A stretch of 45,851 bases of DNA, taken from a virus. The first letter of the stretch is position 1; every line of letters begins with the position of its first letter. This document shows positions 1 to 45,851 of this stretch, one piece after another. The DNA lies in IMG/VR virus record IMGVR_UViG_3300017605_000361, positions 1 to 45,851 of that record. One strand, written 5' to 3'. Below the pieces are notes generated by a model, which had not been told where the DNA came from, made no database searches, and worked only from the letters and a program-made list of their open reading frames with translations. The position numbers and the translations under genes were made by a program.

Positions 1-354
1 AAGATCTACCAGATCAACGCCACCAACCTGAACATCGACACCTCGGTGGACAATGACGTTGGCCGTGTGGCGATGCGCGTGAAGTACGCTGCCACGACCG
101 GCAGCGCTGCGGGCATCGCCGACACGATGATCTCCTACCTCCGCAACACGATCGATAACAACACACAATCGAACGTCAACGGATTCCAGGGCTTCTACAT
201 TGCGACTGCGGACGGCTACATCTCCGTTCTGCTAACGCTGATCCGCCAAGCCGGAACGGGTAACCTCATATTCTTCGGTGGTGCAACCGACATTTGCGAC
301 TTGGTGATCCAGTTCGGTGGAACTGATCCTGGAGACACGGGAGTGGTGCTGTGA
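1..354 (+). CDS. C-terminal fragment of a probable tail/structural protein
   Basis: The reading frame is open from the first base, so the 5' part of the gene lies outside the window; 117 residues remain. The fragment is rich in Asn, Thr, Gly and Ile with no charged helical stretch, the composition of beta-rich phage tail or fibre proteins. Its stop codon overlaps the GTG of the next gene and the endolysin follows soon after, where minor tail genes usually end. I do not recognise a family. The role is inferred from position only. Confidence 0.6.
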   Translation, partial: KIYQINATNLNIDTSVDNDVGRVAMRVKYAATTGSAAGIADTMISYLRNTIDNNTQSNVNGFQGFYIATADGYISVLLTLIRQAGTGNLIFFGGATDICDLVIQFGGTDPGDTGVVL

Positions 355-638
355 GAATCGAGTACGATGGCAGCAACGGCGCGGCTATCGCGGACGCGCT
401 GACCGAGGTCCGTCGCCGCAATGACGTGCTGAACAACACGAACTACACGGACCGGATCGAGGTCAACCAGAACTACAAGGGCGACGCGCTCAGCCTCGAT
501 CAGATCACGCCGGACGACCAGCGCCTGGCGGATCGCTGGCGCGTACCGCGCGGCTACACGCTCGACACTGAGACCGGTGCGGTATTCGATGCGGACGGCG
601 TGCCGCAGGACTATGCCCGCCTGGTGGAGATATCGTAG
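351..638 (+). CDS. Hypothetical protein at the end of the tail module (95 aa)
   Basis: Starts at a GTG that overlaps the preceding stop (GTGA), implying translational coupling. The sequence is acidic and soluble, without membrane segments or Cys. Residues 58-95 have a motif-poor pattern with 'TLDTETGAVFDADG'. It lies between a probable tail gene and the endolysin, so a minor virion or tail-tip accessory role is likely but unproven. Confidence 0.6.
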   Translation: MRIEYDGSNGAAIADALTEVRRRNDVLNNTNYTDRIEVNQNYKGDALSLDQITPDDQRLADRWRVPRGYTLDTETGAVFDADGVPQDYARLVEIS

Positions 639-656
639 GGACCAAGGAGGCTACGT

Positions 657-785
657 ATGACTGAACCCGCAATCCCACCGCCCCCACCGCCGCCAAGAGA
701 TCCGGCGACTTTCGACGATGACCGGCCGTCTGTCGGTCCTGTCGTGATCGGCCCGGAGCCGGAGACTGAGCCGGAGGAACGATGA
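657..785 (+). CDS. Small proline-rich protein (42 aa)
   Basis: A strong Shine-Dalgarno (AAGGAGG, 644-650) precedes ATG 657, and the TGA overlaps the endolysin ATG (ATGA at 782-785). The product has a run of seven prolines near its N-terminus followed by an acidic half. There is no known function. The good ribosome site and coupling to the endolysin support a real gene. AGGGACCA at 637-644 resembles part of the early-gene leader motif. Confidence 0.55.
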   Translation: MTEPAIPPPPPPPRDPATFDDDRPSVGPVVIGPEPETEPEER

Positions 786-1663
786 CCCAGAGCAAGGAGT
801 TCCCACAGTACACCTGGGTGACGCCCAAGTCGTACACCAAGGGTCGCAAGCCGGGCCAGCCGTCGGTGATCTTCATCCACACCACGGAGGGCAGCGAGGG
901 CCCAACCAGCGCTGAGAACGGCGCGAATTACGACGCGCGCCGGACGGACGGCACCAGCACGCACTTCTTCACGGACTCCAACAGCGTGGTCCAGTGCGTC
1001 CTGACGACGGACGAGTCGCACGCAACGCGGTCGCACGGCAATGACGTCGGCATCGCCATCGAGGTCTGTGGCAAGGCCGGGCAGAGCGCTGCGCAGTGGG
1101 CGGACGCCGCAAGCGCCGCAACCATCGAGCAGACCGCGCTGCTGTGCGTCAACCTCCGCAAGAAGTACGGCAAGGCTCGCTTCCCGCTGGTGAACCTCAC
1201 GCCTGCGCAACTCCGCGCCGGGCAGCACGGTTTCGCCGAGCACAAGGACGCGACGCTGGCCTGGCCGGAGGATCACGGCACGCACACCGACCCCGGCCCC
1301 AACTTCCCGTGGTCCAAGCTGTTCGCGCGGATCACCCAACTCGAAACCCCACCCGCCAAACCACCGACGGAGGAGCTACCCGTGGACGGCAAGACCTTCA
1401 ACTCACTGTTCCTGGGCGCGCTGAAAGATCCGGCCGTCCGCACCGAGGTCGGCAAGGCCATGCTGGAGGCGACCGGCTGGTCCAAGGGCTACCCCGGTCG
1501 CCAGGTCGGCTGGCACATGGACGACGAGCAGGCCATGCGCAACTTCCTGTTCGGCAAGCCGGACGAGAAGGGCCAGCAGATCCCGGACGACTCGCCGGTT
1601 TCCAAGATGGCCAAGGCCGCGCAGATCATCATCGACCAGAGCGGTGGCGTCAAGGCCAGCTGA
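782..1663 (+). CDS. Endolysin, N-acetylmuramoyl-L-alanine amidase (Amidase_2/PGRP fold)
   Basis: Predicted to cleave the amide bond between N-acetylmuramic acid and L-alanine in host peptidoglycan at lysis. Residues ~10-180 form the Amidase_2 domain: 'FIHTTEG' carries the first zinc ligand (H33), 'IAIEV' holds E95, and 'GTHTDPGPNFPW' (166-177) supplies H168 and the typical HxDPGPxFPW signature. A Pro-rich linker (~188-200) joins a C-terminal region of about 90 residues with no recognised fold, probably for wall binding. There is no signal peptide, so holin-dependent release is expected. It is followed by a terminator and four membrane/holin-type genes. The class is secure; the C-terminal role is inferred. 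Confidence 0.9.
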   Translation: MTQSKEFPQYTWVTPKSYTKGRKPGQPSVIFIHTTEGSEGPTSAENGANYDARRTDGTSTHFFTDSNSVVQCVLTTDESHATRSHGNDVGIAIEVCGKAGQSAAQWADAASAATIEQTALLCVNLRKKYGKARFPLVNLTPAQLRAGQHGFAEHKDATLAWPEDHGTHTDPGPNFPWSKLFARITQLETPPAKPPTEELPVDGKTFNSLFLGALKDPAVRTEVGKAMLEATGWSKGYPGRQVGWHMDDEQAMRNFLFGKPDEKGQQIPDDSPVSKMAKAAQIIIDQSGGVKAS

Positions 1664-1680
1664 TCTGGCAGGTTCCGGTG

Positions 1681-1710
1681 AGAGGTGGGGCGTAGGCTAG
1701 CCCCACCTCT
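1681..1710 (+). terminator. Hairpin between endolysin and membrane-protein genes
   Basis: An 11-bp perfect stem (AGAGGTGGGGC 1681-1691 with 1700-1710) and an 8-nt loop, followed by CTTGCGTCTC, which is only weakly T-rich. It lies 18 nt after the endolysin stop. It may terminate or attenuate transcription. Confidence 0.6.
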
Positions 1711-1735
1711 CTTGCGTCTCAGAAGGGCCAGGCCC

Positions 1736-2089
1736 GTGCTTTTCGCTGAAGGTGATCCGCCGTCACTCGATGCCCTTATGCCCCAATGGGCGCAGCAGCT
1801 CTCGCTCCTGATGTTGCTGGTCCTGATTGTTGCGGCATTCATGCGTGGATGGATCGTTACCCGGCATCAGGCGACGCGTGAGGCGGAGGCTGAGCGTAGA
1901 ATCGCCGATGTATGGAAGGGCAATTTCGAGCACTCGAATGATCTGAACAAGCAGCTGACGCAAGCGTTCCAGCCGGTCCTAGAGTCCAACGCGGCCATTC
2001 TCAAGGCAGTCGAGTCCGTGCAGGCCCGGCAGGCGGCCCAGGAGGATCGCGAGCGCTGGCTGCGTGATCGAGGGGACCGTCAGGGATGA
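1736..2089 (+). CDS. Single-pass membrane protein with cytoplasmic coiled coil (117 aa); lysis-module protein
   Basis: I take GTG 1736 because AGAAGGG lies 8 nt upstream; the reading frame extends further 5' but runs through the terminator hairpin. One hydrophobic segment (~residues 20-37, 'LSLLMLLVLIVAAFM') is followed by a long, charged, helix-prone tail with heptad character. Together with the next three genes it forms a coupled block of membrane proteins just after the endolysin. It could be a holin-like, antiholin or spanin-like protein; no family is recognised. Confidence 0.65.
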   Translation: MLFAEGDPPSLDALMPQWAQQLSLLMLLVLIVAAFMRGWIVTRHQATREAEAERRIADVWKGNFEHSNDLNKQLTQAFQPVLESNAAILKAVESVQARQAAQEDRERWLRDRGDRQG

Positions 2090-2289
2090 GCCCATCACGT
2101 CGGCAGCGGGACCGTGACCGCGAGGAGCGGCTACGCGAGGCTGATGACGCCACGGCTGAGCTCGATGCCCGCAACGCGACCGTAGATCGCCAGCTATCCT
2201 TGGTAGACAAGCTAACGACCGGCTGGCGCAAGGTCCATCAGGTGAACCACCTGGCCCAGCTATTCAGCGAACAAGGGAGGTTGGGGTGA
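2086..2289 (+). CDS. Small charged helical protein of the lysis module (67 aa)
   Basis: ATG overlaps the preceding stop (ATGA). The N-terminal half is extremely charged (Arg/Asp/Glu) and helical. The C-terminal part 'LVDKLTTGWRKVHQVNHLA' resembles a short protein common beside lysis genes of actinophages, whose function is unknown to me. No membrane segment is present, so it probably acts in the cytoplasm with the adjacent membrane proteins. Confidence 0.65.
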   Translation: MSPSRRQRDRDREERLREADDATAELDARNATVDRQLSLVDKLTTGWRKVHQVNHLAQLFSEQGRLG

Positions 2290-2624
2290 CCTGGGCGCAC
2301 CTGGGCGACTTTGCTTTCTACGCAACAACTTTCGTCACCATCCTCTTCGCAGCGCTCTACTTCGTGACGGCTCCTTGGTGGCGAACGGTAACCGGCCGGA
2401 ACATCATGGCCGTGATGGGTTCGATGGCGGTGGCGTTCGGCTACTTCACCTGGGTGATCTCGATGGGCCACATCCCTCCCGGATTCATGCCAATGCGTGC
2501 GCTGATCTTCATTGCGATCGGTCTATCGATCGGGTGGCGTACAGTGATCTTCATCCGACACCACATCATCCGGTCGCTACGGGCCGGAAAGGAGCGAGAG
2601 CATGAGTTGGAAGACTCACGGTAA
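2286..2624 (+). CDS. Membrane protein with three predicted helices (112 aa)
   Basis: The GTG start overlaps the previous TGA. Three hydrophobic segments (~residues 8-28, 40-60 and 70-88) are followed by a basic then acidic C-terminal tail, consistent with a cytoplasmic C-terminus. It sits between the endolysin and the best holin candidate, so a second holin, antiholin or membrane accessory role is plausible. Its end overlaps the next gene by 23 nt. Confidence 0.7.
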   Translation: MTWAHLGDFAFYATTFVTILFAALYFVTAPWWRTVTGRNIMAVMGSMAVAFGYFTWVISMGHIPPGFMPMRALIFIAIGLSIGWRTVIFIRHHIIRSLRAGKEREHELEDSR

Positions 2625-2967
2625 GGCGATCATGGAGCTGCTGGGAGCGCTCGTGATGGCGGTCATCGTCGCCTACCAGACGGTGGCGCTGGACGGCGTG
2701 ACCTGGAGCGAGTGGATCATGGTCGTCATCGCGGCGGCTGGCGTGATCAACGTCTGGGCGTCCGCCAACATCAGCGGTTTCGACAAGGCCAAGCTCCTCG
2801 TCTCGGCCGTGTTCGTGGTCCTCAACCTGCTGGTCGGCTTCCTGACCGACAACCACATCAGCGGCAACGAGTGGATGCTGCTGGGCATCCAGTTCCTCTC
2901 GACGCTGGGAGTGGCTGGCGCTCCGGCGACCAAGCAGATCACCGGCCAGACCGTCATCGCAAGCTAG
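2602..2967 (+). CDS. Putative holin (121 aa)
   Basis: ATG 2602 is preceded by GGAAAGGAG. Hydrophobic segments at ~12-30, 35-55, 66-85 and ~93-108 give a small multi-pass protein of typical holin size, encoded last in the lysis block. Holins accumulate in the host membrane and open it at a set time so that endolysin reaches the wall. Assignment rests on position, size and hydrophobicity. Immediately downstream is a promoter for a non-coding RNA. Confidence 0.7.
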   Translation: MSWKTHGKAIMELLGALVMAVIVAYQTVALDGVTWSEWIMVVIAAAGVINVWASANISGFDKAKLLVSAVFVVLNLLVGFLTDNHISGNEWMLLGIQFLSTLGVAGAPATKQITGQTVIAS

Positions 2968-2971
2968 CTAG

Positions 2972-3000
2972 TAGCGGCAGTTTCCGGCGCGACGTAGACT
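2972..3000 (+). promoter_or_regulatory. Promoter: TAGCGGCA-N15-TAGACT
   Basis: TAGCGGCA (2972-2979) and TAGACT (2995-3000) are separated by 15 nt, matching the bipartite promoter found at about ten other sites. If TAGCGG is the -35 hexamer, the spacer is 17. It lies just after the holin stop and faces the ORF-less stretch 3007-3166. Confidence 0.6.
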
Positions 3001-3006
3001 GGATCT

Positions 3007-3166
3007 AGGTCAAGCCGGGGCTGAGGTCCCGGACGCGGTGTGCGCCGGTTAGTTGGTTGGTCCCTTCAGGATCGGTGGTGCACCGCTTGCCCGCCTCGCC
3101 GTGAGTGGTCCGGCAAGGAGTTGGGCAGAAGGCCGGGTGGGTCTCTCAAATCCCCACCCGGCCTTC
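3007..3166 (+). ncRNA. Candidate trans-acting antisense RNA complementary to the early-gene leader motif
   Basis: The stretch has its own promoter (-10 at 2995-3000) and ends in a strong terminator (3128-3166); I see no ORF with a ribosome site. TTGGTCCCTTCAGGAT (3057-3072) is the exact reverse complement of ATCCTGAAGGGACCAA in the leader at 6241-6256, and contains the complement of GAAGGGACCA, present before 13 gene starts. A stem of 3035-3043 with 3078-3086, extended by CCG/CGG (3045-3047 with 3073-3075), would present this segment in a 25-nt loop (3048-3072). A second stem pairs 3015-3019 with 3028-3032. The RNA and its role are inference. Alternatively, it is a decayed inverted leader, but the minus strand offers no start codon or promoter. 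Confidence 0.5.
3128..3166 (+). terminator. Strong intrinsic terminator
   Basis: A perfect 14-bp stem (GAAGGCCGGGTGGG 3128-3141 with 3153-3166) and an 11-nt loop, followed by AACATTTGTG. It would end the candidate non-coding RNA and separate the late lysis block from the early genes. Confidence 0.8.
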
Positions 3167-3186
3167 AACATTTGTGCTGGTAGTCA

Positions 3187-3222
3187 CCAATTCATACGAA
3201 CCTGGTTCTAGGTATGTATTGG
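3187..3222. repeat. Dyad operator-like element, copy 1
   Basis: A 36-bp imperfect palindrome running from CCAATTCATACGAACC to GGTATGTATTGG. Its core CAATTCATACGAA recurs at 6118-6151 and, in inverted orientation, at 7721-7742 and 13586-13608. It lies ~95 nt upstream of the first early gene. The symmetry suggests a dimeric DNA-binding regulator. Confidence 0.55.
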
Positions 3223-3238
3223 TGTCTCCGCCCCGGGG

Positions 3239-3311
3239 TAGACGAAACCATCGGCATTGGCGTACGATGTACTTGTTGGGCCGAGAGAGCGGCCCACACG
3301 AGAAGGGACCA
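3239..3311 (+). promoter_or_regulatory. Promoter, leader hairpin and GAAGGGACCA ribosome site for the DUF6011 gene
   Basis: TAGACG (3239-3244), an 18-nt spacer and TACGAT (3263-3268) preceded by TTGGCG. The transcript would begin with a 7-bp stem (TGGGCCG 3277-3283 with 3290-3296) closing an AGAGAG loop, then GAAGGGACCA (3302-3311) and ATG 3317. Confidence 0.6.
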
Positions 3312-3316
3312 AGACC

Positions 3317-4099
3317 ATGGCGCTCCGTCACTCCGCTAGCTTCCTCCAGACCTTCCACACCGCGCAGACCGCAGCCGAGCGCACTGCCGCCAGCCAGACC
3401 GAGACCCCCACCGACCACATGGACACCGACCCTGCCGCCCTGGCTTTCGTCAAGGGGCAGCGCACGGCGAGCGTGGCCACCCGTCCGGCGAGCCAGGGTG
3501 ACGGCAGCTACGAGTGCGAGATCAAGGGCCACAAGGTCCGCTGCGGTGGCCCGTTCGTCTCGGAGGCGCAGGCCAAGTGGATCATCGATATCGCCACCAC
3601 GCGGGTCATCCCGGCCGGACGGACGGCGGAGAGCGTGCTGGTCCGGCTGGAGCAGGGTTTCGCCAAGTTCGCCGGTAGCCAGTTCATCACCAACTACAAG
3701 GACCTGCCCCGGGCTACCGCCGCCATGGTCGAGGCGGTTGCGCCGGGCGCGAGCACCGAGGAGTTCCGGACCGCTGCTGCTCCGGCCGCAACCACCGAGG
3801 TGCCCGCTGGCCGGTACGCGCTGCGGACCGAGGACGGCGTGAAGTTCTACCGGCTGGACCGCCCCACCCAGGGCAAGTGGGCTGGCTACACGTTTCTCAA
3901 GGTCCAGGCGAGCGATGACCTGTTCCCCATCAAGAACCCCAACGAGAAGGCGCGGATCATCAACGCCATCGCCGAGGACGTGCTGGGCGCGGAGCGGCTT
4001 TACGGCATGGAGCTGGGCAAGTGCTCGCGCTGCGGCCGGACGCTGACGGACGAGACCAGCCGCTCGTACGGCATCGGCCCGGACTGCCGCAACAAGTAG
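3317..4099 (+). CDS. DUF6011-domain zinc-binding protein (260 aa)
   Basis: ATG 3317 follows GAAGGGACCA at the usual spacing. The C-terminal ~30 residues 'CSRCGRTLTDETSRSYGIG' plus a terminal Cys make the DUF6011 pattern (CxxC...GIGPxC), a small treble-clef or ribbon-like zinc site common in actinophage and actinobacterial proteins. Residues ~55-110 hold a conserved-looking region 'CEIKGHKVRCGGPFVSEAQ' and the middle is an Ala/Thr-rich linker. The biochemical role is unknown; nucleic-acid binding is a guess. It is a single-gene unit closed by a hairpin terminator. Confidence 0.75.
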   Translation: MALRHSASFLQTFHTAQTAAERTAASQTETPTDHMDTDPAALAFVKGQRTASVATRPASQGDGSYECEIKGHKVRCGGPFVSEAQAKWIIDIATTRVIPAGRTAESVLVRLEQGFAKFAGSQFITNYKDLPRATAAMVEAVAPGASTEEFRTAAAPAATTEVPAGRYALRTEDGVKFYRLDRPTQGKWAGYTFLKVQASDDLFPIKNPNEKARIINAIAEDVLGAERLYGMELGKCSRCGRTLTDETSRSYGIGPDCRNK

Positions 4100-4107
4100 T
4101 AGGCTCA

Positions 4108-4131
4108 GGGGAGCCGGGCAACCGGCTCCCC
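4108..4131 (+). terminator. Hairpin terminator
   Basis: A 10-bp perfect stem (GGGGAGCCGG 4108-4117 with 4122-4131) with a GCAA tetraloop, 8 nt after the stop. No T-run follows; instead a tRNA-like sequence begins at 4135. Confidence 0.65.
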
Positions 4132-4134
4132 CAA

Positions 4135-4213
4135 GGGATGGTAAGCTGAGAATACTTTTGATGACAGCACCGGGTTTGCCGGAGGGTCGCGGGTTTGAAT
4201 CCCGTCCATTCCA
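4135..4213 (+). tRNA. tRNA-like element with abnormal D and anticodon arms
   Basis: A 7-bp acceptor stem (GGGATGG 4135-4141 with CCATTCC 4206-4212, one G-T pair) and a 5-bp T arm (GCGGG/CCCGT with loop TTTGAAT, 4189-4205) are clear. The D arm can only be drawn as GCTG/CAGC around a 16-nt loop, and the anticodon position as CCGG/CCGG with a 5-nt loop, so no anticodon can be read. It may be a degenerate tRNA, a tRNA mimic, or a tRNA 3'-end used as an attachment site. No integrase is visible to support the last. Confidence 0.4.
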
Positions 4214-4239
4214 CTCTTCCGAATGCCCCTCCGTTGGGG

Positions 4240-4286
4240 TAGGATGATCTTGTTGGGCGAGAGAGCGCCCCAAACTGAAGGGACCA
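4240..4286 (+). promoter_or_regulatory. -10 box, leader hairpin and GAAGGGACCA for the DUF2786 gene
   Basis: TAGGAT (4240-4245) follows TTGGGG. The leader folds as GGGCG (4255-4259) with CGCCC (4266-4270) around AGAGAG, then GAAGGGACCA (4277-4286). The -35 match is poor. Confidence 0.55.
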
Positions 4287-4289
4287 GTC

Positions 4290-5504
4290 ATGGTAGATCT
4301 CCAGCAGGCCGACGGAAGCATCGTCACCGCCGAGCAACAGGCCAAGATGGCCGAGAAGATCGGCAAGCTCATCGCGATGAGCGAGGACGAGTCGCTGCCC
4401 CGCGAGGCGCGCTCCAGCTACGCTGAGATGGCGGAGCGGCTGATGCGCCAGTACCGGATCGACGAGGAGAACGTCATCACGACTGGCTCCAACACCAGCA
4501 TCATCCCGGTCCGGTTCCACATCACCATCGTTGAGGGCCTGGGCAAGTGGTTCGCTGCGGAGTTCCAGGACGAGTACATGCGGATCTGGAAGGAGATCAA
4601 GAAGCACGCCGGTCTGGCCGGTCACTTCACCTGGGAGTATGACGAGGAGGGCAACGCCCGGAAGCTGGTTGCGGTCGGCTACGGCTACCAGATCGACGTC
4701 CGGCTGGCCCAGTTCCTCTGGACCTCCGCGCATCTCACGTTCGCCACCCGGATCGACACCAAGGTGGACCCCAGCCTGAGCGACCAGCTGAACTGCTACT
4801 ACATGCGCGGCTCCGGGATGGAGCGCAACGACATCGCCAACCAGCTCTGGGGCAGCGCCTACACGGACGGTCCGGCGCACGGCAAGGTCCAGAAGCTCTA
4901 CTTGGCGGAGTGCGAGGCGCGCGACGAGAAGCCGAGTGTTGGCGGTAAGGGCTTCCAGGCCAAGCGCTACCGCAAGGCGTACGCTGAGGGCTTCTGTGAC
5001 CAGTTCGGCTGGCGGCTGCGGGACGCGCGGAGCGCCATCGACGCGCAGCAGGGCGGCATCGTCCTCCACGGCCGTGAGGACCGGGTGAACGAGGCGTACT
5101 GGGCCGAGTGGCCGGACAAGGCTCCGCTGAGCGCGGAGGAGCAAGCGGCCAAGAACGCGCAGCAGGCTGCTCGCTCGGCGGAGTACTGGGCCGCCATCGA
5201 GCGCGAGCAGCGCGAGTGCCTGGAGAAGGGCAACTGCCGCGCGGCTCGCAAACGTGCGGCGGAGCGCGCTGGCCGTCCGCTGACCGAGCGTGAGCTGGAG
5301 ACGGCGCTGTGCCGGAAGCACCGGCCGTACGAGGCGACCGAGAGTGACCGTCGGCGCTGGGACCGTGAGGCGCACAACCCGGAGCGTGCCGCTGGACGGC
5401 GAGCCGGAGCTGCCGCTGCGTCCTCGGTCGAGTTCCGGCGCACGGCCGGAGAGCGCACGCACAAGGCCGGAGCGGCTGAGCAGCGCACTGCCCTGGGTCG
5501 CTGA
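4290..5504 (+). CDS. DUF2786-type protein (404 aa)
   Basis: The N-terminal ~45 residues ('KIGKLIAMSEDES...YAEMAERLMRQYRI') match the DUF2786 pattern of an Ile/Leu-rich helical pair counted in many phage and plasmid proteins. Residues ~65-240 follow as a conserved-looking alpha/beta region rich in aromatic residues, and the last ~150 residues are Ala/Glu/Arg-rich helices with Cys pairs (for example residues 310-316 and 341). The function is unknown. It stands alone between a leader of the early class and a terminator, so it is probably expressed early. Confidence 0.7.
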   Translation: MVDLQQADGSIVTAEQQAKMAEKIGKLIAMSEDESLPREARSSYAEMAERLMRQYRIDEENVITTGSNTSIIPVRFHITIVEGLGKWFAAEFQDEYMRIWKEIKKHAGLAGHFTWEYDEEGNARKLVAVGYGYQIDVRLAQFLWTSAHLTFATRIDTKVDPSLSDQLNCYYMRGSGMERNDIANQLWGSAYTDGPAHGKVQKLYLAECEARDEKPSVGGKGFQAKRYRKAYAEGFCDQFGWRLRDARSAIDAQQGGIVLHGREDRVNEAYWAEWPDKAPLSAEEQAAKNAQQAARSAEYWAAIEREQRECLEKGNCRAARKRAAERAGRPLTERELETALCRKHRPYEATESDRRRWDREAHNPERAAGRRAGAAAASSVEFRRTAGERTHKAGAAEQRTALGR

Positions 5505-5512
5505 CCCAAGCT

Positions 5513-5557
5513 CCTGGGTGGGCTACGGAGGTCTCAACCCTCTGCGGCCCACCCAGG
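5513..5557 (+). terminator. Long hairpin after the DUF2786 gene
   Basis: An 11-bp perfect stem (CCTGGGTGGGC 5513-5523 with 5547-5557) closes a 23-nt loop that itself contains short GAGG/CCTC pairing. It lies 9 nt after the stop. Confidence 0.6.
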
Positions 5558-5599
5558 CGTAACCCCATCGGAAACCCACCGCATTCCAACGGAGAGCCA

Positions 5600-6046
5600 A
5601 TGACACACGGGATCACGAAAGAGACGGTGCGCTCCACCGTCGGCACGCTCAACGACCGGCTAGAGCGGCTGGGCTGGGTCCGCCGGTATGAGGTGGAGTT
5701 CGGCTCCAACCCGAACGGCGTGAAGCACGTCCTCCAGACTCGTCTCCCCCACCTCCAGCACCCGACCGATCAGCACCCGTTTGCCACGCTCTCCAAGCTC
5801 CACCAGTACCTCCTCGCGATGGGCCAGGTGCTCAACGACGCGGTGGCGGAGCGCGAGCGCCAGCGGGCCATCGTCCAAGGCGGAGCGATAGCGGCGCTGG
5901 ATCCGCATCGAGTCGTCGACATTCCATTCGACCCTGACGCGCGCAACGTCCGGCGGCAGGGCGAGGAGCTTCAGCACCGTACGCTGCGAGAAGCGCTCCA
6001 GGAGGAGGAGGATCACCGCACTCGTCCGGCCGGAGCGGACCAGTAA
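5600..6046 (+). CDS. Hypothetical protein (148 aa)
   Basis: ATG 5600 is preceded by GGAGAG at good spacing and lacks the GAAGGGACCA leader. The product is a soluble, Arg/His-rich, mixed alpha/beta protein with no Cys or membrane segment. The first ~40 residues ('GTLNDRLERLGWVRRYEVEF') look like a compact N-terminal domain and the rest is helical. I do not recognise a family. It may be read from the upstream gene, since only a hairpin separates them. Confidence 0.6.
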   Translation: MTHGITKETVRSTVGTLNDRLERLGWVRRYEVEFGSNPNGVKHVLQTRLPHLQHPTDQHPFATLSKLHQYLLAMGQVLNDAVAERERQRAIVQGGAIAALDPHRVVDIPFDPDARNVRRQGEELQHRTLREALQEEEDHRTRPAGADQ

Positions 6047-6117
6047 AGGTAACGGAATCATAACGATGGCCGGACGCCAATATGGTGGCCGGCCATCACG
6101 TTTCCCCAGGTAGATAG

Positions 6118-6151
6118 CAATTCCTACGAACCTAGTTCTAGGTATGGATTG
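6118..6151. repeat. Dyad operator-like element, copy 2
   Basis: CAATTCCTACGAACC (6118-6132) through GGTATGGATTG (to 6151). It matches copy 1 at 3187-3222 at most positions, including the shared TTCTAGGTATG half, and lies ~110 nt upstream of the next start. The conserved spacing to a promoter suggests an operator. Confidence 0.55.
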
Positions 6152-6205
6152 TTGGGTTGGTATAAATCTTGGCGCGCCGGGTATCCAAGTTGGCCGCCAA
6201 TGGCG

Positions 6206-6255
6206 TAGACTGATCTTGTTGGGCCGGACGGACCGGCCCCATCCTGAAGGGACCA
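6206..6255 (+). promoter_or_regulatory. -10 box, leader hairpin and GAAGGGACCA for the SAP-like gene
   Basis: TAGACT (6206-6211) follows ATGGCG. A 7-bp stem (GGGCCGG 6221-6227 with 6233-6239) with loop ACGGA is followed by ATCCTGAAGGGACCAA (6241-6256), the longest perfect match (16 nt) to the candidate antisense RNA. Confidence 0.6.
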
Positions 6256-6260
6256 AGACC

Positions 6261-6842
6261 ATGACCGCGATCATCACCCCCGCCGAGATCACCGCCCACC
6301 TGGAGAGCATGACCGCCGTTGAGCTGCGGAAGCTCGGTGCCGCGAACGGGATCAAGGGTGCCGCCAAGGGCCGCAAGTCCGACCTGGTGGCCGCCATCGC
6401 CGCCATCCGCATCGCTCAGGTCGAGGCGCTGGCTGCCGAGCAGGCCGAGAAGGACCTGGCCGAGCAGGACATGACCGAGGTCGAGGCCCACAAGGACGCG
6501 GTGGTGGACGAGGAGGCCAAGAAGGCTCGCCGGTCGCGCCGGGGCATGGTCATCGTGGCCAAGGGCACCGAAATCCACAAGTCGCAGACCTTCAAGGAGT
6601 ACGCCGAGGCGCGCGGCTTCAAGGTCACCATCACCACCGAGGTCGAGACGGTGGAGGAGGACGGCGAGGAGTACGAGATCGAGACGTACCAGGCCGTGGC
6701 CGAGCAGAAGGGCTACATCGTGGTCGGCAGCTGGATTGGCCGGGCCTGGAACTACGCCGGTGCGTACGCCGGTGTCGGCGGCAAGGCCCGCAAGGTCCGG
6801 AACCTCAAGGAGGCGCTGCGGATTCTGGACGGCCAGGCCTGA
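6261..6842 (+). CDS. SAP/Rho-N-like domain protein (193 aa)
   Basis: ATG 6261 is placed right after the leader motif. Residues ~12-50 ('LESMTAVELRKLGAANGIKG...RKSDLVAAI') resemble a SAP or Rho N-terminal helix-extended-helix, which usually binds nucleic acid. A charged helical linker (~50-95, many Glu/Lys/Arg) leads to a C-terminal alpha/beta domain with an acidic strand region (~125-145) and an aromatic motif 'GSWIGRAWNYAGAYAG'. A DNA-binding early protein is plausible; the family is not identified with certainty. Confidence 0.7.
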   Translation: MTAIITPAEITAHLESMTAVELRKLGAANGIKGAAKGRKSDLVAAIAAIRIAQVEALAAEQAEKDLAEQDMTEVEAHKDAVVDEEAKKARRSRRGMVIVAKGTEIHKSQTFKEYAEARGFKVTITTEVETVEEDGEEYEIETYQAVAEQKGYIVVGSWIGRAWNYAGAYAGVGGKARKVRNLKEALRILDGQA

Positions 6843-6849
6843 GAAAGTT

Positions 6850-6872
6850 GGGGGAGCGCCTAGCGCTCCCCC
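6850..6872 (+). terminator. Hairpin terminator overlapping the next promoter
   Basis: A 10-bp perfect stem (GGGGGAGCGC 6850-6859 with 6863-6872) with a CTA loop. The proposed -35 of the next gene, TAGCGC (6861-6866), lies in its loop and right arm. Confidence 0.75.
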
Positions 6873-6927
6873 AGCCCATTGGCGTATAGTCATTGGTGAG
6901 GGGCAGAGCGCCCCACTGAAGGGACCA
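6861..6927 (+). promoter_or_regulatory. Promoter, leader hairpin and GAAGGGACCA
   Basis: TAGCGC (6861-6866), an 18-nt spacer and TATAGT (6885-6890) after TTGGCG. The leader stem GGGGC/GCCCC (6900-6904 with 6910-6914) precedes GAAGGGACCA (6918-6927). It serves the gene at 6933. Confidence 0.6.
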
Positions 6928-6932
6928 AGCTG

Positions 6933-7127
6933 ATGATGACCGGAGCGCGGAACATCCTGGACCGCATCGAGGCGCTGACCTACGATGACCACACGTTCGA
7001 TCTGGCGCGGGACGCGATGGGCGACGCGGAGATCCACGATGGCCTCCGCGAGAGCTACATGCGGGTCAAGGACGCCAACGGTGACGAGTTCTACGTGATC
7101 GTCAAGGCCGTGGAGCCCACGGTCTGA
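6933..7127 (+). CDS. Hypothetical small acidic protein (64 aa)
   Basis: Two ATGs (6933, 6936) follow the leader; the first is used here. The product is acidic and soluble with a beta-rich C-terminus ('EFYVIVKAVEPTV') after a helical, Asp-rich N-terminus. No family is recognised. Its own promoter, leader and terminator mark it as an independent early unit. Confidence 0.65.
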   Translation: MMTGARNILDRIEALTYDDHTFDLARDAMGDAEIHDGLRESYMRVKDANGDEFYVIVKAVEPTV

Positions 7128-7136
7128 CCTGGAGCG

Positions 7137-7160
7137 CCGGGGCGGAGAGATCCGCCCCGG
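7137..7160 (+). terminator. Hairpin terminator
   Basis: A 9-bp perfect stem (CCGGGGCGG 7137-7145 with 7152-7160), extendable by one A-T pair, followed by TCCCCC. It closes the single-gene unit upstream. Confidence 0.7.
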
Positions 7161-7165
7161 TCCCC

Positions 7166-7230
7166 CAGCGAGGACTACCGGCAGTGGAGTACGATCAGGA
7201 TCGGCCGGAGAGAGCGGCCGGAAGGGACCA
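7166..7230 (+). promoter_or_regulatory. Promoter, leader hairpin and GAAGGGACCA
   Basis: CAGCGA (7166-7171), an 18-nt spacer and TACGAT (7190-7195). The stem CGGCCG/CGGCCG (7202-7207 with 7215-7220) closes GAGAGAG and abuts GAAGGGACCA (7221-7230). It serves the gene at 7234. Confidence 0.55.
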
Positions 7231-7233
7231 GAG

Positions 7234-7452
7234 ATGACACGCGAGGAATTCATCCAGAAGCTCCAGGCGAAAGCAGCCACCCACACCGAGTGCCGCGCGG
7301 ATGATGGCGAGCACGCCTGCTACGATGGCCAGTGGACCCTCCACGGGCCGCACGACTACGAGGTCCTGAGGGCCAACTGGCGCGGAGGCGGTAAGGGCAT
7401 CGTCCACTGCCCCGGGAAGACTCCGGAGACGGTGCTGGGAGGCCAGGTATGA
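7234..7452 (+). CDS. Hypothetical protein (72 aa)
   Basis: ATG 7234 follows the leader directly. The product contains three Cys and several His residues ('HTECRADDGEHACYDGQW' and a C-terminal 'HCPG'), an arrangement that could bind zinc. There is no membrane segment. Its stop overlaps the next start (ATGA), so the pair is translationally coupled. No family is recognised. Confidence 0.65.
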   Translation: MTREEFIQKLQAKAATHTECRADDGEHACYDGQWTLHGPHDYEVLRANWRGGGKGIVHCPGKTPETVLGGQV

Positions 7453-7643
7453 CACGGCCGCTGATCGGAGACCTCTCCATCACCATGGATGACGGGACGG
7501 TGCTCACCGCCCGGACCGACGTGGCGCTGGCCGAGAAGTGGGCCGCGTTTGTCTACGGCGAGCGGTGGAGCACGATGACGTTCGGCGAGCGGACGCGCGA
7601 AACGTCCGACGCACTCCGTGAACTGCGGAGGGCTGCGAGCTGA
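7449..7643 (+). CDS. Hypothetical protein (64 aa)
   Basis: ATG overlaps the previous TGA. A short beta-rich N-terminus ('LSITMDDGTVLTAR') is followed by a helical, Arg-rich C-terminus. It is the second gene of a two-gene unit that ends at the hairpin 7655-7678. The function is unknown. Confidence 0.6.
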   Translation: MTRPLIGDLSITMDDGTVLTARTDVALAEKWAAFVYGERWSTMTFGERTRETSDALRELRRAAS

Positions 7644-7654
7644 GTCCGGAGGGT

Positions 7655-7678
7655 GCGGCTGGGCGAGATCCCAGCCGC
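7655..7678 (+). terminator. Hairpin terminator
   Basis: A 9-bp perfect stem (GCGGCTGGG 7655-7663 with 7670-7678) with loop CGAGAT, 11 nt after the stop. Confidence 0.7.
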
Positions 7679-7699
7679 TCCCAGGTAGCTCAGACCGGC

Positions 7700-7751
7700 T
7701 TGACCTAGAGCAATGGCTACCTACTTAATTCGTAGGAATTGGAAGGGACCA
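7700..7751 (+). promoter_or_regulatory. TTGACC promoter overlapped by dyad element copy 3, with GAAGGGACCA
   Basis: TTGACC (7700-7705) and TACTTA (7722-7727) are spaced by 16 nt, close to a housekeeping-type promoter and unlike the TAGCGGCA class. The dyad element (7721-7742, inverse of CCAATTCCTACGAA) covers the -10, so a bound protein should block transcription. GAAGGGACCA is at 7742-7751, without a leader hairpin. Confidence 0.5.
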
Positions 7752-7756
7752 GGCAA

Positions 7757-8563
7757 ATGGCGACCACCACTGCCAACAAGCACGGACTCCGCGCCGCAGC
7801 GACGGAGCGACGCAACCGGCACGCCCAGCGCACTCCGCTGCCGCCCAAGCCGGGCGTGGTCGAGGAGGCGCGTGAGGCCATCGAGGAGGCGCAGGCCCTT
7901 CTCGTGGACGCTGCCCAGTCGGACGACCGGAGCCACAGCAAGGCCCAGGCGTTCGCTGAGAAGGCCATAGCGGCCAAATGGGATGTGTCTTTGGACGCCT
8001 CCGGGCACGGCGTGGAGCTAACCGCGACGCGCGGAGCCGAGACCATCGTCCAGGCGTGGTCGGACGGCGTGTGGCAGTACCCTGCCAGCTTCTACGCGCA
8101 CGGCGACCGGAACACCAAGCCGCGCAACGCCTCCGGGGCGGCCAAGCTCCTCCTCCGCTCGCCGGAGGACGCTGCGGCGGAGGCGGGCAAGGTGGCGTCC
8201 AACCGGCACTTCCGCAAGTCGGAGCCCAAGGACATCGTGGAGAAGCTGGAGGTGGCCCAGAAGCACCTCCCGTTCGATCCGGCCCTTGCGCCGGATGAGA
8301 TGGTGCTGGCGATGCTGACCGGCCAGGCGCTCCAGTGGTACAACCGGCTCAGCCGGGGCACCGAGTCGGCCATCGTGGGCCGGAAGGGCGCGCGGATGAG
8401 TCTGACTGCGAGCGGCGAGCGCGTGGTGACGTTCTGCTGCCCGGCGACCGGTTACCGGTCCTGCCTCGTGACGGCCATCCTCAAGGTGGGTCGCGGACAC
8501 CGCCGGACCAAGGGCCAGAGTGACGCGCTGGGCGGCACCGACGCGGTTGAGTTGGAGGACTGA
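7757..8563 (+). CDS. Hypothetical early protein (268 aa)
   Basis: ATG 7757 lies 5 nt after the leader motif. The N-terminal ~50 residues are basic and disordered-looking, followed by an Ala/Glu-rich helix (~38-75) and an alpha/beta region with beta strands around 'ETIVQAWSDGVWQYPASFY'. Near the C-terminus 'RVVTFCCPATGYRSCLVTAIL' holds three Cys. I do not recognise a family. It is the first gene of a four-gene unit extending to the terminator at 9308 and is probably controlled by the operator-like element upstream. Confidence 0.65.
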   Translation: MATTTANKHGLRAAATERRNRHAQRTPLPPKPGVVEEAREAIEEAQALLVDAAQSDDRSHSKAQAFAEKAIAAKWDVSLDASGHGVELTATRGAETIVQAWSDGVWQYPASFYAHGDRNTKPRNASGAAKLLLRSPEDAAAEAGKVASNRHFRKSEPKDIVEKLEVAQKHLPFDPALAPDEMVLAMLTGQALQWYNRLSRGTESAIVGRKGARMSLTASGERVVTFCCPATGYRSCLVTAILKVGRGHRRTKGQSDALGGTDAVELED

Positions 8564-8564
8564 G

Positions 8565-8765
8565 ATGCCCAGTTGGCAGGCAGAGACCTCCAAGTCCACG
8601 TACGAGCGCATCGCCACCATCGCGGAGGCGCTGCCCGAGACCAAGCGCGAGGAGTTCTCCACCTTGCTCGACGACTTGCAGCGCACCACGCTCGGACCGG
8701 AGGCCATCCGGCTCGTGTCGATCCGGCGCTGGCTCGCGGACGCCGGTTGGCCGGTGTCGCGATGA
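8565..8765 (+). CDS. Hypothetical small helical protein (66 aa)
   Basis: ATG 8565 follows the previous stop by one base, with GTTGGAGGAC as the ribosome site. The protein is almost wholly helical and acidic/basic mixed, with no Cys. Second gene of the unit that begins at 7757. The function is unknown. Confidence 0.6.
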   Translation: MPSWQAETSKSTYERIATIAEALPETKREEFSTLLDDLQRTTLGPEAIRLVSIRRWLADAGWPVSR

Positions 8766-9037
8766 CCGGACCGCTGCGGGTGCAGGTGACGCTGGGAGAC
8801 TTCCGGCGCAAGACGGCGGACCTGCCGGACGACACGGCGCTGTTCATCGAATACGAGGACTGCTCGGACTTCTATGAGATCAGCGCGCCCAGCATGCGCT
8901 ACCTCCCGGCCGCGCTCGATGCGCCTCCGGCGCTCACGTTCGGAGGCGGGCAGATGTGCGATGAGGAGCATTACCTCATCTCGCGTCTCGACGTGTACCT
9001 GGACTGCGGCGATTGGAATGCGGGGCTGAAGCCATGA
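8762..9037 (+). CDS. Hypothetical protein (91 aa)
   Basis: ATG overlaps the previous TGA. The product begins with a beta-strand pattern ('LRVQVTLGDFRRKTADLPDD') reminiscent of short phage proteins that contain an ordered beta hairpin, and is acidic overall. Third gene of the unit. The family is not recognised. Confidence 0.6.
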   Translation: MTGPLRVQVTLGDFRRKTADLPDDTALFIEYEDCSDFYEISAPSMRYLPAALDAPPALTFGGGQMCDEEHYLISRLDVYLDCGDWNAGLKP

Positions 9038-9294
9038 CCCACGACGAGGATTGCCCCAGATCCGGCAAGTGGTTCAAGAGCGAGGAGTGCCGCCGCTTTT
9101 CGACGGACGGCACGGCAATGGGCGCGATGATTGCGCACCAAATGGGTACAACGGACGAGGATGAGATCAAGCGAATGATTGAGGAGGAGGATCGCAACAA
9201 TAGGAGGCAGGCATTGACCGGAATGGAGGAGGAGCAAGCGGAATGGGAAAGCGACGCTGACGTACTGGAATCGGGGTGGCACCTATTCCACTGA
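9034..9294 (+). CDS. Hypothetical acidic protein (86 aa)
   Basis: ATG overlaps the previous stop. The protein is rich in Glu, Asp and Met, largely helical, with Cys at residues 7 and 19. Its gene uses A/T-ending codons more than its neighbours, which may signal recent acquisition. It is the last gene before a textbook terminator. Confidence 0.6.
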   Translation: MTHDEDCPRSGKWFKSEECRRFSTDGTAMGAMIAHQMGTTDEDEIKRMIEEEDRNNRRQALTGMEEEQAEWESDADVLESGWHLFH

Positions 9295-9307
9295 AAAGAA
9301 TCTTGTA

Positions 9308-9345
9308 AAAAGATGGCATGCCAAGTAGACGGCATGCCATCTTTT
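9308..9345 (+). terminator. Intrinsic terminator with T-run
   Basis: A 15-bp perfect stem (AAAAGATGGCATGCC 9308-9322 with 9331-9345) whose right arm ends in TTTT, the classic form and unusually AT-rich for this genome. Its loop holds TAGAC, the start of the next promoter's -35. Confidence 0.85.
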
Positions 9346-9396
9346 GGCGTATGGTAATTGTAGTGGGGCGAGAGAGCGCCCCGGATGAAGGGACCA
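9326..9396 (+). promoter_or_regulatory. Promoter, leader hairpin and GAAGGGACCA for the SpdB-like gene
   Basis: TAGACG (9326-9331, in the terminator loop), an 18-nt spacer and TATGGT (9350-9355) after TTGGCG. The stem GGGGCG/CGCCCC (9365-9370 with 9377-9382) closes AGAGAG; GAAGGGACCA is at 9387-9396. Confidence 0.6.
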
Positions 9397-9397
9397 A

Positions 9398-9859
9398 ATG
9401 ATGACCGCCAAGCTTTCCCCCGCAGCCCGCAAGGCCCGCACCGCGCGCCGGACCTCCACCGCGACTTTCGCCACTGGCGTCCTTGTCTCGCTCGCCGCCA
9501 ACGTCTACGCCTCCGAGCACACCCCGATCGGCATCGCCGTCGGGCTGTGGGTGCCGGTCGCGTTCCTGCTCTCGATGGCGATGCTGGAGAACGTTCCCGC
9601 CAAGGGCACCGCCGGTAAGATCCGCTTCGCAGCCATCCTCTTCCTGGCTCTGGTGGCGGGCTGGACCTCCTACTGGCACCTGGTCGAGGTGGCGCTGGAC
9701 GGCGGAGCGGACCAGATCACCGCCCACCTCCTCCCCCTGACCGTGGACGTGATGATGGCGCTCGCCGGACCGGGCATGAAGCGGAAGGCTGCCGCTCCGG
9801 CGCGCCGGGCGCAGACCGCCAAGCCCAGCAACGTCCGGTCGATCCGCAAGGCGGCCTGA
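9398..9859 (+). CDS. DUF2637/SpdB-like membrane protein (153 aa)
   Basis: Tandem ATGs (9398, 9401) follow the leader. After a basic N-terminus, hydrophobic segments at ~27-43, ~50-67 and ~78-95 are followed by 'SYWHLVEVA' and 'LLPLTVDVMM', the pattern of DUF2637, a family that includes Streptomyces plasmid spread protein SpdB. The C-terminal ~30 residues are basic and probably cytoplasmic. In plasmids such proteins aid intramycelial spread; why a phage needs one is unclear. It is transcribed alone. Confidence 0.75.
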   Translation: MMTAKLSPAARKARTARRTSTATFATGVLVSLAANVYASEHTPIGIAVGLWVPVAFLLSMAMLENVPAKGTAGKIRFAAILFLALVAGWTSYWHLVEVALDGGADQITAHLLPLTVDVMMALAGPGMKRKAAAPARRAQTAKPSNVRSIRKAA

Positions 9860-9868
9860 GTCAAGATC

Positions 9869-9900
9869 GGTGCCAGGTCCGGGTAGACGGACCTGGCACC
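9869..9900 (+). terminator. Hairpin terminator overlapping the next promoter
   Basis: A 13-bp perfect stem (GGTGCCAGGTCCG 9869-9881 with 9888-9900) with loop GGTAGA. The -35 TAGACG of the next gene (9884-9889) starts in the loop. Confidence 0.75.
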
Positions 9901-9939
9901 AATGGCGTAGAGTTGACCTTACCAACGAGGAAGGGACCA
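9884..9939 (+). promoter_or_regulatory. Promoter and GAAGGGACCA site
   Basis: TAGACG (9884-9889), an 18-nt spacer and TAGAGT (9908-9913) after ATGGCG. The leader lacks a hairpin but keeps GAAGGGACCA (9930-9939) before ATG 9945. Confidence 0.6.
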
Positions 9940-9944
9940 AGACG

Positions 9945-10217
9945 ATGGCCAAGCTCACCGCTCTCCAGCCGCTCACCGACAAGCTCTACAACGATGCCAA
10001 CAAGGCGCAGGATTACGACCGGCTGGCCGAGTCGGTGTTCCGGGGCGCTCGCGCCAAGGTCGTGCTGACCGGCGGCCAGGTCCTCCAGGGCAAGATCACC
10101 GCGATCATGAACCAGGGCTTCAACGGCCAGCAGGTCCAGATCCGCGTCACCACCAAGGGCGAGCACTTCGGCCAGATCCGCCAGGCGCGGATCGACCGGG
10201 TGCGCGTTTGGGCCTGA
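9945..10217 (+). CDS. Small basic beta-rich protein (90 aa)
   Basis: The N-terminal helix (~1-30) is followed by a strand-rich half ('KVVLTGGQVLQGKITAI', 'QQVQIRVTT', 'ARIDRVRVW') that looks like a small beta-barrel of SH3, KOW or Sm type, folds that often bind nucleic acids. No cysteines are present. The family is not recognised. It forms a single-gene early unit flanked by terminators. Confidence 0.65.
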   Translation: MAKLTALQPLTDKLYNDANKAQDYDRLAESVFRGARAKVVLTGGQVLQGKITAIMNQGFNGQQVQIRVTTKGEHFGQIRQARIDRVRVWA

Positions 10218-10225
10218 CAGAGCGA

Positions 10226-10252
10226 GCGCCCCGGGGTACCGCCCCGGGGCGC
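10226..10252 (+). terminator. Hairpin terminator overlapping the next promoter
   Basis: An 11-bp perfect stem (GCGCCCCGGGG 10226-10236 with 10242-10252) with loop TACCG, which also begins the weak -35 of the next unit. Confidence 0.75.
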
Positions 10253-10299
10253 ATTGGCGTACAGTCAACGACGGACCAACCGAGCGACTGAAGGGACCA
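10237..10299 (+). promoter_or_regulatory. Promoter and GAAGGGACCA site
   Basis: TACCGC (10237-10242), a 17-nt spacer and TACAGT (10260-10265) after TTGGCG. There is no leader hairpin; CTGAAGGGACCAAC (10288-10301) pairs for 14 nt with the candidate antisense RNA. Confidence 0.55.
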
Positions 10300-10304
10300 A
10301 CGCG

Positions 10305-10505
10305 ATGACCAGGATCGAGATCCTCACCGAGCAGGCCAAAGGCTATGACGAGGGGATGCTGCTGGAGGCCATGGACATGGCCACGGACGCCGACGAGGTC
10401 CGGGTGCTGGAGCTGGAGCTTGACGCTCGCACCAACCCGTTCCTCAACGCCAAGACCGAGCGTTCCCTGCTCGGTGACCTGCTCGCCGGACGGAGGATCT
10501 TCTGA
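10305..10505 (+). CDS. Hypothetical acidic helical protein (66 aa)
   Basis: ATG 10305 follows the leader. The protein is short, acidic and entirely helical with a repeated Leu/Glu pattern ('VLELELDARTNPFLNAK'). It is the first gene of a run (10305-12934) that leads into the SNF2 helicase, so it may be co-transcribed with it. The function is unknown. Confidence 0.6.
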   Translation: MTRIEILTEQAKGYDEGMLLEAMDMATDADEVRVLELELDARTNPFLNAKTERSLLGDLLAGRRIF

Positions 10506-10681
10506 TGCGCACGATGGAGCGCCCGTTGCAGCACCTCTCCGCTGCTCGGCGGATCAACCCGGCCAAGGTCACCCGTATCCTCGCGCAGTGCGCCAATCAC
10601 CTGGAGAACGGCTGGCCAGTCCAGGAGGCGCACCGCGTCCGGGACAACGCGCTCCGCTTGATCGTGGTGACCGGCGAATGA
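10505..10681 (+). CDS. Hypothetical small basic protein (58 aa)
   Basis: ATG 10505 overlaps the preceding TGA by one base, with CGGAGGATC upstream. The product is basic and helical ('RRINPAKVTRILAQCANHL'), ending in a strand 'ALRLIVVTGE'. Its stop overlaps the next ATG (ATGA). The tight coupling on both sides supports a real gene. The function is unknown. Confidence 0.55.
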   Translation: MRTMERPLQHLSAARRINPAKVTRILAQCANHLENGWPVQEAHRVRDNALRLIVVTGE

Positions 10682-10812
10682 GCGCGGCCTGGCACATGCT
10701 GACCGGTATCGTTACCGGCTTGACCGCTCACCCGGTCGTTCCGCTTTGCGGAGCATTCCTCATCACGTCGCTCGCTATCGCCGCAATTGTCGGAGAGGTG
10801 AAAAGGAAGTGA
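10678..10812 (+). CDS. Small membrane protein (44 aa)
   Basis: ATG overlaps the previous stop, and its own TGA overlaps the GTG of the helicase gene. Nearly the whole protein is hydrophobic (one long or two short helices) with a basic end 'EVKRK'. It is one of several single-pass microproteins placed directly beside replication genes in this phage. Confidence 0.55.
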   Translation: MSAAWHMLTGIVTGLTAHPVVPLCGAFLITSLAIAAIVGEVKRK

Positions 10813-12758
10813 AGGCCAATGAGGTTCGCGTGGAGCGCGCGGGCAACCGGATCTACGTGGCGAGCCTGACGCCAACTCCCGGACTCAACGTCCACGTGCC
10901 CGGCGCATACTGGAGCGAGACGAAAGGCGTTTGGACCGTTCCACTGGACCTCGCCACCTGTCGCCTCCTCCGTGACCGATTCGGCAAGCGTCTGGTGATC
11001 GGTCCGGCACTCACCTCCTGGGCTAAGGAGGAGAAGGCAACGCGAGCGCGGATGGATGAGCTCGCAGCCGCTGCCGATGCGGATCTCTTCCTGCTCCCGG
11101 AGGTAGCTCCGGCGCTATTCGCAGCCACTAACGACCGGACCTTCCAGCGCGCCGGTATCCGCTTCATTGTGGACTCGCGCGGCCGGGATGACCGGCGACG
11201 TTCGCTGCTGGCGGACACGGTTGGTCTGGGAAAGACGCTCCAGGCAATCGGCGCGGTGATGGAGAGCGGCGAGCCTGGCCCCTACCTCGTGGTATGTCCC
11301 AAGACGCCGGTGCTCAGCACCTGGCAGCCGGAGATCAAGAAGTGGCTCGGCGATGGCGCGCGAGTGATCACGCTTCCCGACCAGAAGGTCAAGCGGACCT
11401 CCATTCTGCAGGCGCTCGCGTCAGACCAATCCAGGAACCCAGCTGCATTGGCCCGTACGTGGCTCGTGGTCAACCCGGAGGTAGTCCGGACGCAAACGTG
11501 GTGGATCTGTGGGCGGTGTGGCGCTAAGACCAAGTACAAGGCCGGTATGGTCCAGGAGCTGGACGAGTGCGGCCACGAGAAGGATCGCGCCACCAAGATC
11601 CGGCACGACCACGCGTTCAACTCGCTCTTTGAGATGGAGTGGGGCGCAGTCATCGCAGACGAGTCGGACCAGTCGCTGATCCGCAAGACCGGCACCCCCA
11701 ACTTGCGTCGGCGCGGCATGGAGATGCTGCGGGACCTCGTGCGGCCGTCCGGCATCCGCCTGGCGATCAGCGGCACGCCGTTCCGCTCCAAGCCGCACCA
11801 GATCTGGTCCACCCTCAACTGGCTGGACCCGGTACGTTGGGGATCCAAGTGGAACTTCCTTGGCAAGTTCTGGCAGTTGGGCGGGTACTCCGGCTACACG
11901 GTTGGCGACTTCATCGAGGGTCGCGAGGAGTTGCTGATTGATGAGCTACGGGACGTGATGATCCGCCGGACGCGGGACATGGTGCGGGATGACTTCCCGG
12001 ACAAGGACTACCCGTCCAACGTTACCGAGGACTCCGGCCTGACCAAGGGCATCTACCTCCCGATGTCCGAGAAGCAGCGCAAGGCGTACGAGCAGATGGA
12101 ACGGGAGGGCGAGGCGCTGATTGCTGGCGGCTCACTCCAGGCCATCGGCGTGCTCGCTGAGCTCACGCGTCTCAAACAGTTCGCCAACGCTCCCGGGTGG
12201 ATCGATCAGGATGGGGAGTTCCATCCCCTCCCGGAGGGCAACAAGTACGAGTGGATCGCTGACTTCATGGAGCAGCTGGGCTTTCCGGACCGCCCGGCGA
12301 CCAAGCTGGTCATCGCCTCGCAGTTCACCCAGCTCCTCAACGTGTTTGCGGAGGGGATGGCCAAGCAGTTCGGCGGCAAGGTCCGGCACGCGATGATCAC
12401 CGGCGAGACCAAGCACCGCGAGCGCGTCATTGAGGAGTTCGAGGACACCGAGTCTGACCTGAATCTGTTGTGGATCAACACGATTGCTGGCGGCTCCTCG
12501 ATCACGCCCGATGCGGCGGAGATCATGGTGGTGCTCGACGAGACCTGGGTGGCGGACGAGCAGGAGCAGCTGGAAGGCCGGATCGACAACCGCCAGCCGG
12601 AGCGCCGTATTGTCCCCAGGTCCTACTACTACCTGCGGTCGTTTGGCACCGTCCAGGAGGGCATCGCTCGCGCTAACGCTGCCGCCAAGGCGCGTGGCGA
12701 GCGTATCCTCAACGGTGCGGCAATCGCCCGACAGGCCAAGGAGATCATGCACCGATGA
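10809..12758 (+). CDS. SNF2/SWI2-family (superfamily 2) helicase-like ATPase (649 aa)
   Basis: GTG 10809 overlaps the preceding stop. The ATPase core shows motif I 'DTVGLGKT' (136-143), motif II 'DESD' (D284, E285; DEAH/DESH-like) and motif III 'ISGTPFRS', followed by a C-terminal helicase lobe with 'LNLLWINTIAGGSSI' and 'VLDETW'. A zinc-ribbon-like insertion (C234, C237 and a later Cys-Gly-His) interrupts lobe 1. Such phage proteins translocate on double-stranded DNA and are thought to help replication, recombination or transcription. No nuclease domain is fused. Confidence 0.88.
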   Translation: MKANEVRVERAGNRIYVASLTPTPGLNVHVPGAYWSETKGVWTVPLDLATCRLLRDRFGKRLVIGPALTSWAKEEKATRARMDELAAAADADLFLLPEVAPALFAATNDRTFQRAGIRFIVDSRGRDDRRRSLLADTVGLGKTLQAIGAVMESGEPGPYLVVCPKTPVLSTWQPEIKKWLGDGARVITLPDQKVKRTSILQALASDQSRNPAALARTWLVVNPEVVRTQTWWICGRCGAKTKYKAGMVQELDECGHEKDRATKIRHDHAFNSLFEMEWGAVIADESDQSLIRKTGTPNLRRRGMEMLRDLVRPSGIRLAISGTPFRSKPHQIWSTLNWLDPVRWGSKWNFLGKFWQLGGYSGYTVGDFIEGREELLIDELRDVMIRRTRDMVRDDFPDKDYPSNVTEDSGLTKGIYLPMSEKQRKAYEQMEREGEALIAGGSLQAIGVLAELTRLKQFANAPGWIDQDGEFHPLPEGNKYEWIADFMEQLGFPDRPATKLVIASQFTQLLNVFAEGMAKQFGGKVRHAMITGETKHRERVIEEFEDTESDLNLLWINTIAGGSSITPDAAEIMVVLDETWVADEQEQLEGRIDNRQPERRIVPRSYYYLRSFGTVQEGIARANAAAKARGERILNGAAIARQAKEIMHR

Positions 12759-12934
12759 GCATCTTGATCACGGTCGCGCTCGCCGCGCTGGCAGCCTTCC
12801 TCGGTTGGTTCGCCGGACGGCGCTGGGAGCGCGGCCGGATCGAGCTGGAGCGCGAGGCCCATATGGAGGCTGCCGCCAAGCGCGGCGAGCGGAACGGTTC
12901 GGTCCGAATGAAGACAATCCAAATCCGTCGGTAG
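12755..12934 (+). CDS. Small membrane-anchored protein (59 aa)
   Basis: ATG overlaps the helicase stop (ATGA). An N-terminal hydrophobic helix (~2-20) is followed by a strongly charged, basic cytoplasmic tail. It might tether something to the membrane, but no function is known. It ends just before the next promoter. Confidence 0.55.
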   Translation: MSILITVALAALAAFLGWFAGRRWERGRIELEREAHMEAAAKRGERNGSVRMKTIQIRR

Positions 12935-12940
12935 CGCGAT

Positions 12941-12969
12941 TATCGGCAACCCAACCGCTGGGGTAAGCT
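12941..12969 (+). promoter_or_regulatory. Promoter: TATCGGCA-N15-TAAGCT
   Basis: TATCGGCA (12941-12948) is a one-base variant of TAGCGGCA, and the 15-nt gap to TAAGCT (12964-12969) is the same as at other copies. The downstream ribosome site is CAACCAAGGAGC rather than GAAGGGACCA. Confidence 0.55.
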
Positions 12970-13008
12970 CATCCGAGCGAGACAGAGCAACCAACCAAGG
13001 AGCTACAA

Positions 13009-13524
13009 ATGACCGACACGGTCGAGCAGGACGAGGAACTGGACTACACCTACCCGCTGGGCCAGCCGCCCACGCCGCTCCAGGCCCGGATGGGCGAGTG
13101 GCTGATGAGCGAGGCGGTCGGCTACGACCCCAACGCCGCCAAGTCCAAGCGTGAGGCGTTCCTGGAGGGCGTGCGGCTGTGCATCGCGCTGCGCATCCCC
13201 TACCAGGCGAGCGACCACAACAAGGAGGCCACCGCCCAGGAGCGTGCCGACCGCGAGCAGGCCCGTGCGGAGGCGGCAGCGGAGCGCGAGCGGAAGCGTG
13301 CGGAGCGCGCGGCAGCGGCGGCCAAGACGCCGGAGCCGGAGCCGGTGGCCGAGCAGCCCGCCACCGCCAAGCCCGCCAAGCGTGCCGGCAAGCCCGCCAA
13401 GTCCACCACCGCCGCTCCGGCCGCGCCCGCAGCCGCTCCGGCCGCCACCCGTCCGGCCGCGCGCCGTGCCGCGCCCCGGCGTGCGCCCGCTGCGGCGGCC
13501 ACCTCGGGTGACGCCCCGTTCTGA
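13009..13524 (+). CDS. Protein with Ala/Lys/Pro-rich histone-H1-like tail (171 aa)
   Basis: ATG 13009 follows CAAGGAGC. Residues 1-65 form a small acidic domain ('YPLGQPPTPLQARMGEWL'), residues ~75-105 a charged helix, and ~110-165 a low-complexity tail of Ala, Pro, Lys, Thr and Arg with 'KPAKRAGKPAKS', like the C-terminal tails of H1-like and HupB-type proteins. The tail suggests binding to DNA or another polyanion. It ends with 'GDAPF', an acidic/hydrophobic end reminiscent of SSB tips. The function is inferred only. Confidence 0.7.
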   Translation: MTDTVEQDEELDYTYPLGQPPTPLQARMGEWLMSEAVGYDPNAAKSKREAFLEGVRLCIALRIPYQASDHNKEATAQERADREQARAEAAAERERKRAERAAAAAKTPEPEPVAEQPATAKPAKRAGKPAKSTTAAPAAPAAAPAATRPAARRAAPRRAPAAAATSGDAPF

Positions 13525-13537
13525 TCCACCGATGACC

Positions 13538-13575
13538 CCCGGCCGTCCTGTCATTCCCCGTGCAGGACGGCCGGG
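13538..13575 (+). terminator. Hairpin terminator
   Basis: A 13-bp perfect stem (CCCGGCCGTCCTG 13538-13550 with 13563-13575) followed by CCATTTTACC. Confidence 0.8.
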
Positions 13576-13585
13576 CCATTTTACC

Positions 13586-13619
13586 GGAACCTAGTTCGTA
13601 TGAATTGCTGAAGGGACCA
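13586..13619 (+). promoter_or_regulatory. Dyad operator-like element copy 4 with GAAGGGACCA
   Basis: 13586-13608 is the reverse complement of CAATTCATACGAAC plus flanks, as in copies 1-3, and it sits two bases before GAAGGGACCA (13610-13619). TTTACC (13580-13585) may be a -35; the -10 would fall inside the dyad. It controls the unit that starts at 13623. Confidence 0.5.
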
Positions 13620-13622
13620 AAC

Positions 13623-13967
13623 ATGGAAACGCGCCGCATCCAGCTTCCACCGCCTACGATGATGCCAATGGGCGAGATCCATTTTGAGGACGGCACCCGT
13701 ATGCTGGTGCCGCAGATCACGCGCGACAGGCCGGTCTGGTTCCGGCTCGATGACGCCTACGTCATGAACCAGACCATCCCGGATGTCCCGGATCACACGA
13801 CCGTGCTCCAGTGGGTCGAGGAGCACCCTCATTCCAACGCTCCCCAACGAACTGATCCGCTCTGGGCCGTTGTGTGCCTCCGGGTGGGTCTGGCGCTCCT
13901 GGCCATCGTAGCGGCTTTCGTGCTCGCCGGTAGCGCGTTCCTACTCACGGTGGGAGGCGCGTGGTGA
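13623..13967 (+). CDS. Membrane protein with one C-terminal helix (114 aa)
   Basis: ATG 13623 follows the leader. Residues 1-80 are a soluble, beta-prone, acidic domain; residues ~88-108 are a hydrophobic helix rich in Leu, Ala and Val, giving a C-terminal anchor. The stop overlaps the start of the Cas4-like nuclease gene. No family is recognised. Confidence 0.6.
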   Translation: METRRIQLPPPTMMPMGEIHFEDGTRMLVPQITRDRPVWFRLDDAYVMNQTIPDVPDHTTVLQWVEEHPHSNAPQRTDPLWAVVCLRVGLALLAIVAAFVLAGSAFLLTVGGAW

Positions 13968-15106
13968 ACCAGCTACCCATCCTGCGGACCTCGGAGAGGC
14001 GCGCGTTCAAGCGCTGCCCCGCGCAGTGGTGGTGGGCGTACCGAGAAGGCCTGAAGCCGCGCGGAGCCGAGAAGACACCGCTGTGGTTCGGTACTGGCGT
14101 CCACCTCGGTCTGGCTGAGTGGTACCTGCCCGGGACCAAGCGCGGACCGCACCCGGCCGAGACGTTCGCCAAGTTCGCCGGAGACGCGCTCACTGCCATC
14201 AAGGTGGCTGACGCTACCGAGGAGCAGGTGGCGGAGTACGTGGACGGCAAGGAGCTGGGCATCAAGATGCTGGAGGGCTATGTCAAGCTCTACGGCAAGG
14301 ATGAGCAGTGGAGCTTCATCAGCACTGAGCAGGCCTTCCAGCTCAACGTGCCGTGGCCCAAGGCCGAGGAGGAGCGCCAGGCGCTCTGGGTGGTCGAGGA
14401 CGGCCAGGTCATGCTGGTCTATGCTGGAACGTTCGATGGCGTGTACCGGGACCTCGCGACGGGGCGGCTGGAGCTGCTGGAGACCAAGACTGCCAAGGCA
14501 ATCCAGACCTCGCACCTGCCGCTCGATGACCAGGCGGGCAGCTACTGGGCAGTGGCGTCGCACGTCCTCGCCGCGCAGGGGCTGATCAAGCCGGGCGAGA
14601 AGATCAGCACCATCAACTACAACTTCCTGCGCAAGGCGCTTCCGGATGAGCGCCCTAAGGACGCGGAGGGCTACTACACCAACAAGCCGCTTAAGGCGCA
14701 TTACGTTGCTGCGCTCAACGGCATCGACGGCTGGACAGCGGAAGCTCTCTCCAAGAAGAAGCTCGATGAGCTTGACGGTATCGCGGCTGCGCATCACATG
14801 CTCGTCCTCGGTGAGCGTTCCAAGCAGCAGCCGCTGCCGCTGTTCCTCCGTGAGCCGGTCCCACGGACGACGGCAGAGCGCCGGACGCAGCTCCAGCGCA
14901 TCCAGAACGAGGCGCTGCACATGCAGGCGATGCGCGAGAAGTTGCTGCCCATCTACAAAAGCCCCAGCCGGGATTGCACCTGGGACTGCGACTTTTACAC
15001 CATGTGCATGCTCCAGGAGAACGGAGGCGATTGGAAGAGTCATCGCCAGGCCGCATTCCGCCAGGCCGACCCGTACGCGGATCACAGAAAGTCCACTGAC
15101 GAGTAG
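13964..15106 (+). CDS. RecB/Cas4-like PD-(D/E)XK exonuclease with Fe-S cysteines (380 aa)
   Basis: Of two tandem GTGs, 13964 lies 6 nt from GGGAGG and overlaps the previous stop. Catalytic residues are visible as D158 ('FDG') and E173-T174-K175 ('LETKT'). Cys18 together with C338, C342 and C348 near the C-terminus gives the four-Cys arrangement that holds a 4Fe-4S cluster in Cas4 and AddB nucleases. It probably resects DNA ends for phage recombination or replication, working with the Sak4-like ATPase and SSB-like protein encoded next. Confidence 0.85.
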   Translation: MNQLPILRTSERRAFKRCPAQWWWAYREGLKPRGAEKTPLWFGTGVHLGLAEWYLPGTKRGPHPAETFAKFAGDALTAIKVADATEEQVAEYVDGKELGIKMLEGYVKLYGKDEQWSFISTEQAFQLNVPWPKAEEERQALWVVEDGQVMLVYAGTFDGVYRDLATGRLELLETKTAKAIQTSHLPLDDQAGSYWAVASHVLAAQGLIKPGEKISTINYNFLRKALPDERPKDAEGYYTNKPLKAHYVAALNGIDGWTAEALSKKKLDELDGIAAAHHMLVLGERSKQQPLPLFLREPVPRTTAERRTQLQRIQNEALHMQAMREKLLPIYKSPSRDCTWDCDFYTMCMLQENGGDWKSHRQAAFRQADPYADHRKSTDE

Positions 15107-15131
15107 CGGCAACGGCGCGCCGGAGTAAGCT
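15104..15131 (+). promoter_or_regulatory. Promoter: TAGCGGCA-N14-TAAGCT
   Basis: TAGCGGCA (15104-15111) overlaps the TAG stop of the nuclease gene; TAAGCT (15126-15131) follows after 14 nt. The ribosome site downstream is CAACCAAGGAGC, as after 12969. Confidence 0.6.
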
Positions 15132-15162
15132 CGATCCTAGTCAACCAAGGAGCCAAACACCA

Positions 15163-15588
15163 ATGGACCAAATCGAGAAGTCTTACACGTTTAAGACCGA
15201 ACACAAGGACCGCAGTACGCGTCGGGCGCTCGCTTCTCGGCACCGCGTTAACTCACTGCTGCAGGCCGCCGGTAGCAATCGCGTCCGGTCCGGCGTCCGC
15301 ACCGGCACCACGCCGCACTTCCGGCTGTGGATGGCCGACCTCAAGCTGAAGTCCGTGCTCCAGAAGACTTCTCTGGCCGCGCTATCGGAGCACACGCACG
15401 TCGGCGCGCTGTGCCGCTCCGCATTCGCGCTCCTCTTCAACGCGGGCATCCGCAACGTGTTCGACCTCACCCAGGCCGACGTGGCGGACCTGTTGCGTAT
15501 CAACGGGATCGGCGTCAAGAAGCTGGAAGCCGTCGAGGCGTACTTGCTGGAGAACAAGGTCAAGACGCGCTGGACGGTGGCCGCCTGA
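15163..15588 (+). CDS. Helix-hairpin-helix DNA-binding protein (141 aa)
   Basis: A basic N-terminus (~1-50, many Arg/His) precedes a C-terminal segment 'LTQADVADLLRINGIGVKKLEAVEAYL' region (~100-130) with the GIG hairpin of an HhH motif, resembling RNA polymerase alpha CTD and other non-specific DNA binders. It is coupled to the two following genes, so a role in recombination or replication is likely. Confidence 0.7.
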   Translation: MDQIEKSYTFKTEHKDRSTRRALASRHRVNSLLQAAGSNRVRSGVRTGTTPHFRLWMADLKLKSVLQKTSLAALSEHTHVGALCRSAFALLFNAGIRNVFDLTQADVADLLRINGIGVKKLEAVEAYLLENKVKTRWTVAA

Positions 15589-15812
15589 TGGCGGGATCTG
15601 TCGTGGGAACCTCGATGGAGAATGCCGAGGCGTTCTACGCGGACTTCAAGAGCCGCATGGAATCTGAGCTGGGACGTCTACTGCCGGACTGGAGCGAACT
15701 CGATCCAGAGCAGGCACGCGCCTGGTTGCTGGCGTTCCTGTCCACCAACGAGACGGCACTCAGAATGACCGACGCGGTGTCGCTGATTCCGGAGGCAAGA
15801 GGTGGCAACTGA
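15588..15812 (+). CDS. Hypothetical acidic helical protein (74 aa)
   Basis: ATG overlaps the upstream stop by one base (TGATG). It is short, acidic and helical, and its last 11 bases overlap the ATPase gene. It may be an accessory to the Sak4-like protein. The family is not recognised. Confidence 0.6.
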   Translation: MAGSVVGTSMENAEAFYADFKSRMESELGRLLPDWSELDPEQARAWLLAFLSTNETALRMTDAVSLIPEARGGN

Positions 15813-16686
15813 ACGGCAGGGCATGACCAAGGCTGACTTCGCATCCGGATTCTTCGACCTGGACGGCGCGACGGAGTTCAAGAACATGCTGGTGTACGGC
15901 GGACCGGGCAGCGGCAAGACCGTGCTGGCCGGTACTGTCCCGGGACGCATCCTGTTCCTCGCCGGTGAACCGGGGTACATCAGCGCCGCGCGGCTGGGTG
16001 CGCACGGGAAGGCTCGCCTCATCCCCGACACGGCTACCGCAGTCGCCGCAGCCTCGTGGCTGGAGGACGGCGGAGCGACCCAGTTTGACTGGGTCATCGC
16101 CGATGGTCTCGGCACGATGCAGAAGAAGTTCCTGCTCAACTACGCGGCAGAGGCGTACGACGCCAACCCCGCCAAGCGGGCACACCGGAACCTGCCCGAC
16201 AAGCCGGACTACTTCAACGCCCAGAACATGATCATGAGCTGGGTGGCGCGGCTGATCGACCTCCCGGTCAACACGCTGTTCACCGCGCACGCCATGTTCC
16301 CGGAGGACAAGGCGACCGGCGAGCAGCTGGTGTACCCGGCGATCCAGGGCAAGGGCTATGAGATCAGCAGCTACGTCTGCGGTCTGATGCACGCGGTCGG
16401 CTTCATGCGGCCGCGCATCAAGCAGACGCCGGACGGGCCCAAGGAGGTCCGGCGGATTCTGTGGCAGAACACCATCGATCCGGCGAATGAGACCAACTAC
16501 TTCGCCAAGGACCAGTTCAACGCGCTGGGCCGGTTTACCGATGATCTCAACATGAAGCAGATCTGCGACATCATCGACTCCGGGCACCAGAACGAGACTC
16601 CTGCTGCGGTGCAAGCCGTAGTGGAGGCGGCAGCCGCTAAGCCAGCGGCAACCCGCAGGCGCGCTCCGGCGCGTGCGCGTCGATAA
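15802..16686 (+). CDS. Sak4-like RecA-fold ATPase (AAA_24 type), 294 aa
   Basis: GTG 15802 is preceded by GGCAAGAGG. Walker A 'GGPGSGKT' (33-40) and Walker B 'DWVIADGLG' (D101) define a short RecA-like core without the C-terminal domains of RecA. The family (Sak4) acts in phage single-strand annealing and strand exchange, usually beside an SSB-like protein, as here. The C-terminal ~40 residues are Ala/Arg/Pro-rich and basic, perhaps for DNA contact. Conserved 'TLFTAHAM' lies in the sensor region. Confidence 0.85.
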   Translation: MATERQGMTKADFASGFFDLDGATEFKNMLVYGGPGSGKTVLAGTVPGRILFLAGEPGYISAARLGAHGKARLIPDTATAVAAASWLEDGGATQFDWVIADGLGTMQKKFLLNYAAEAYDANPAKRAHRNLPDKPDYFNAQNMIMSWVARLIDLPVNTLFTAHAMFPEDKATGEQLVYPAIQGKGYEISSYVCGLMHAVGFMRPRIKQTPDGPKEVRRILWQNTIDPANETNYFAKDQFNALGRFTDDLNMKQICDIIDSGHQNETPAAVQAVVEAAAAKPAATRRRAPARARR

Positions 16687-16716
16687 CCAACCCAACTACC
16701 AAGGATCGAGACCCAA

Positions 16717-17274
<558 letters not shown>

Positions 17275-17321
17275 GCGCGTGACCTGCACCACGCGGCAGC
17301 ACTCGGAGGCAGGATGAGTGG

Positions 17322-17349
17322 AGGCCGGATCGGTTCGCCGGTCCGGCCT
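17322..17349 (+). terminator. Hairpin terminator
   Basis: An 8-bp perfect stem (AGGCCGGA 17322-17329 with 17342-17349), followed by TCTCTCGTT. It ends the recombination operon. Confidence 0.65.
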
Positions 17350-17357
17350 TCTCTCGT

Positions 17358-17413
17358 TAGCGGCAGTGTAGACTAGTGGATTACACTGCGAGGTATAGCA
17401 ATTGAAGGGACCA
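17358..17413 (+). promoter_or_regulatory. Promoter TAGCGGCA-N16-TACACT and GAAGGGACCA
   Basis: TAGCGGCA (17358-17365) and TACACT (17382-17387); a second TAGACT sits at 17369-17374. GAAGGGACCA (17404-17413) precedes ATG 17416 by only two bases, the closest spacing seen. Confidence 0.6.
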
Positions 17414-17415
17414 GC

Positions 17416-18111
17416 ATGCGATCCGTGCTTGATATGCACGACGAGGACCTGATGTGTCACCTGGAGGAGCTGCACCCCGGTGACCTCCGGTTGAAGTTCC
17501 AGGTGGAGCCTGGCCGGACGGAGCGCTACCTTGCTGCCCCGGAGCTTTGGCGGACGTACCACGACACACTGCATCGGTTGTACCCCAACAACTACGATCA
17601 CACGCACGAGGTGGCCATGGAACGGATGGACGGTAACGTCAAGTGGAAGGACCGCCCGGAGGACATCTGGGTGATGGCTCGCGTCGGTGACGGCGACAAG
17701 GTTGCCGATGCGTTCGTCTCCGAGCAGGCTGCCCGTAAGGCAGAGGAGCGTGGTGACTACTCCTGGGGCGTGGAGGCGGTCAAGGTCACGCTGCACCGCC
17801 CGTCGCTGCAGCCGATCTACGGCGGTCCAACGCTGTTGGAGGCGCTGTGGAATGAGATGGACCGCCTCATGGAAGCGCTCATGACCGGCGAGACGGCGGA
17901 CGACAAGTGCAAGATCAAGGGCTATCACGGTGTGCCAGCTCCGTATGATGACCACCAGGCCGACTGCGAGCACTGGGACAACGGCGACCGGTACCGGGCT
18001 GAGGAGCTGGCCTGGGTGATCGCCATCGTCACCAACGCGTACGAACCATCGGTGGACAGCGTCCGCGCGGAAGCGATGCGCCGGTGGAACGAGAGCCAGG
18101 AGGCAGCATGA
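17416..18111 (+). CDS. Hypothetical protein heading the nucleotide-metabolism unit (231 aa)
   Basis: ATG 17416 follows the leader. The protein is acidic, with many His, Trp and Tyr residues and a cluster 'CKIKGYHGVPAPYDDHQADCEHW' region (Cys at ~164 and ~182, with His) that might bind a metal. It is the first of eight coupled genes that include oxidoreductases, a phosphatase, a glycosylase and a deaminase. I do not recognise it, and the context alone suggests a role in nucleotide or base chemistry. Confidence 0.6.
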   Translation: MRSVLDMHDEDLMCHLEELHPGDLRLKFQVEPGRTERYLAAPELWRTYHDTLHRLYPNNYDHTHEVAMERMDGNVKWKDRPEDIWVMARVGDGDKVADAFVSEQAARKAEERGDYSWGVEAVKVTLHRPSLQPIYGGPTLLEALWNEMDRLMEALMTGETADDKCKIKGYHGVPAPYDDHQADCEHWDNGDRYRAEELAWVIAIVTNAYEPSVDSVRAEAMRRWNESQEAA

Positions 18112-18908
18112 AACTCCGGATGTTCAATACCAAGGCTGCCGTCCTCGGCTGCGGTCCGGCCGGGCTGTTCGCAACCAGAGCGCTGCTCGATCGTGGCTAC
18201 ACGGTCGCCATCTACTCCAAGGCTCGCAAGTCAGAGATGTTCGGCGCGCAGTACCTGCACGAGCCGATTCCCACTCTGACGCCGGAGGACGAGAAGCCCA
18301 TCAAGGTGGACTACCGGCTGGAGGGCACAGCGGAGGGCTACCGGGACAAGATCTACGGCGGCATGCCCGTCAAGGTTTCGCCGGAGACGCTGACCAAGCC
18401 CCACCTCGCATGGGACATCCGCGCTGCGTACGACCGGGCATGGGATTGGTACGGTGACATCGTCATCGACACCCTCATCACGCCGGAGTGGATGCGGTCC
18501 GGCGCGCTGGACTCCTATGGTCTCGTCGTGTCCTCGGTGCCGCTGCCGACGCTGTGCGAGGCCAAGGACGCGCACGAGTTCCACGCAGCGCGCATCTGGG
18601 CGATGGGGGACGCTCCGCGCCGTGGGCAGTACGCGCCCTTCCGGCCGGAGCCGAACACGGTGCTGTGCGACGGCACGCGGGACCGTGGCTGGTACCGAGC
18701 CTCCAACTTGTACGGGCACGTGACGGTGGAGTGGCCGCACCGCAGCAAGCCTCCGTTGCCCGGCGTGGCAGAGGTGGTGAAACCGATCTACTCCACCTGC
18801 TCCTGCTATGCCAACGCTCCCTGGCGGTTCGTCAAGGTAGGCCGGTATGGCGTCTGGAGCAAGGGCGTGCTCTCGCACCAGGCCTACACGACGGCGAGCG
18901 CGCTGTGA
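18108..18908 (+). CDS. Flavin/NAD-binding Rossmann-fold oxidoreductase-like protein (266 aa)
   Basis: ATG overlaps the previous stop. Residues ~8-35 carry 'AVLGCGPAGLFATRALLDRG', a GxGxxG dinucleotide-binding motif of FAD-dependent oxidoreductases. At ~266 residues it is much shorter than most family members, so it may lack a separate substrate domain or act with a partner. 'YSTCSCYANAPW' near the C-terminus holds clustered Cys. The substrate is unknown. The neighbouring HAD, SDR and MazG-like genes suggest nucleotide or base modification. Confidence 0.65.
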   Translation: MKLRMFNTKAAVLGCGPAGLFATRALLDRGYTVAIYSKARKSEMFGAQYLHEPIPTLTPEDEKPIKVDYRLEGTAEGYRDKIYGGMPVKVSPETLTKPHLAWDIRAAYDRAWDWYGDIVIDTLITPEWMRSGALDSYGLVVSSVPLPTLCEAKDAHEFHAARIWAMGDAPRRGQYAPFRPEPNTVLCDGTRDRGWYRASNLYGHVTVEWPHRSKPPLPGVAEVVKPIYSTCSCYANAPWRFVKVGRYGVWSKGVLSHQAYTTASAL

Positions 18909-19579
18909 GAAGCAACGGAGACGGCAAGCCGGTCGTGGCGATCGACATCGACGGCACGCTGGGCGACTACCACCGCAACTTCATCGAGTTCGCTCGCCGG
19001 TACTTCAACGACACCGAGAGCAACTGGATGCGTCCCAACCCGGGGCTGCCGCTGTGGGAGCACATGGGGATCTCGCAGCGCGACTATCGGGACGCAAAGC
19101 TGGCCTACCGCCAGGGCGGCTGGAAGCGCTGGATGCCGTGCTATGACCTCGCGCCGCAGATGACCAACTTCATCCGGAACCAGGGCGCAGAGGTCTGGCT
19201 GTGCACCACCCGCCCCTACCTCCGGCTGGATAACGTCGATCCGGACACCCGAGAGTGGTTGCGGCGCAACAAGATTCAGTACGACGCACTGCTGTTCGAT
19301 CCGGCGCATGAGGAGGACGGCACCAAGTACGACGAATTGGCGCGGCAGGCCGGTGACCGCGTTGCCTCGATCGTGGATGACCTCCCGGAGATGATCGCTG
19401 CGGCACAGGCGGCATTCGCGAACACGCGCGCCGGACGGCTGTGGCTCGCGCCGATCCTCCGGGAGCAGCCTTACAACGGGACTTTCAAGTGGGACCGGCG
19501 AGCAGCGGACCTCCGCGAGGTCCTGGACATGGTGTTGGGTGACATCGGAGTATGGAGGGGTTGGAATGGCGGAGCGTAA
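18905..19579 (+). CDS. HAD-superfamily phosphatase, 5'(3')-deoxyribonucleotidase-like (224 aa)
   Basis: GTG overlaps the preceding stop. HAD motifs are present: I 'DIDGTLGDY' (nucleophile D14, D16), II 'LCTTRP', III a Lys in 'GTKYDELA' and IV 'IVDDLPE'. Size and the cap between motifs I and II fit 5'(3')-nucleotidases, which remove phosphate from (deoxy)nucleoside monophosphates. It may adjust a nucleotide pool or process a modified nucleotide. The substrate is inferred. Confidence 0.75.
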   Translation: MRSNGDGKPVVAIDIDGTLGDYHRNFIEFARRYFNDTESNWMRPNPGLPLWEHMGISQRDYRDAKLAYRQGGWKRWMPCYDLAPQMTNFIRNQGAEVWLCTTRPYLRLDNVDPDTREWLRRNKIQYDALLFDPAHEEDGTKYDELARQAGDRVASIVDDLPEMIAAAQAAFANTRAGRLWLAPILREQPYNGTFKWDRRAADLREVLDMVLGDIGVWRGWNGGA

Positions 19580-20255
19580 CCTTTGGGTCCTGGGCGGCAC
19601 GTCCGGGATCGGCCAGGCAGCCTTTGTCCGGCTATGGGCTGAGCCGCCATCGGTGTTCGATCAGGCGGCAGCGTTCGGGTACGAGGACTTCAACGTGGCG
19701 TTCCGCACGCCGCTCCGCAAGGAGCTGTCCAATTGGAAGCCGACGGATGTGGTGTATTCCGTTGGCATCAACCGGCTTGACTGGATCAAGAAGATCCGGC
19801 ACGACGACTTCACCGACGTCATGGAGACCAACGTGTTCGGCTTCCTCAACCTGGTGCGCGTGCTGGACGAGGAGGACTGCGGCCCGGTCAACATCGTGGT
19901 CGTGACGTCCGACGCGGCATGGCGTCCGATGCGCACCAGCGCGGTCTACTGCGCGAGCAAGGCCGCGCTTGAGATGGCGCTCCGCGTTGCCTCGCGTGAG
20001 TACGCGCCGAAAGGCTGGCGTATCAACGGAGTCGCGCCGGGCAAGGTCGAGGACACGCCCATGACGGAGTACGTGGACCGGCGCGTGCTACAGCTCCGAG
20101 GTTGGACTGTAGAGGCAGCCGAGGCGTACGAGGTAGCGTCAACTCCGTTGGGTCGCAAGGTAACCAAGGAGGAGGTGGCCCAGGTGATCGAACAGGTCCT
20201 GTTCGGCCCCAAGGCGCAGACCGGCGAGATCATCGCCGTGAACGGCGGTCGGTGA
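19566..20255 (+). CDS. Short-chain dehydrogenase/reductase (229 aa)
   Basis: ATG 19566 lies after GGAGGGG and overlaps the HAD gene by 14 nt. The classical SDR signature is complete: NAD(P) site 'GGTSGIG' (10-16), N89, catalytic S115, Y128 and K132 ('YCASK'), and 'NGVAPGKVEDT'. It should reduce or oxidise a small carbonyl or hydroxyl substrate with NAD(P)H. Why a phage carries one is open; it may make a sugar or base precursor with the neighbouring enzymes. Confidence 0.8.
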   Translation: MAERNLWVLGGTSGIGQAAFVRLWAEPPSVFDQAAAFGYEDFNVAFRTPLRKELSNWKPTDVVYSVGINRLDWIKKIRHDDFTDVMETNVFGFLNLVRVLDEEDCGPVNIVVVTSDAAWRPMRTSAVYCASKAALEMALRVASREYAPKGWRINGVAPGKVEDTPMTEYVDRRVLQLRGWTVEAAEAYEVASTPLGRKVTKEEVAQVIEQVLFGPKAQTGEIIAVNGGR

Positions 20256-20656
20256 TGGGCGCAACGGAGCGTATCCGCGACGTGTTGGTGCCGGAGTTCA
20301 TCAAGCACCAGTCCGAGAAGGCAGCTGACTACAACGAGTCGCTGGTGCCGGGCGTGGAGAACGCAGACGTGCTCGGCGAGCGCGGGCAGTACGCGGAGCT
20401 ATGGCGCAAGATGGCCAAGCTCAAGAAGGCCCTGTGGGACGGCAAGCCGCTCAACGGCGAGCAGCCGCGCGAGATCCTGCTGGACTTCATCGGCCACTGC
20501 TTCCTGGCGATCGACATGCTGGACCGGCGACAGATGGCAGAAGATCCACCGATGCCAGCCGACCCCAAGTGCATCAAGGACATTACCGGGCACGGGTACG
20601 ACGGTTGCCCGGTCTGTGTGCTCGCTCGCGGGACCTATCCGGAGCTAGCAGTCTGA
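20255..20656 (+). CDS. MazG/NMAD1-like protein (133 aa)
   Basis: ATG overlaps the SDR stop by one base. 'EKAADYNESL', 'LGERGQYAELWRKMAKLKKALWDG' region and 'EILLDFIGHCFLAIDML' follow the layout of MazG-like and nucleotide-modification-associated domain 1 (DUF1599) proteins: a DYxxS start, a helix with Trp/Arg, and a D-x2-G helix. Such proteins hydrolyse or bind nucleotides. The C-terminal 35 residues add 'CPVCVLARG', a possible metal site. Family assignment is moderate. Confidence 0.6.
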   Translation: MGATERIRDVLVPEFIKHQSEKAADYNESLVPGVENADVLGERGQYAELWRKMAKLKKALWDGKPLNGEQPREILLDFIGHCFLAIDMLDRRQMAEDPPMPADPKCIKDITGHGYDGCPVCVLARGTYPELAV

Positions 20657-21240
20657 TGCCAACGCTCGCTGAGATCTATGACGCGTACCGGGCCGACCAC
20701 CGGTTTGACCACCTGCGGACGGACGGCATCGTTCTGGTGCCCGGAGAAGGCTCCTCGCGCCCAAAGGTGCTCATCGTGGGCGAGGCCCCAGGCGCAATGG
20801 AGAACACCCATAAGCGGCCATTTGTGGGCGCTAGCGGTGTGGTGCTCCGCTCGCTCATCAAGGATGTCGCCGGGCTGGAGCCTGAGGACTACTTCATTAC
20901 CAACGTCGTGAAGTACCGTCCACCCAACAACCGGACGCCGGAGTGGCAGGAGGTCGATGCCTCGGTGCCGTACCTCCGGCAGGAGTATGCAGCGCTGGGA
21001 TCTCCGGCAGTTCTCGTGGCGGTCGGGGGCACGGCTTTCGATGCGCTCTGGCCCAAGGACTGGGCGCGGATCGGCGGCATCCTGAAGTACGCCGGTCGCC
21101 AGCTCCAGCTACCGCGCGGCGGCAAGGTCCTGGTGCCAATGATCCATCCGGCCTACGGACTCCGCAACCAACTCGTCCGGCCTGAGATGGAGAAGCACTG
21201 GGATCAGTTCGGCATCTGGTTCCGGGAGGAGTTCAAGTGA
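20656..21240 (+). CDS. Uracil-DNA glycosylase, family 4-like (194 aa)
   Basis: Motifs 'GEAPG' (42-46), 'RPFVGASG' (54-61), 'NVVKYRPPNNR' (83-93) and the late 'HPAY' (164-167) match the family 4 group of UDGs that excise uracil from DNA. The protein contains no cysteine, so the 4Fe-4S cluster usual for families 4 and 5 cannot form. It is encoded beside dCTP deaminase, whose product raises dUTP, so guarding phage DNA from uracil is one reason for it; degrading host or modified DNA is another. Confidence 0.8.
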   Translation: MPTLAEIYDAYRADHRFDHLRTDGIVLVPGEGSSRPKVLIVGEAPGAMENTHKRPFVGASGVVLRSLIKDVAGLEPEDYFITNVVKYRPPNNRTPEWQEVDASVPYLRQEYAALGSPAVLVAVGGTAFDALWPKDWARIGGILKYAGRQLQLPRGGKVLVPMIHPAYGLRNQLVRPEMEKHWDQFGIWFREEFK

Positions 21241-21566
21241 CCGCCATCAAGCTCAGCGCGACCGATCGTGATTGGATCAGCAAGAAGTGGGGGCTGATCC
21301 GGATCTCCCAGCGCAAGGCGGACGAGGCCAACAACGACTGGAACCGCATCAACGACGAAATCAACGACAAGCACCTGCGCGAGCACGCGCGCCGGATGGT
21401 CACCAGCGGACTTCCGCTGACAGACCTCATGCGGGCGCAGGACAAAGCCGCATCGCTGCCGCTACAAGACGCGCTGGCGACCGGCAACTGGCACTCCCGG
21501 AACGCAGAACGCCACATCCAGGACGTGATGCTGTTCCTCAAGATGAAGGAGTTGGGCATACGATGA
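21237..21566 (+). CDS. Hypothetical protein (109 aa)
   Basis: The GTG overlaps the glycosylase stop, and its TGA overlaps the dcd ATG. It is helical and charged with 'ISQRKADEANNDWNRINDEIN' suggesting a coiled coil (~25-50). No family is recognised. Tight coupling to UDG and dCTP deaminase suggests a related function. Confidence 0.6.
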   Translation: MTAIKLSATDRDWISKKWGLIRISQRKADEANNDWNRINDEINDKHLREHARRMVTSGLPLTDLMRAQDKAASLPLQDALATGNWHSRNAERHIQDVMLFLKMKELGIR

Positions 21567-22108
21567 GCATGTGGAATGACAAGCTGATCGCTGCGGCACT
21601 CGACGTAGGCCGGGCGGATGTCCGGCCGATCGCCTGGGTGCCGGAGGACCGGCTGGAGCGGTTCGGTCCGATCCAATCGTCCCAGATCCAGCCCGCTTCG
21701 CTGGACGTACGGCTTGGCCCGGAGTTCATCCTCCACCCGGAGGGCACGCGCGTCATTCCCAAGTCTGACGGCTACCTCGCGCTGATGCCCGGCGACTGTG
21801 TGCTGGCATCCCTCGTGGAGGCAGTGTCCCTCAACGACACCATCGTGGCGCGAGTCGAGGGCAAGTCCACCTGGGCGCGCCAGTTCCTCACCGTCCACTC
21901 GGCCGGATTCATCGACCCAGGCTTCACCGGCGACATCACGCTGGAGCTCAAGAACGACGGCAAGGACAACCTGGTTCTGGTGCCAGGTATGCTGATCGCA
22001 CAGATCAGCTTCCAGTGGCTAGCGGCACCGGCACAGCGCCCGTACGGTAGCGAGGGACTGGACTCGCACTACCAGTATCAGAAGGGACCAAACGAGTCGT
22101 ATGCGTAG
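21563..22108 (+). CDS. dcd: dCTP deaminase (181 aa)
   Basis: Converts dCTP to dUTP, feeding dUMP to the thymidylate synthase ThyX encoded 5 kb downstream. The signature 'GKSTWARQ' (100-107), 'VHSAGFIDPGF' and 'DITLEL' with catalytic E128 are intact, and 'LVPGMLIAQISF' completes the jelly-roll core. It could be mono- or bifunctional (with dUTPase activity); no separate dUTPase is visible in the window, which would favour the latter. A leader motif and a promoter for the next gene lie inside its 3' end. Confidence 0.85.
   Translation: MSMWNDKLIAAALDVGRADVRPIAWVPEDRLERFGPIQSSQIQPASLDVRLGPEFILHPEGTRVIPKSDGYLALMPGDCVLASLVEAVSLNDTIVARVEGKSTWARQFLTVHSAGFIDPGFTGDITLELKNDGKDNLVLVPGMLIAQISFQWLAAPAQRPYGSEGLDSHYQYQKGPNESYA
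22020..22090 (+). promoter_or_regulatory. Internal promoter TAGCGGCA-N15-TACGGT and GAAGGGACCA within dcd
   Basis: TAGCGGCA (22020-22027) and TACGGT (22043-22048) are spaced as elsewhere, and GAAGGGACCA lies at 22081-22090, 10 nt before ATG 22101. The elements are embedded in the coding sequence of dcd, so chance is possible, but all three occurring in order argues for an internal start. Confidence 0.45.
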
Positions 22109-22298
22109 CGGATGGGCGCTTGTCCTCGGTGAGCGGACATTGCTGGCCATGACGTGCTGGCGGTGCGGGAAGTTGTTGCCCGGCAACAAGTTCCACTACC
22201 ACGTCCGTAACAACCGGGACAAGCGCCCATACGTCGATCGCCGCTGTAGCAACTGCAAGTGGGGCCTGAGGGTCAAAGGGGTGAAGGTCAATGGGTGA
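22101..22298 (+). CDS. Small zinc-ribbon protein (65 aa)
   Basis: ATG 22101 follows GAAGGGACCA and overlaps the end of dcd by 8 nt. A four-Cys site 'CWRCGK' and 'CSNCK' marks a zinc ribbon. An alternative start at ATG 22149 would begin directly before it. The protein is basic, which fits nucleic-acid binding. It is encoded just before the DNA polymerase genes. Confidence 0.6.
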   Translation: MRSGWALVLGERTLLAMTCWRCGKLLPGNKFHYHVRNNRDKRPYVDRRCSNCKWGLRVKGVKVNG

Positions 22299-22428
22299 CC
22301 CGGAGGAGTGGCGGTATCCGCACGGCTGGCTGGACTCGCGCGAGAAGCGGATCTGCATCGCGGTCGTGGTCTACTTCGTCATCCAGGTCTTGGGTGCAAT
22401 CGTTGCGCTGGTTGGGATTCTGCTGTGA
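22291..22428 (+). CDS. Single-pass membrane microprotein (45 aa)
   Basis: ATG 22291 follows GGGGTGAAGG and overlaps the previous stop. A polar N-terminus with Trp residues precedes one hydrophobic helix (~22-44, 'IAVVVYFVIQVLGAIVALVG'). Its TGA overlaps the GTG of the PHP gene. The function is unknown. Confidence 0.55.
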   Translation: MGDPEEWRYPHGWLDSREKRICIAVVVYFVIQVLGAIVALVGILL

Positions 22429-23330
22429 AGTTCGTCTCGATCCACCACCATAACACCTTCTCGTTCCAGGATGCGATCGGCACGCCCGCAGAGCACGCGG
22501 AGATCGCTGCGGGCTACGGGATGACCGCCCTAGCGATCACCGATCACGGCAACGTCTCCGGCCACGTGCAGCACGAGAAAGCGTGCCTGAAGTACGGCAT
22601 CAAGCCGTTGTTCGGTCTGGAGGCGTACACCGCGACCGGCCCGCAGGAGCCGCGCAAGTTCCACCAGACCATCTTGGCGATGGACCAGGTTGGTCTCGCC
22701 AACCTCTACAAGATTGTCAGCCTGAGTTGGGAGAACTTCTACAAATGGCCAACGGTGACCGGACGGATGCTGGCGGACCATCACGAGGGATTGATTGTAA
22801 CCAGTGGGTGTGCCGATTCGCTGCTGAGCTGCAGCCTGCTGGGTGGGAAGAGCATCGCGGAGGCGGATGCTTCCTGGGAACGTGCGTTGGACCTCGCCGG
22901 GCGGATGAAGGATTTGCTGGGGGATCGGTACTACCTGGAGACACAGATCTTCCCGGAGCTACCGCGAGCGCTAGAGCTGAATGCGGCCTGGGAGACTATG
23001 GGTGCAGAGCTTGCAATTCCACTCGTAGCAACGTGTGACGTCCACACCCTCCGGCCGGGGCAGCACGAGGTCCGCGCTACGATCCACGCGGCCGGGCGCG
23101 GATCGAACACCATCGCCCAGCAGATGGAGGGCTGGGAGTATGAGGTGCCCGACTACATCCCGCGTAGTGACGCGGAGGTCTACGAGCGGCTGTGTCGTGC
23201 CGGTCTCACCCCTCCGGCGGCACAGGAGGCGTGTCGCAACACGGCCGCCATTGCGGCGCGATGCAACGTGACCCTGCCCAAGGCAACCCGGTTTGTGTAC
23301 CCCGCAACAGCAGAGGAGATGAAGTGGTGA
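22425..23330 (+). CDS. PHP-domain part of a split DNA polymerase III alpha subunit (301 aa)
   Basis: Corresponds to the N-terminal PHP domain and part of the PHP-palm connector of bacterial DnaE. All metal ligands expected for an active PHP exonuclease can be seen: H7, H9, D40, H41, E66, H80, C129, D205 and H207. It therefore could proofread 3' ends in trans with the polymerase fragment 336 nt downstream. The protein ends at 'LPKATRFVYPATAEEMKW', where normal DnaE would run on to the palm. Starts with a GTG coupled to the preceding gene. Confidence 0.85.
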   Translation: MKFVSIHHHNTFSFQDAIGTPAEHAEIAAGYGMTALAITDHGNVSGHVQHEKACLKYGIKPLFGLEAYTATGPQEPRKFHQTILAMDQVGLANLYKIVSLSWENFYKWPTVTGRMLADHHEGLIVTSGCADSLLSCSLLGGKSIAEADASWERALDLAGRMKDLLGDRYYLETQIFPELPRALELNAAWETMGAELAIPLVATCDVHTLRPGQHEVRATIHAAGRGSNTIAQQMEGWEYEVPDYIPRSDAEVYERLCRAGLTPPAAQEACRNTAAIAARCNVTLPKATRFVYPATAEEMKW

Positions 23331-23533
23331 AGTACGTGGCATGGGCTAAGCGGACTCCGGGCCAGACGGTCAGTGAGGGCCAGGATGCGGTGGTGCGCGA
23401 GTCGGCGCGCGAGCAGGGTTTCGGTGAGCTGCCTCCGGCGACGGAGGGCTGGGCACGGGATCAGGGCTGGGGCACCGCCTACAGCTCCGAGCAGTTCCCT
23501 GGCTCCAGCCCGGTGTGGGTCTGGGAGAAGTGA
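23327..23533 (+). CDS. Hypothetical protein between the two polymerase genes (68 aa)
   Basis: GTG overlaps the stop of the PHP gene (GTGA). The protein is polar and Trp-rich, with 'GWARDQGWGTAYSSEQFPG'. It does not resemble any DnaE segment, so it is an insertion rather than a broken piece of the polymerase. Function unknown. Confidence 0.6.
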   Translation: MKYVAWAKRTPGQTVSEGQDAVVRESAREQGFGELPPATEGWARDQGWGTAYSSEQFPGSSPVWVWEK

Positions 23534-23676
23534 ACCGGAGGCAGCAGGCCGCGCTCTGGCGGGCAGCTGCGCGCGGAGCGAGGCGCAACGGTGATCTCGT
23601 GGCGTACCAACGCTATGCGCGGACTGCTGCCATCATCGAGGGCCGACCGTGGAAGGTAGACCGCTATGAGTCGTAA
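23530..23676 (+). CDS. Small basic protein between the polymerase genes (48 aa)
   Basis: The GTG overlaps the previous stop and its end overlaps the polymerase start by 11 nt. It has very high Arg/Ala content, is helical and short ('LWRAAARGARRNGDLVAYQRYARTAA'-like helix, residues 9-34). It may bind DNA or bridge the two polymerase parts; both ideas are speculative. Confidence 0.5.
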   Translation: MNRRQQAALWRAAARGARRNGDLVAYQRYARTAAIIEGRPWKVDRYES

Positions 23677-25978
23677 GCTCTCCAACAACCGGCCGATCGG
23701 GGGCACACCGATCGAGCCGGTTGAACTGCTTTGGGCGTGGCTGCGGGAGGGCTGGAAGTACCGGCTCAGCCAGGGCTGGAACCCAGCGCGCAACGGCGTA
23801 GCGCGGTACAAGTCCCAGATCGAGCGTGAGATGGCGCTCATCGTGGAGAAGGACTTTGTCAGCTACTTCCTGATGGTCAGCGACATCCTCCGCTGGACCA
23901 AGGACCAAGGGATTGCGGTTGGTCCGGGCCGTGGCTCCTCGGCTGCCTCGATCGTCTGCTGGCTCCTTCGCATCACCGAGCCAGACCCGTTGGACTTCCC
24001 ACTGACGGACTTCTCGCGGTTCATCGACCCCACGCGCGAGGACCTGCCCGACATTGACGTGGACATTGCTGATGACCGGCGGCACGAGGTCCGGGCATAC
24101 GTCCTCGCCAAGTACGGCAAGGACTTCATCGGCAACATCGGTACGTTCACCAAGTACAAGGGCAAGCTGGCGCTGAAGGACGTGCAGCGCGTCCACCGGC
24201 GGAACGTCCCCAAGCACGAGTTCGAGCGCCTGGCGGGCATGATCGTGGAGCGGTCCGGCGGTGACTCGCGAGCGGATGCCGCGCTAGGCGACACCATCGA
24301 GATGTTCGAGGGTGCGCAGGAGATCCGGGACAAGTACCCCAAGGAAGTCGGCATCGCGGTTGAGCTTGAGGGCAACTACAAGTCGATGAGCACGCACTCG
24401 GCTGGCGTAGTTGTTGCTACCGAACCGATCTCGGACTTCACCGCGCTCTATACCCGCATCGTCAAGGGCCGAGAGATCACGGCCGTTGCGGTCGACAAGT
24501 ATGACGCCGAATACCTCAACCTGATGAAGCTGGATCTGTTGGGGCTCACCACGATGGGGATGCTCAGCCGGGCGCTCGCGTTCTCCGGGATGACGCTGGA
24601 GGACCTGTACCGGCTCCCACTGGACGACCCAGCCACCATCGAGGCATTCCACGCCAATGATGTGATCGGTGTGTTCCAGTTCGAGGGCCGCGCGACGCGG
24701 TTGGTTGGGAAGGATCTCCAGCCGGACAACTTCCTGGAACTGATCGACGTCAACGCGCTCTCTCGGCCCGGACCGCTGTTCTCCGGCACCACGGCGGAGT
24801 ACATCGACGTCAAGCATGGCCGACGTGAGCCTACCAAGATCCACCCGGTAATCGACAAGATTGCGGAGGGCACCAAGGGCCAGATCATCTACCAGGAGCA
24901 GATCCTACACGCGCTCTCCCAGTTCGGTGGTCTGCCCGTCAAGAAGGTCCACGACATCCGGCGCATCATTTCCAAGAAGCTGGGCGAGGCTGCCTTCAAC
25001 AGCTCATTCGAGGCGTTCGCTGACGGGGCCAAGCGACTCCATGGCGCAAGCCGGGAGCTTGCGAATGAGGTGTGGTCCCGGGTTGTTACCTCCGCGTCGT
25101 ATGCGTTCGTGTACTCGCATTCGCTGGCGTACACCCAGATCGGCTACTGGTGCATGTACATGAAGGTGCACCACCCGACAGCCTTCTATGCCGCACAGCT
25201 CTCCAAGATCAAGGAAGAGAAGTGGCCCAAGCTGATCCGTGACGCGGAGGCACACGGCGTGACCATCGAGGGCGTGGACCTCAAGGCGTCCGGCCGGACG
25301 TGGACGCCGGTCCCGAGTGAGCGCCGGGTGGTTGCGGGCTTCCTGCAACTCAAGGGCGTGGGCGAGTCGCTGGCAACCAAGATCATGGCGTACCGGGACG
25401 CGCACGGGCTGTCTGAGTTCGAGGATCTGTTGCAGGTCAACGGGATTGGTCCAGCGACGCTGGAGAAGTTCCGGAGCCAGGTTGAGGGCGACGACCCATT
25501 TGGGCTCCTCCGCATCCAGCTCTCACTAGACGCGGTACGCGTGGCCATCGCCGAGCACGAGATCCCGTTGCCGGTCCCCAACTGCAACAGCGACAAGGTG
25601 CTGGATGCCAAGCCGGACTCGACGGTGTACTACGTCGGCATGGTGAAGCTCAAGGAGTACAAGGACGTCATCGAGGATGAACGCTCGCGGACCGGCGATG
25701 ACCTGGACGTGATCCGGGCGCGGATCAAGCGGCCGGAGCTGGCAACGTCCTGCGTGCTGCACTCCTATGACGACGGTGGGGAGGACGTGTACGTTCGCAT
25801 CACCCGATTCGACTTCCCCAGGTACCGCAAGGCTTTGGAGGAGCTACGCGTCAACCAGGACGTGGTTTGGGTGGAGGCGCGGAAGAGCAAGGGTGGGTTC
25901 GGTGCCTCCATCTACGTCAAGCGGCTGATCGTGATCGACCCAGAGGACGATGACGACGAGAACGAGGAGGACGAGTGA
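23666..25978 (+). CDS. dnaE: DNA polymerase III alpha subunit, polymerase core (770 aa)
   Basis: Contains the palm, thumb and fingers of C-family polymerases: 'GPGRGSSAASI', catalytic 'LPDIDVDIADDRR' with D129, D131 and D133, then fingers. A C-terminal HhH segment 'LLQVNGIGPATLEKF' follows, then an OB-like region with strands (~680-760) and an acidic end. The PHP domain is absent here and encoded by a separate upstream gene. It should copy the phage genome, perhaps using the host sliding clamp. Typical DnaE is ~1,150 residues; the two parts here total 1,071. Confidence 0.92.
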   Translation: MSRKLSNNRPIGGTPIEPVELLWAWLREGWKYRLSQGWNPARNGVARYKSQIEREMALIVEKDFVSYFLMVSDILRWTKDQGIAVGPGRGSSAASIVCWLLRITEPDPLDFPLTDFSRFIDPTREDLPDIDVDIADDRRHEVRAYVLAKYGKDFIGNIGTFTKYKGKLALKDVQRVHRRNVPKHEFERLAGMIVERSGGDSRADAALGDTIEMFEGAQEIRDKYPKEVGIAVELEGNYKSMSTHSAGVVVATEPISDFTALYTRIVKGREITAVAVDKYDAEYLNLMKLDLLGLTTMGMLSRALAFSGMTLEDLYRLPLDDPATIEAFHANDVIGVFQFEGRATRLVGKDLQPDNFLELIDVNALSRPGPLFSGTTAEYIDVKHGRREPTKIHPVIDKIAEGTKGQIIYQEQILHALSQFGGLPVKKVHDIRRIISKKLGEAAFNSSFEAFADGAKRLHGASRELANEVWSRVVTSASYAFVYSHSLAYTQIGYWCMYMKVHHPTAFYAAQLSKIKEEKWPKLIRDAEAHGVTIEGVDLKASGRTWTPVPSERRVVAGFLQLKGVGESLATKIMAYRDAHGLSEFEDLLQVNGIGPATLEKFRSQVEGDDPFGLLRIQLSLDAVRVAIAEHEIPLPVPNCNSDKVLDAKPDSTVYYVGMVKLKEYKDVIEDERSRTGDDLDVIRARIKRPELATSCVLHSYDDGGEDVYVRITRFDFPRYRKALEELRVNQDVVWVEARKSKGGFGASIYVKRLIVIDPEDDDDENEEDE

Positions 25979-26154
25979 GGTTCACAGTCACCAAGCGCGC
26001 TGACCTGGACGAGGACATCGTCCAGCAGGTGGCAACCGAGGTCATAGAGTGGTTGGGAGAGAAGCATTTGCTGAACTTCCCGGAGTCCGATGAGCGTGCC
26101 TACGAAGAGGTGGCACGCGACTGGGTCAAGGACCGGAATGAGGTTGTGCGCTAG
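25975..26154 (+). CDS. Hypothetical acidic protein (59 aa)
   Basis: The GTG overlaps the polymerase stop. The product is acidic and helical, without Cys. It ends with a TAG directly followed by the promoter element TAGCGGCA. Function unknown; it may accompany the polymerase. Confidence 0.6.
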   Translation: MRFTVTKRADLDEDIVQQVATEVIEWLGEKHLLNFPESDERAYEEVARDWVKDRNEVVR

Positions 26155-26204
26155 TAGCGGCAGAAGTTTCCGATCCGATATCATCAGGGCCGAAGGAGGG
26201 ACCA
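26155..26204 (+). promoter_or_regulatory. Promoter TAGCGGCA-N16-TATCAT with variant leader
   Basis: TAGCGGCA (26155-26162) and TATCAT (26179-26184). The ribosome site is GAAGGAGGGACCA (26192-26204), the leader motif with a three-base insertion that improves the Shine-Dalgarno, immediately before ATG 26205. Confidence 0.6.
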
Positions 26205-26504
26205 ATGGACGCACCAACGTGGGACGGCAAGACCGTCCACGTCATCAACATGGGCCCGGGGCAAGACCGCAGGCAGGTCGAGGTGTCCCTGACCAGCGAC
26301 GCTGCGCGCAAGCTCGCGCTCGTTCTGGCCAAGACCAAGCAGACGTACTTCCTTGGCCTGGAGCCAGAGATCGAGGAGCTGCTGACCGCGCTCAACTACG
26401 TGATGGTGGGCGATCCCGCGTCGCGAGCGGCGCACCGGCAGATGGAGGCCGGTAAGGGCATGACGCCGGATGGCGGCTATCGCGCGCCGGAGGAGAGGAA
26501 GTAA
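26205..26504 (+). CDS. Hypothetical protein (99 aa)
   Basis: ATG abuts the leader. A beta-rich N-terminus ('KTVHVINMGPGQDRRQVEVSL') is followed by helices and a basic tail. No Cys. First gene of a run that leads through two small basic proteins to ThyX. Function unknown. Confidence 0.6.
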   Translation: MDAPTWDGKTVHVINMGPGQDRRQVEVSLTSDAARKLALVLAKTKQTYFLGLEPEIEELLTALNYVMVGDPASRAAHRQMEAGKGMTPDGGYRAPEERK

Positions 26505-26692
26505 TGGGAGCAGACCAGTTCGGGAGCAGCGACAAGAGTCGTCGCATCTCGGCCAAGAAGATCAAGAAGGCTCGCAAGAAGGGCAAGTGCTGCCCGATGG
26601 TGGCAGCAGTGGTGTCCGTCAAGCGCGGCCAGTTCCGGCTGGCTCGCCGGTACGCCGCCATGTCGGTCCGGCTGTTGGCGGCGCGTATCTGA
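26504..26692 (+). CDS. Small strongly basic protein (62 aa)
   Basis: Starts in TAATG and ends in TGATG, coupled on both sides. The N-terminal half is a Lys/Arg-rich helix ('RRISAKKIKKARKKGKCC') and the C-terminal half is Arg-rich and hydrophobic. It probably binds nucleic acid. The family is not recognised. Confidence 0.6.
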   Translation: MGADQFGSSDKSRRISAKKIKKARKKGKCCPMVAAVVSVKRGQFRLARRYAAMSVRLLAARI

Positions 26693-26847
26693 TGGCCAAG
26701 AAAAAGCAGCCTCCCAAGACCGTCAACAACCTGATCAACAAGCACGCCAAGATGAAGCCGGACAAGCCTCCCAAGCCCCGCACCAAGGGAGCGCCCACCA
26801 ACGTCTTGACGCTCATCGCGCAGGCGCTCCGCCGGAAGGGCCAGTGA
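26692..26847 (+). CDS. Small Lys-rich protein (51 aa)
   Basis: ATG overlaps the previous TGA. 'MAKKKQPPKTVNNLINKHAK' begins a highly basic, Pro/Lys-rich chain with a short C-terminal helix. It is likely a nucleic-acid-associated peptide. No family is known to me. Confidence 0.55.
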   Translation: MAKKKQPPKTVNNLINKHAKMKPDKPPKPRTKGAPTNVLTLIAQALRRKGQ

Positions 26848-26978
26848 TGGGCTGGGTCCTCTTCGGACAGATCTGTGCGTTGCTGATCCTTGGCACACTG
26901 CTGGGTATCAGCGCGCACAGCTCCGTCATCGACAAGCGGCGCGAGGACGACTACAAGCGCAAGGAGAATGGGCTGTGA
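26847..26978 (+). CDS. Single-pass membrane microprotein (43 aa)
   Basis: ATG overlaps the preceding stop; its TGA overlaps the ThyX GTG. An N-terminal hydrophobic helix (~2-22) is followed by a charged tail 'DKRREDDYKRKEN'. Similar in form to the small proteins at 12755 and 22291. Confidence 0.55.
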   Translation: MGWVLFGQICALLILGTLLGISAHSSVIDKRREDDYKRKENGL

Positions 26979-28117
26979 GCGACGAGTGGAGCAACGCCGA
27001 CACGCACCGTGATCGGTACCCGCGCTCCGAGGCCGGGCTGCGCGGCAAGGCAACCTCGCCGGAAGCGGAAGCTCTGGAGGAGGCTGACCGGCGGCTGCCC
27101 GTCAAGGCGGCTGACGCCGCACAGTACGCGCGCCCGGCCATCCCGGCCGAGCAGCGTGGGCAGATCCGGGTGCGGCTGCTCAACGCGACTCCTGACCCGC
27201 TGGGGTCGATCGCAGCGCTGATCGCCCAGTACTCCGGGCGCGTGGTGCGGAACCTCAGCGGGGTCACGGACGAGGAGCGCCGGGCAGCCCTGGACGACAT
27301 GGGCAAGACGGTCCTCAATGGACCGCTGGAGGCGGTCCAGTTCCACTGGCAGATCGAGGGCGTGACGCGCTCGATCACGCACCAGATGGTCCGGTCGCGT
27401 GCCAGCTTCTTTGCCCAGGAGTCGCTGCGGTTCGCCGTGCCGGAGGGCAACTGGGCGCAGGAGATCCCGTTGCCTCCCAGCCTTTCCGGCGCGTTGGAGG
27501 AGCGGCGAGCCTACTGGGAGCCGGGCGGAAAGTCGGTGGCCGGTGAGCCGGAGTCCAAGCGGCTGCTGATGCTGGACGAGTGGGAGGATGCCATGATCAC
27601 TCTCCAGAACAAGTACCAGCGGCTGATCGAACTGGGCATGCCCGCCGAGGAGGCGCGCGGCATCCTCCCGCATGACATGCCTACCCGCATCCATTGGATC
27701 TGTGATCTGCGGACGCTGCTGGCGGACGCCGGTAAGCGGACCTGCACGCAGGCGCAGTTCCCCTGGCGGCTGATCTTCGCCGGGATGGCGTCGGCCCTCC
27801 GGAGCTATCGGGATGACGCCTGGCAGGACATGTCGACGGCTGGCGACGATCGCTGGCAGTTCGCGCTGATCGCGGACCGGCTCCGGCCGGTGTGCTACCA
27901 GACCGGGCAGTGCGGCTTCATGGCGCAGTTCGATCGCAATTGCTCGATCCGTGGTCGTGTGGATCGGTTCGCAGCCAACGACATCCCTTCCACGCACTGG
28001 AGCACCACGGGGCAGTATGACGTGGACATGCTCTCGCGCGGAGTCCAGGTGCCGCCTCCGCTCATCCCCATCAACGACATCGAGTGGGCCGCCAATCCGG
28101 CCGCAGCGAGGAGCTAG
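26975..28117 (+). CDS. thyX: Flavin-dependent thymidylate synthase ThyX (380 aa)
   Basis: Makes dTMP from dUMP using methylene-tetrahydrofolate, FAD and NADPH. The ThyX core is recognisable at 'SITHQMVRSRASFFAQESLR' (~134-153). The signature RHRx7S is present as R140-S141-R142 followed by seven residues and Ser, so the central His is replaced by Ser. At 380 residues it is longer than usual ThyX (~220-260), with extra N- and C-terminal parts. It complements dCTP deaminase upstream. Confidence 0.85.
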   Translation: MSDEWSNADTHRDRYPRSEAGLRGKATSPEAEALEEADRRLPVKAADAAQYARPAIPAEQRGQIRVRLLNATPDPLGSIAALIAQYSGRVVRNLSGVTDEERRAALDDMGKTVLNGPLEAVQFHWQIEGVTRSITHQMVRSRASFFAQESLRFAVPEGNWAQEIPLPPSLSGALEERRAYWEPGGKSVAGEPESKRLLMLDEWEDAMITLQNKYQRLIELGMPAEEARGILPHDMPTRIHWICDLRTLLADAGKRTCTQAQFPWRLIFAGMASALRSYRDDAWQDMSTAGDDRWQFALIADRLRPVCYQTGQCGFMAQFDRNCSIRGRVDRFAANDIPSTHWSTTGQYDVDMLSRGVQVPPPLIPINDIEWAANPAAARS

Positions 28118-28118
28118 C

Positions 28119-28379
28119 GTGGACACCAACGATCGTCCGACGCACTGGACGGTATCCATCCAGGTTGCCGAGGTCATCCCGCCGCAGCCGATGCGGGACG
28201 GCAACGGCTACGCGCTCAAGGTGGGCTCTGGTCACCAGCAAACGGTGGTGCTTTCGGAGCGGCAGGTGCTGGAGCGGTTCCAGACCGTAGTGCGCGCTGA
28301 CGACGAGGAGGAGGCGTACCGCAAGGCGATGCGGCTGCTCCGTGTCAACGCACCGGCCCACCTCGTGCTCGACGACTAG
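28119..28379 (+). CDS. Hypothetical protein (86 aa)
   Basis: GTG 28119 begins one base after the ThyX stop, with GCGAGGAG as the ribosome site. It is an alpha/beta protein with a strand-rich N-terminus and an acidic helix 'ADDEEEAYRKAMRLL'. No family is recognised. A 9-bp inverted repeat follows its stop (28385-28403). Confidence 0.6.
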   Translation: MDTNDRPTHWTVSIQVAEVIPPQPMRDGNGYALKVGSGHQQTVVLSERQVLERFQTVVRADDEEEAYRKAMRLLRVNAPAHLVLDD

Positions 28380-28381
28380 CC

Positions 28382-28534
28382 GTGGGCGCTCGATTCGAGC
28401 GCCGGGCAGCGCCCAGTCCGTCATTCAACCACGGATGGCGGCTGGGCGTTGTTGTCGGTGCAAGTGTCCTCATTTGGTTTCTCCTGGCAGTTCTGCTGGG
28501 TTTGGTTAGGGAGGTGTGGGTTGCCTACTTCTGA
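28382..28534 (+). CDS. Single-pass membrane microprotein (50 aa)
   Basis: The candidate GTG 28382 lies two bases after the previous stop. A basic N-terminus precedes one hydrophobic helix (~22-42, 'LGVVVGASVLIWFLLAVLLG'). A hairpin, GGCGCTCGA/TCGAGCGCC (28385-28403), lies in its first codons and could instead act as a terminator. The ribosome site is poor, so this gene is less certain. Confidence 0.45.
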   Translation: MGARFERRAAPSPSFNHGWRLGVVVGASVLIWFLLAVLLGLVREVWVAYF

Positions 28535-28889
28535 TGGTCTCGCGTGCCCGGTATGCGGCGAGTTGCCCGCTATCGATCGGATCGACTGGGGCTGCGTCGT
28601 CTGCAACAAGGACAAGGAGCGGCTGGCTCGGCAGCCGGAGGTCCCGGTCAACCCTGGTCCGGGCGACCGGATGGGCTGCCTGCAGCACGGCCAGATCGAC
28701 TGTGAGCGCTGCGGGCTGCTTGAGACCCGACACCGCCTCGCGCTCGATGAGCACCGGCAGGACGAGGCGACGGGCAGCTGGGTGCGGGATGAGCGCGGCG
28801 GTGGGATCGGCTGCACCATCCTCCTCATGCTGCTGCTGACGTTCGTGCTCGGCTGCGGCTACCTGGTCTGGCACTACTACCCGCGCTGA
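28521..28889 (+). CDS. Zinc-ribbon protein with C-terminal membrane helix (122 aa)
   Basis: I place the start at TTG 28521, which has GGGAGG 7 nt upstream and begins directly before 'CPVCGE'. Two Cys pairs near the N-terminus (CPVC, CVVC), then 'CLQHGQIDCERC', suggest two zinc sites. Residues ~95-118 are a hydrophobic helix ending in 'HYYPR', giving a tail anchor. Function unknown. Confidence 0.55.
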   Translation: MPTSDGLACPVCGELPAIDRIDWGCVVCNKDKERLARQPEVPVNPGPGDRMGCLQHGQIDCERCGLLETRHRLALDEHRQDEATGSWVRDERGGGIGCTILLMLLLTFVLGCGYLVWHYYPR

Positions 28890-28906
28890 GATTGGAAAGG
28901 CTACGG

Positions 28907-29458
28907 ATGAACGAGGAATGGTTGGACCCAGAGCAGGCCGCTGAGGAATGGGCTGGAGTCGAGGAGGAGCTGTACCAGGTCATCGCGCTCGATCCGGGCG
29001 GCACCACGGGATGGAGTCTGTTCCAAGTACACCCGGACGCGATGACCGGCGATCCGGAGATCCCTGTGTTCCCCAACATTCAGTGGTGGACCGCAGGCGA
29101 GTTCACCGGCACGCAGGACAAGCAGGTGGACGAGATTGTGGAGCTGGTTGAGTCCTGGCCGCAGGCGCGGCTGGTGACCGAACAGTTCATCCTGCGGCAG
29201 ATGAACGCGTTGCTCGATCCGGTCGAGATCAACGCCATCCTGCGCTGGGCGGTCCGGCCGCGCTACTGGGTGCAGCAGCAGCCTGGGCTTGCCATGTCGA
29301 CGGTGACGGACGCGCGGCAGAAGTCTTGGGGCTTCTGGGTTCCGGGCAAGGAGCACGCCCGCGATGCCGTCAAGCACAACATCACCTACCTCAAGCGGCG
29401 CAAGGAGGCAGCCGTTAAGGCCGCACGCCTCGCCGCAGCAGCCGCCCGGCGCGGCTAG
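28907..29458 (+). CDS. RuvC-like Holliday junction resolvase family nuclease (183 aa)
   Basis: An RNase H-like fold is indicated by 'ALDPGGTTGWSLF' (D29), 'LVTEQF' (E92) and 'EHARDAVKH' (D153), the acidic residues that bind the metal ions. This phage family resolves branched DNA in replication and recombination. ATG 28907 has AAAGG upstream. The Ala/Arg/Lys-rich C-terminus may contact DNA. It lies next to the prim-pol/helicase gene. Confidence 0.8.
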   Translation: MNEEWLDPEQAAEEWAGVEEELYQVIALDPGGTTGWSLFQVHPDAMTGDPEIPVFPNIQWWTAGEFTGTQDKQVDEIVELVESWPQARLVTEQFILRQMNALLDPVEINAILRWAVRPRYWVQQQPGLAMSTVTDARQKSWGFWVPGKEHARDAVKHNITYLKRRKEAAVKAARLAAAAARRG

Positions 29459-29476
29459 GCGTACGCTCGATCTCCC

Positions 29477-29716
29477 GTGAGCGAAAACGGATCGGATCCA
29501 GAAATGACTGCTTCAACAATAGAGCGCAGGCGCGCTATGCCAGGACGTCCGCCAATTGGGCCGAAAGCCCAGGCAGCCGTGCCGCCGGAAATCTTCAATC
29601 TGGTGCGAGAGGAGGCGGAAGCACGCGGCTGCAATATGGCCGACGTTTGGCGTGAGGTGATCGTGGACTATGGCTACCCGGCTTGGACGGCTGCCTTGCA
29701 GCGGAGTGAGGCGTGA
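29477..29716 (+). CDS. Probable ribbon-helix-helix-type small protein (79 aa)
   Basis: GTG 29477 lacks a ribosome site, but a -10 (TACGCT, 29462-29467, after GGCG) lies 9 nt upstream, so the mRNA may be leaderless. 'AAVPPEIFNLVREEAEARG' followed by 'MADVWREVIVDYG' gives the strand-helix-helix pattern of RHH DNA-binding proteins. It overlaps the start of the prim-pol gene and could regulate it. The RHH call is tentative. Confidence 0.55.
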   Translation: MSENGSDPEMTASTIERRRAMPGRPPIGPKAQAAVPPEIFNLVREEAEARGCNMADVWREVIVDYGYPAWTAALQRSEA

Positions 29717-32169
29717 AGTCGATTCCGTCCGGTCCGTTCTCGATGGGGGCGCTGCATTACCTTGAGGCCGGGTGGCGTCCGCTACCGCTGCCCGCAGGCA
29801 AGAAGCACGCACCTCCGTCCGATTGGACCGGCGCAACCAAGAAGCACAGCAACGAGGTTCCGGACCGCTCACAGTTGGCTCGCTGGGCGATCGAGTACCC
29901 GCAAGGCAACCTCGCCATCAGCCCGCCCAAGTCGGTGCTGGGGATCGACGTTGACGCGTATGGCGAGAAGACAGGAGCGCAGACATGGCTGGATGCACAG
30001 CAGGAGTGGGGACCAACTCCTGATACCTGGATCTCCACCTCGCGTCCAGATGCTGCTGCAGGTGCGCGGCATAAGGGAGTGGTGTCGGGCATCCGCTGGT
30101 TCCGCATCCCGGAGGGCCTGGCGTGGCCGGGCAAGCTCCCGCAAGGTGGTGGCATCGAACTGATCCGTTGGGACCACCGCTATGCGGTCGTCGCGCCGTC
30201 GATGAACCCTGACTCGGAGGCGGAGTACTTGTGGATCACGCCGGACGGCGCGCCGGTGGACGACGAGTTCCCAACTCCGGCTGAGCTTCCAGAGCTGCCG
30301 CCGCGTTGGGTCGAGGGTTTGACGCAAGGGAGGATGTGGGTTGCGCGGACGGAGGTGGACCTTGACGACACGGAGGTCCAGCAATGGATCGAGGACCGTG
30401 GGGATCACCCTGTCTGCTCTGCGATGGACCGGACGCTCAGGAAGCACCTGCAATCGGTGCGAGTGGGCGGGGCTGACGGAGGCGCGCACGATGCGATGCG
30501 TGATGCGGTCTGGGCAGTCGTGGGCGACTCCGCTGCTGGGCACCGTGGGCTATGGAAAGCGCTGGCAAAGATTCGTGGTGCTTTTCAGGAGGCTGTAGGC
30601 GCTCGCCGCTCCGAGGCAGACTGGCGCTCTGAGTACGCACGCGCCAAGGCCGGTGCTGTCCAGAAGGTTGTCGCTGAGGGCGATCCGGAGGACGAGGACC
30701 TGTGCGAGCTGGATGAGCTCAGCCGCGCGCCGAAGGAGCGGAGGCGCGTTGGGTCGGACACTGTCTATGAGCGGAACGACACCGGGAACGCGCGGAGGTT
30801 CGCTGCGCGGTACCGGAACAGCGTCCGCTGGGTGCCCGCGTTCGGCAACTGGTTCATCTGGTCCGACCGGCTCAACGTCTGGGTGCTTGACCGGGACGGC
30901 GAGGTAACACGGATGGCCATGGAGACCGTGGCAACGATCAAGCAGGAGGCGGAGTACGAGGAGGATCCAAAGCAGAAGGCTGCCCTGCTGAAGTTCGCAT
31001 CCGCCAGCGCGAGCGAGGGCAAGCTGAAGGCGATGCTGAGCCTGTCGCGGGACCTCAAGGGCATGACTCTCGATGCCGGGCTGCTCGACGCACGGCGAGA
31101 TCTCCTGGTGTGTCCGAACGGGACGCTGGAGCTGGCATCTGGCCCGCGTGTGCGCTTGCGTCCCTCGAAACTGGAGGACTGGAACACCATCTCGACGGGC
31201 ACGCGGTATGTCGAGGGTGCGGAGCTTCCCGAGTGGGATAAGTTCCTGGCGCGCTTCCAGCCGGATGTGGAGATCTGCGAGTGGCTGCAGAAGTTGGCCG
31301 GGTACACGCTGCTTGGCCGGAACCCCAAGCGGCTCATGCCGGTCGCGTTTGGGCCGACCTCTACAGGCAAGACAACCTTTGCGCTCGCGCTGGAAGCGGC
31401 GCTGGGGCAGTACGGCACCTCAACGTCCATGACCGTGTTCCGCGACAATCAGGATGAGCGGCCACGGCCGGACCTCGTGGGGGTGCTGAGCAAGCGGTTT
31501 GTGTACGCGGAGGAGGCCAGTTCATCCTGGCACCTGCACCCGGACCAGATCAAGCGTGTAACTGGCGGAGCGCCCATCAAGGCTCGCGTCCCGTACGCCA
31601 AGGAGTACATGGACATCAAACCCGCGTTCACGCCTTGGCTGTTGACGAACCACGCGCCGACCATCGAGGGCGCGGATGCCGCGCTGTGGCGCCGGATCAT
31701 CGTGGTGCCGTTCAATGTCCAGATCCCGCAGAACGAGGAGGACCCATCGTTCATCGATCTGCTGGAGTCTGACGCCGGACGGCAGGCGGTGCTGGCCTGG
31801 CTCGTGGCCGGATACCAGATGTACATGGACAGTCCGGATGACATCACCTTGGTTCCGGTCGGGGCGATCGAGGCCGGACGGCGCTTCAGGGCTGAGGTGT
31901 CCGACTTTGCTAGCGCCATGGAGGAGCTGTGCGAGTACGGGGAGCCGGACGAGTACCGGGCCGTGCCGTCGCAGTTGTATCAGGCGTACATCCTGTGGTG
32001 CGATGAGCACGGCGTGAAGGAGCGCGACCGGTTGAGTGGAACCAAATTCGGCCGTGAATTGGGCGGTCTTGGGTTCGACAAGAAGGCGATCAAGATTGAT
32101 GGAAAACCAGTCTGGCATCGCGTCGGATTGCGGTTAAGGAACAACTGGGTCAAGGCCGCTACCGGGTAG
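29713..32169 (+). CDS. Bifunctional primase-polymerase / SF3 helicase (818 aa)
   Basis: The N-terminal ~200 residues are a prim-pol domain: 'GIDVDAYG' with D79 and D81, and 'GGGIELIRWDHRYAVVAPS' with the later His. A D5_N-type linker follows. The C-terminal half is a superfamily 3 helicase with Walker A 'GPTSTGKT' (547-554), Walker B 'YAEEAS' (E600, E601) and sensor 'LLTNHAP', then 'WRRIIVVPF'. It should prime and unwind DNA at the phage origin. A repeat-rich non-coding region directly downstream is the natural candidate origin. Confidence 0.88.
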   Translation: MKSIPSGPFSMGALHYLEAGWRPLPLPAGKKHAPPSDWTGATKKHSNEVPDRSQLARWAIEYPQGNLAISPPKSVLGIDVDAYGEKTGAQTWLDAQQEWGPTPDTWISTSRPDAAAGARHKGVVSGIRWFRIPEGLAWPGKLPQGGGIELIRWDHRYAVVAPSMNPDSEAEYLWITPDGAPVDDEFPTPAELPELPPRWVEGLTQGRMWVARTEVDLDDTEVQQWIEDRGDHPVCSAMDRTLRKHLQSVRVGGADGGAHDAMRDAVWAVVGDSAAGHRGLWKALAKIRGAFQEAVGARRSEADWRSEYARAKAGAVQKVVAEGDPEDEDLCELDELSRAPKERRRVGSDTVYERNDTGNARRFAARYRNSVRWVPAFGNWFIWSDRLNVWVLDRDGEVTRMAMETVATIKQEAEYEEDPKQKAALLKFASASASEGKLKAMLSLSRDLKGMTLDAGLLDARRDLLVCPNGTLELASGPRVRLRPSKLEDWNTISTGTRYVEGAELPEWDKFLARFQPDVEICEWLQKLAGYTLLGRNPKRLMPVAFGPTSTGKTTFALALEAALGQYGTSTSMTVFRDNQDERPRPDLVGVLSKRFVYAEEASSSWHLHPDQIKRVTGGAPIKARVPYAKEYMDIKPAFTPWLLTNHAPTIEGADAALWRRIIVVPFNVQIPQNEEDPSFIDLLESDAGRQAVLAWLVAGYQMYMDSPDDITLVPVGAIEAGRRFRAEVSDFASAMEELCEYGEPDEYRAVPSQLYQAYILWCDEHGVKERDRLSGTKFGRELGGLGFDKKAIKIDGKPVWHRVGLRLRNNWVKAATG

Positions 32170-32482
32170 CGACCCGGATACGCCGGAGGCCTGAAACCAG
32201 ATACCGGAGATATTGGAGACAAGTTACTCATGAGTTGCCAATACTCCGGTATCTGGTTCCGTAGCCGGATCGAGCCGGGTTGCTACCCAAACCCAGATCG
32301 GCCCTTTACCAGGGGATATGTAGATCGGGTATCTGGGTATCTGTTTTAGAGAGAGAGGAATCAGGTATACGAGAGAATGGCTCTAAATACGCCTCGTACG
32401 GGGGGGGGGGGAATCTTGAACGCCTAACTCAGCTACCCAGATACCGGCACTATTGGTGACAGGCTATGGAGAGAGGTGCGCC
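32170..32482. other. Repeat-rich non-coding region, candidate replication origin
   Basis: No gene is seen in this 313-bp stretch, which is richer in A/T than its surroundings. CCAGATACC or its complement occurs at 32197-32205, 32248-32256, 32328-32336 and 32437-32445; a shorter copy is at 32336-32343 and a variant CCAGATCGG at 32293-32301. 32197-32222 and 32437-32462 also share ATTGG-GACA after the repeat. A run of 12 G is at 32400-32411. The position right after the prim-pol/SF3 helicase suggests an origin; an operator region is the alternative. Confidence 0.5.
32195..32258. repeat. Long inverted repeat in the candidate origin
   Basis: AACCAGATACCGGAG (32195-32209) plus ATATTGG pairs with CCAATA plus CTCCGGTATCTGGTT (32238-32258); the arms match over 21 bp with one extra base. 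The 21-nt centre contains the palindrome ACTCATGAGT. It could form a cruciform or bind a symmetric protein. Confidence 0.75.
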
Positions 32483-32728
32483 GTGGGCGATAAGCGCGAT
32501 GCAGAAAGTTGGGACGAGTCAGAATTTGGTTTGGGGTCCGGAATGATCGACCCCGGCGAGCGAGCCACGCGCGCTCTGCCGGTCCATCAGCAAATGGCCG
32601 AGATCTATGCGTTGCCCAAGACGTTCGATGGCTCGGAGTTGGGGCTGCCGGGCGGCTCGCGAGGCACCGCAGAGACCACGCCGGTCCCCAAGCTCGCGCC
32701 CGGCGAGACAGAAGCCGACCGGACGTAG
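32483..32728 (+). CDS. Hypothetical acidic protein (81 aa)
   Basis: GTG 32483 is used because GAGAGAGG precedes it; the frame opens upstream at 32453 inside the repeats. The protein is acidic and Gly/Pro-rich at the C-terminus, probably partly disordered. No family is recognised. It is the first gene after the candidate origin. Confidence 0.5.
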   Translation: MGDKRDAESWDESEFGLGSGMIDPGERATRALPVHQQMAEIYALPKTFDGSELGLPGGSRGTAETTPVPKLAPGETEADRT

Positions 32729-32754
32729 CCGCACTGCGCGCCGGGCGGTAGCGT
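32726..32754 (+). promoter_or_regulatory. Promoter TAGCCGCA-N15-TAGCGT, probably leaderless
   Basis: TAGCCGCA (32726-32733) differs by one base from TAGCGGCA, and TAGCGT (32749-32754) lies 15 nt further. ATG 32761 begins only 7 nt after the -10, so transcription should start at or next to the codon. Confidence 0.5.
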
Positions 32755-32760
32755 CGACGC

Positions 32761-32988
32761 ATGGCTAACAAAGTTGAGGCGACGATGCACGGCGCTGGTG
32801 GCGATCCGGTCACCATCGCCGTGCTCACCATCGTTGACCCGCAAGGCAAAGAGTGGGTCGCTGGCGCGTCACTGACGCGCCTCCGGCCCAAGGGCGCGCC
32901 GTTGGACTCGGACTGCGTCACGGTCCAACTGACTGAGCTGGCAGCGGAGGACTGGCGCATCAAAGAGTTCCGGGTGGTGACGCCGTGA
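32761..32988 (+). CDS. Hypothetical protein (75 aa), leaderless start
   Basis: No Shine-Dalgarno precedes ATG 32761, but a promoter of the phage class ends 6 nt upstream. The protein is beta-rich ('VTIAVLTIVDPQGKEW', 'DCVTVQLTEL') and small. Its stop overlaps the next gene. Function unknown. Confidence 0.6.
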   Translation: MANKVEATMHGAGGDPVTIAVLTIVDPQGKEWVAGASLTRLRPKGAPLDSDCVTVQLTELAAEDWRIKEFRVVTP

Positions 32989-33179
32989 GGCGGATCAGCA
33001 TCCTGATGGAGAACGGGACGCTGGTGGAGTACCAGTGCACCGGCGCCACGTACGGGCCGGAGAGCATCAACGTGTTGATGCGCAACGCAACCCGGTCGGA
33101 TCAGATGGACAAGCGCGCCAAGGAGTTCATCCTGGTGCCGCTCCGCAACGCAGTATCGATGACGGAGGACGAATGGTAG
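32985..33179 (+). CDS. Hypothetical protein (64 aa)
   Basis: GTG overlaps the previous TGA. Beta-rich N-terminus ('ISILMENGTLVEYQCTGAT') followed by a helical, basic middle; it may share a fold with the preceding protein. No family is recognised. Confidence 0.6.
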   Translation: MRRISILMENGTLVEYQCTGATYGPESINVLMRNATRSDQMDKRAKEFILVPLRNAVSMTEDEW

Positions 33180-33409
33180 GCACGCCGGACGCACCGGTAT
33201 ACACCAAGCGCAAGCAGGATGAACGGCTGGGCCTACGCGTCGTTGACGCGGTGATGCCGGAGCGCCCCACAGGAACCCAGTTCTGGTCCATTGACGTGGA
33301 CGAGGGCTGGCGGACTTGGATCCTCTGCACCGACATGTACGAGTGGGCCGCAGACGAACTCCTGGCGCGGCTCCGCGAGAACAACCGGCGGTGGCCGCAT
33401 GCCAGCTGA
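33173..33409 (+). CDS. Hypothetical protein (78 aa)
   Basis: ATG 33173 has ACGGAGGAC upstream and overlaps the previous gene by 7 nt. An acidic domain with many Trp residues ('QFWSIDVDEGWRTWILCTDMYEW'-like, ~36-58) suggests a compact alpha/beta fold. Function unknown. Confidence 0.55.
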   Translation: MVGTPDAPVYTKRKQDERLGLRVVDAVMPERPTGTQFWSIDVDEGWRTWILCTDMYEWAADELLARLRENNRRWPHAS

Positions 33410-33635
33410 AGGGCCGGTGCTACCTGGCGAGCACCGGTGCCCGCGCCGTACATGTCGCGCGGTCGTGCCCAACGCGCTGTTCGCCTGCGCGGTGGACTGG
33501 GGCCTGCTCTCTAGCGCGACACAGCGCGGGATCTACCGGACCGCCAAGATGAGCCTGCTGTCCGAACCGCGACGCGAGGCGATCCAGGCCGCCGTGGACG
33601 AGTGGAAGGAGATGGACGTTGACGATGCGGTCTGA
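33399..33635 (+). CDS. Small zinc-binding-like protein (78 aa)
   Basis: ATG 33399 overlaps the preceding gene by 11 nt. 'HRCPRRTCRAVVPNALFACAVDW' places His and three Cys in a pattern seen in short actinophage proteins of unknown role, probably a zinc site. The rest is helical and charged. It is part of a coupled run from 32761 to 34193. Confidence 0.6.
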   Translation: MPAEGPVLPGEHRCPRRTCRAVVPNALFACAVDWGLLSSATQRGIYRTAKMSLLSEPRREAIQAAVDEWKEMDVDDAV

Positions 33636-33867
33636 GGGCGCGCGCCACCTCGCCACGCTCTGGCAGAACGAGGAGCGCTGCTGGGAGTGGTGGGCGCTCA
33701 AGTACGGCCGGGCGCAGCCCAAGCGATTCTGCCTCGGTCCGGGCGGCTGGCGTCGCCGGTACTTCCGGTACCATCTCACCCCGTTCCATATCGAGCGCTG
33801 GGCGGGCACGCTGGAGATCGGGCTGTGCGTCGGCTGGCGCACCATCTATCTGGTGAGGCACAGATGA
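33625..33867 (+). CDS. Hypothetical basic aromatic protein (80 aa)
   Basis: ATG 33625 (or TTG 33619) is preceded by GGAAGGAG. The protein is rich in Arg, Trp and Tyr ('CWEWWALKYGRAQPKRF', 'GWRRRYFRYHL'), so basic and aromatic. It may bind nucleic acid. The stop overlaps the next ATG. Confidence 0.55.
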   Translation: MRSEGARHLATLWQNEERCWEWWALKYGRAQPKRFCLGPGGWRRRYFRYHLTPFHIERWAGTLEIGLCVGWRTIYLVRHR

Positions 33868-34193
33868 AGCGACCAGACTGGGCAGACCTCCTTGGCCCGG
33901 AGATCGGCTGGCTCACGGTCTGCGGCTGGCGACCCACGCCGGAGCAGCACTGCCAGAACAGCGCCAAATGGCATCTCTGGCTCGCGGAGGGCCAGGGCAT
34001 GATCGGTGCATGCGAGAGCCACGTTGTCGTGGCTAGGACCATCCTAGAGCTGACGGATGAGCACGAGTGGGGCACGTGGTGCAACCTGCCCGGCTCGATC
34101 TGGCGTCGGGAGTCTCCGATGAGTTGGTGCGAGCAGCAGCACGGCGATCCGCTCGCCACGCTGGAGGTTGCGCCGCTAGCGGCAGCTGTGTGA
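33864..34193 (+). CDS. Hypothetical Cys/His/Trp-rich protein (109 aa)
   Basis: ATG overlaps the previous TGA. The chain has five Cys and several His residues ('CGWRPTPEQHCQNSAKWHLW', 'CESH', 'WCEQQH') that could bind metal. The last codons overlap a promoter-like TAGCGGCA. Family not recognised. Confidence 0.6.
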   Translation: MKRPDWADLLGPEIGWLTVCGWRPTPEQHCQNSAKWHLWLAEGQGMIGACESHVVVARTILELTDEHEWGTWCNLPGSIWRRESPMSWCEQQHGDPLATLEVAPLAAAV

Positions 34194-34205
34194 TGGCGTC
34201 ACACT
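34177..34205 (+). promoter_or_regulatory. Promoter-like TAGCGGCA-N15-CACACT
   Basis: TAGCGGCA (34177-34184) is exact; the -10 (CACACT, 34200-34205) is weak. ATG 34213 lies 8 nt after it, so the next gene may be leaderless. Confidence 0.4.
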
Positions 34206-34212
34206 CCAGGAT

Positions 34213-34665
34213 ATGACATACACACAGCAGCCGCCGGTGCGGCGCAAGAAGGTTTGGCCATGGGTGATCGCCGCATCGGTTGCGGCGCTGTTGATCTTGG
34301 TGGCGCTGTGCGCCGGACTGCTCGGCGCGACGGGGCACGACGACCCACCGGCGCTCAACACGCCCACAGCGGAGAGCGTGGCGGGCAACAAGCCCAAGCC
34401 CACCACCGCTCCCAAGCCGGTCAACGGCGTGGACGAGGGTGAGTGGCTGGTGGGCGAGGACGTAGCGGCCGGTACGTACCGCACGGACGGCGCGCTGGAC
34501 TCCGCCATCCCGGTCTGCATCTGGACGGTGTGGACCAACGACGACAAGGCGGACGTGGTGGCGGTGGGCTCCGCCGACAAGGCCAACCAGCCGGGGCGCG
34601 TGGTCCTCAAGAAGGGCCAGGTGTTCTCCACGTCCGGCTGCAAGCGTTGGCTGAAACAGCACTAG
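34213..34665 (+). CDS. Membrane-anchored extracytoplasmic protein (150 aa)
   Basis: A short basic N-terminus (residues 1-14) and a single hydrophobic helix (~15-38) make a type II signal anchor; a Thr/Pro/Lys linker (~45-72) leads to an outer domain with 'GEWLVGEDVAAGTYRTDG', the pattern of a small beta domain common in actinobacterial exported proteins. It has Cys at ~95 and ~143, a possible disulphide. A change to the host surface, such as superinfection exclusion, is a reasonable guess. Confidence 0.65.
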   Translation: MTYTQQPPVRRKKVWPWVIAASVAALLILVALCAGLLGATGHDDPPALNTPTAESVAGNKPKPTTAPKPVNGVDEGEWLVGEDVAAGTYRTDGALDSAIPVCIWTVWTNDDKADVVAVGSADKANQPGRVVLKKGQVFSTSGCKRWLKQH

Positions 34666-34731
34666 CGGCAGAAACCAACGGCGCGAGACGATAGCTACAC
34701 ACGAGGCGGACAGACCGCCGAGAAGGGACCA
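34663..34731 (+). promoter_or_regulatory. Promoter TAGCGGCA-N16-GACGAT, leader hairpin, GAAGGGACCA
   Basis: TAGCGGCA (34663-34670) overlaps the upstream TAG stop; GACGAT (34687-34692) is 16 nt on. The stem GGCGG/CCGCC (34705-34709 with 34715-34719) precedes GAAGGGACCA (34722-34731). Confidence 0.55.
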
Positions 34732-34733
34732 AC

Positions 34734-35090
34734 GTGAGCGACTTCCTCAACGCATTCATGCAGAACCTCCAGGGGTCCGGCATCCCGGTCAAGCTGGTCG
34801 ATGTCTCGCACCTGTACGACCCGCAGATGATCACCAGCGCCGACCTCCGCGAGATGACGGCAGACGACTTCCAGGGCATGGCGCTGGAGTACACGGCGGC
34901 GGCCCACAACGCGCTGATGCGCGAGGAGTACGGCAAGGCCAAGTACTTCCAGACCCAGGCCACGCTCTGGGGCCTGTCGGCCGAGAAGCGGCGCCAGTCG
35001 GACGAGCGTTCCAACGACGCGGAGCGCGAGCAGCCGGACCTGCCCGAGAAGGACGCCAGTAGCGCCGGGGAGCCGCAGCCGGTAAGCTGA
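34734..35090 (+). CDS. Hypothetical protein (118 aa)
   Basis: GTG 34734 is two bases after the leader motif. A helical protein with an acidic, disordered C-terminus (~88-118). 'LVDVSHLYDPQMITSADLREM' and 'AAAHNALMREEYGKAKYFQ' suggest a helical bundle. No family is recognised. The next promoter overlaps its 3' end. Confidence 0.6.
   Translation: MSDFLNAFMQNLQGSGIPVKLVDVSHLYDPQMITSADLREMTADDFQGMALEYTAAAHNALMREEYGKAKYFQTQATLWGLSAEKRRQSDERSNDAEREQPDLPEKDASSAGEPQPVS
35060..35088 (+). promoter_or_regulatory. Promoter TAGCGCCG-N15-TAAGCT
   Basis: TAGCGCCG (35060-35067) and TAAGCT (35083-35088) fit the phage promoter spacing exactly. The predicted transcript starts at ~35095, at the head of a structured stretch without a convincing gene. 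Confidence 0.5.
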
Positions 35091-35094
35091 GCGA

Positions 35095-35476
35095 CCGTGC
35101 GGTGGACGCAACTGCCCCCAGAGGCGTCCACCGCCAACAATCCAGCCGAACCAATGACCGCCATCGGAGGCGAGGCTGGCGAGTCCTCCCCTGGACACGT
35201 CAGGAGACGGGAAGTTACCAACCGGACTTGGCGGTTGGGGGCGTCACTGGGAGTGCGAGCGTACGGCGCATGGCCAGCGAGTGGGGTTCAAGGGCCCACA
35301 GACGTACGTTGGGTGGGCATCGGCCGATCGGCCCACCCGGCTCAAGCAACGGCGCGCGCAGCGTCGTGGAGTCGTACCGTCACACGACCCCCGTGACGGT
35401 CTTGGCTTCAAGGTTGGGCCCGACCGGCTGCGAAGCGGTGGTGTCCGGGGTTTCGCGGCACCGGCTCCACCGCGCT
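35095..35476 (+). ncRNA. Structured, probably non-coding transcript preceding the tRNA-like gene
   Basis: Stable inverted repeats follow one another: a 5'-end stem GCGGTGGACGC with GCGTCCACCGC (~35099-35134); GGGTGGGC/GCCCACCC (35311-35318 with 35331-35338); ACCGTCAC/GTGACGGT (35376-35383 with 35393-35400); and GCGGTGG/CCACCGC (35435-35441 with 35467-35473). Promoter 35060-35088 drives it. One open frame (35097-35396, GTG, 99 residues) would be leaderless; its Trp/Arg/Pro-rich product looks like translated non-coding DNA. No known RNA family is recognised. Confidence 0.4.
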
Positions 35477-35554
35477 GGGGCAGTAGCTCAACGGAAGAGC
35501 CCGTCAGGCCTTGGCCAGGGCGGTGTGTAGCAGGTTCAATTCCTGCCTGCCCCT
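35477..35554 (+). tRNA. tRNA-like gene with an expanded anticodon region
   Basis: A 7-bp acceptor (GGGGCAG 35477-35483 with CTGCCCC 35547-35553), a D arm (GCTC/GAGC with loop AACGGAA) and a T arm (GCAGG/CCTGC with loop TTCAATT) are all canonical. The best anticodon stem, CCGTC/GGCGG (35501-35505 with 35519-35523), encloses 13 nt instead of 7, containing GGCCTTGGCC. I cannot read an anticodon with a T33 and purine 37, so the isotype is undetermined. CCA is not encoded. Confidence 0.6.
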
Positions 35555-35847
35555 CGCTCGGAATTGCATGCTGAGCACAAATCCATCCGTACCACAGCAG
35601 GCCGACACTCAGACGAAAAGGTAATCACTGGGTTTCAGGCGAGTCGCACTGCGGAGCGGCTTGCGCCAAGCAGAGTGAGTGTGGTCCTAAGCCTGCCTGT
35701 TGTGATCGGCTGGTCGCCATGTCGGGGCGTGTACCGGCGCTCGTGGTCCGGGGTGTTGGTGGTGCCGGGTGAGCCGGTGTTCCAAGCAATCCATGACCTG
35801 CCCACCCCGGACCGCCTAGCCCATCCTCTCCAAAGGAAAGGCAACAC
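35555..35847. other. Non-coding stretch; nothing convincing seen
   Basis: The 293 bp between the tRNA-like gene and the secreted-protein gene hold one open frame (35564-35851) without a ribosome site or credible composition. The last 20 bases supply AAAGGAAAGG, the ribosome site for the next gene. No promoter of the phage class was found. Confidence 0.5.
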
Positions 35848-36243
35848 ATGAAGAAGATCCTGGCCGCACTCGCGCTCGCCGTCGGGCTGACCGGCGTCAG
35901 CCTGCTTAACGTCACTCCGGCGCTCGCCGCGCACGTCGGCCCGGCCGGTTACGTGACGTTCTATGACGGCTGCACCGGCGGCAGCTCCAGCAACCACACC
36001 GTGGGATACTGCGGCGCGGCCTGGCCGATCCCGCAGAGCCAGCTGGGGCAGGGCGTCTGCCACAACGTGCCGACCGGCAGCAACGACCGGTTCAGTGCGT
36101 TCGACAACAACACCGGCCGCGACATCGTGGTCTACACCAACGCCAACTGCTCTTCGTCCGGCAGCAACGCGCGGCTGTACGCCGGTACGATGACCGGCCA
36201 GCTGGCGACGGGGTGGAACAACACCATCAGCTCCTACTCCTGA
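35848..36243 (+). CDS. Secreted small protein, peptidase-inhibitor I36-like (131 aa)
   Basis: A classical signal peptide (residues 1-27: 'MKK', hydrophobic core, then 'ALA' before 'AHV') directs export through Sec. The mature ~104 residues have four Cys (two likely disulphides) and 'YDGCTGGSSS', 'GVCHNVPTGSNDRFSAFDN' and 'VVYTNANC', the spacing of beta/gamma-crystallin-like actinobacterial inhibitors such as family I36. Roles could be protecting virions or host cells from proteases, or altering the host surface. ATG 35848 has AAAGGAAAGG upstream. Confidence 0.65.
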   Translation: MKKILAALALAVGLTGVSLLNVTPALAAHVGPAGYVTFYDGCTGGSSSNHTVGYCGAAWPIPQSQLGQGVCHNVPTGSNDRFSAFDNNTGRDIVVYTNANCSSSGSNARLYAGTMTGQLATGWNNTISSYS

Positions 36244-36249
36244 TCGACG

Positions 36250-36273
36250 GCGAGCGCGGTTGCCCGCGCTCGC
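36250..36273 (+). terminator. Hairpin terminator
   Basis: A 10-bp stem (GCGAGCGCGG 36250-36259 with 36264-36273) with a TTGC loop, 6 nt after the stop of the secreted protein. No T-run follows. Confidence 0.7.
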
Positions 36274-36374
36274 TCGCGGGCTGGGGCAGGACTCGGCATC
36301 GCATCCAAGCTGCAGCGCGGAGGCGGTTAGGTCCTGAGGTCCCCTGGAGTGTCGAAGCTCCAAAGCCCACTCGC

Positions 36375-36430
36375 TAGCGGCAACGTATGATGAGAGAGAT
36401 CATCGTTGTCAGGACCTCTGAAAGGGACCA
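36375..36430 (+). promoter_or_regulatory. TAGCGGCA element, AGAGAG hairpin and variant leader
   Basis: TAGCGGCA (36375-36382) with GATCAT (36398-36403, N15) or TATGAT (36386-36391) as -10. GATGA/TCATC (36389-36393 with 36400-36404) closes GAGAGA, an AT-rich version of the leader hairpin, though a -10 here would leave it untranscribed. AAAGGGACCA (36421-36430) abuts ATG 36431. Confidence 0.45.
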
Positions 36431-36703
36431 ATGATGACTTACCTGGTTGACACCGCTGAGATGCCCGCCTGGACTGGCGACGAGGACGCGCCAATGGCCC
36501 GCTACGGCTGGGGCGTGTACACGGAGCTTGGCGCGTTCAAGCCGCGCTGGCGGACCGCCGGACCGGCTGTGACGTATGCCGCGCGCCGAGACCACGAGGG
36601 CCGCCACAACCCCAAGGCGCGCTGGGGATCGCTGCGCAAGTGGGCGGTCAACGTCTGGCGCAATCTGGGCGATTCCATGGTGGGCGCGTTTCAGCCGGTC
36701 TGA
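36431..36703 (+). CDS. Hypothetical protein (90 aa)
   Basis: Tandem ATGs follow AAAGGGACCA. The product is rich in Trp, Arg and Ala with no Cys; the N-terminal half is acidic and the C-terminal half basic. No family is recognised. It is transcribed from a phage-class promoter. Confidence 0.6.
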   Translation: MMTYLVDTAEMPAWTGDEDAPMARYGWGVYTELGAFKPRWRTAGPAVTYAARRDHEGRHNPKARWGSLRKWAVNVWRNLGDSMVGAFQPV

Positions 36704-36720
36704 ACCGTAGACTTGGGGCC

Positions 36721-36909
36721 ATGGTCAGTGACAAGGGTGGCAAGTTCGGCTTTGTCTACAAGAACCGGCAGGCCGTGTACCTCAAGCTGGTGTCAAAGGG
36801 CATGAGCCAGGAGAAGGCTGCGCGCATCGCCAACAAGGGCCACACGCGCGCTGGACGGAAGTCCATGGCCCGCAAGGCAGCCCGCAATCGGAAGATCAAG
36901 GGTAAGTAG
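36721..36909 (+). CDS. Small very basic protein (62 aa), leaderless start
   Basis: A -10 (TAGACT, 36708-36713) lies 7 nt before ATG 36721 and no ribosome site exists, so the mRNA is probably leaderless. 'VSKGMSQEKAARIANKG' is a motif shared by small actinobacterial proteins; the remainder is a Lys/Arg-rich helix. Likely nucleic-acid binding. Confidence 0.6.
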   Translation: MVSDKGGKFGFVYKNRQAVYLKLVSKGMSQEKAARIANKGHTRAGRKSMARKAARNRKIKGK

Positions 36910-36918
36910 GCTCTGCGC

Positions 36919-37146
36919 ATGGCGCGAGGAAAGCCGCTGAGCGCGGCGCACAAGGCAGCCATCAGTGCCGGGCTCAAGCGGTACTGGGCAGCCAAGAAGT
37001 CGGGTGGCTCCGGTGGATCCAACGGCCGGAAGATCCAACACATCGAGACGGGGCGGACTATCTCCCGTGAGGAGGCAGCCCGCATCATGTTCGGCACAGC
37101 CGGTGCAGCCAAGAAGTTGGCGGCTGGCAAGAAACGGAGGCGGTAG
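36919..37146 (+). CDS. Small basic protein with NUMOD3-like motif (75 aa)
   Basis: Residues ~5-26 ('PLSAAHKAAISAGLKRYWA') resemble NUMOD3, a DNA-binding helix found in homing endonucleases, but no nuclease domain is attached. A Gly/Ser linker and a second helix with 'ISREEAARIMFG' follow, ending in 'KKRRR'. A TAGGCT -10 (36907-36912) overlapping the previous stop suggests a leaderless start. Confidence 0.6.
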   Translation: MARGKPLSAAHKAAISAGLKRYWAAKKSGGSGGSNGRKIQHIETGRTISREEAARIMFGTAGAAKKLAAGKKRRR

Positions 37147-37349
37147 TGGATCGAGCAACAGTGGCCCGCGAGCTGGCGGAGGAGCTTCGCACCAACACGC
37201 GACTCCGGCACCGACTGGGCATGGAGGAGGGCAGCGGCTCCGGCGTCATCCACGAGGAGGACGAGGGCATGGGCGACGTCACGCCGCTGTACATCGACAC
37301 GGCCGATGGGCAATCGTTCGCCATCGGCGTCACGGAGGTCACAGGCTGA
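37146..37349 (+). CDS. Hypothetical acidic protein (67 aa)
   Basis: GTG 37146 overlaps the previous TAG by one base. An N-terminal helix (~1-27) is followed by a Gly/Ser/Glu turn and beta strands ('PLYIDTADGQSFAIGVTEV'). Function unknown. The stop overlaps the next start. Confidence 0.55.
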   Translation: MDRATVARELAEELRTNTRLRHRLGMEEGSGSGVIHEEDEGMGDVTPLYIDTADGQSFAIGVTEVTG

Positions 37350-37987
37350 TGCAGCCCAACCCCGTCCGTTCTCTGCCAAGTACGGCGGTTGTGGTGAACG
37401 TCCCCGCGTGCACCAACATCAACCGTGAGCATGAGATGGTCTCGCAGAAGCTGGGCGATGACACATCGGTTGGCTTCATCGAGATCTGCCGCAAGTGCGC
37501 CTGGATCGATGAGAAGTCGCTCCAGTGGTGGGTCGAGGACGCCATCAAGGCCAACATGTCCAACCGCGCCAAGCGGATTGCCGTAGCCGCTGAGTCGCAG
37601 CCGTTCCGGTTCGCCCAGCAGCGCGGCGAGGCGCTGACGCTCCGCGAGATCCTGTACCAGGCGCTGGGTGCCGCCTCGATGTGCTGGGAGAGCGTGGACA
37701 AGGCCGGGACTTTCAACAGCACGCGCGCCGAGGAGATCGGCCGGGCGCTGGAGGCGGAGGTCAACACAGCGCTCGCCATGGTGCAGACGACGCCATGGTC
37801 AGAGCTGGCATATGAGCTGTACGCCTTGGCGTGCAACAGCACCGCGCTGGAGCCCAAGCAGGTCGAGGAGTGGCAGGCCGCCTTTGAGCGGCTGAAGGCA
37901 CGCTTCCACGAGTTGCTGGAGCAGGCGCACCCGGAGGAGCCGGACGACTCGGGTAGGATCTCCGGCGCGGAGAACAGGATGGGGTGA
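37349..37987 (+). CDS. Hypothetical actinophage protein with zinc-site N-terminus (212 aa)
   Basis: ATG overlaps the previous TGA. C22, H28, C48 and C51 ('INREHEMV' ... 'CRKCAW') could form a zinc site. 'NMSNRAKRIAVAAESQPF' is a conserved-looking helix, and ~100-205 is an all-helical domain. Proteins with this layout recur in actinophages next to the terminase region; their function is unknown to me. Confidence 0.65.
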   Translation: MQPNPVRSLPSTAVVVNVPACTNINREHEMVSQKLGDDTSVGFIEICRKCAWIDEKSLQWWVEDAIKANMSNRAKRIAVAAESQPFRFAQQRGEALTLREILYQALGAASMCWESVDKAGTFNSTRAEEIGRALEAEVNTALAMVQTTPWSELAYELYALACNSTALEPKQVEEWQAAFERLKARFHELLEQAHPEEPDDSGRISGAENRMG

Positions 37988-38005
37988 TCAGCCGATCCAG
38001 CTCTG

Positions 38006-38070
38006 TTGGGGGACAGGGCACGGCTGGGCTAGGATGGATGGGGACTCCGCATCGGGCGTGGAGTCCCCAT
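38006..38070 (+). promoter_or_regulatory. Promoter of the structural genes with a hairpin at the transcript start
   Basis: TTGGGG (38006-38011), an 18-nt spacer and TAGGAT (38030-38035) just after the previous stop. The transcript would start within an 11-bp stem (ATGGGGACTCC 38038-38048 with 38060-38070) followed by TCTCTTGGAGG. This may protect the 5' end, or terminate read-through from upstream. Confidence 0.5.
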
Positions 38071-38085
38071 TCTCTTGGAGGCGTC

Positions 38086-38418
38086 GTGGCAGCTGCACTC
38101 TACACGTTCGAGGTTCAGGGCACCACTGAGTTCACCGTGGACGTGGTGGGCGGTCCGGCTGACCTCACCGGCTACACCGGAGAGATGATGATCCGGGAGC
38201 TGCGTGACAATCCGGTCGCGCTCGTGACCGTCGATCCGAGCAACATCACAGTCAACGCGACCACGCGCCAGGTCACGGTTAGAATCCCCAGCAGCGTCAC
38301 CGATCTGTTCACCTGGGACCGTGGTGTGTACGATGTCTACATCGTCGGACCCAGCGGCGATCGTTGGCGCATCGTGGAAGGCCGAGTGACCAACTCGCAA
38401 GCCGTGACAAGGAGCTAG
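38086..38418 (+). CDS. LtfC-like beta-sandwich structural protein (110 aa)
   Basis: GTG 38086 has TTGGAGGCG upstream; upstream frame runs through the promoter hairpin. The chain is beta-rich, with 'TFEVQGTTEFTVDV', 'TGYTGEMMIRE' and 'WDRGVYDVYIVGPSGDRWRIVEG', a layout seen in small LtfC/Gp6-like domains of phage fibre or head-decoration proteins. It is the first gene of the structural operon. Confidence 0.6.
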   Translation: MAAALYTFEVQGTTEFTVDVVGGPADLTGYTGEMMIRELRDNPVALVTVDPSNITVNATTRQVTVRIPSSVTDLFTWDRGVYDVYIVGPSGDRWRIVEGRVTNSQAVTRS

Positions 38419-38421
38419 CGC

Positions 38422-38943
38422 ATGCCAATCGTCAACACCGACATCCTGTACCGCTACAGCGTGGCTGCTGCGGCCGGTAACACGACCGCCGGTAGCGCCA
38501 GCGGTTCGCTCGGCGATCAGGTGGCCACCAACGGGCCGACCACGGCCGTGGCCAACGATGTGTTCGATGACGTGAGTCCGGCGGAGGCGAGCGCTGGCGC
38601 GACGGACTATCGGTGCCTGTTCGGACTCAACAACCACGCGACGCTGACGCTGCTCAGCGCGCAGCTGTCGATCGCCTCGCAGACCTCCGGCGGAGCCACC
38701 ATCACCATCGGACTCGATCCGGCCGGTATCACCGCTAAGGGATCGGGCAGCGCGCAGGCTGCCACGATTGCCAACGAGTCCACGGCTCCGGCCGGTGTGA
38801 CCTTCTCGGCAGGGCCGCTCGCAGTCGGTGACCTGGCTCCGGGACAGGTGTTCGGCTTCTGGCTCAAGCGCGTCACCCCGCCCGGCTCAACGGTCCAGGC
38901 CGACGGCGCGGTGCTGTCCATTGACGGTACGACTCTGCCATGA
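38422..38943 (+). CDS. Structural (tail or head decoration) protein (173 aa)
   Basis: ATG 38422 follows GGAGCTAGCG. The protein is rich in Ala, Thr, Ser and Gly, beta-prone, without charged helices: 'VFDDVSPAEASAGATDYRC' then sandwich-like strands ending 'ADGAVLSIDGTTLP'. This composition is typical of virion surface proteins. The exact role is unknown. Confidence 0.6.
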   Translation: MPIVNTDILYRYSVAAAAGNTTAGSASGSLGDQVATNGPTTAVANDVFDDVSPAEASAGATDYRCLFGLNNHATLTLLSAQLSIASQTSGGATITIGLDPAGITAKGSGSAQAATIANESTAPAGVTFSAGPLAVGDLAPGQVFGFWLKRVTPPGSTVQADGAVLSIDGTTLP

Positions 38944-39869
38944 GTCGGCGCAATCTCTGCCCCAATCCTTCAGCCAAGAACAACGCGACCGGCTGGAGTG
39001 GTTCGGGGACACCTGCGCGCGCCACAGACTTTCCAACGCCTGCGGTTCCGCGCGCAACCGGCGTCCGGGCGACCACAGGCGGATTCATCCAGTGCCCTGC
39101 AGCGGCTTGCGCGCCGGGTGATGTCTTCAACCTCTCGTTCTACCAACACAACGGTTCCGCAGCGTTCCAGTTCGGCCGGACCGCGTATGTCGGCTACACC
39201 CGGTCGTCCGGCGGTGACGTGTTCCCTGAGACCTGGAACACGGGCAGCCTTGGCGACATCGGCTCAACGCTCCGGACCAACTTCACCACGGCTGCGGCTC
39301 CGGCGCTCGCCACCGGTGTGTACTTCCTGTGGGACTCGCTGGCGGTAGGGCTGGGGATCAGCTCAGCACTGCTGGAGAAGGTCGGCACCGTCGACACCTA
39401 CGCGGACGGCGACACCGCTAGCTGGGTCTGGGACGGCGCGGACGGCAACTCAACCAGCAGCGAGGTCACCACGACGCCGGTCGGGCGGACCCTCAGCGCG
39501 CCGTGGAACATCCGTGGTGCCGTCGCGCAGGCGCTCTCCATGCCCTGGGCGGTGCGGGGGTCGGTAGGGCGCTCCCTGGACGCTAGGTGGGCGCAGCGTG
39601 GCTCTGTGGGTCGTACGCTCGATACACCATGGAACATTCGAGGGGTGACCGGACGCACCCTAGACCTCCCCTGGGCGCTTAGGGGCCAAATCAGCCGCAC
39701 TCTAGGTGTGTCCTGGACCGTCCGGGCCAAGGTAACCTCGAACATGCAGCTGCTGTGGGTCGTGAACGGCGCTCCGCCGTCCACTACACAGCGTCCATCG
39801 ATCGGCGTGGCTACGCTCACGGCCCAGCTCACCGCCTACCCGGAGTCGGAAGTCACGGCATACCTGTAG
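38940..39869 (+). CDS. Minor tail/fibre protein with carbohydrate-binding-like N-domain and 14-aa repeats (309 aa)
   Basis: ATG overlaps the previous stop. The N-terminal ~165 residues start 'NLCPNPSAKNNATGW', the usual entry to CBM4/9-like modules in actinophage minor tail proteins, and are beta-rich. Residues 181-278 consist of seven imperfect 14-residue repeats with consensus VGRTLxxPWxxRGx. A receptor-binding or adhesion role is inferred. It sits upstream of the terminase genes rather than with the main tail genes, which lie outside the window. Confidence 0.65.
   Translation: MSRRNLCPNPSAKNNATGWSGSGTPARATDFPTPAVPRATGVRATTGGFIQCPAAACAPGDVFNLSFYQHNGSAAFQFGRTAYVGYTRSSGGDVFPETWNTGSLGDIGSTLRTNFTTAAAPALATGVYFLWDSLAVGLGISSALLEKVGTVDTYADGDTASWVWDGADGNSTSSEVTTTPVGRTLSAPWNIRGAVAQALSMPWAVRGSVGRSLDARWAQRGSVGRTLDTPWNIRGVTGRTLDLPWALRGQISRTLGVSWTVRAKVTSNMQLLWVVNGAPPSTTQRPSIGVATLTAQLTAYPESEVTAYL
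39480..39773 (+). repeat. Seven 42-bp coding repeats
   Basis: Encodes VGRTLSAPWNIRGA, VAQALSMPWAVRGS, VGRSLDARWAQRGS, VGRTLDTPWNIRGV, TGRTLDLPWALRGQ, ISRTLGVSWTVRAK and a decayed seventh unit. Trp and Arg-Gly are near-constant, so each unit probably forms one small beta arch. Confidence 0.85.
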
Positions 39870-39877
39870 GAGGCGCG

Positions 39878-40156
39878 ATGACCACGCCATGGGATGACCG
39901 CATCAACACGCTCGGCGTTGAGCTAGTGGGCGAGGTCGCAAGCCGCACCATGCGTGAGGCCCAGGTGGCCGAGGACTACCACAACGCCTGGGTCTCCGGT
40001 GCGGCGAGCGCGTATGCCGAGGTGCAGAAGTTCATCGCCAGCAAGCGCTCCGTCGCCGGACCGTATGACGACTTACGAGCGTTGGAAGACATGGAGCGCT
40101 GGCTGGGAGATATGATCCGGTCAGTGCACGAAACGGCTACCCGAACGGATGGATGA
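39878..40156 (+). CDS. Hypothetical protein preceding the terminase (92 aa)
   Basis: ATG 39878 is preceded by GTAGGAGGCG. Helical and charged, with no Cys; 'TMREAQVAEDYHNAWVSGAASAYAEVQ' region (~24-50) is a long helix. Overlaps the terminase small subunit gene by 4 bp. Function unknown; a packaging accessory is possible. Confidence 0.6.
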   Translation: MTTPWDDRINTLGVELVGEVASRTMREAQVAEDYHNAWVSGAASAYAEVQKFIASKRSVAGPYDDLRALEDMERWLGDMIRSVHETATRTDG

Positions 40157-40755
40157 TGCCCAACTCAGGAGGAACGGCGAACACCAAGCCTGACGCCAAC
40201 TGGCTCGATGAGCAGTTGGAGGCCGGGCTGCTGTTTGCCGTGGAGCCGGAGGACCGGCCGTCTGACGTCCTGTTCGAGTTCAATTACCAGTGGGACGGTT
40301 ACGCCGCTGAGCTGGACGTGGAATGGTTCGAGCAGTACCGCCGGAGCAAGGAACGGAAGTGCAACGGCACTGCCTACGTCCGCGACGAGACCGGCATGTA
40401 CATTGCTGACAACGACTGGCAGCGGATCACTCGGCCCTGCCTCTCACTCCCCATGAAGGGCGGAGTGGTCTGCCATGCGCACGGTGCTAAGATCCCGCAG
40501 GTTGTGGCCGCAGCGCAGAGGCGTCTACAGGAAGCATCAGAGTTGGTGGCGCTCCGGCTGATCGGCATGACCGGTCCGCGCGACGAGGAGAACTTCAAGA
40601 TCAGAGCGCAAGACCGGATCGCCGCAATGGGCTCTGTGCTGGACCGCGCTGGCGTCAAGGGCGGAATCGAGGTGGAGGTCAGCGGCACTGGATTCCAGCA
40701 GGTGCTGGCAGACCTCTTCGGAACTGGGGGCGATGACGATGCCAAGGAGTCCTGA
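40153..40755 (+). CDS. Putative terminase small subunit (200 aa)
   Basis: ATG overlaps the preceding stop. 'KCNGTAYV...RPCLSLPMKGGVVCHAHGAKIPQV' region (~72-118) carries the CxxxC...CxxH zinc pattern typical of many actinophage small terminases, followed by 'AAAQRRLQEASE'. The subunit would recognise phage DNA and pass it to the large subunit. The C-terminus is acidic. Position directly before the large subunit supports the call. Confidence 0.7.
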   Translation: MMPNSGGTANTKPDANWLDEQLEAGLLFAVEPEDRPSDVLFEFNYQWDGYAAELDVEWFEQYRRSKERKCNGTAYVRDETGMYIADNDWQRITRPCLSLPMKGGVVCHAHGAKIPQVVAAAQRRLQEASELVALRLIGMTGPRDEENFKIRAQDRIAAMGSVLDRAGVKGGIEVEVSGTGFQQVLADLFGTGGDDDAKES

Positions 40756-41011
40756 GCAGATTGAGGCGGACGAGGCGCTGACATCTGCGATCGAGCGGTG
40801 TGCCTACGCCTATGGTGTGTACGACAGCGGTGACGTGATCGGTGATTACATGGTGATTGCTGCCACGCAGATGATAGACCAACAGGGTGACGTCCAGCAC
40901 TCGTACATCAACCTGCTCCGCAACGGGAAGATCTCCGGGGTGATGGCCATCGGTCTGGCTGAGTCGGCTGCTTCCGACCTCAAGATGGGCACCAGGCCCG
41001 CTGATGGCTAG
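40733..41011 (+). CDS. Hypothetical protein between terminase genes (92 aa)
   Basis: ATG 40733 (or 40739) overlaps the small terminase gene; its own stop overlaps the large subunit start. 'ADEALTSAIERCAYAYGVYDSGDVIGDYMVIAA' region is a helical domain common beside actinophage terminases. Function unknown. Confidence 0.6.
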   Translation: MTMPRSPEQIEADEALTSAIERCAYAYGVYDSGDVIGDYMVIAATQMIDQQGDVQHSYINLLRNGKISGVMAIGLAESAASDLKMGTRPADG

Positions 41012-42518
41012 CCAGGACACGCTCAAGACGCCACCGGCCCGGCCAAAGGTCCACGAGAGCTTCTGGAAGCGGATGTTGTGGACGCCGCACGAGGCCCAGC
41101 GCAACATCCTCCTTGATCCGACGCGTAACCAGGTGGTGTCGTTCGGACGGCGCGCCGGAAAGTCCAACACCGGCGGCCACAAGCTGGTCCCGGAGTACCT
41201 GCGCGCGTTTGTGGAGATCGATGAGCTGAAGCGGCGCGGCCAGCGCCGTGAGTACTGGATCATCGGTCCGACGTACTCTGACTCCGAGAAGGAGTTCCGG
41301 GTTGTCTGGAATGCGTTGGATGGCCTGGGGATCTCGATGGATCACCCCGGCTCCTACAACAATCCGGAGTCCGGCCAGATGCGGATCAGCGCGCTGGGCG
41401 GACGTTTCATCGTCCATGCCAAGTCTGCCCAGTATCCGCAGACGCTCGTTGGCGAGGGCCTGAGCGGCGCGGTGTTCTCGGAGGCGGCCAAGCTCAAGCC
41501 GTCCGTCTGGATCAAGTACATCCGGCCCACGCTTGCTGACTTTGGCGGTTGGACATACTTCGGCTCCACGCCGGAGGGCCGCAACTGGTTCTATGACCTG
41601 TGGGAGCAAGGCCAGGACCCAACTCGATCCGACTGGATGAGTTGGCGCGCGCCGTCCTGGATCAACCCGTACGTGTATCCGGACGGGGTGGACTCCGATC
41701 TGCTGGAGACGGCCAAGAAAGCGCGCCGGTACGGCATGCTGCGCAAGTGGATCGATGGCGTTGAGTTCTACGAGAACGACCGTGGGCTACCTCCGTCGCC
41801 GGTTGGGATTGACCCGGAGATCTGGAGCCTGTTCCTGGACCAGAGCACTGAGATGTTCAACCAGGAGATCGAGGCGCTGTTCAACGAGTTCGCCGGGCGG
41901 GTGTTCAAGGACTTTGACGAGGAGATCCACGTCAACGATGTGGGATTCAACCCGACATGGAAGACCTATGCCTGCGCGGACTACGGATTCACCAACCCGT
42001 TCGTCTGGCTGCTGGTCCAGGTTGATCCGTTCAACGAGCGCATCCACATCGTTGATGAGTATTACGAGACGGGTAAGACCACCGGCGAGGCCGCAACCGA
42101 GATCTACGCTCGTGGGCTGCGCCCGGCTACGCTCCGGGAGTTCTTCCCAGACCCGGCAGAGCCGGACCGGACGCGCGAGATCAGCGAGAAGCTACAGCTG
42201 AAGGCTGGGCGCGGCACTGGCGGACCGATCAAGCATCGGCTGGAGTGGATCCGCCGATTCCTCAAGCCGGTACCCTCTACTGGTGAGCCAGGTCTCACCG
42301 TCAACCGCAAGTGCAAGAACTTCATCCGGGAGCATGGGCAGTACAAGTACCCGGAGACTCCGGCCAAGGCAGCCGAGAAGGGCCGCAACGCGCCGGAGTT
42401 GCCCGAGAAGAAGGATGACCACACGCCAGAAGCGTTGGGCCGCTTGATGGTCGGACTCTTCGGCAAGCCATACCGGACAGCCGGGACAAGGCAGTCCCAC
42501 GTCGAGATCAGGAAGTGA
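41004..42518 (+). CDS. terL: Terminase large subunit (504 aa)
   Basis: The ATPase that packages DNA and cuts it to headful or unit length. Walker A is 'GRRAGKS' (48-54), Walker B probably in 'GAVFSEAAK'. The C-terminal RNase H-like nuclease starts at 'YACADYGFTNPFVWLL' (D326), followed by 'EFFPDPAEPDRT' and the final acidic region. Length fits Terminase_6-type large subunits. ATG 41004 is 8 nt before the preceding stop. Confidence 0.9.
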   Translation: MASQDTLKTPPARPKVHESFWKRMLWTPHEAQRNILLDPTRNQVVSFGRRAGKSNTGGHKLVPEYLRAFVEIDELKRRGQRREYWIIGPTYSDSEKEFRVVWNALDGLGISMDHPGSYNNPESGQMRISALGGRFIVHAKSAQYPQTLVGEGLSGAVFSEAAKLKPSVWIKYIRPTLADFGGWTYFGSTPEGRNWFYDLWEQGQDPTRSDWMSWRAPSWINPYVYPDGVDSDLLETAKKARRYGMLRKWIDGVEFYENDRGLPPSPVGIDPEIWSLFLDQSTEMFNQEIEALFNEFAGRVFKDFDEEIHVNDVGFNPTWKTYACADYGFTNPFVWLLVQVDPFNERIHIVDEYYETGKTTGEAATEIYARGLRPATLREFFPDPAEPDRTREISEKLQLKAGRGTGGPIKHRLEWIRRFLKPVPSTGEPGLTVNRKCKNFIREHGQYKYPETPAKAAEKGRNAPELPEKKDDHTPEALGRLMVGLFGKPYRTAGTRQSHVEIRK

Positions 42519-44089
42519 GTGGCATGGCGACTGCTAGCCCGTACGACACCGCGACTCCGCTGAAGGCAACGGTCCCGGGATATGTCACCGATGAGGACGA
42601 CATCCTGCGCGTCCGGGCATACGTCACCTACACCAATATCTGGGACAACCTCCCGGATGCCTTTGCCGAACTCCTCCGCGCGAGTGACGACCCACTGGCG
42701 CGCCGGTACGTCCCGGTGGTGCGTGACATCATCGAGGCCACCAACCGCTACCTCGGTCAGGACATGGAGACGGTGTGGACGCCCATCCCTGGCAACACCG
42801 TCGATCAGAACGCGATGGATGAGTGGACCGCGCGCTTCAACTCGTTCTGGGCGCGCGAGGAGGTGGGCATCAAGTTCCTCTCCTCCAAGCGCTGGATGCT
42901 GATCAAAGGCGACACCGTCCTCCACATCACCGGCGACCCTTCCAAGCCGGAAGGCTCGCGCGTCCGGCTGGTTGAGGTGGAGCCTGAGCAGTACTTCCCG
43001 ATCTGGGACCCAGCCGACGGCGAGCGCGTGCTGGGCTGCTACCTGGCGAGCGTGGTGCAGAACGACGATGGCGACGACATCATCCAGCGGATCGAGTACC
43101 AGCGCGTCGTCAACGACGCGCAGGCTGCGGAGTTCGGCGTGGAGGTCGGCAGCATCTTCTACCGGCTGGGCTTCTACGAGACCGACGGCTGGGACGGCCG
43201 TGACCCGGACAACGAACTGAAGCCGGTCGATCCGCCGGAGTGGGCGGCCATTGCGGACGGTGCGGCAGATCCGTTCACGGGGTTCGCGCTCGATCCGGCG
43301 ATCACCACCATCCCTGTCTATCACATCCGCAACCGACGGCGAGGCGGAAAGGTTGGCCGGTTTGGCGTCTCAGAGATCCAGGGCCTGGAGTCCGTGTTCG
43401 CTGGCATCATGCAGAACACCACGGACGAGGACCTGGCAGTGGCCATGGTCGGTCTGGGCGTGTACTGGACCACCTCCGGGAAGTCGCGCGACAAGGACGG
43501 CAACGAGGTCCCGTGGGTGATCGGCCCTGCCTCGATCGCTGAGCTGGAGCCGGACGGCGCGATGGGACGCGTGGACGGCATCACCACGGTACAGCCGATG
43601 CAGGACCACATCAAGTACCTGACGGATGTTGCCCGTGGAGCCAACGGCGCTCCGGCTGTCGCGTCCGGCAACGTGCCGACAGACGTTGCCCTGTCTGGGG
43701 TTGCGCTCCGGATTCACTTCATGCCGACGCTCGCTGCCAACGCGGAGCGCGAGGCGGAGATGTCCAGCAAGTGGACTCACATCCTGTTCGATCTGCTGAA
43801 CATGTGGTTCCCGGCCTATGAGGGCTGGAATCCGTTGCCGCTCCAGCCTTCCATCGCGTTCGGCGATCCGCTGCCGCCGGACCGCACCGCCATCATCACC
43901 GAGATCACCACGCTGCTGACGGCCGGAGTCGTGAGCAAGGAGTGGGCGGTGGGCTACCTCGCCGAGACGCTGGGGTACAAGTTCCCTGCCAACATGCTGG
44001 CGACTGCCAACGCCGAGCAGCAAGCCGCACTCGACGCGGAGGCGCAGCAGATCGCAGCCAACGCCGGTCAGCTCCCAGCGGGGCAGTAA
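42515..44089 (+). CDS. Portal protein (524 aa)
   Basis: GTG 42515 overlaps the terminase stop (GTGA); ATG 42524 is an alternative. Size and position between TerL and MuF fit a portal, the dodecameric ring at the head vertex. Visible features include 'EYQRVVNDAQAAEFGVEV', a middle beta-rich part, 'YHIRNRRRGGKVGRFGVSEI' and a helical C-terminus. No motif is decisive, but the SPP1-like gene order makes the assignment strong. Confidence 0.85.
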   Translation: MSGMATASPYDTATPLKATVPGYVTDEDDILRVRAYVTYTNIWDNLPDAFAELLRASDDPLARRYVPVVRDIIEATNRYLGQDMETVWTPIPGNTVDQNAMDEWTARFNSFWAREEVGIKFLSSKRWMLIKGDTVLHITGDPSKPEGSRVRLVEVEPEQYFPIWDPADGERVLGCYLASVVQNDDGDDIIQRIEYQRVVNDAQAAEFGVEVGSIFYRLGFYETDGWDGRDPDNELKPVDPPEWAAIADGAADPFTGFALDPAITTIPVYHIRNRRRGGKVGRFGVSEIQGLESVFAGIMQNTTDEDLAVAMVGLGVYWTTSGKSRDKDGNEVPWVIGPASIAELEPDGAMGRVDGITTVQPMQDHIKYLTDVARGANGAPAVASGNVPTDVALSGVALRIHFMPTLAANAEREAEMSSKWTHILFDLLNMWFPAYEGWNPLPLQPSIAFGDPLPPDRTAIITEITTLLTAGVVSKEWAVGYLAETLGYKFPANMLATANAEQQAALDAEAQQIAANAGQLPAGQ

Positions 44090-45793
44090 GTGGCAATCCC
44101 CAAGCCGGAACCGCGCGATTGGCAGATCGCAAACGCGCAGGAGCTTCAGGTCACTGACCGGGAGGTCCTGGCGATGCTGCGCGCTGCCAAGAAGCGCGTT
44201 GACGCCATTCTGGCGGAGCTTCCGGCCGGGAGCCAAGAGGTCCGGCGAGCGCAACTGGAATCCACGCGCGCTCGCCTCCTCGCAGAGCAGGCGGATGTGT
44301 TCGAGCGCTTGGGCGACATCGTCAGCGCCCGGCGCGCACGCGCAGCCAGCCGGAGTGCGCGACTAAGCGCTGCCGCTGATCACGCGCTCCTCCGGCTAGT
44401 AGGCAAGGGCGCAGAGGGGCAGTTCCTGTATCAGAGCGCGCTCCAGATCGGTCAGCGGCAGATCGATGCAGCGCTGGCGCGGATGCGCCTTTCCCAACTC
44501 CCGCTGAGCAAGCGCATCTACAACACATCCGTCTGGATGCAGGGACGGCTGGGGAAGCTCATCAACGAGACGTTAGCGAGCGGACTCAACGCCAAGGAGT
44601 TCGCCAAGCGAGCGCGCGACTGGTTCAACCCCAACACGCCGGGCGGAGTCCGGTATGCCGCGATGCGTCTCGCGCGGACGGAGATCAACAACGCCTTCCA
44701 CGCGATGACAGCCGAGAAGGCTGCCAATGACCCGTGGGTTCATGAGGTGGAGTGGAACCTCTCCAAGAGCCACCCCAAGCCGGACATCTGCAACACGGTC
44801 GCAGCCGAGTCGCCATTCCAGGCCGATAAGGTGCCCGCCCGGCCGCACCCGCAGTGCATGTGCTATATCACGCCAAAGCCGATTGAGGAGGACGAGTTCA
44901 TTGACAACTTCCTCAAAGGCGACTATGACGAGTTCCTAGACAAGGAGCTTGCGGCCAACGGATGGGCACCGGAGGAGCCTGCGGCACCGACGGCGAGCAA
45001 GGCGGCAGGAACGCACGAGCAGACGCCGGAACAACGCGCGCCGGTCGCTCCGCCTGAGCCGGATGAGCCGCAGATCAATCCGAAGCAAAGCAGCGACGGA
45101 TACGCACCTGGCAATTGGCAGCTGCAGACCGACAATGAGGCTGCTATTGCGGAGCTGATGACCAGTCTCCGCGCATTCAACAAGGAGATGAGTGATGAAC
45201 AACTCCGCGCAATGGCGGAGAAGTTCCTCGATGGCACCACCGATTCCACTGACGTGGAATATCGGAATGGTCCGCATCAAATCATCTTCACTGGTAGCCT
45301 GTCGCCCGAGAAGCAGCAGGAGTTCCTTGGCCACGTTGACTACATGCAGTCACGGTTCCCGGCCAATCGTGAGATGGCGATCCGTGTTGCGTCTCCCAGC
45401 GAGTTCGGCTGGGACGTTGGCGGCGAGACCACGATCAGCACCGGCCACATGCGCATCAATGAGAAGGTCATGCTCCAGGACTTCTGGCCTGGAATGCCCG
45501 TTAGCAAGGATGTGCCGTCGGCGCTGTACGTCCTCGCGCACGAGTGGGGGCACGCATTCCCGGACAAGCACGATGCCCGCAATACGCATGCCCATAAGGA
45601 CGCTGTGAAGGCCGGTGGAATGAGCCGGTACGGCACGCACGGTGGCACTGACGCGGAGGGCCACGCCGCTGAGGGCTACGCGGAGGCGTTCGCTGAATGG
45701 TCACTGTCGAATGGCAAGACCACCAACCCGGCTGCGCAGGAATATGCCCGGCGCTTTAAGTGGGGTGAGAAGTTTGGAAACGGAGCTCATTAG
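44090..45793 (+). CDS. MuF-type head protein fused to a metalloprotease-like domain (567 aa)
   Basis: GTG 44090 follows the portal stop without a gap. The N-terminal half is helical; the MuF domain spans ~140-265, ending 'PHPQCMCYITPKP'. An acidic linker leads to a C-terminal domain (~345-567) that contains 'LAHEWGHAFPDKHD': an HExxH zinc-protease motif (H484, E485, H488), with E528, E532 and E536 in 'AEGYAEAFAEW' as candidate third ligands. MuF proteins with C-terminal toxin or enzyme domains are known. The protease could process virion proteins or act on the host after injection. Confidence 0.8.
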   Translation: MAIPKPEPRDWQIANAQELQVTDREVLAMLRAAKKRVDAILAELPAGSQEVRRAQLESTRARLLAEQADVFERLGDIVSARRARAASRSARLSAAADHALLRLVGKGAEGQFLYQSALQIGQRQIDAALARMRLSQLPLSKRIYNTSVWMQGRLGKLINETLASGLNAKEFAKRARDWFNPNTPGGVRYAAMRLARTEINNAFHAMTAEKAANDPWVHEVEWNLSKSHPKPDICNTVAAESPFQADKVPARPHPQCMCYITPKPIEEDEFIDNFLKGDYDEFLDKELAANGWAPEEPAAPTASKAAGTHEQTPEQRAPVAPPEPDEPQINPKQSSDGYAPGNWQLQTDNEAAIAELMTSLRAFNKEMSDEQLRAMAEKFLDGTTDSTDVEYRNGPHQIIFTGSLSPEKQQEFLGHVDYMQSRFPANREMAIRVASPSEFGWDVGGETTISTGHMRINEKVMLQDFWPGMPVSKDVPSALYVLAHEWGHAFPDKHDARNTHAHKDAVKAGGMSRYGTHGGTDAEGHAAEGYAEAFAEWSLSNGKTTNPAAQEYARRFKWGEKFGNGAH

Positions 45794-45851
45794 GGAACAG
45801 ACCGGTGGGGGTGGCGGCCCGATGAAATTCGCTGATATGAAGATCGGAAGA
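45774..45851 (+). CDS. Start of the next head gene, truncated by the window end
   Basis: A TTG at 45774 opens a frame that overlaps the MuF stop and runs to the last base (26 codons: 'ETELIREQTGGGGGGPMKFA' and on). ATG 45822 is an alternative start. A scaffold or capsid-maturation gene would normally follow MuF. The final 11 bases may be adapter sequence, so the last residues are doubtful. Confidence 0.35.
   Translation, partial: METELIREQTGGGGGPMKFADMKIGR
45841..45851. other. Terminal 11 bases identical to an Illumina adapter start
   Basis: AGATCGGAAGA equals the first 11 bases of the common Illumina adapter, and it lies exactly at the end of the sequence. An untrimmed adapter on the contig end is more likely than chance. 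Confidence 0.7.

Follow-up and report, generated by a model that had tools for sequence, protein, structure and literature searches.

Covariation in eight uncultivated phages suggests one antisense RNA that may tune or shut off a set of tagged early genes

Can one short phage RNA be directed at the ribosome sites of a whole set of early genes? This question is raised by a stretch without a conserved open reading frame (ORF) between the lysis genes and the first early gene (at 3317, DUF6011) of the window, by which we mean the whole 45.9-kb uncultivated virus record analysed here. A tailed phage is marked by the terminase, portal and DNA replication genes of the window, and the portal protein is ~29-37% identical to those of Gordonia, Nocardia, Microbacterium, Mycobacterium and Micrococcus phages; we therefore regard it as an actinophage without a close named relative. 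A first-pass annotation had proposed that the stretch encodes an antisense RNA able to pair, through a loop, with the leaders of more than a dozen early genes.

The features of the locus and of its putative targets are collected in Table 1. The promoter, the terminator and the lack of an ORF on which that proposal was built were all borne out. The promoter elements are present in all relatives with a spacing of 17-18 bp, a long GGCC-type terminator hairpin recurs in all of them with differing internal sequence, and the element is strongly folded (-92.3 kcal/mol for the whole RNA; z = -4.6, or -4.58 unrounded, against shuffles). Conserved promoter spacing together with a terminator hairpin, and no conserved ORF, in eight phages is what we required of a discrete transcription unit. 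The antisense hairpin is formed by a 16-bp stem with an open top bearing GGTTGGTCCCTTCAG. The 16-mer TTGGTCCCTTCAGGAT (3057-3072) does lie in the apical loop, but the clean 25-nt loop first predicted did not hold: the open region, ~19 nt long (3051-3069), contains three weak pairs of its own, and the last bases of the 16-mer (3070-3072) belong to the stem. The seed is predicted to be mostly unpaired in four phages (0.69-0.78 in the window, G001, G002 and G004) and partly paired, with lower values, in G003 and G005; with the covariation of the stem described below, this meets the expectation of a conserved fold with an unpaired seed.

Table 1. Positions of the lysis genes, the putative RNA element and the tagged leaders in the window
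Feature	Position	Strand	Remark
Amidase gene	782-1663		Lysis gene upstream of the RNA element
Phage_holin_2 protein gene	2286-2624		Lysis gene, neighbour of 2602-2967
Small holin-like protein gene	2602-2967	+	No Pfam hit; upstream of the RNA; synteny anchor in relatives
Predicted promoter of the RNA	2972-3000	+	TAGCGGCA at 2972-2979, -10 TAGACT at 2995-3000; 17 bp from TAGCGG to TAGACT
Candidate antisense small RNA	3007-3174	+	Ends inferred from the -10 site (5') and the terminator (3')
5' hairpin	3015-3032	+	7 bp; missing in some relatives
Antisense hairpin	3035-3086	+	Stem 3035-3050 with 3070-3086; apical region 3051-3069
Seed GGTTGGTCCCTTCAG	3055-3069	+	Complementary to the leader motif CTGAAGGGACCAA
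Middle hairpin	3088-3127	+	CCCG...CGGG in most relatives
Terminator hairpin	3128-3166	+	14 bp, 3128-3141 with 3153-3166
Tag GAAGGGACCA of gene 3317-4099	3302-3311	+	DUF6011
Tag of gene 4290-5504	4277-4286	+	DUF2786; T in the window, C in the orthologue of the nearest relative
Tag of gene 6261-6842	6241-6256	+	Rho_N domain; 16-nt perfect loop complement
Tag of gene 6933-7127	6918-6927	+	
Tag of gene 7234-7452	7221-7230	+	
Tag of gene 7757-8563	7742-7751	+	
Tag of gene 9398/9401-9859	9387-9396	+	Weak DUF2637 match
Tag of gene 9945-10217	9930-9939	+	
Tag of gene 10305-10505	10288-10301	+	14-nt loop complement
Tag of 114-codon ORF starting ~13623	13610-13619	+	
Tag of gene 17416-18111	17404-17413	+	
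Weaker leader of possible ORF 22101-22298 (65 aa)	22081-22090	+	Tag ~10 nt before the ORF
Variant leader GGAGGGACCA of gene starting 26205	26195-26204	+	A to G, still pairs with loop U
Tag of gene 34734-35090	34722-34731	+	
Variant (fourteenth) leader AAAGGGACCA of gene 36431/36434-36703	36421-36430	+	

The same element was found in seven further phages, all of them uncultivated, and one ninth contig ends inside it. The relatives were found via the holin-like protein, a promoter-plus-loop pattern and the first early protein, and in them the element follows the holin-like gene or immediately precedes the first early gene. The first pattern (TAGCGGCA-N46-76-GGTTGGTCCCTT) matched seven viral contigs, six of which were true members, and a second matched four, all true; pattern scans of AGCGGCA plus the loop recovered the family. 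The element measures 117-154 nt in the relatives and 117-168 nt across the eight phages, with indels, and these differing lengths break any shared reading frame. Among viral contigs, the exact 16-mer gave ten unrelated chance matches, and a scan with GGTTGGTCCCTTCRGR gave 37, which are real only where the promoter and terminator architecture is present; L080 was rejected as a chance pattern match without this architecture or tags, and the element is missing in L085 and L088. A search of 85,000 prokaryote genomes with the holin-like protein was empty, and the first pattern found in them only 10 scattered matches in unrelated taxa, about the chance number and none a member; there is thus no sign of a prophage form. 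The holin-like gene is also absent from named phages.

Most of the element has been rewritten between these phages, and the stem has been kept. All 8 of the 8 outer stem pairs have changed on both sides (7 distinct stem sequences), all 56 of 56 cells are paired, and the covariation score is 1.06 versus 0.25 in shuffles, none of 500 reaching it; a one-base slide of the stem partner destroys the covariation. Atop the stem, the 12 bases GGYTGGTCCCTT are nearly invariant in the eight phages, GGYUGGUCCCUU in the loop being retained while the stem around it changes. The stem arms were picked from predicted folds and the percentage paired is therefore favoured, but this choice does not account for how many compensatory changes have occurred in a stem found in the same place in every phage. 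Judged by these substitutions, the element is under selection as RNA.

The complementarity of the loop to the leaders was also as proposed, with the perfect 16-nt and the 14-nt complements at the predicted positions before the genes at 6261 and 10305 and further leaders complementary over 11-13 nt; in all, exact complementarity to 13 leaders spans 10-16 nt. The motif GAAGGGACCA occurs 13 times on the plus strand, 12 copies lying 2-6 nt ahead of an ORF start codon and the one at 22081 ~10 nt ahead of a possible 65-aa ORF, and once on the minus strand, as the reversed copy at 3058-3067. A minus-strand gene starting past this reversed tag was ruled out, there being no start codon at the right distance. 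With one mismatch allowed, 18 sites were found versus 2.8 expected, a number that none of 100 shuffles reached. Predicted duplexes of the RNA with the 13 tagged leaders reach -25 to -39 kcal/mol, versus a mean of -18 for 38 other gene starts. The targets, with the leader consensus CTGAAGGGACCAA, are spread over 3.3 to 36.4 kb; their leaders are only moderately accessible (0.26-0.83 unpaired) and bear upstream hairpins of their own. Because the anti-Shine-Dalgarno sequence is matched by the AAGG of the tag and not by its ACC, the tag exceeds the needs of the ribosome.

We collected 65 tagged leaders from the eight phages and compared them with the loops. Directly before GAAGGGACC, 7 of the 13 window leaders have T and none has C; 32 of the 40 leaders of G001, G002, G003, G004 and G008 have C there, and 6 of the 10 from G007 have A. 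The loop faces these bases with A, G and U, respectively. At the second position past the core, 8 of 10 G007 leaders have G, and the loop has C there in G007 and U, which pairs with both A and G, in the others. For Watson-Crick pairs at the -2 position, the true assignment of loops to phages outscores all others among the 336 distinct ones (P = 0.003, the minimum attainable); at this base, the leader fits its own RNA in 45 of 63 cases versus 26 in shuffles. In five orthologous genes (62-95% identical), the leader has T in the window and C in G001, its nearest relative, and the loop A versus G. The tagged genes within a genome are not paralogues, so the sites were not copied along with the genes. 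Among promoter-associated leaders with one core mismatch, 12 of 14 changes keep a G-U pair, which is partly what a ribosome site would favour too. The loop of G005 (GGUUGGUCCCUUUCCCC) fits its leaders less well, and the covariation of loop and leaders as a whole depends for the most part on a single three-state position and on few independent loop changes. Relatives in which the leader motif changes while the loop does not would have refuted the first-pass annotation; the opposite was seen in seven relatives, where both change together, as is expected if the seed co-evolves with its target sites. Thus, this co-change and the compensatory changes in the stem together give good support to a trans-acting antisense RNA aimed at the tagged leaders.

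Sequence comparison by itself demonstrates a predicted promoter, a covarying hairpin with an open seed loop, a terminator and a seed that co-evolves with the tags of 12-14 mostly early genes, and the joint change of loop and tags in eight phages suggests one RNA that may tune or shut off the gene set. We consider it probable that ~3007-3174 is the gene of a trans-acting antisense RNA that is made late, hides ribosome sites and represses the tagged early genes, although its expression, the repression and the timing are inferred, no transcript having been seen and no RNA data existing for these uncultivated phages. The loop would pair with the tag (GAAGGGACCA plus flanks) in the mRNA leader and hide the Shine-Dalgarno core AAGGG, and translation of all tagged genes would be blocked at once, with mRNA decay probably hastened too. 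A block of initiation would be the natural outcome, since the pairing covers AAGGG, the only part that pairs well with the anti-Shine-Dalgarno sequence, 2-6 nt before the start codon. The RNA may be made late in two ways, by initiation at its own promoter and as the 3'-terminal part of the late transcript, and would then act as a developmental switch that shuts down early gene expression; this timing is inferred because its gene stands at the end of the lysis (late) genes without an intervening terminator, the hairpin at 3128-3166 being the first terminator after the lysis genes.

Covariation supports the pairing alone and not its effect. The RNA might therefore activate, stabilise or time the messages, with the leaders' own upstream hairpins being remodelled, or the tags might serve as a sponge, in either case without repression. 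We judge this unlikely, because the paired stretch covers the Shine-Dalgarno core just before the start codon and because host small RNAs whose C-rich loops act at sites of this kind are repressors (B11, PMC10470900).

Concerted change of all copies would also be expected from a protein. The tag could then be a site for a DNA- or RNA-binding protein, 3058-3067 just another such site and the covariation a trace of shifting protein specificity, for which the stoperators of cluster A, asymmetric 13-bp sites with a role in transcription regulation (PMC3203893), and the lack of the antisense RNA in other tag-bearing phages may be cited. However, the reversed copy sits in the loop of a compensated stem in 8 of 8 phages and a DNA site needs no stem; each genome has a single reversed exact core, with G001 alone having a further reversed match; the other copies lie mostly at Shine-Dalgarno distance and in a single orientation; and the core changes in promoter-associated leaders mostly keep a G-U pair. 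Altogether, a protein site appears quite improbable.

Situated after the last lysis gene and before the first early gene, and with the first terminator past the lysis genes, the hairpin could also be an element acting in cis, be it an attenuator or 3' untranslated region of the late operon or the leader of gene 3317, the other matches being secondary. There is very little room for such a role, given that the hairpin has its own conserved promoter, that the best matches of its loop are the leaders at 6241 and 10288 and not that at 3302, and that leader bases follow the loop across the whole genome. Finally, the 8-bp core is short and one reversed copy of a common ribosome-site motif in 46 kb would alone be unremarkable, but a functionless chance match is refuted on sequence grounds by the architecture, stem covariation and matching loop that eight phages share, and we give it almost no credence.

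The antisense RNA reading bears on a known class of phage sequences. The Start Associated Sequences (SAS/ESAS) of cluster K mycobacteriophages and cluster EF Microbacterium phages are multi-copy, over-conserved tags in one orientation at the ribosome sites of early and non-structural genes, often with an inverted repeat and a promoter upstream (PMC3203893, PMC7302621, PMC11373665). Their discoverers left open in 2011 whether RNA or protein binds them, and they have remained unexplained since. The window tags qualify as Start Associated Sequences in being repeated, over-conserved and placed in one orientation at the ribosome sites of non-structural genes; they resemble SAS in copy number, orientation and ribosome-site position and differ in consensus. 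The window consensus CTGAAGGGACCAA meets neither that of cluster K (GGGATAGGAGCCC) nor that of EF (GGGAAAGGACCCC); the EF consensus is close to the window's GAAGGGACCA, and the EF portal is ~31% identical to that of the window. We found no proposal of an antisense RNA for SAS/ESAS in the literature compared (PMC3203893, PMC7302621, PMC11373665), and a literature search joining such tags with small RNAs, by those words, gave no paper.

Among SAS phages, an antisense loop was found only in cluster K1, as CTCCTATCCC in Anaya, Adephagia and Murucutumbu; LilPharaoh has CTCCTATCCC without the same local fold. The single reversed SAS of K1, already noted in 2011, sits in these three phages in the apical loop of a hairpin (CCTCCTATCC), which in Adephagia lies at the start of late transcription, in the gap separating genes 92 and 93 (PMC11373665). 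At the corresponding stretch, Unicorn, Bryler, Amgine and Shandong1 have a different loop of the CTCCCTTCCC type, and SAS is unchanged in Unicorn, the only one checked, despite this loop. The hairpin in the late-start gap was recorded in L060 (Anaya, 37874), L073 (Adephagia, 34686), L093 and L096 versus L091, L094, L095 and L097. A reversed SAS was not found in Pixie, and that of ZoeJ lies at the start of a leftward gene. With the different loops of the Unicorn-type phages and no fitting copy in Pixie and ZoeJ, cluster K was rejected in part as a general parallel. No antisense copy of the tag was found in the Microbacterium EF phages. EF phages have a ~490-nt non-coding gap with strong hairpins (L105, 10063-10549, AnnaSerena genes 46-47; L106, 10982-11478, Ajin genes 50-51), and the AnnaSerena gap loop GGGTTGGTCCCGC resembles the window seed and matches the AnnaSerena tags over only ~6 nt. 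That EF and most cluster K phages carry similar tags without an antisense copy counts against our reading; a tag can thus exist without such an RNA. Because the Unicorn-type loops differ and EF lacks a copy, the cluster K parallel offers a lead but no proof, and antisense RNA cannot explain all such tags.

Other regulatory RNAs offer partial parallels. B11/6C of mycobacteria and other actinobacteria is a structured RNA with C-rich loops that represses many mRNAs at their ribosome sites (PMC10470900). The candidate RNA would resemble it in pairing a C-rich loop at such sites of many mRNAs but differs in that B11/6C is host-encoded, with two C-rich loops and broad targets without a dedicated tag, whereas the window RNA has a single loop with UCCC. 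In an Rfam scan of the window with E up to 1, only the tRNA family was found and no match to 6C/B11 or c4, so that the window RNA belongs to neither family by this measure. The c4 RNA has one target (ant), with which it is encoded, in contrast to the dozen scattered targets sharing a tag in the window. In P1 and P7, c4 is a phage RNA with complementary stretches in loops that pairs around the ribosome site of a phage gene, and VpdS and lambda PreS are phage-encoded trans-acting regulatory RNAs active during infection (PMC12197685). The latter two differ from the window RNA in that they work with Hfq and have mostly host RNAs as targets rather than a tagged set of phage genes. An Hfq-like partner in the window, the tagged 90-aa gene at 9945-10217, was considered but is not claimed: the matches of its low-confidence model (pLDDT 62) in the PDB are mostly to Hfq/Sm folds and weak (E 0.1-0.5), and neither the other members nor named phages have a relative of the gene. 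Adephagia gp39, reported to be Hfq-like, has an ESAS (PMC11373665).

Phage antisense RNAs acting at the ribosome sites of single targets, and host RNAs with C-rich loops acting on many, are already known; a phage RNA dedicated to its own tagged regulon would be a simple post-transcriptional switch for a whole early programme. The candidate RNA is a concrete, testable partner for SAS-like tags, and an off-switch made of tag and antisense RNA would, if true, explain at least part of the SAS puzzle. It is possible, but rather doubtful on present evidence, that actinophages in general mark a set of early genes with an extended ribosome site and switch all of them off at translation through one late antisense RNA, or through the leader of the late transcript, and that this arrangement has arisen more than once, for example in cluster K1. 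In addition, loop and tag pairs of differing specificity (A-T, G-C and U-A) would be natural orthogonal parts for multi-gene control.

Further sequences of the window deserve mention. TAGCGGCA, which stands at the -35 distance in the promoter of the RNA, occurs nine times versus 0.9 expected (plus strand, 2972, 15104, 17358, 22020, 26155, 34177, 34663 and 36375; minus strand, 21457); several of the other copies precede, by 40-62 nt, tagged leaders that are not in the early cluster, some copies are too near the -10 to serve as a -35 element, and TAGCGGCA may be the regulator site of a second promoter class. A palindromic repeat around TACGAACCTAGTTCTAGG / AATTC, at ~3183-3225, 6117-6150, 7710-7742 and 13588-13608, also precedes the first early gene in relatives (L024 and L078) and looks like an operator of a phage regulator. 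Directly before a tagged gene, ~4160-4215 resembles the 3' half of a tRNA (GGGTCGCGGGTTTGAATCCCGTCCATTCC); ARAGORN calls no tRNA there, and the sequence is possibly a tRNA remnant or an attachment site. Lastly, the ~750 nt at 35090-35850 are poor in ORFs, contain a tRNA-Gln (UUG) at 35477-35555 and are followed at 35848 by the gene of a small secreted-looking protein.
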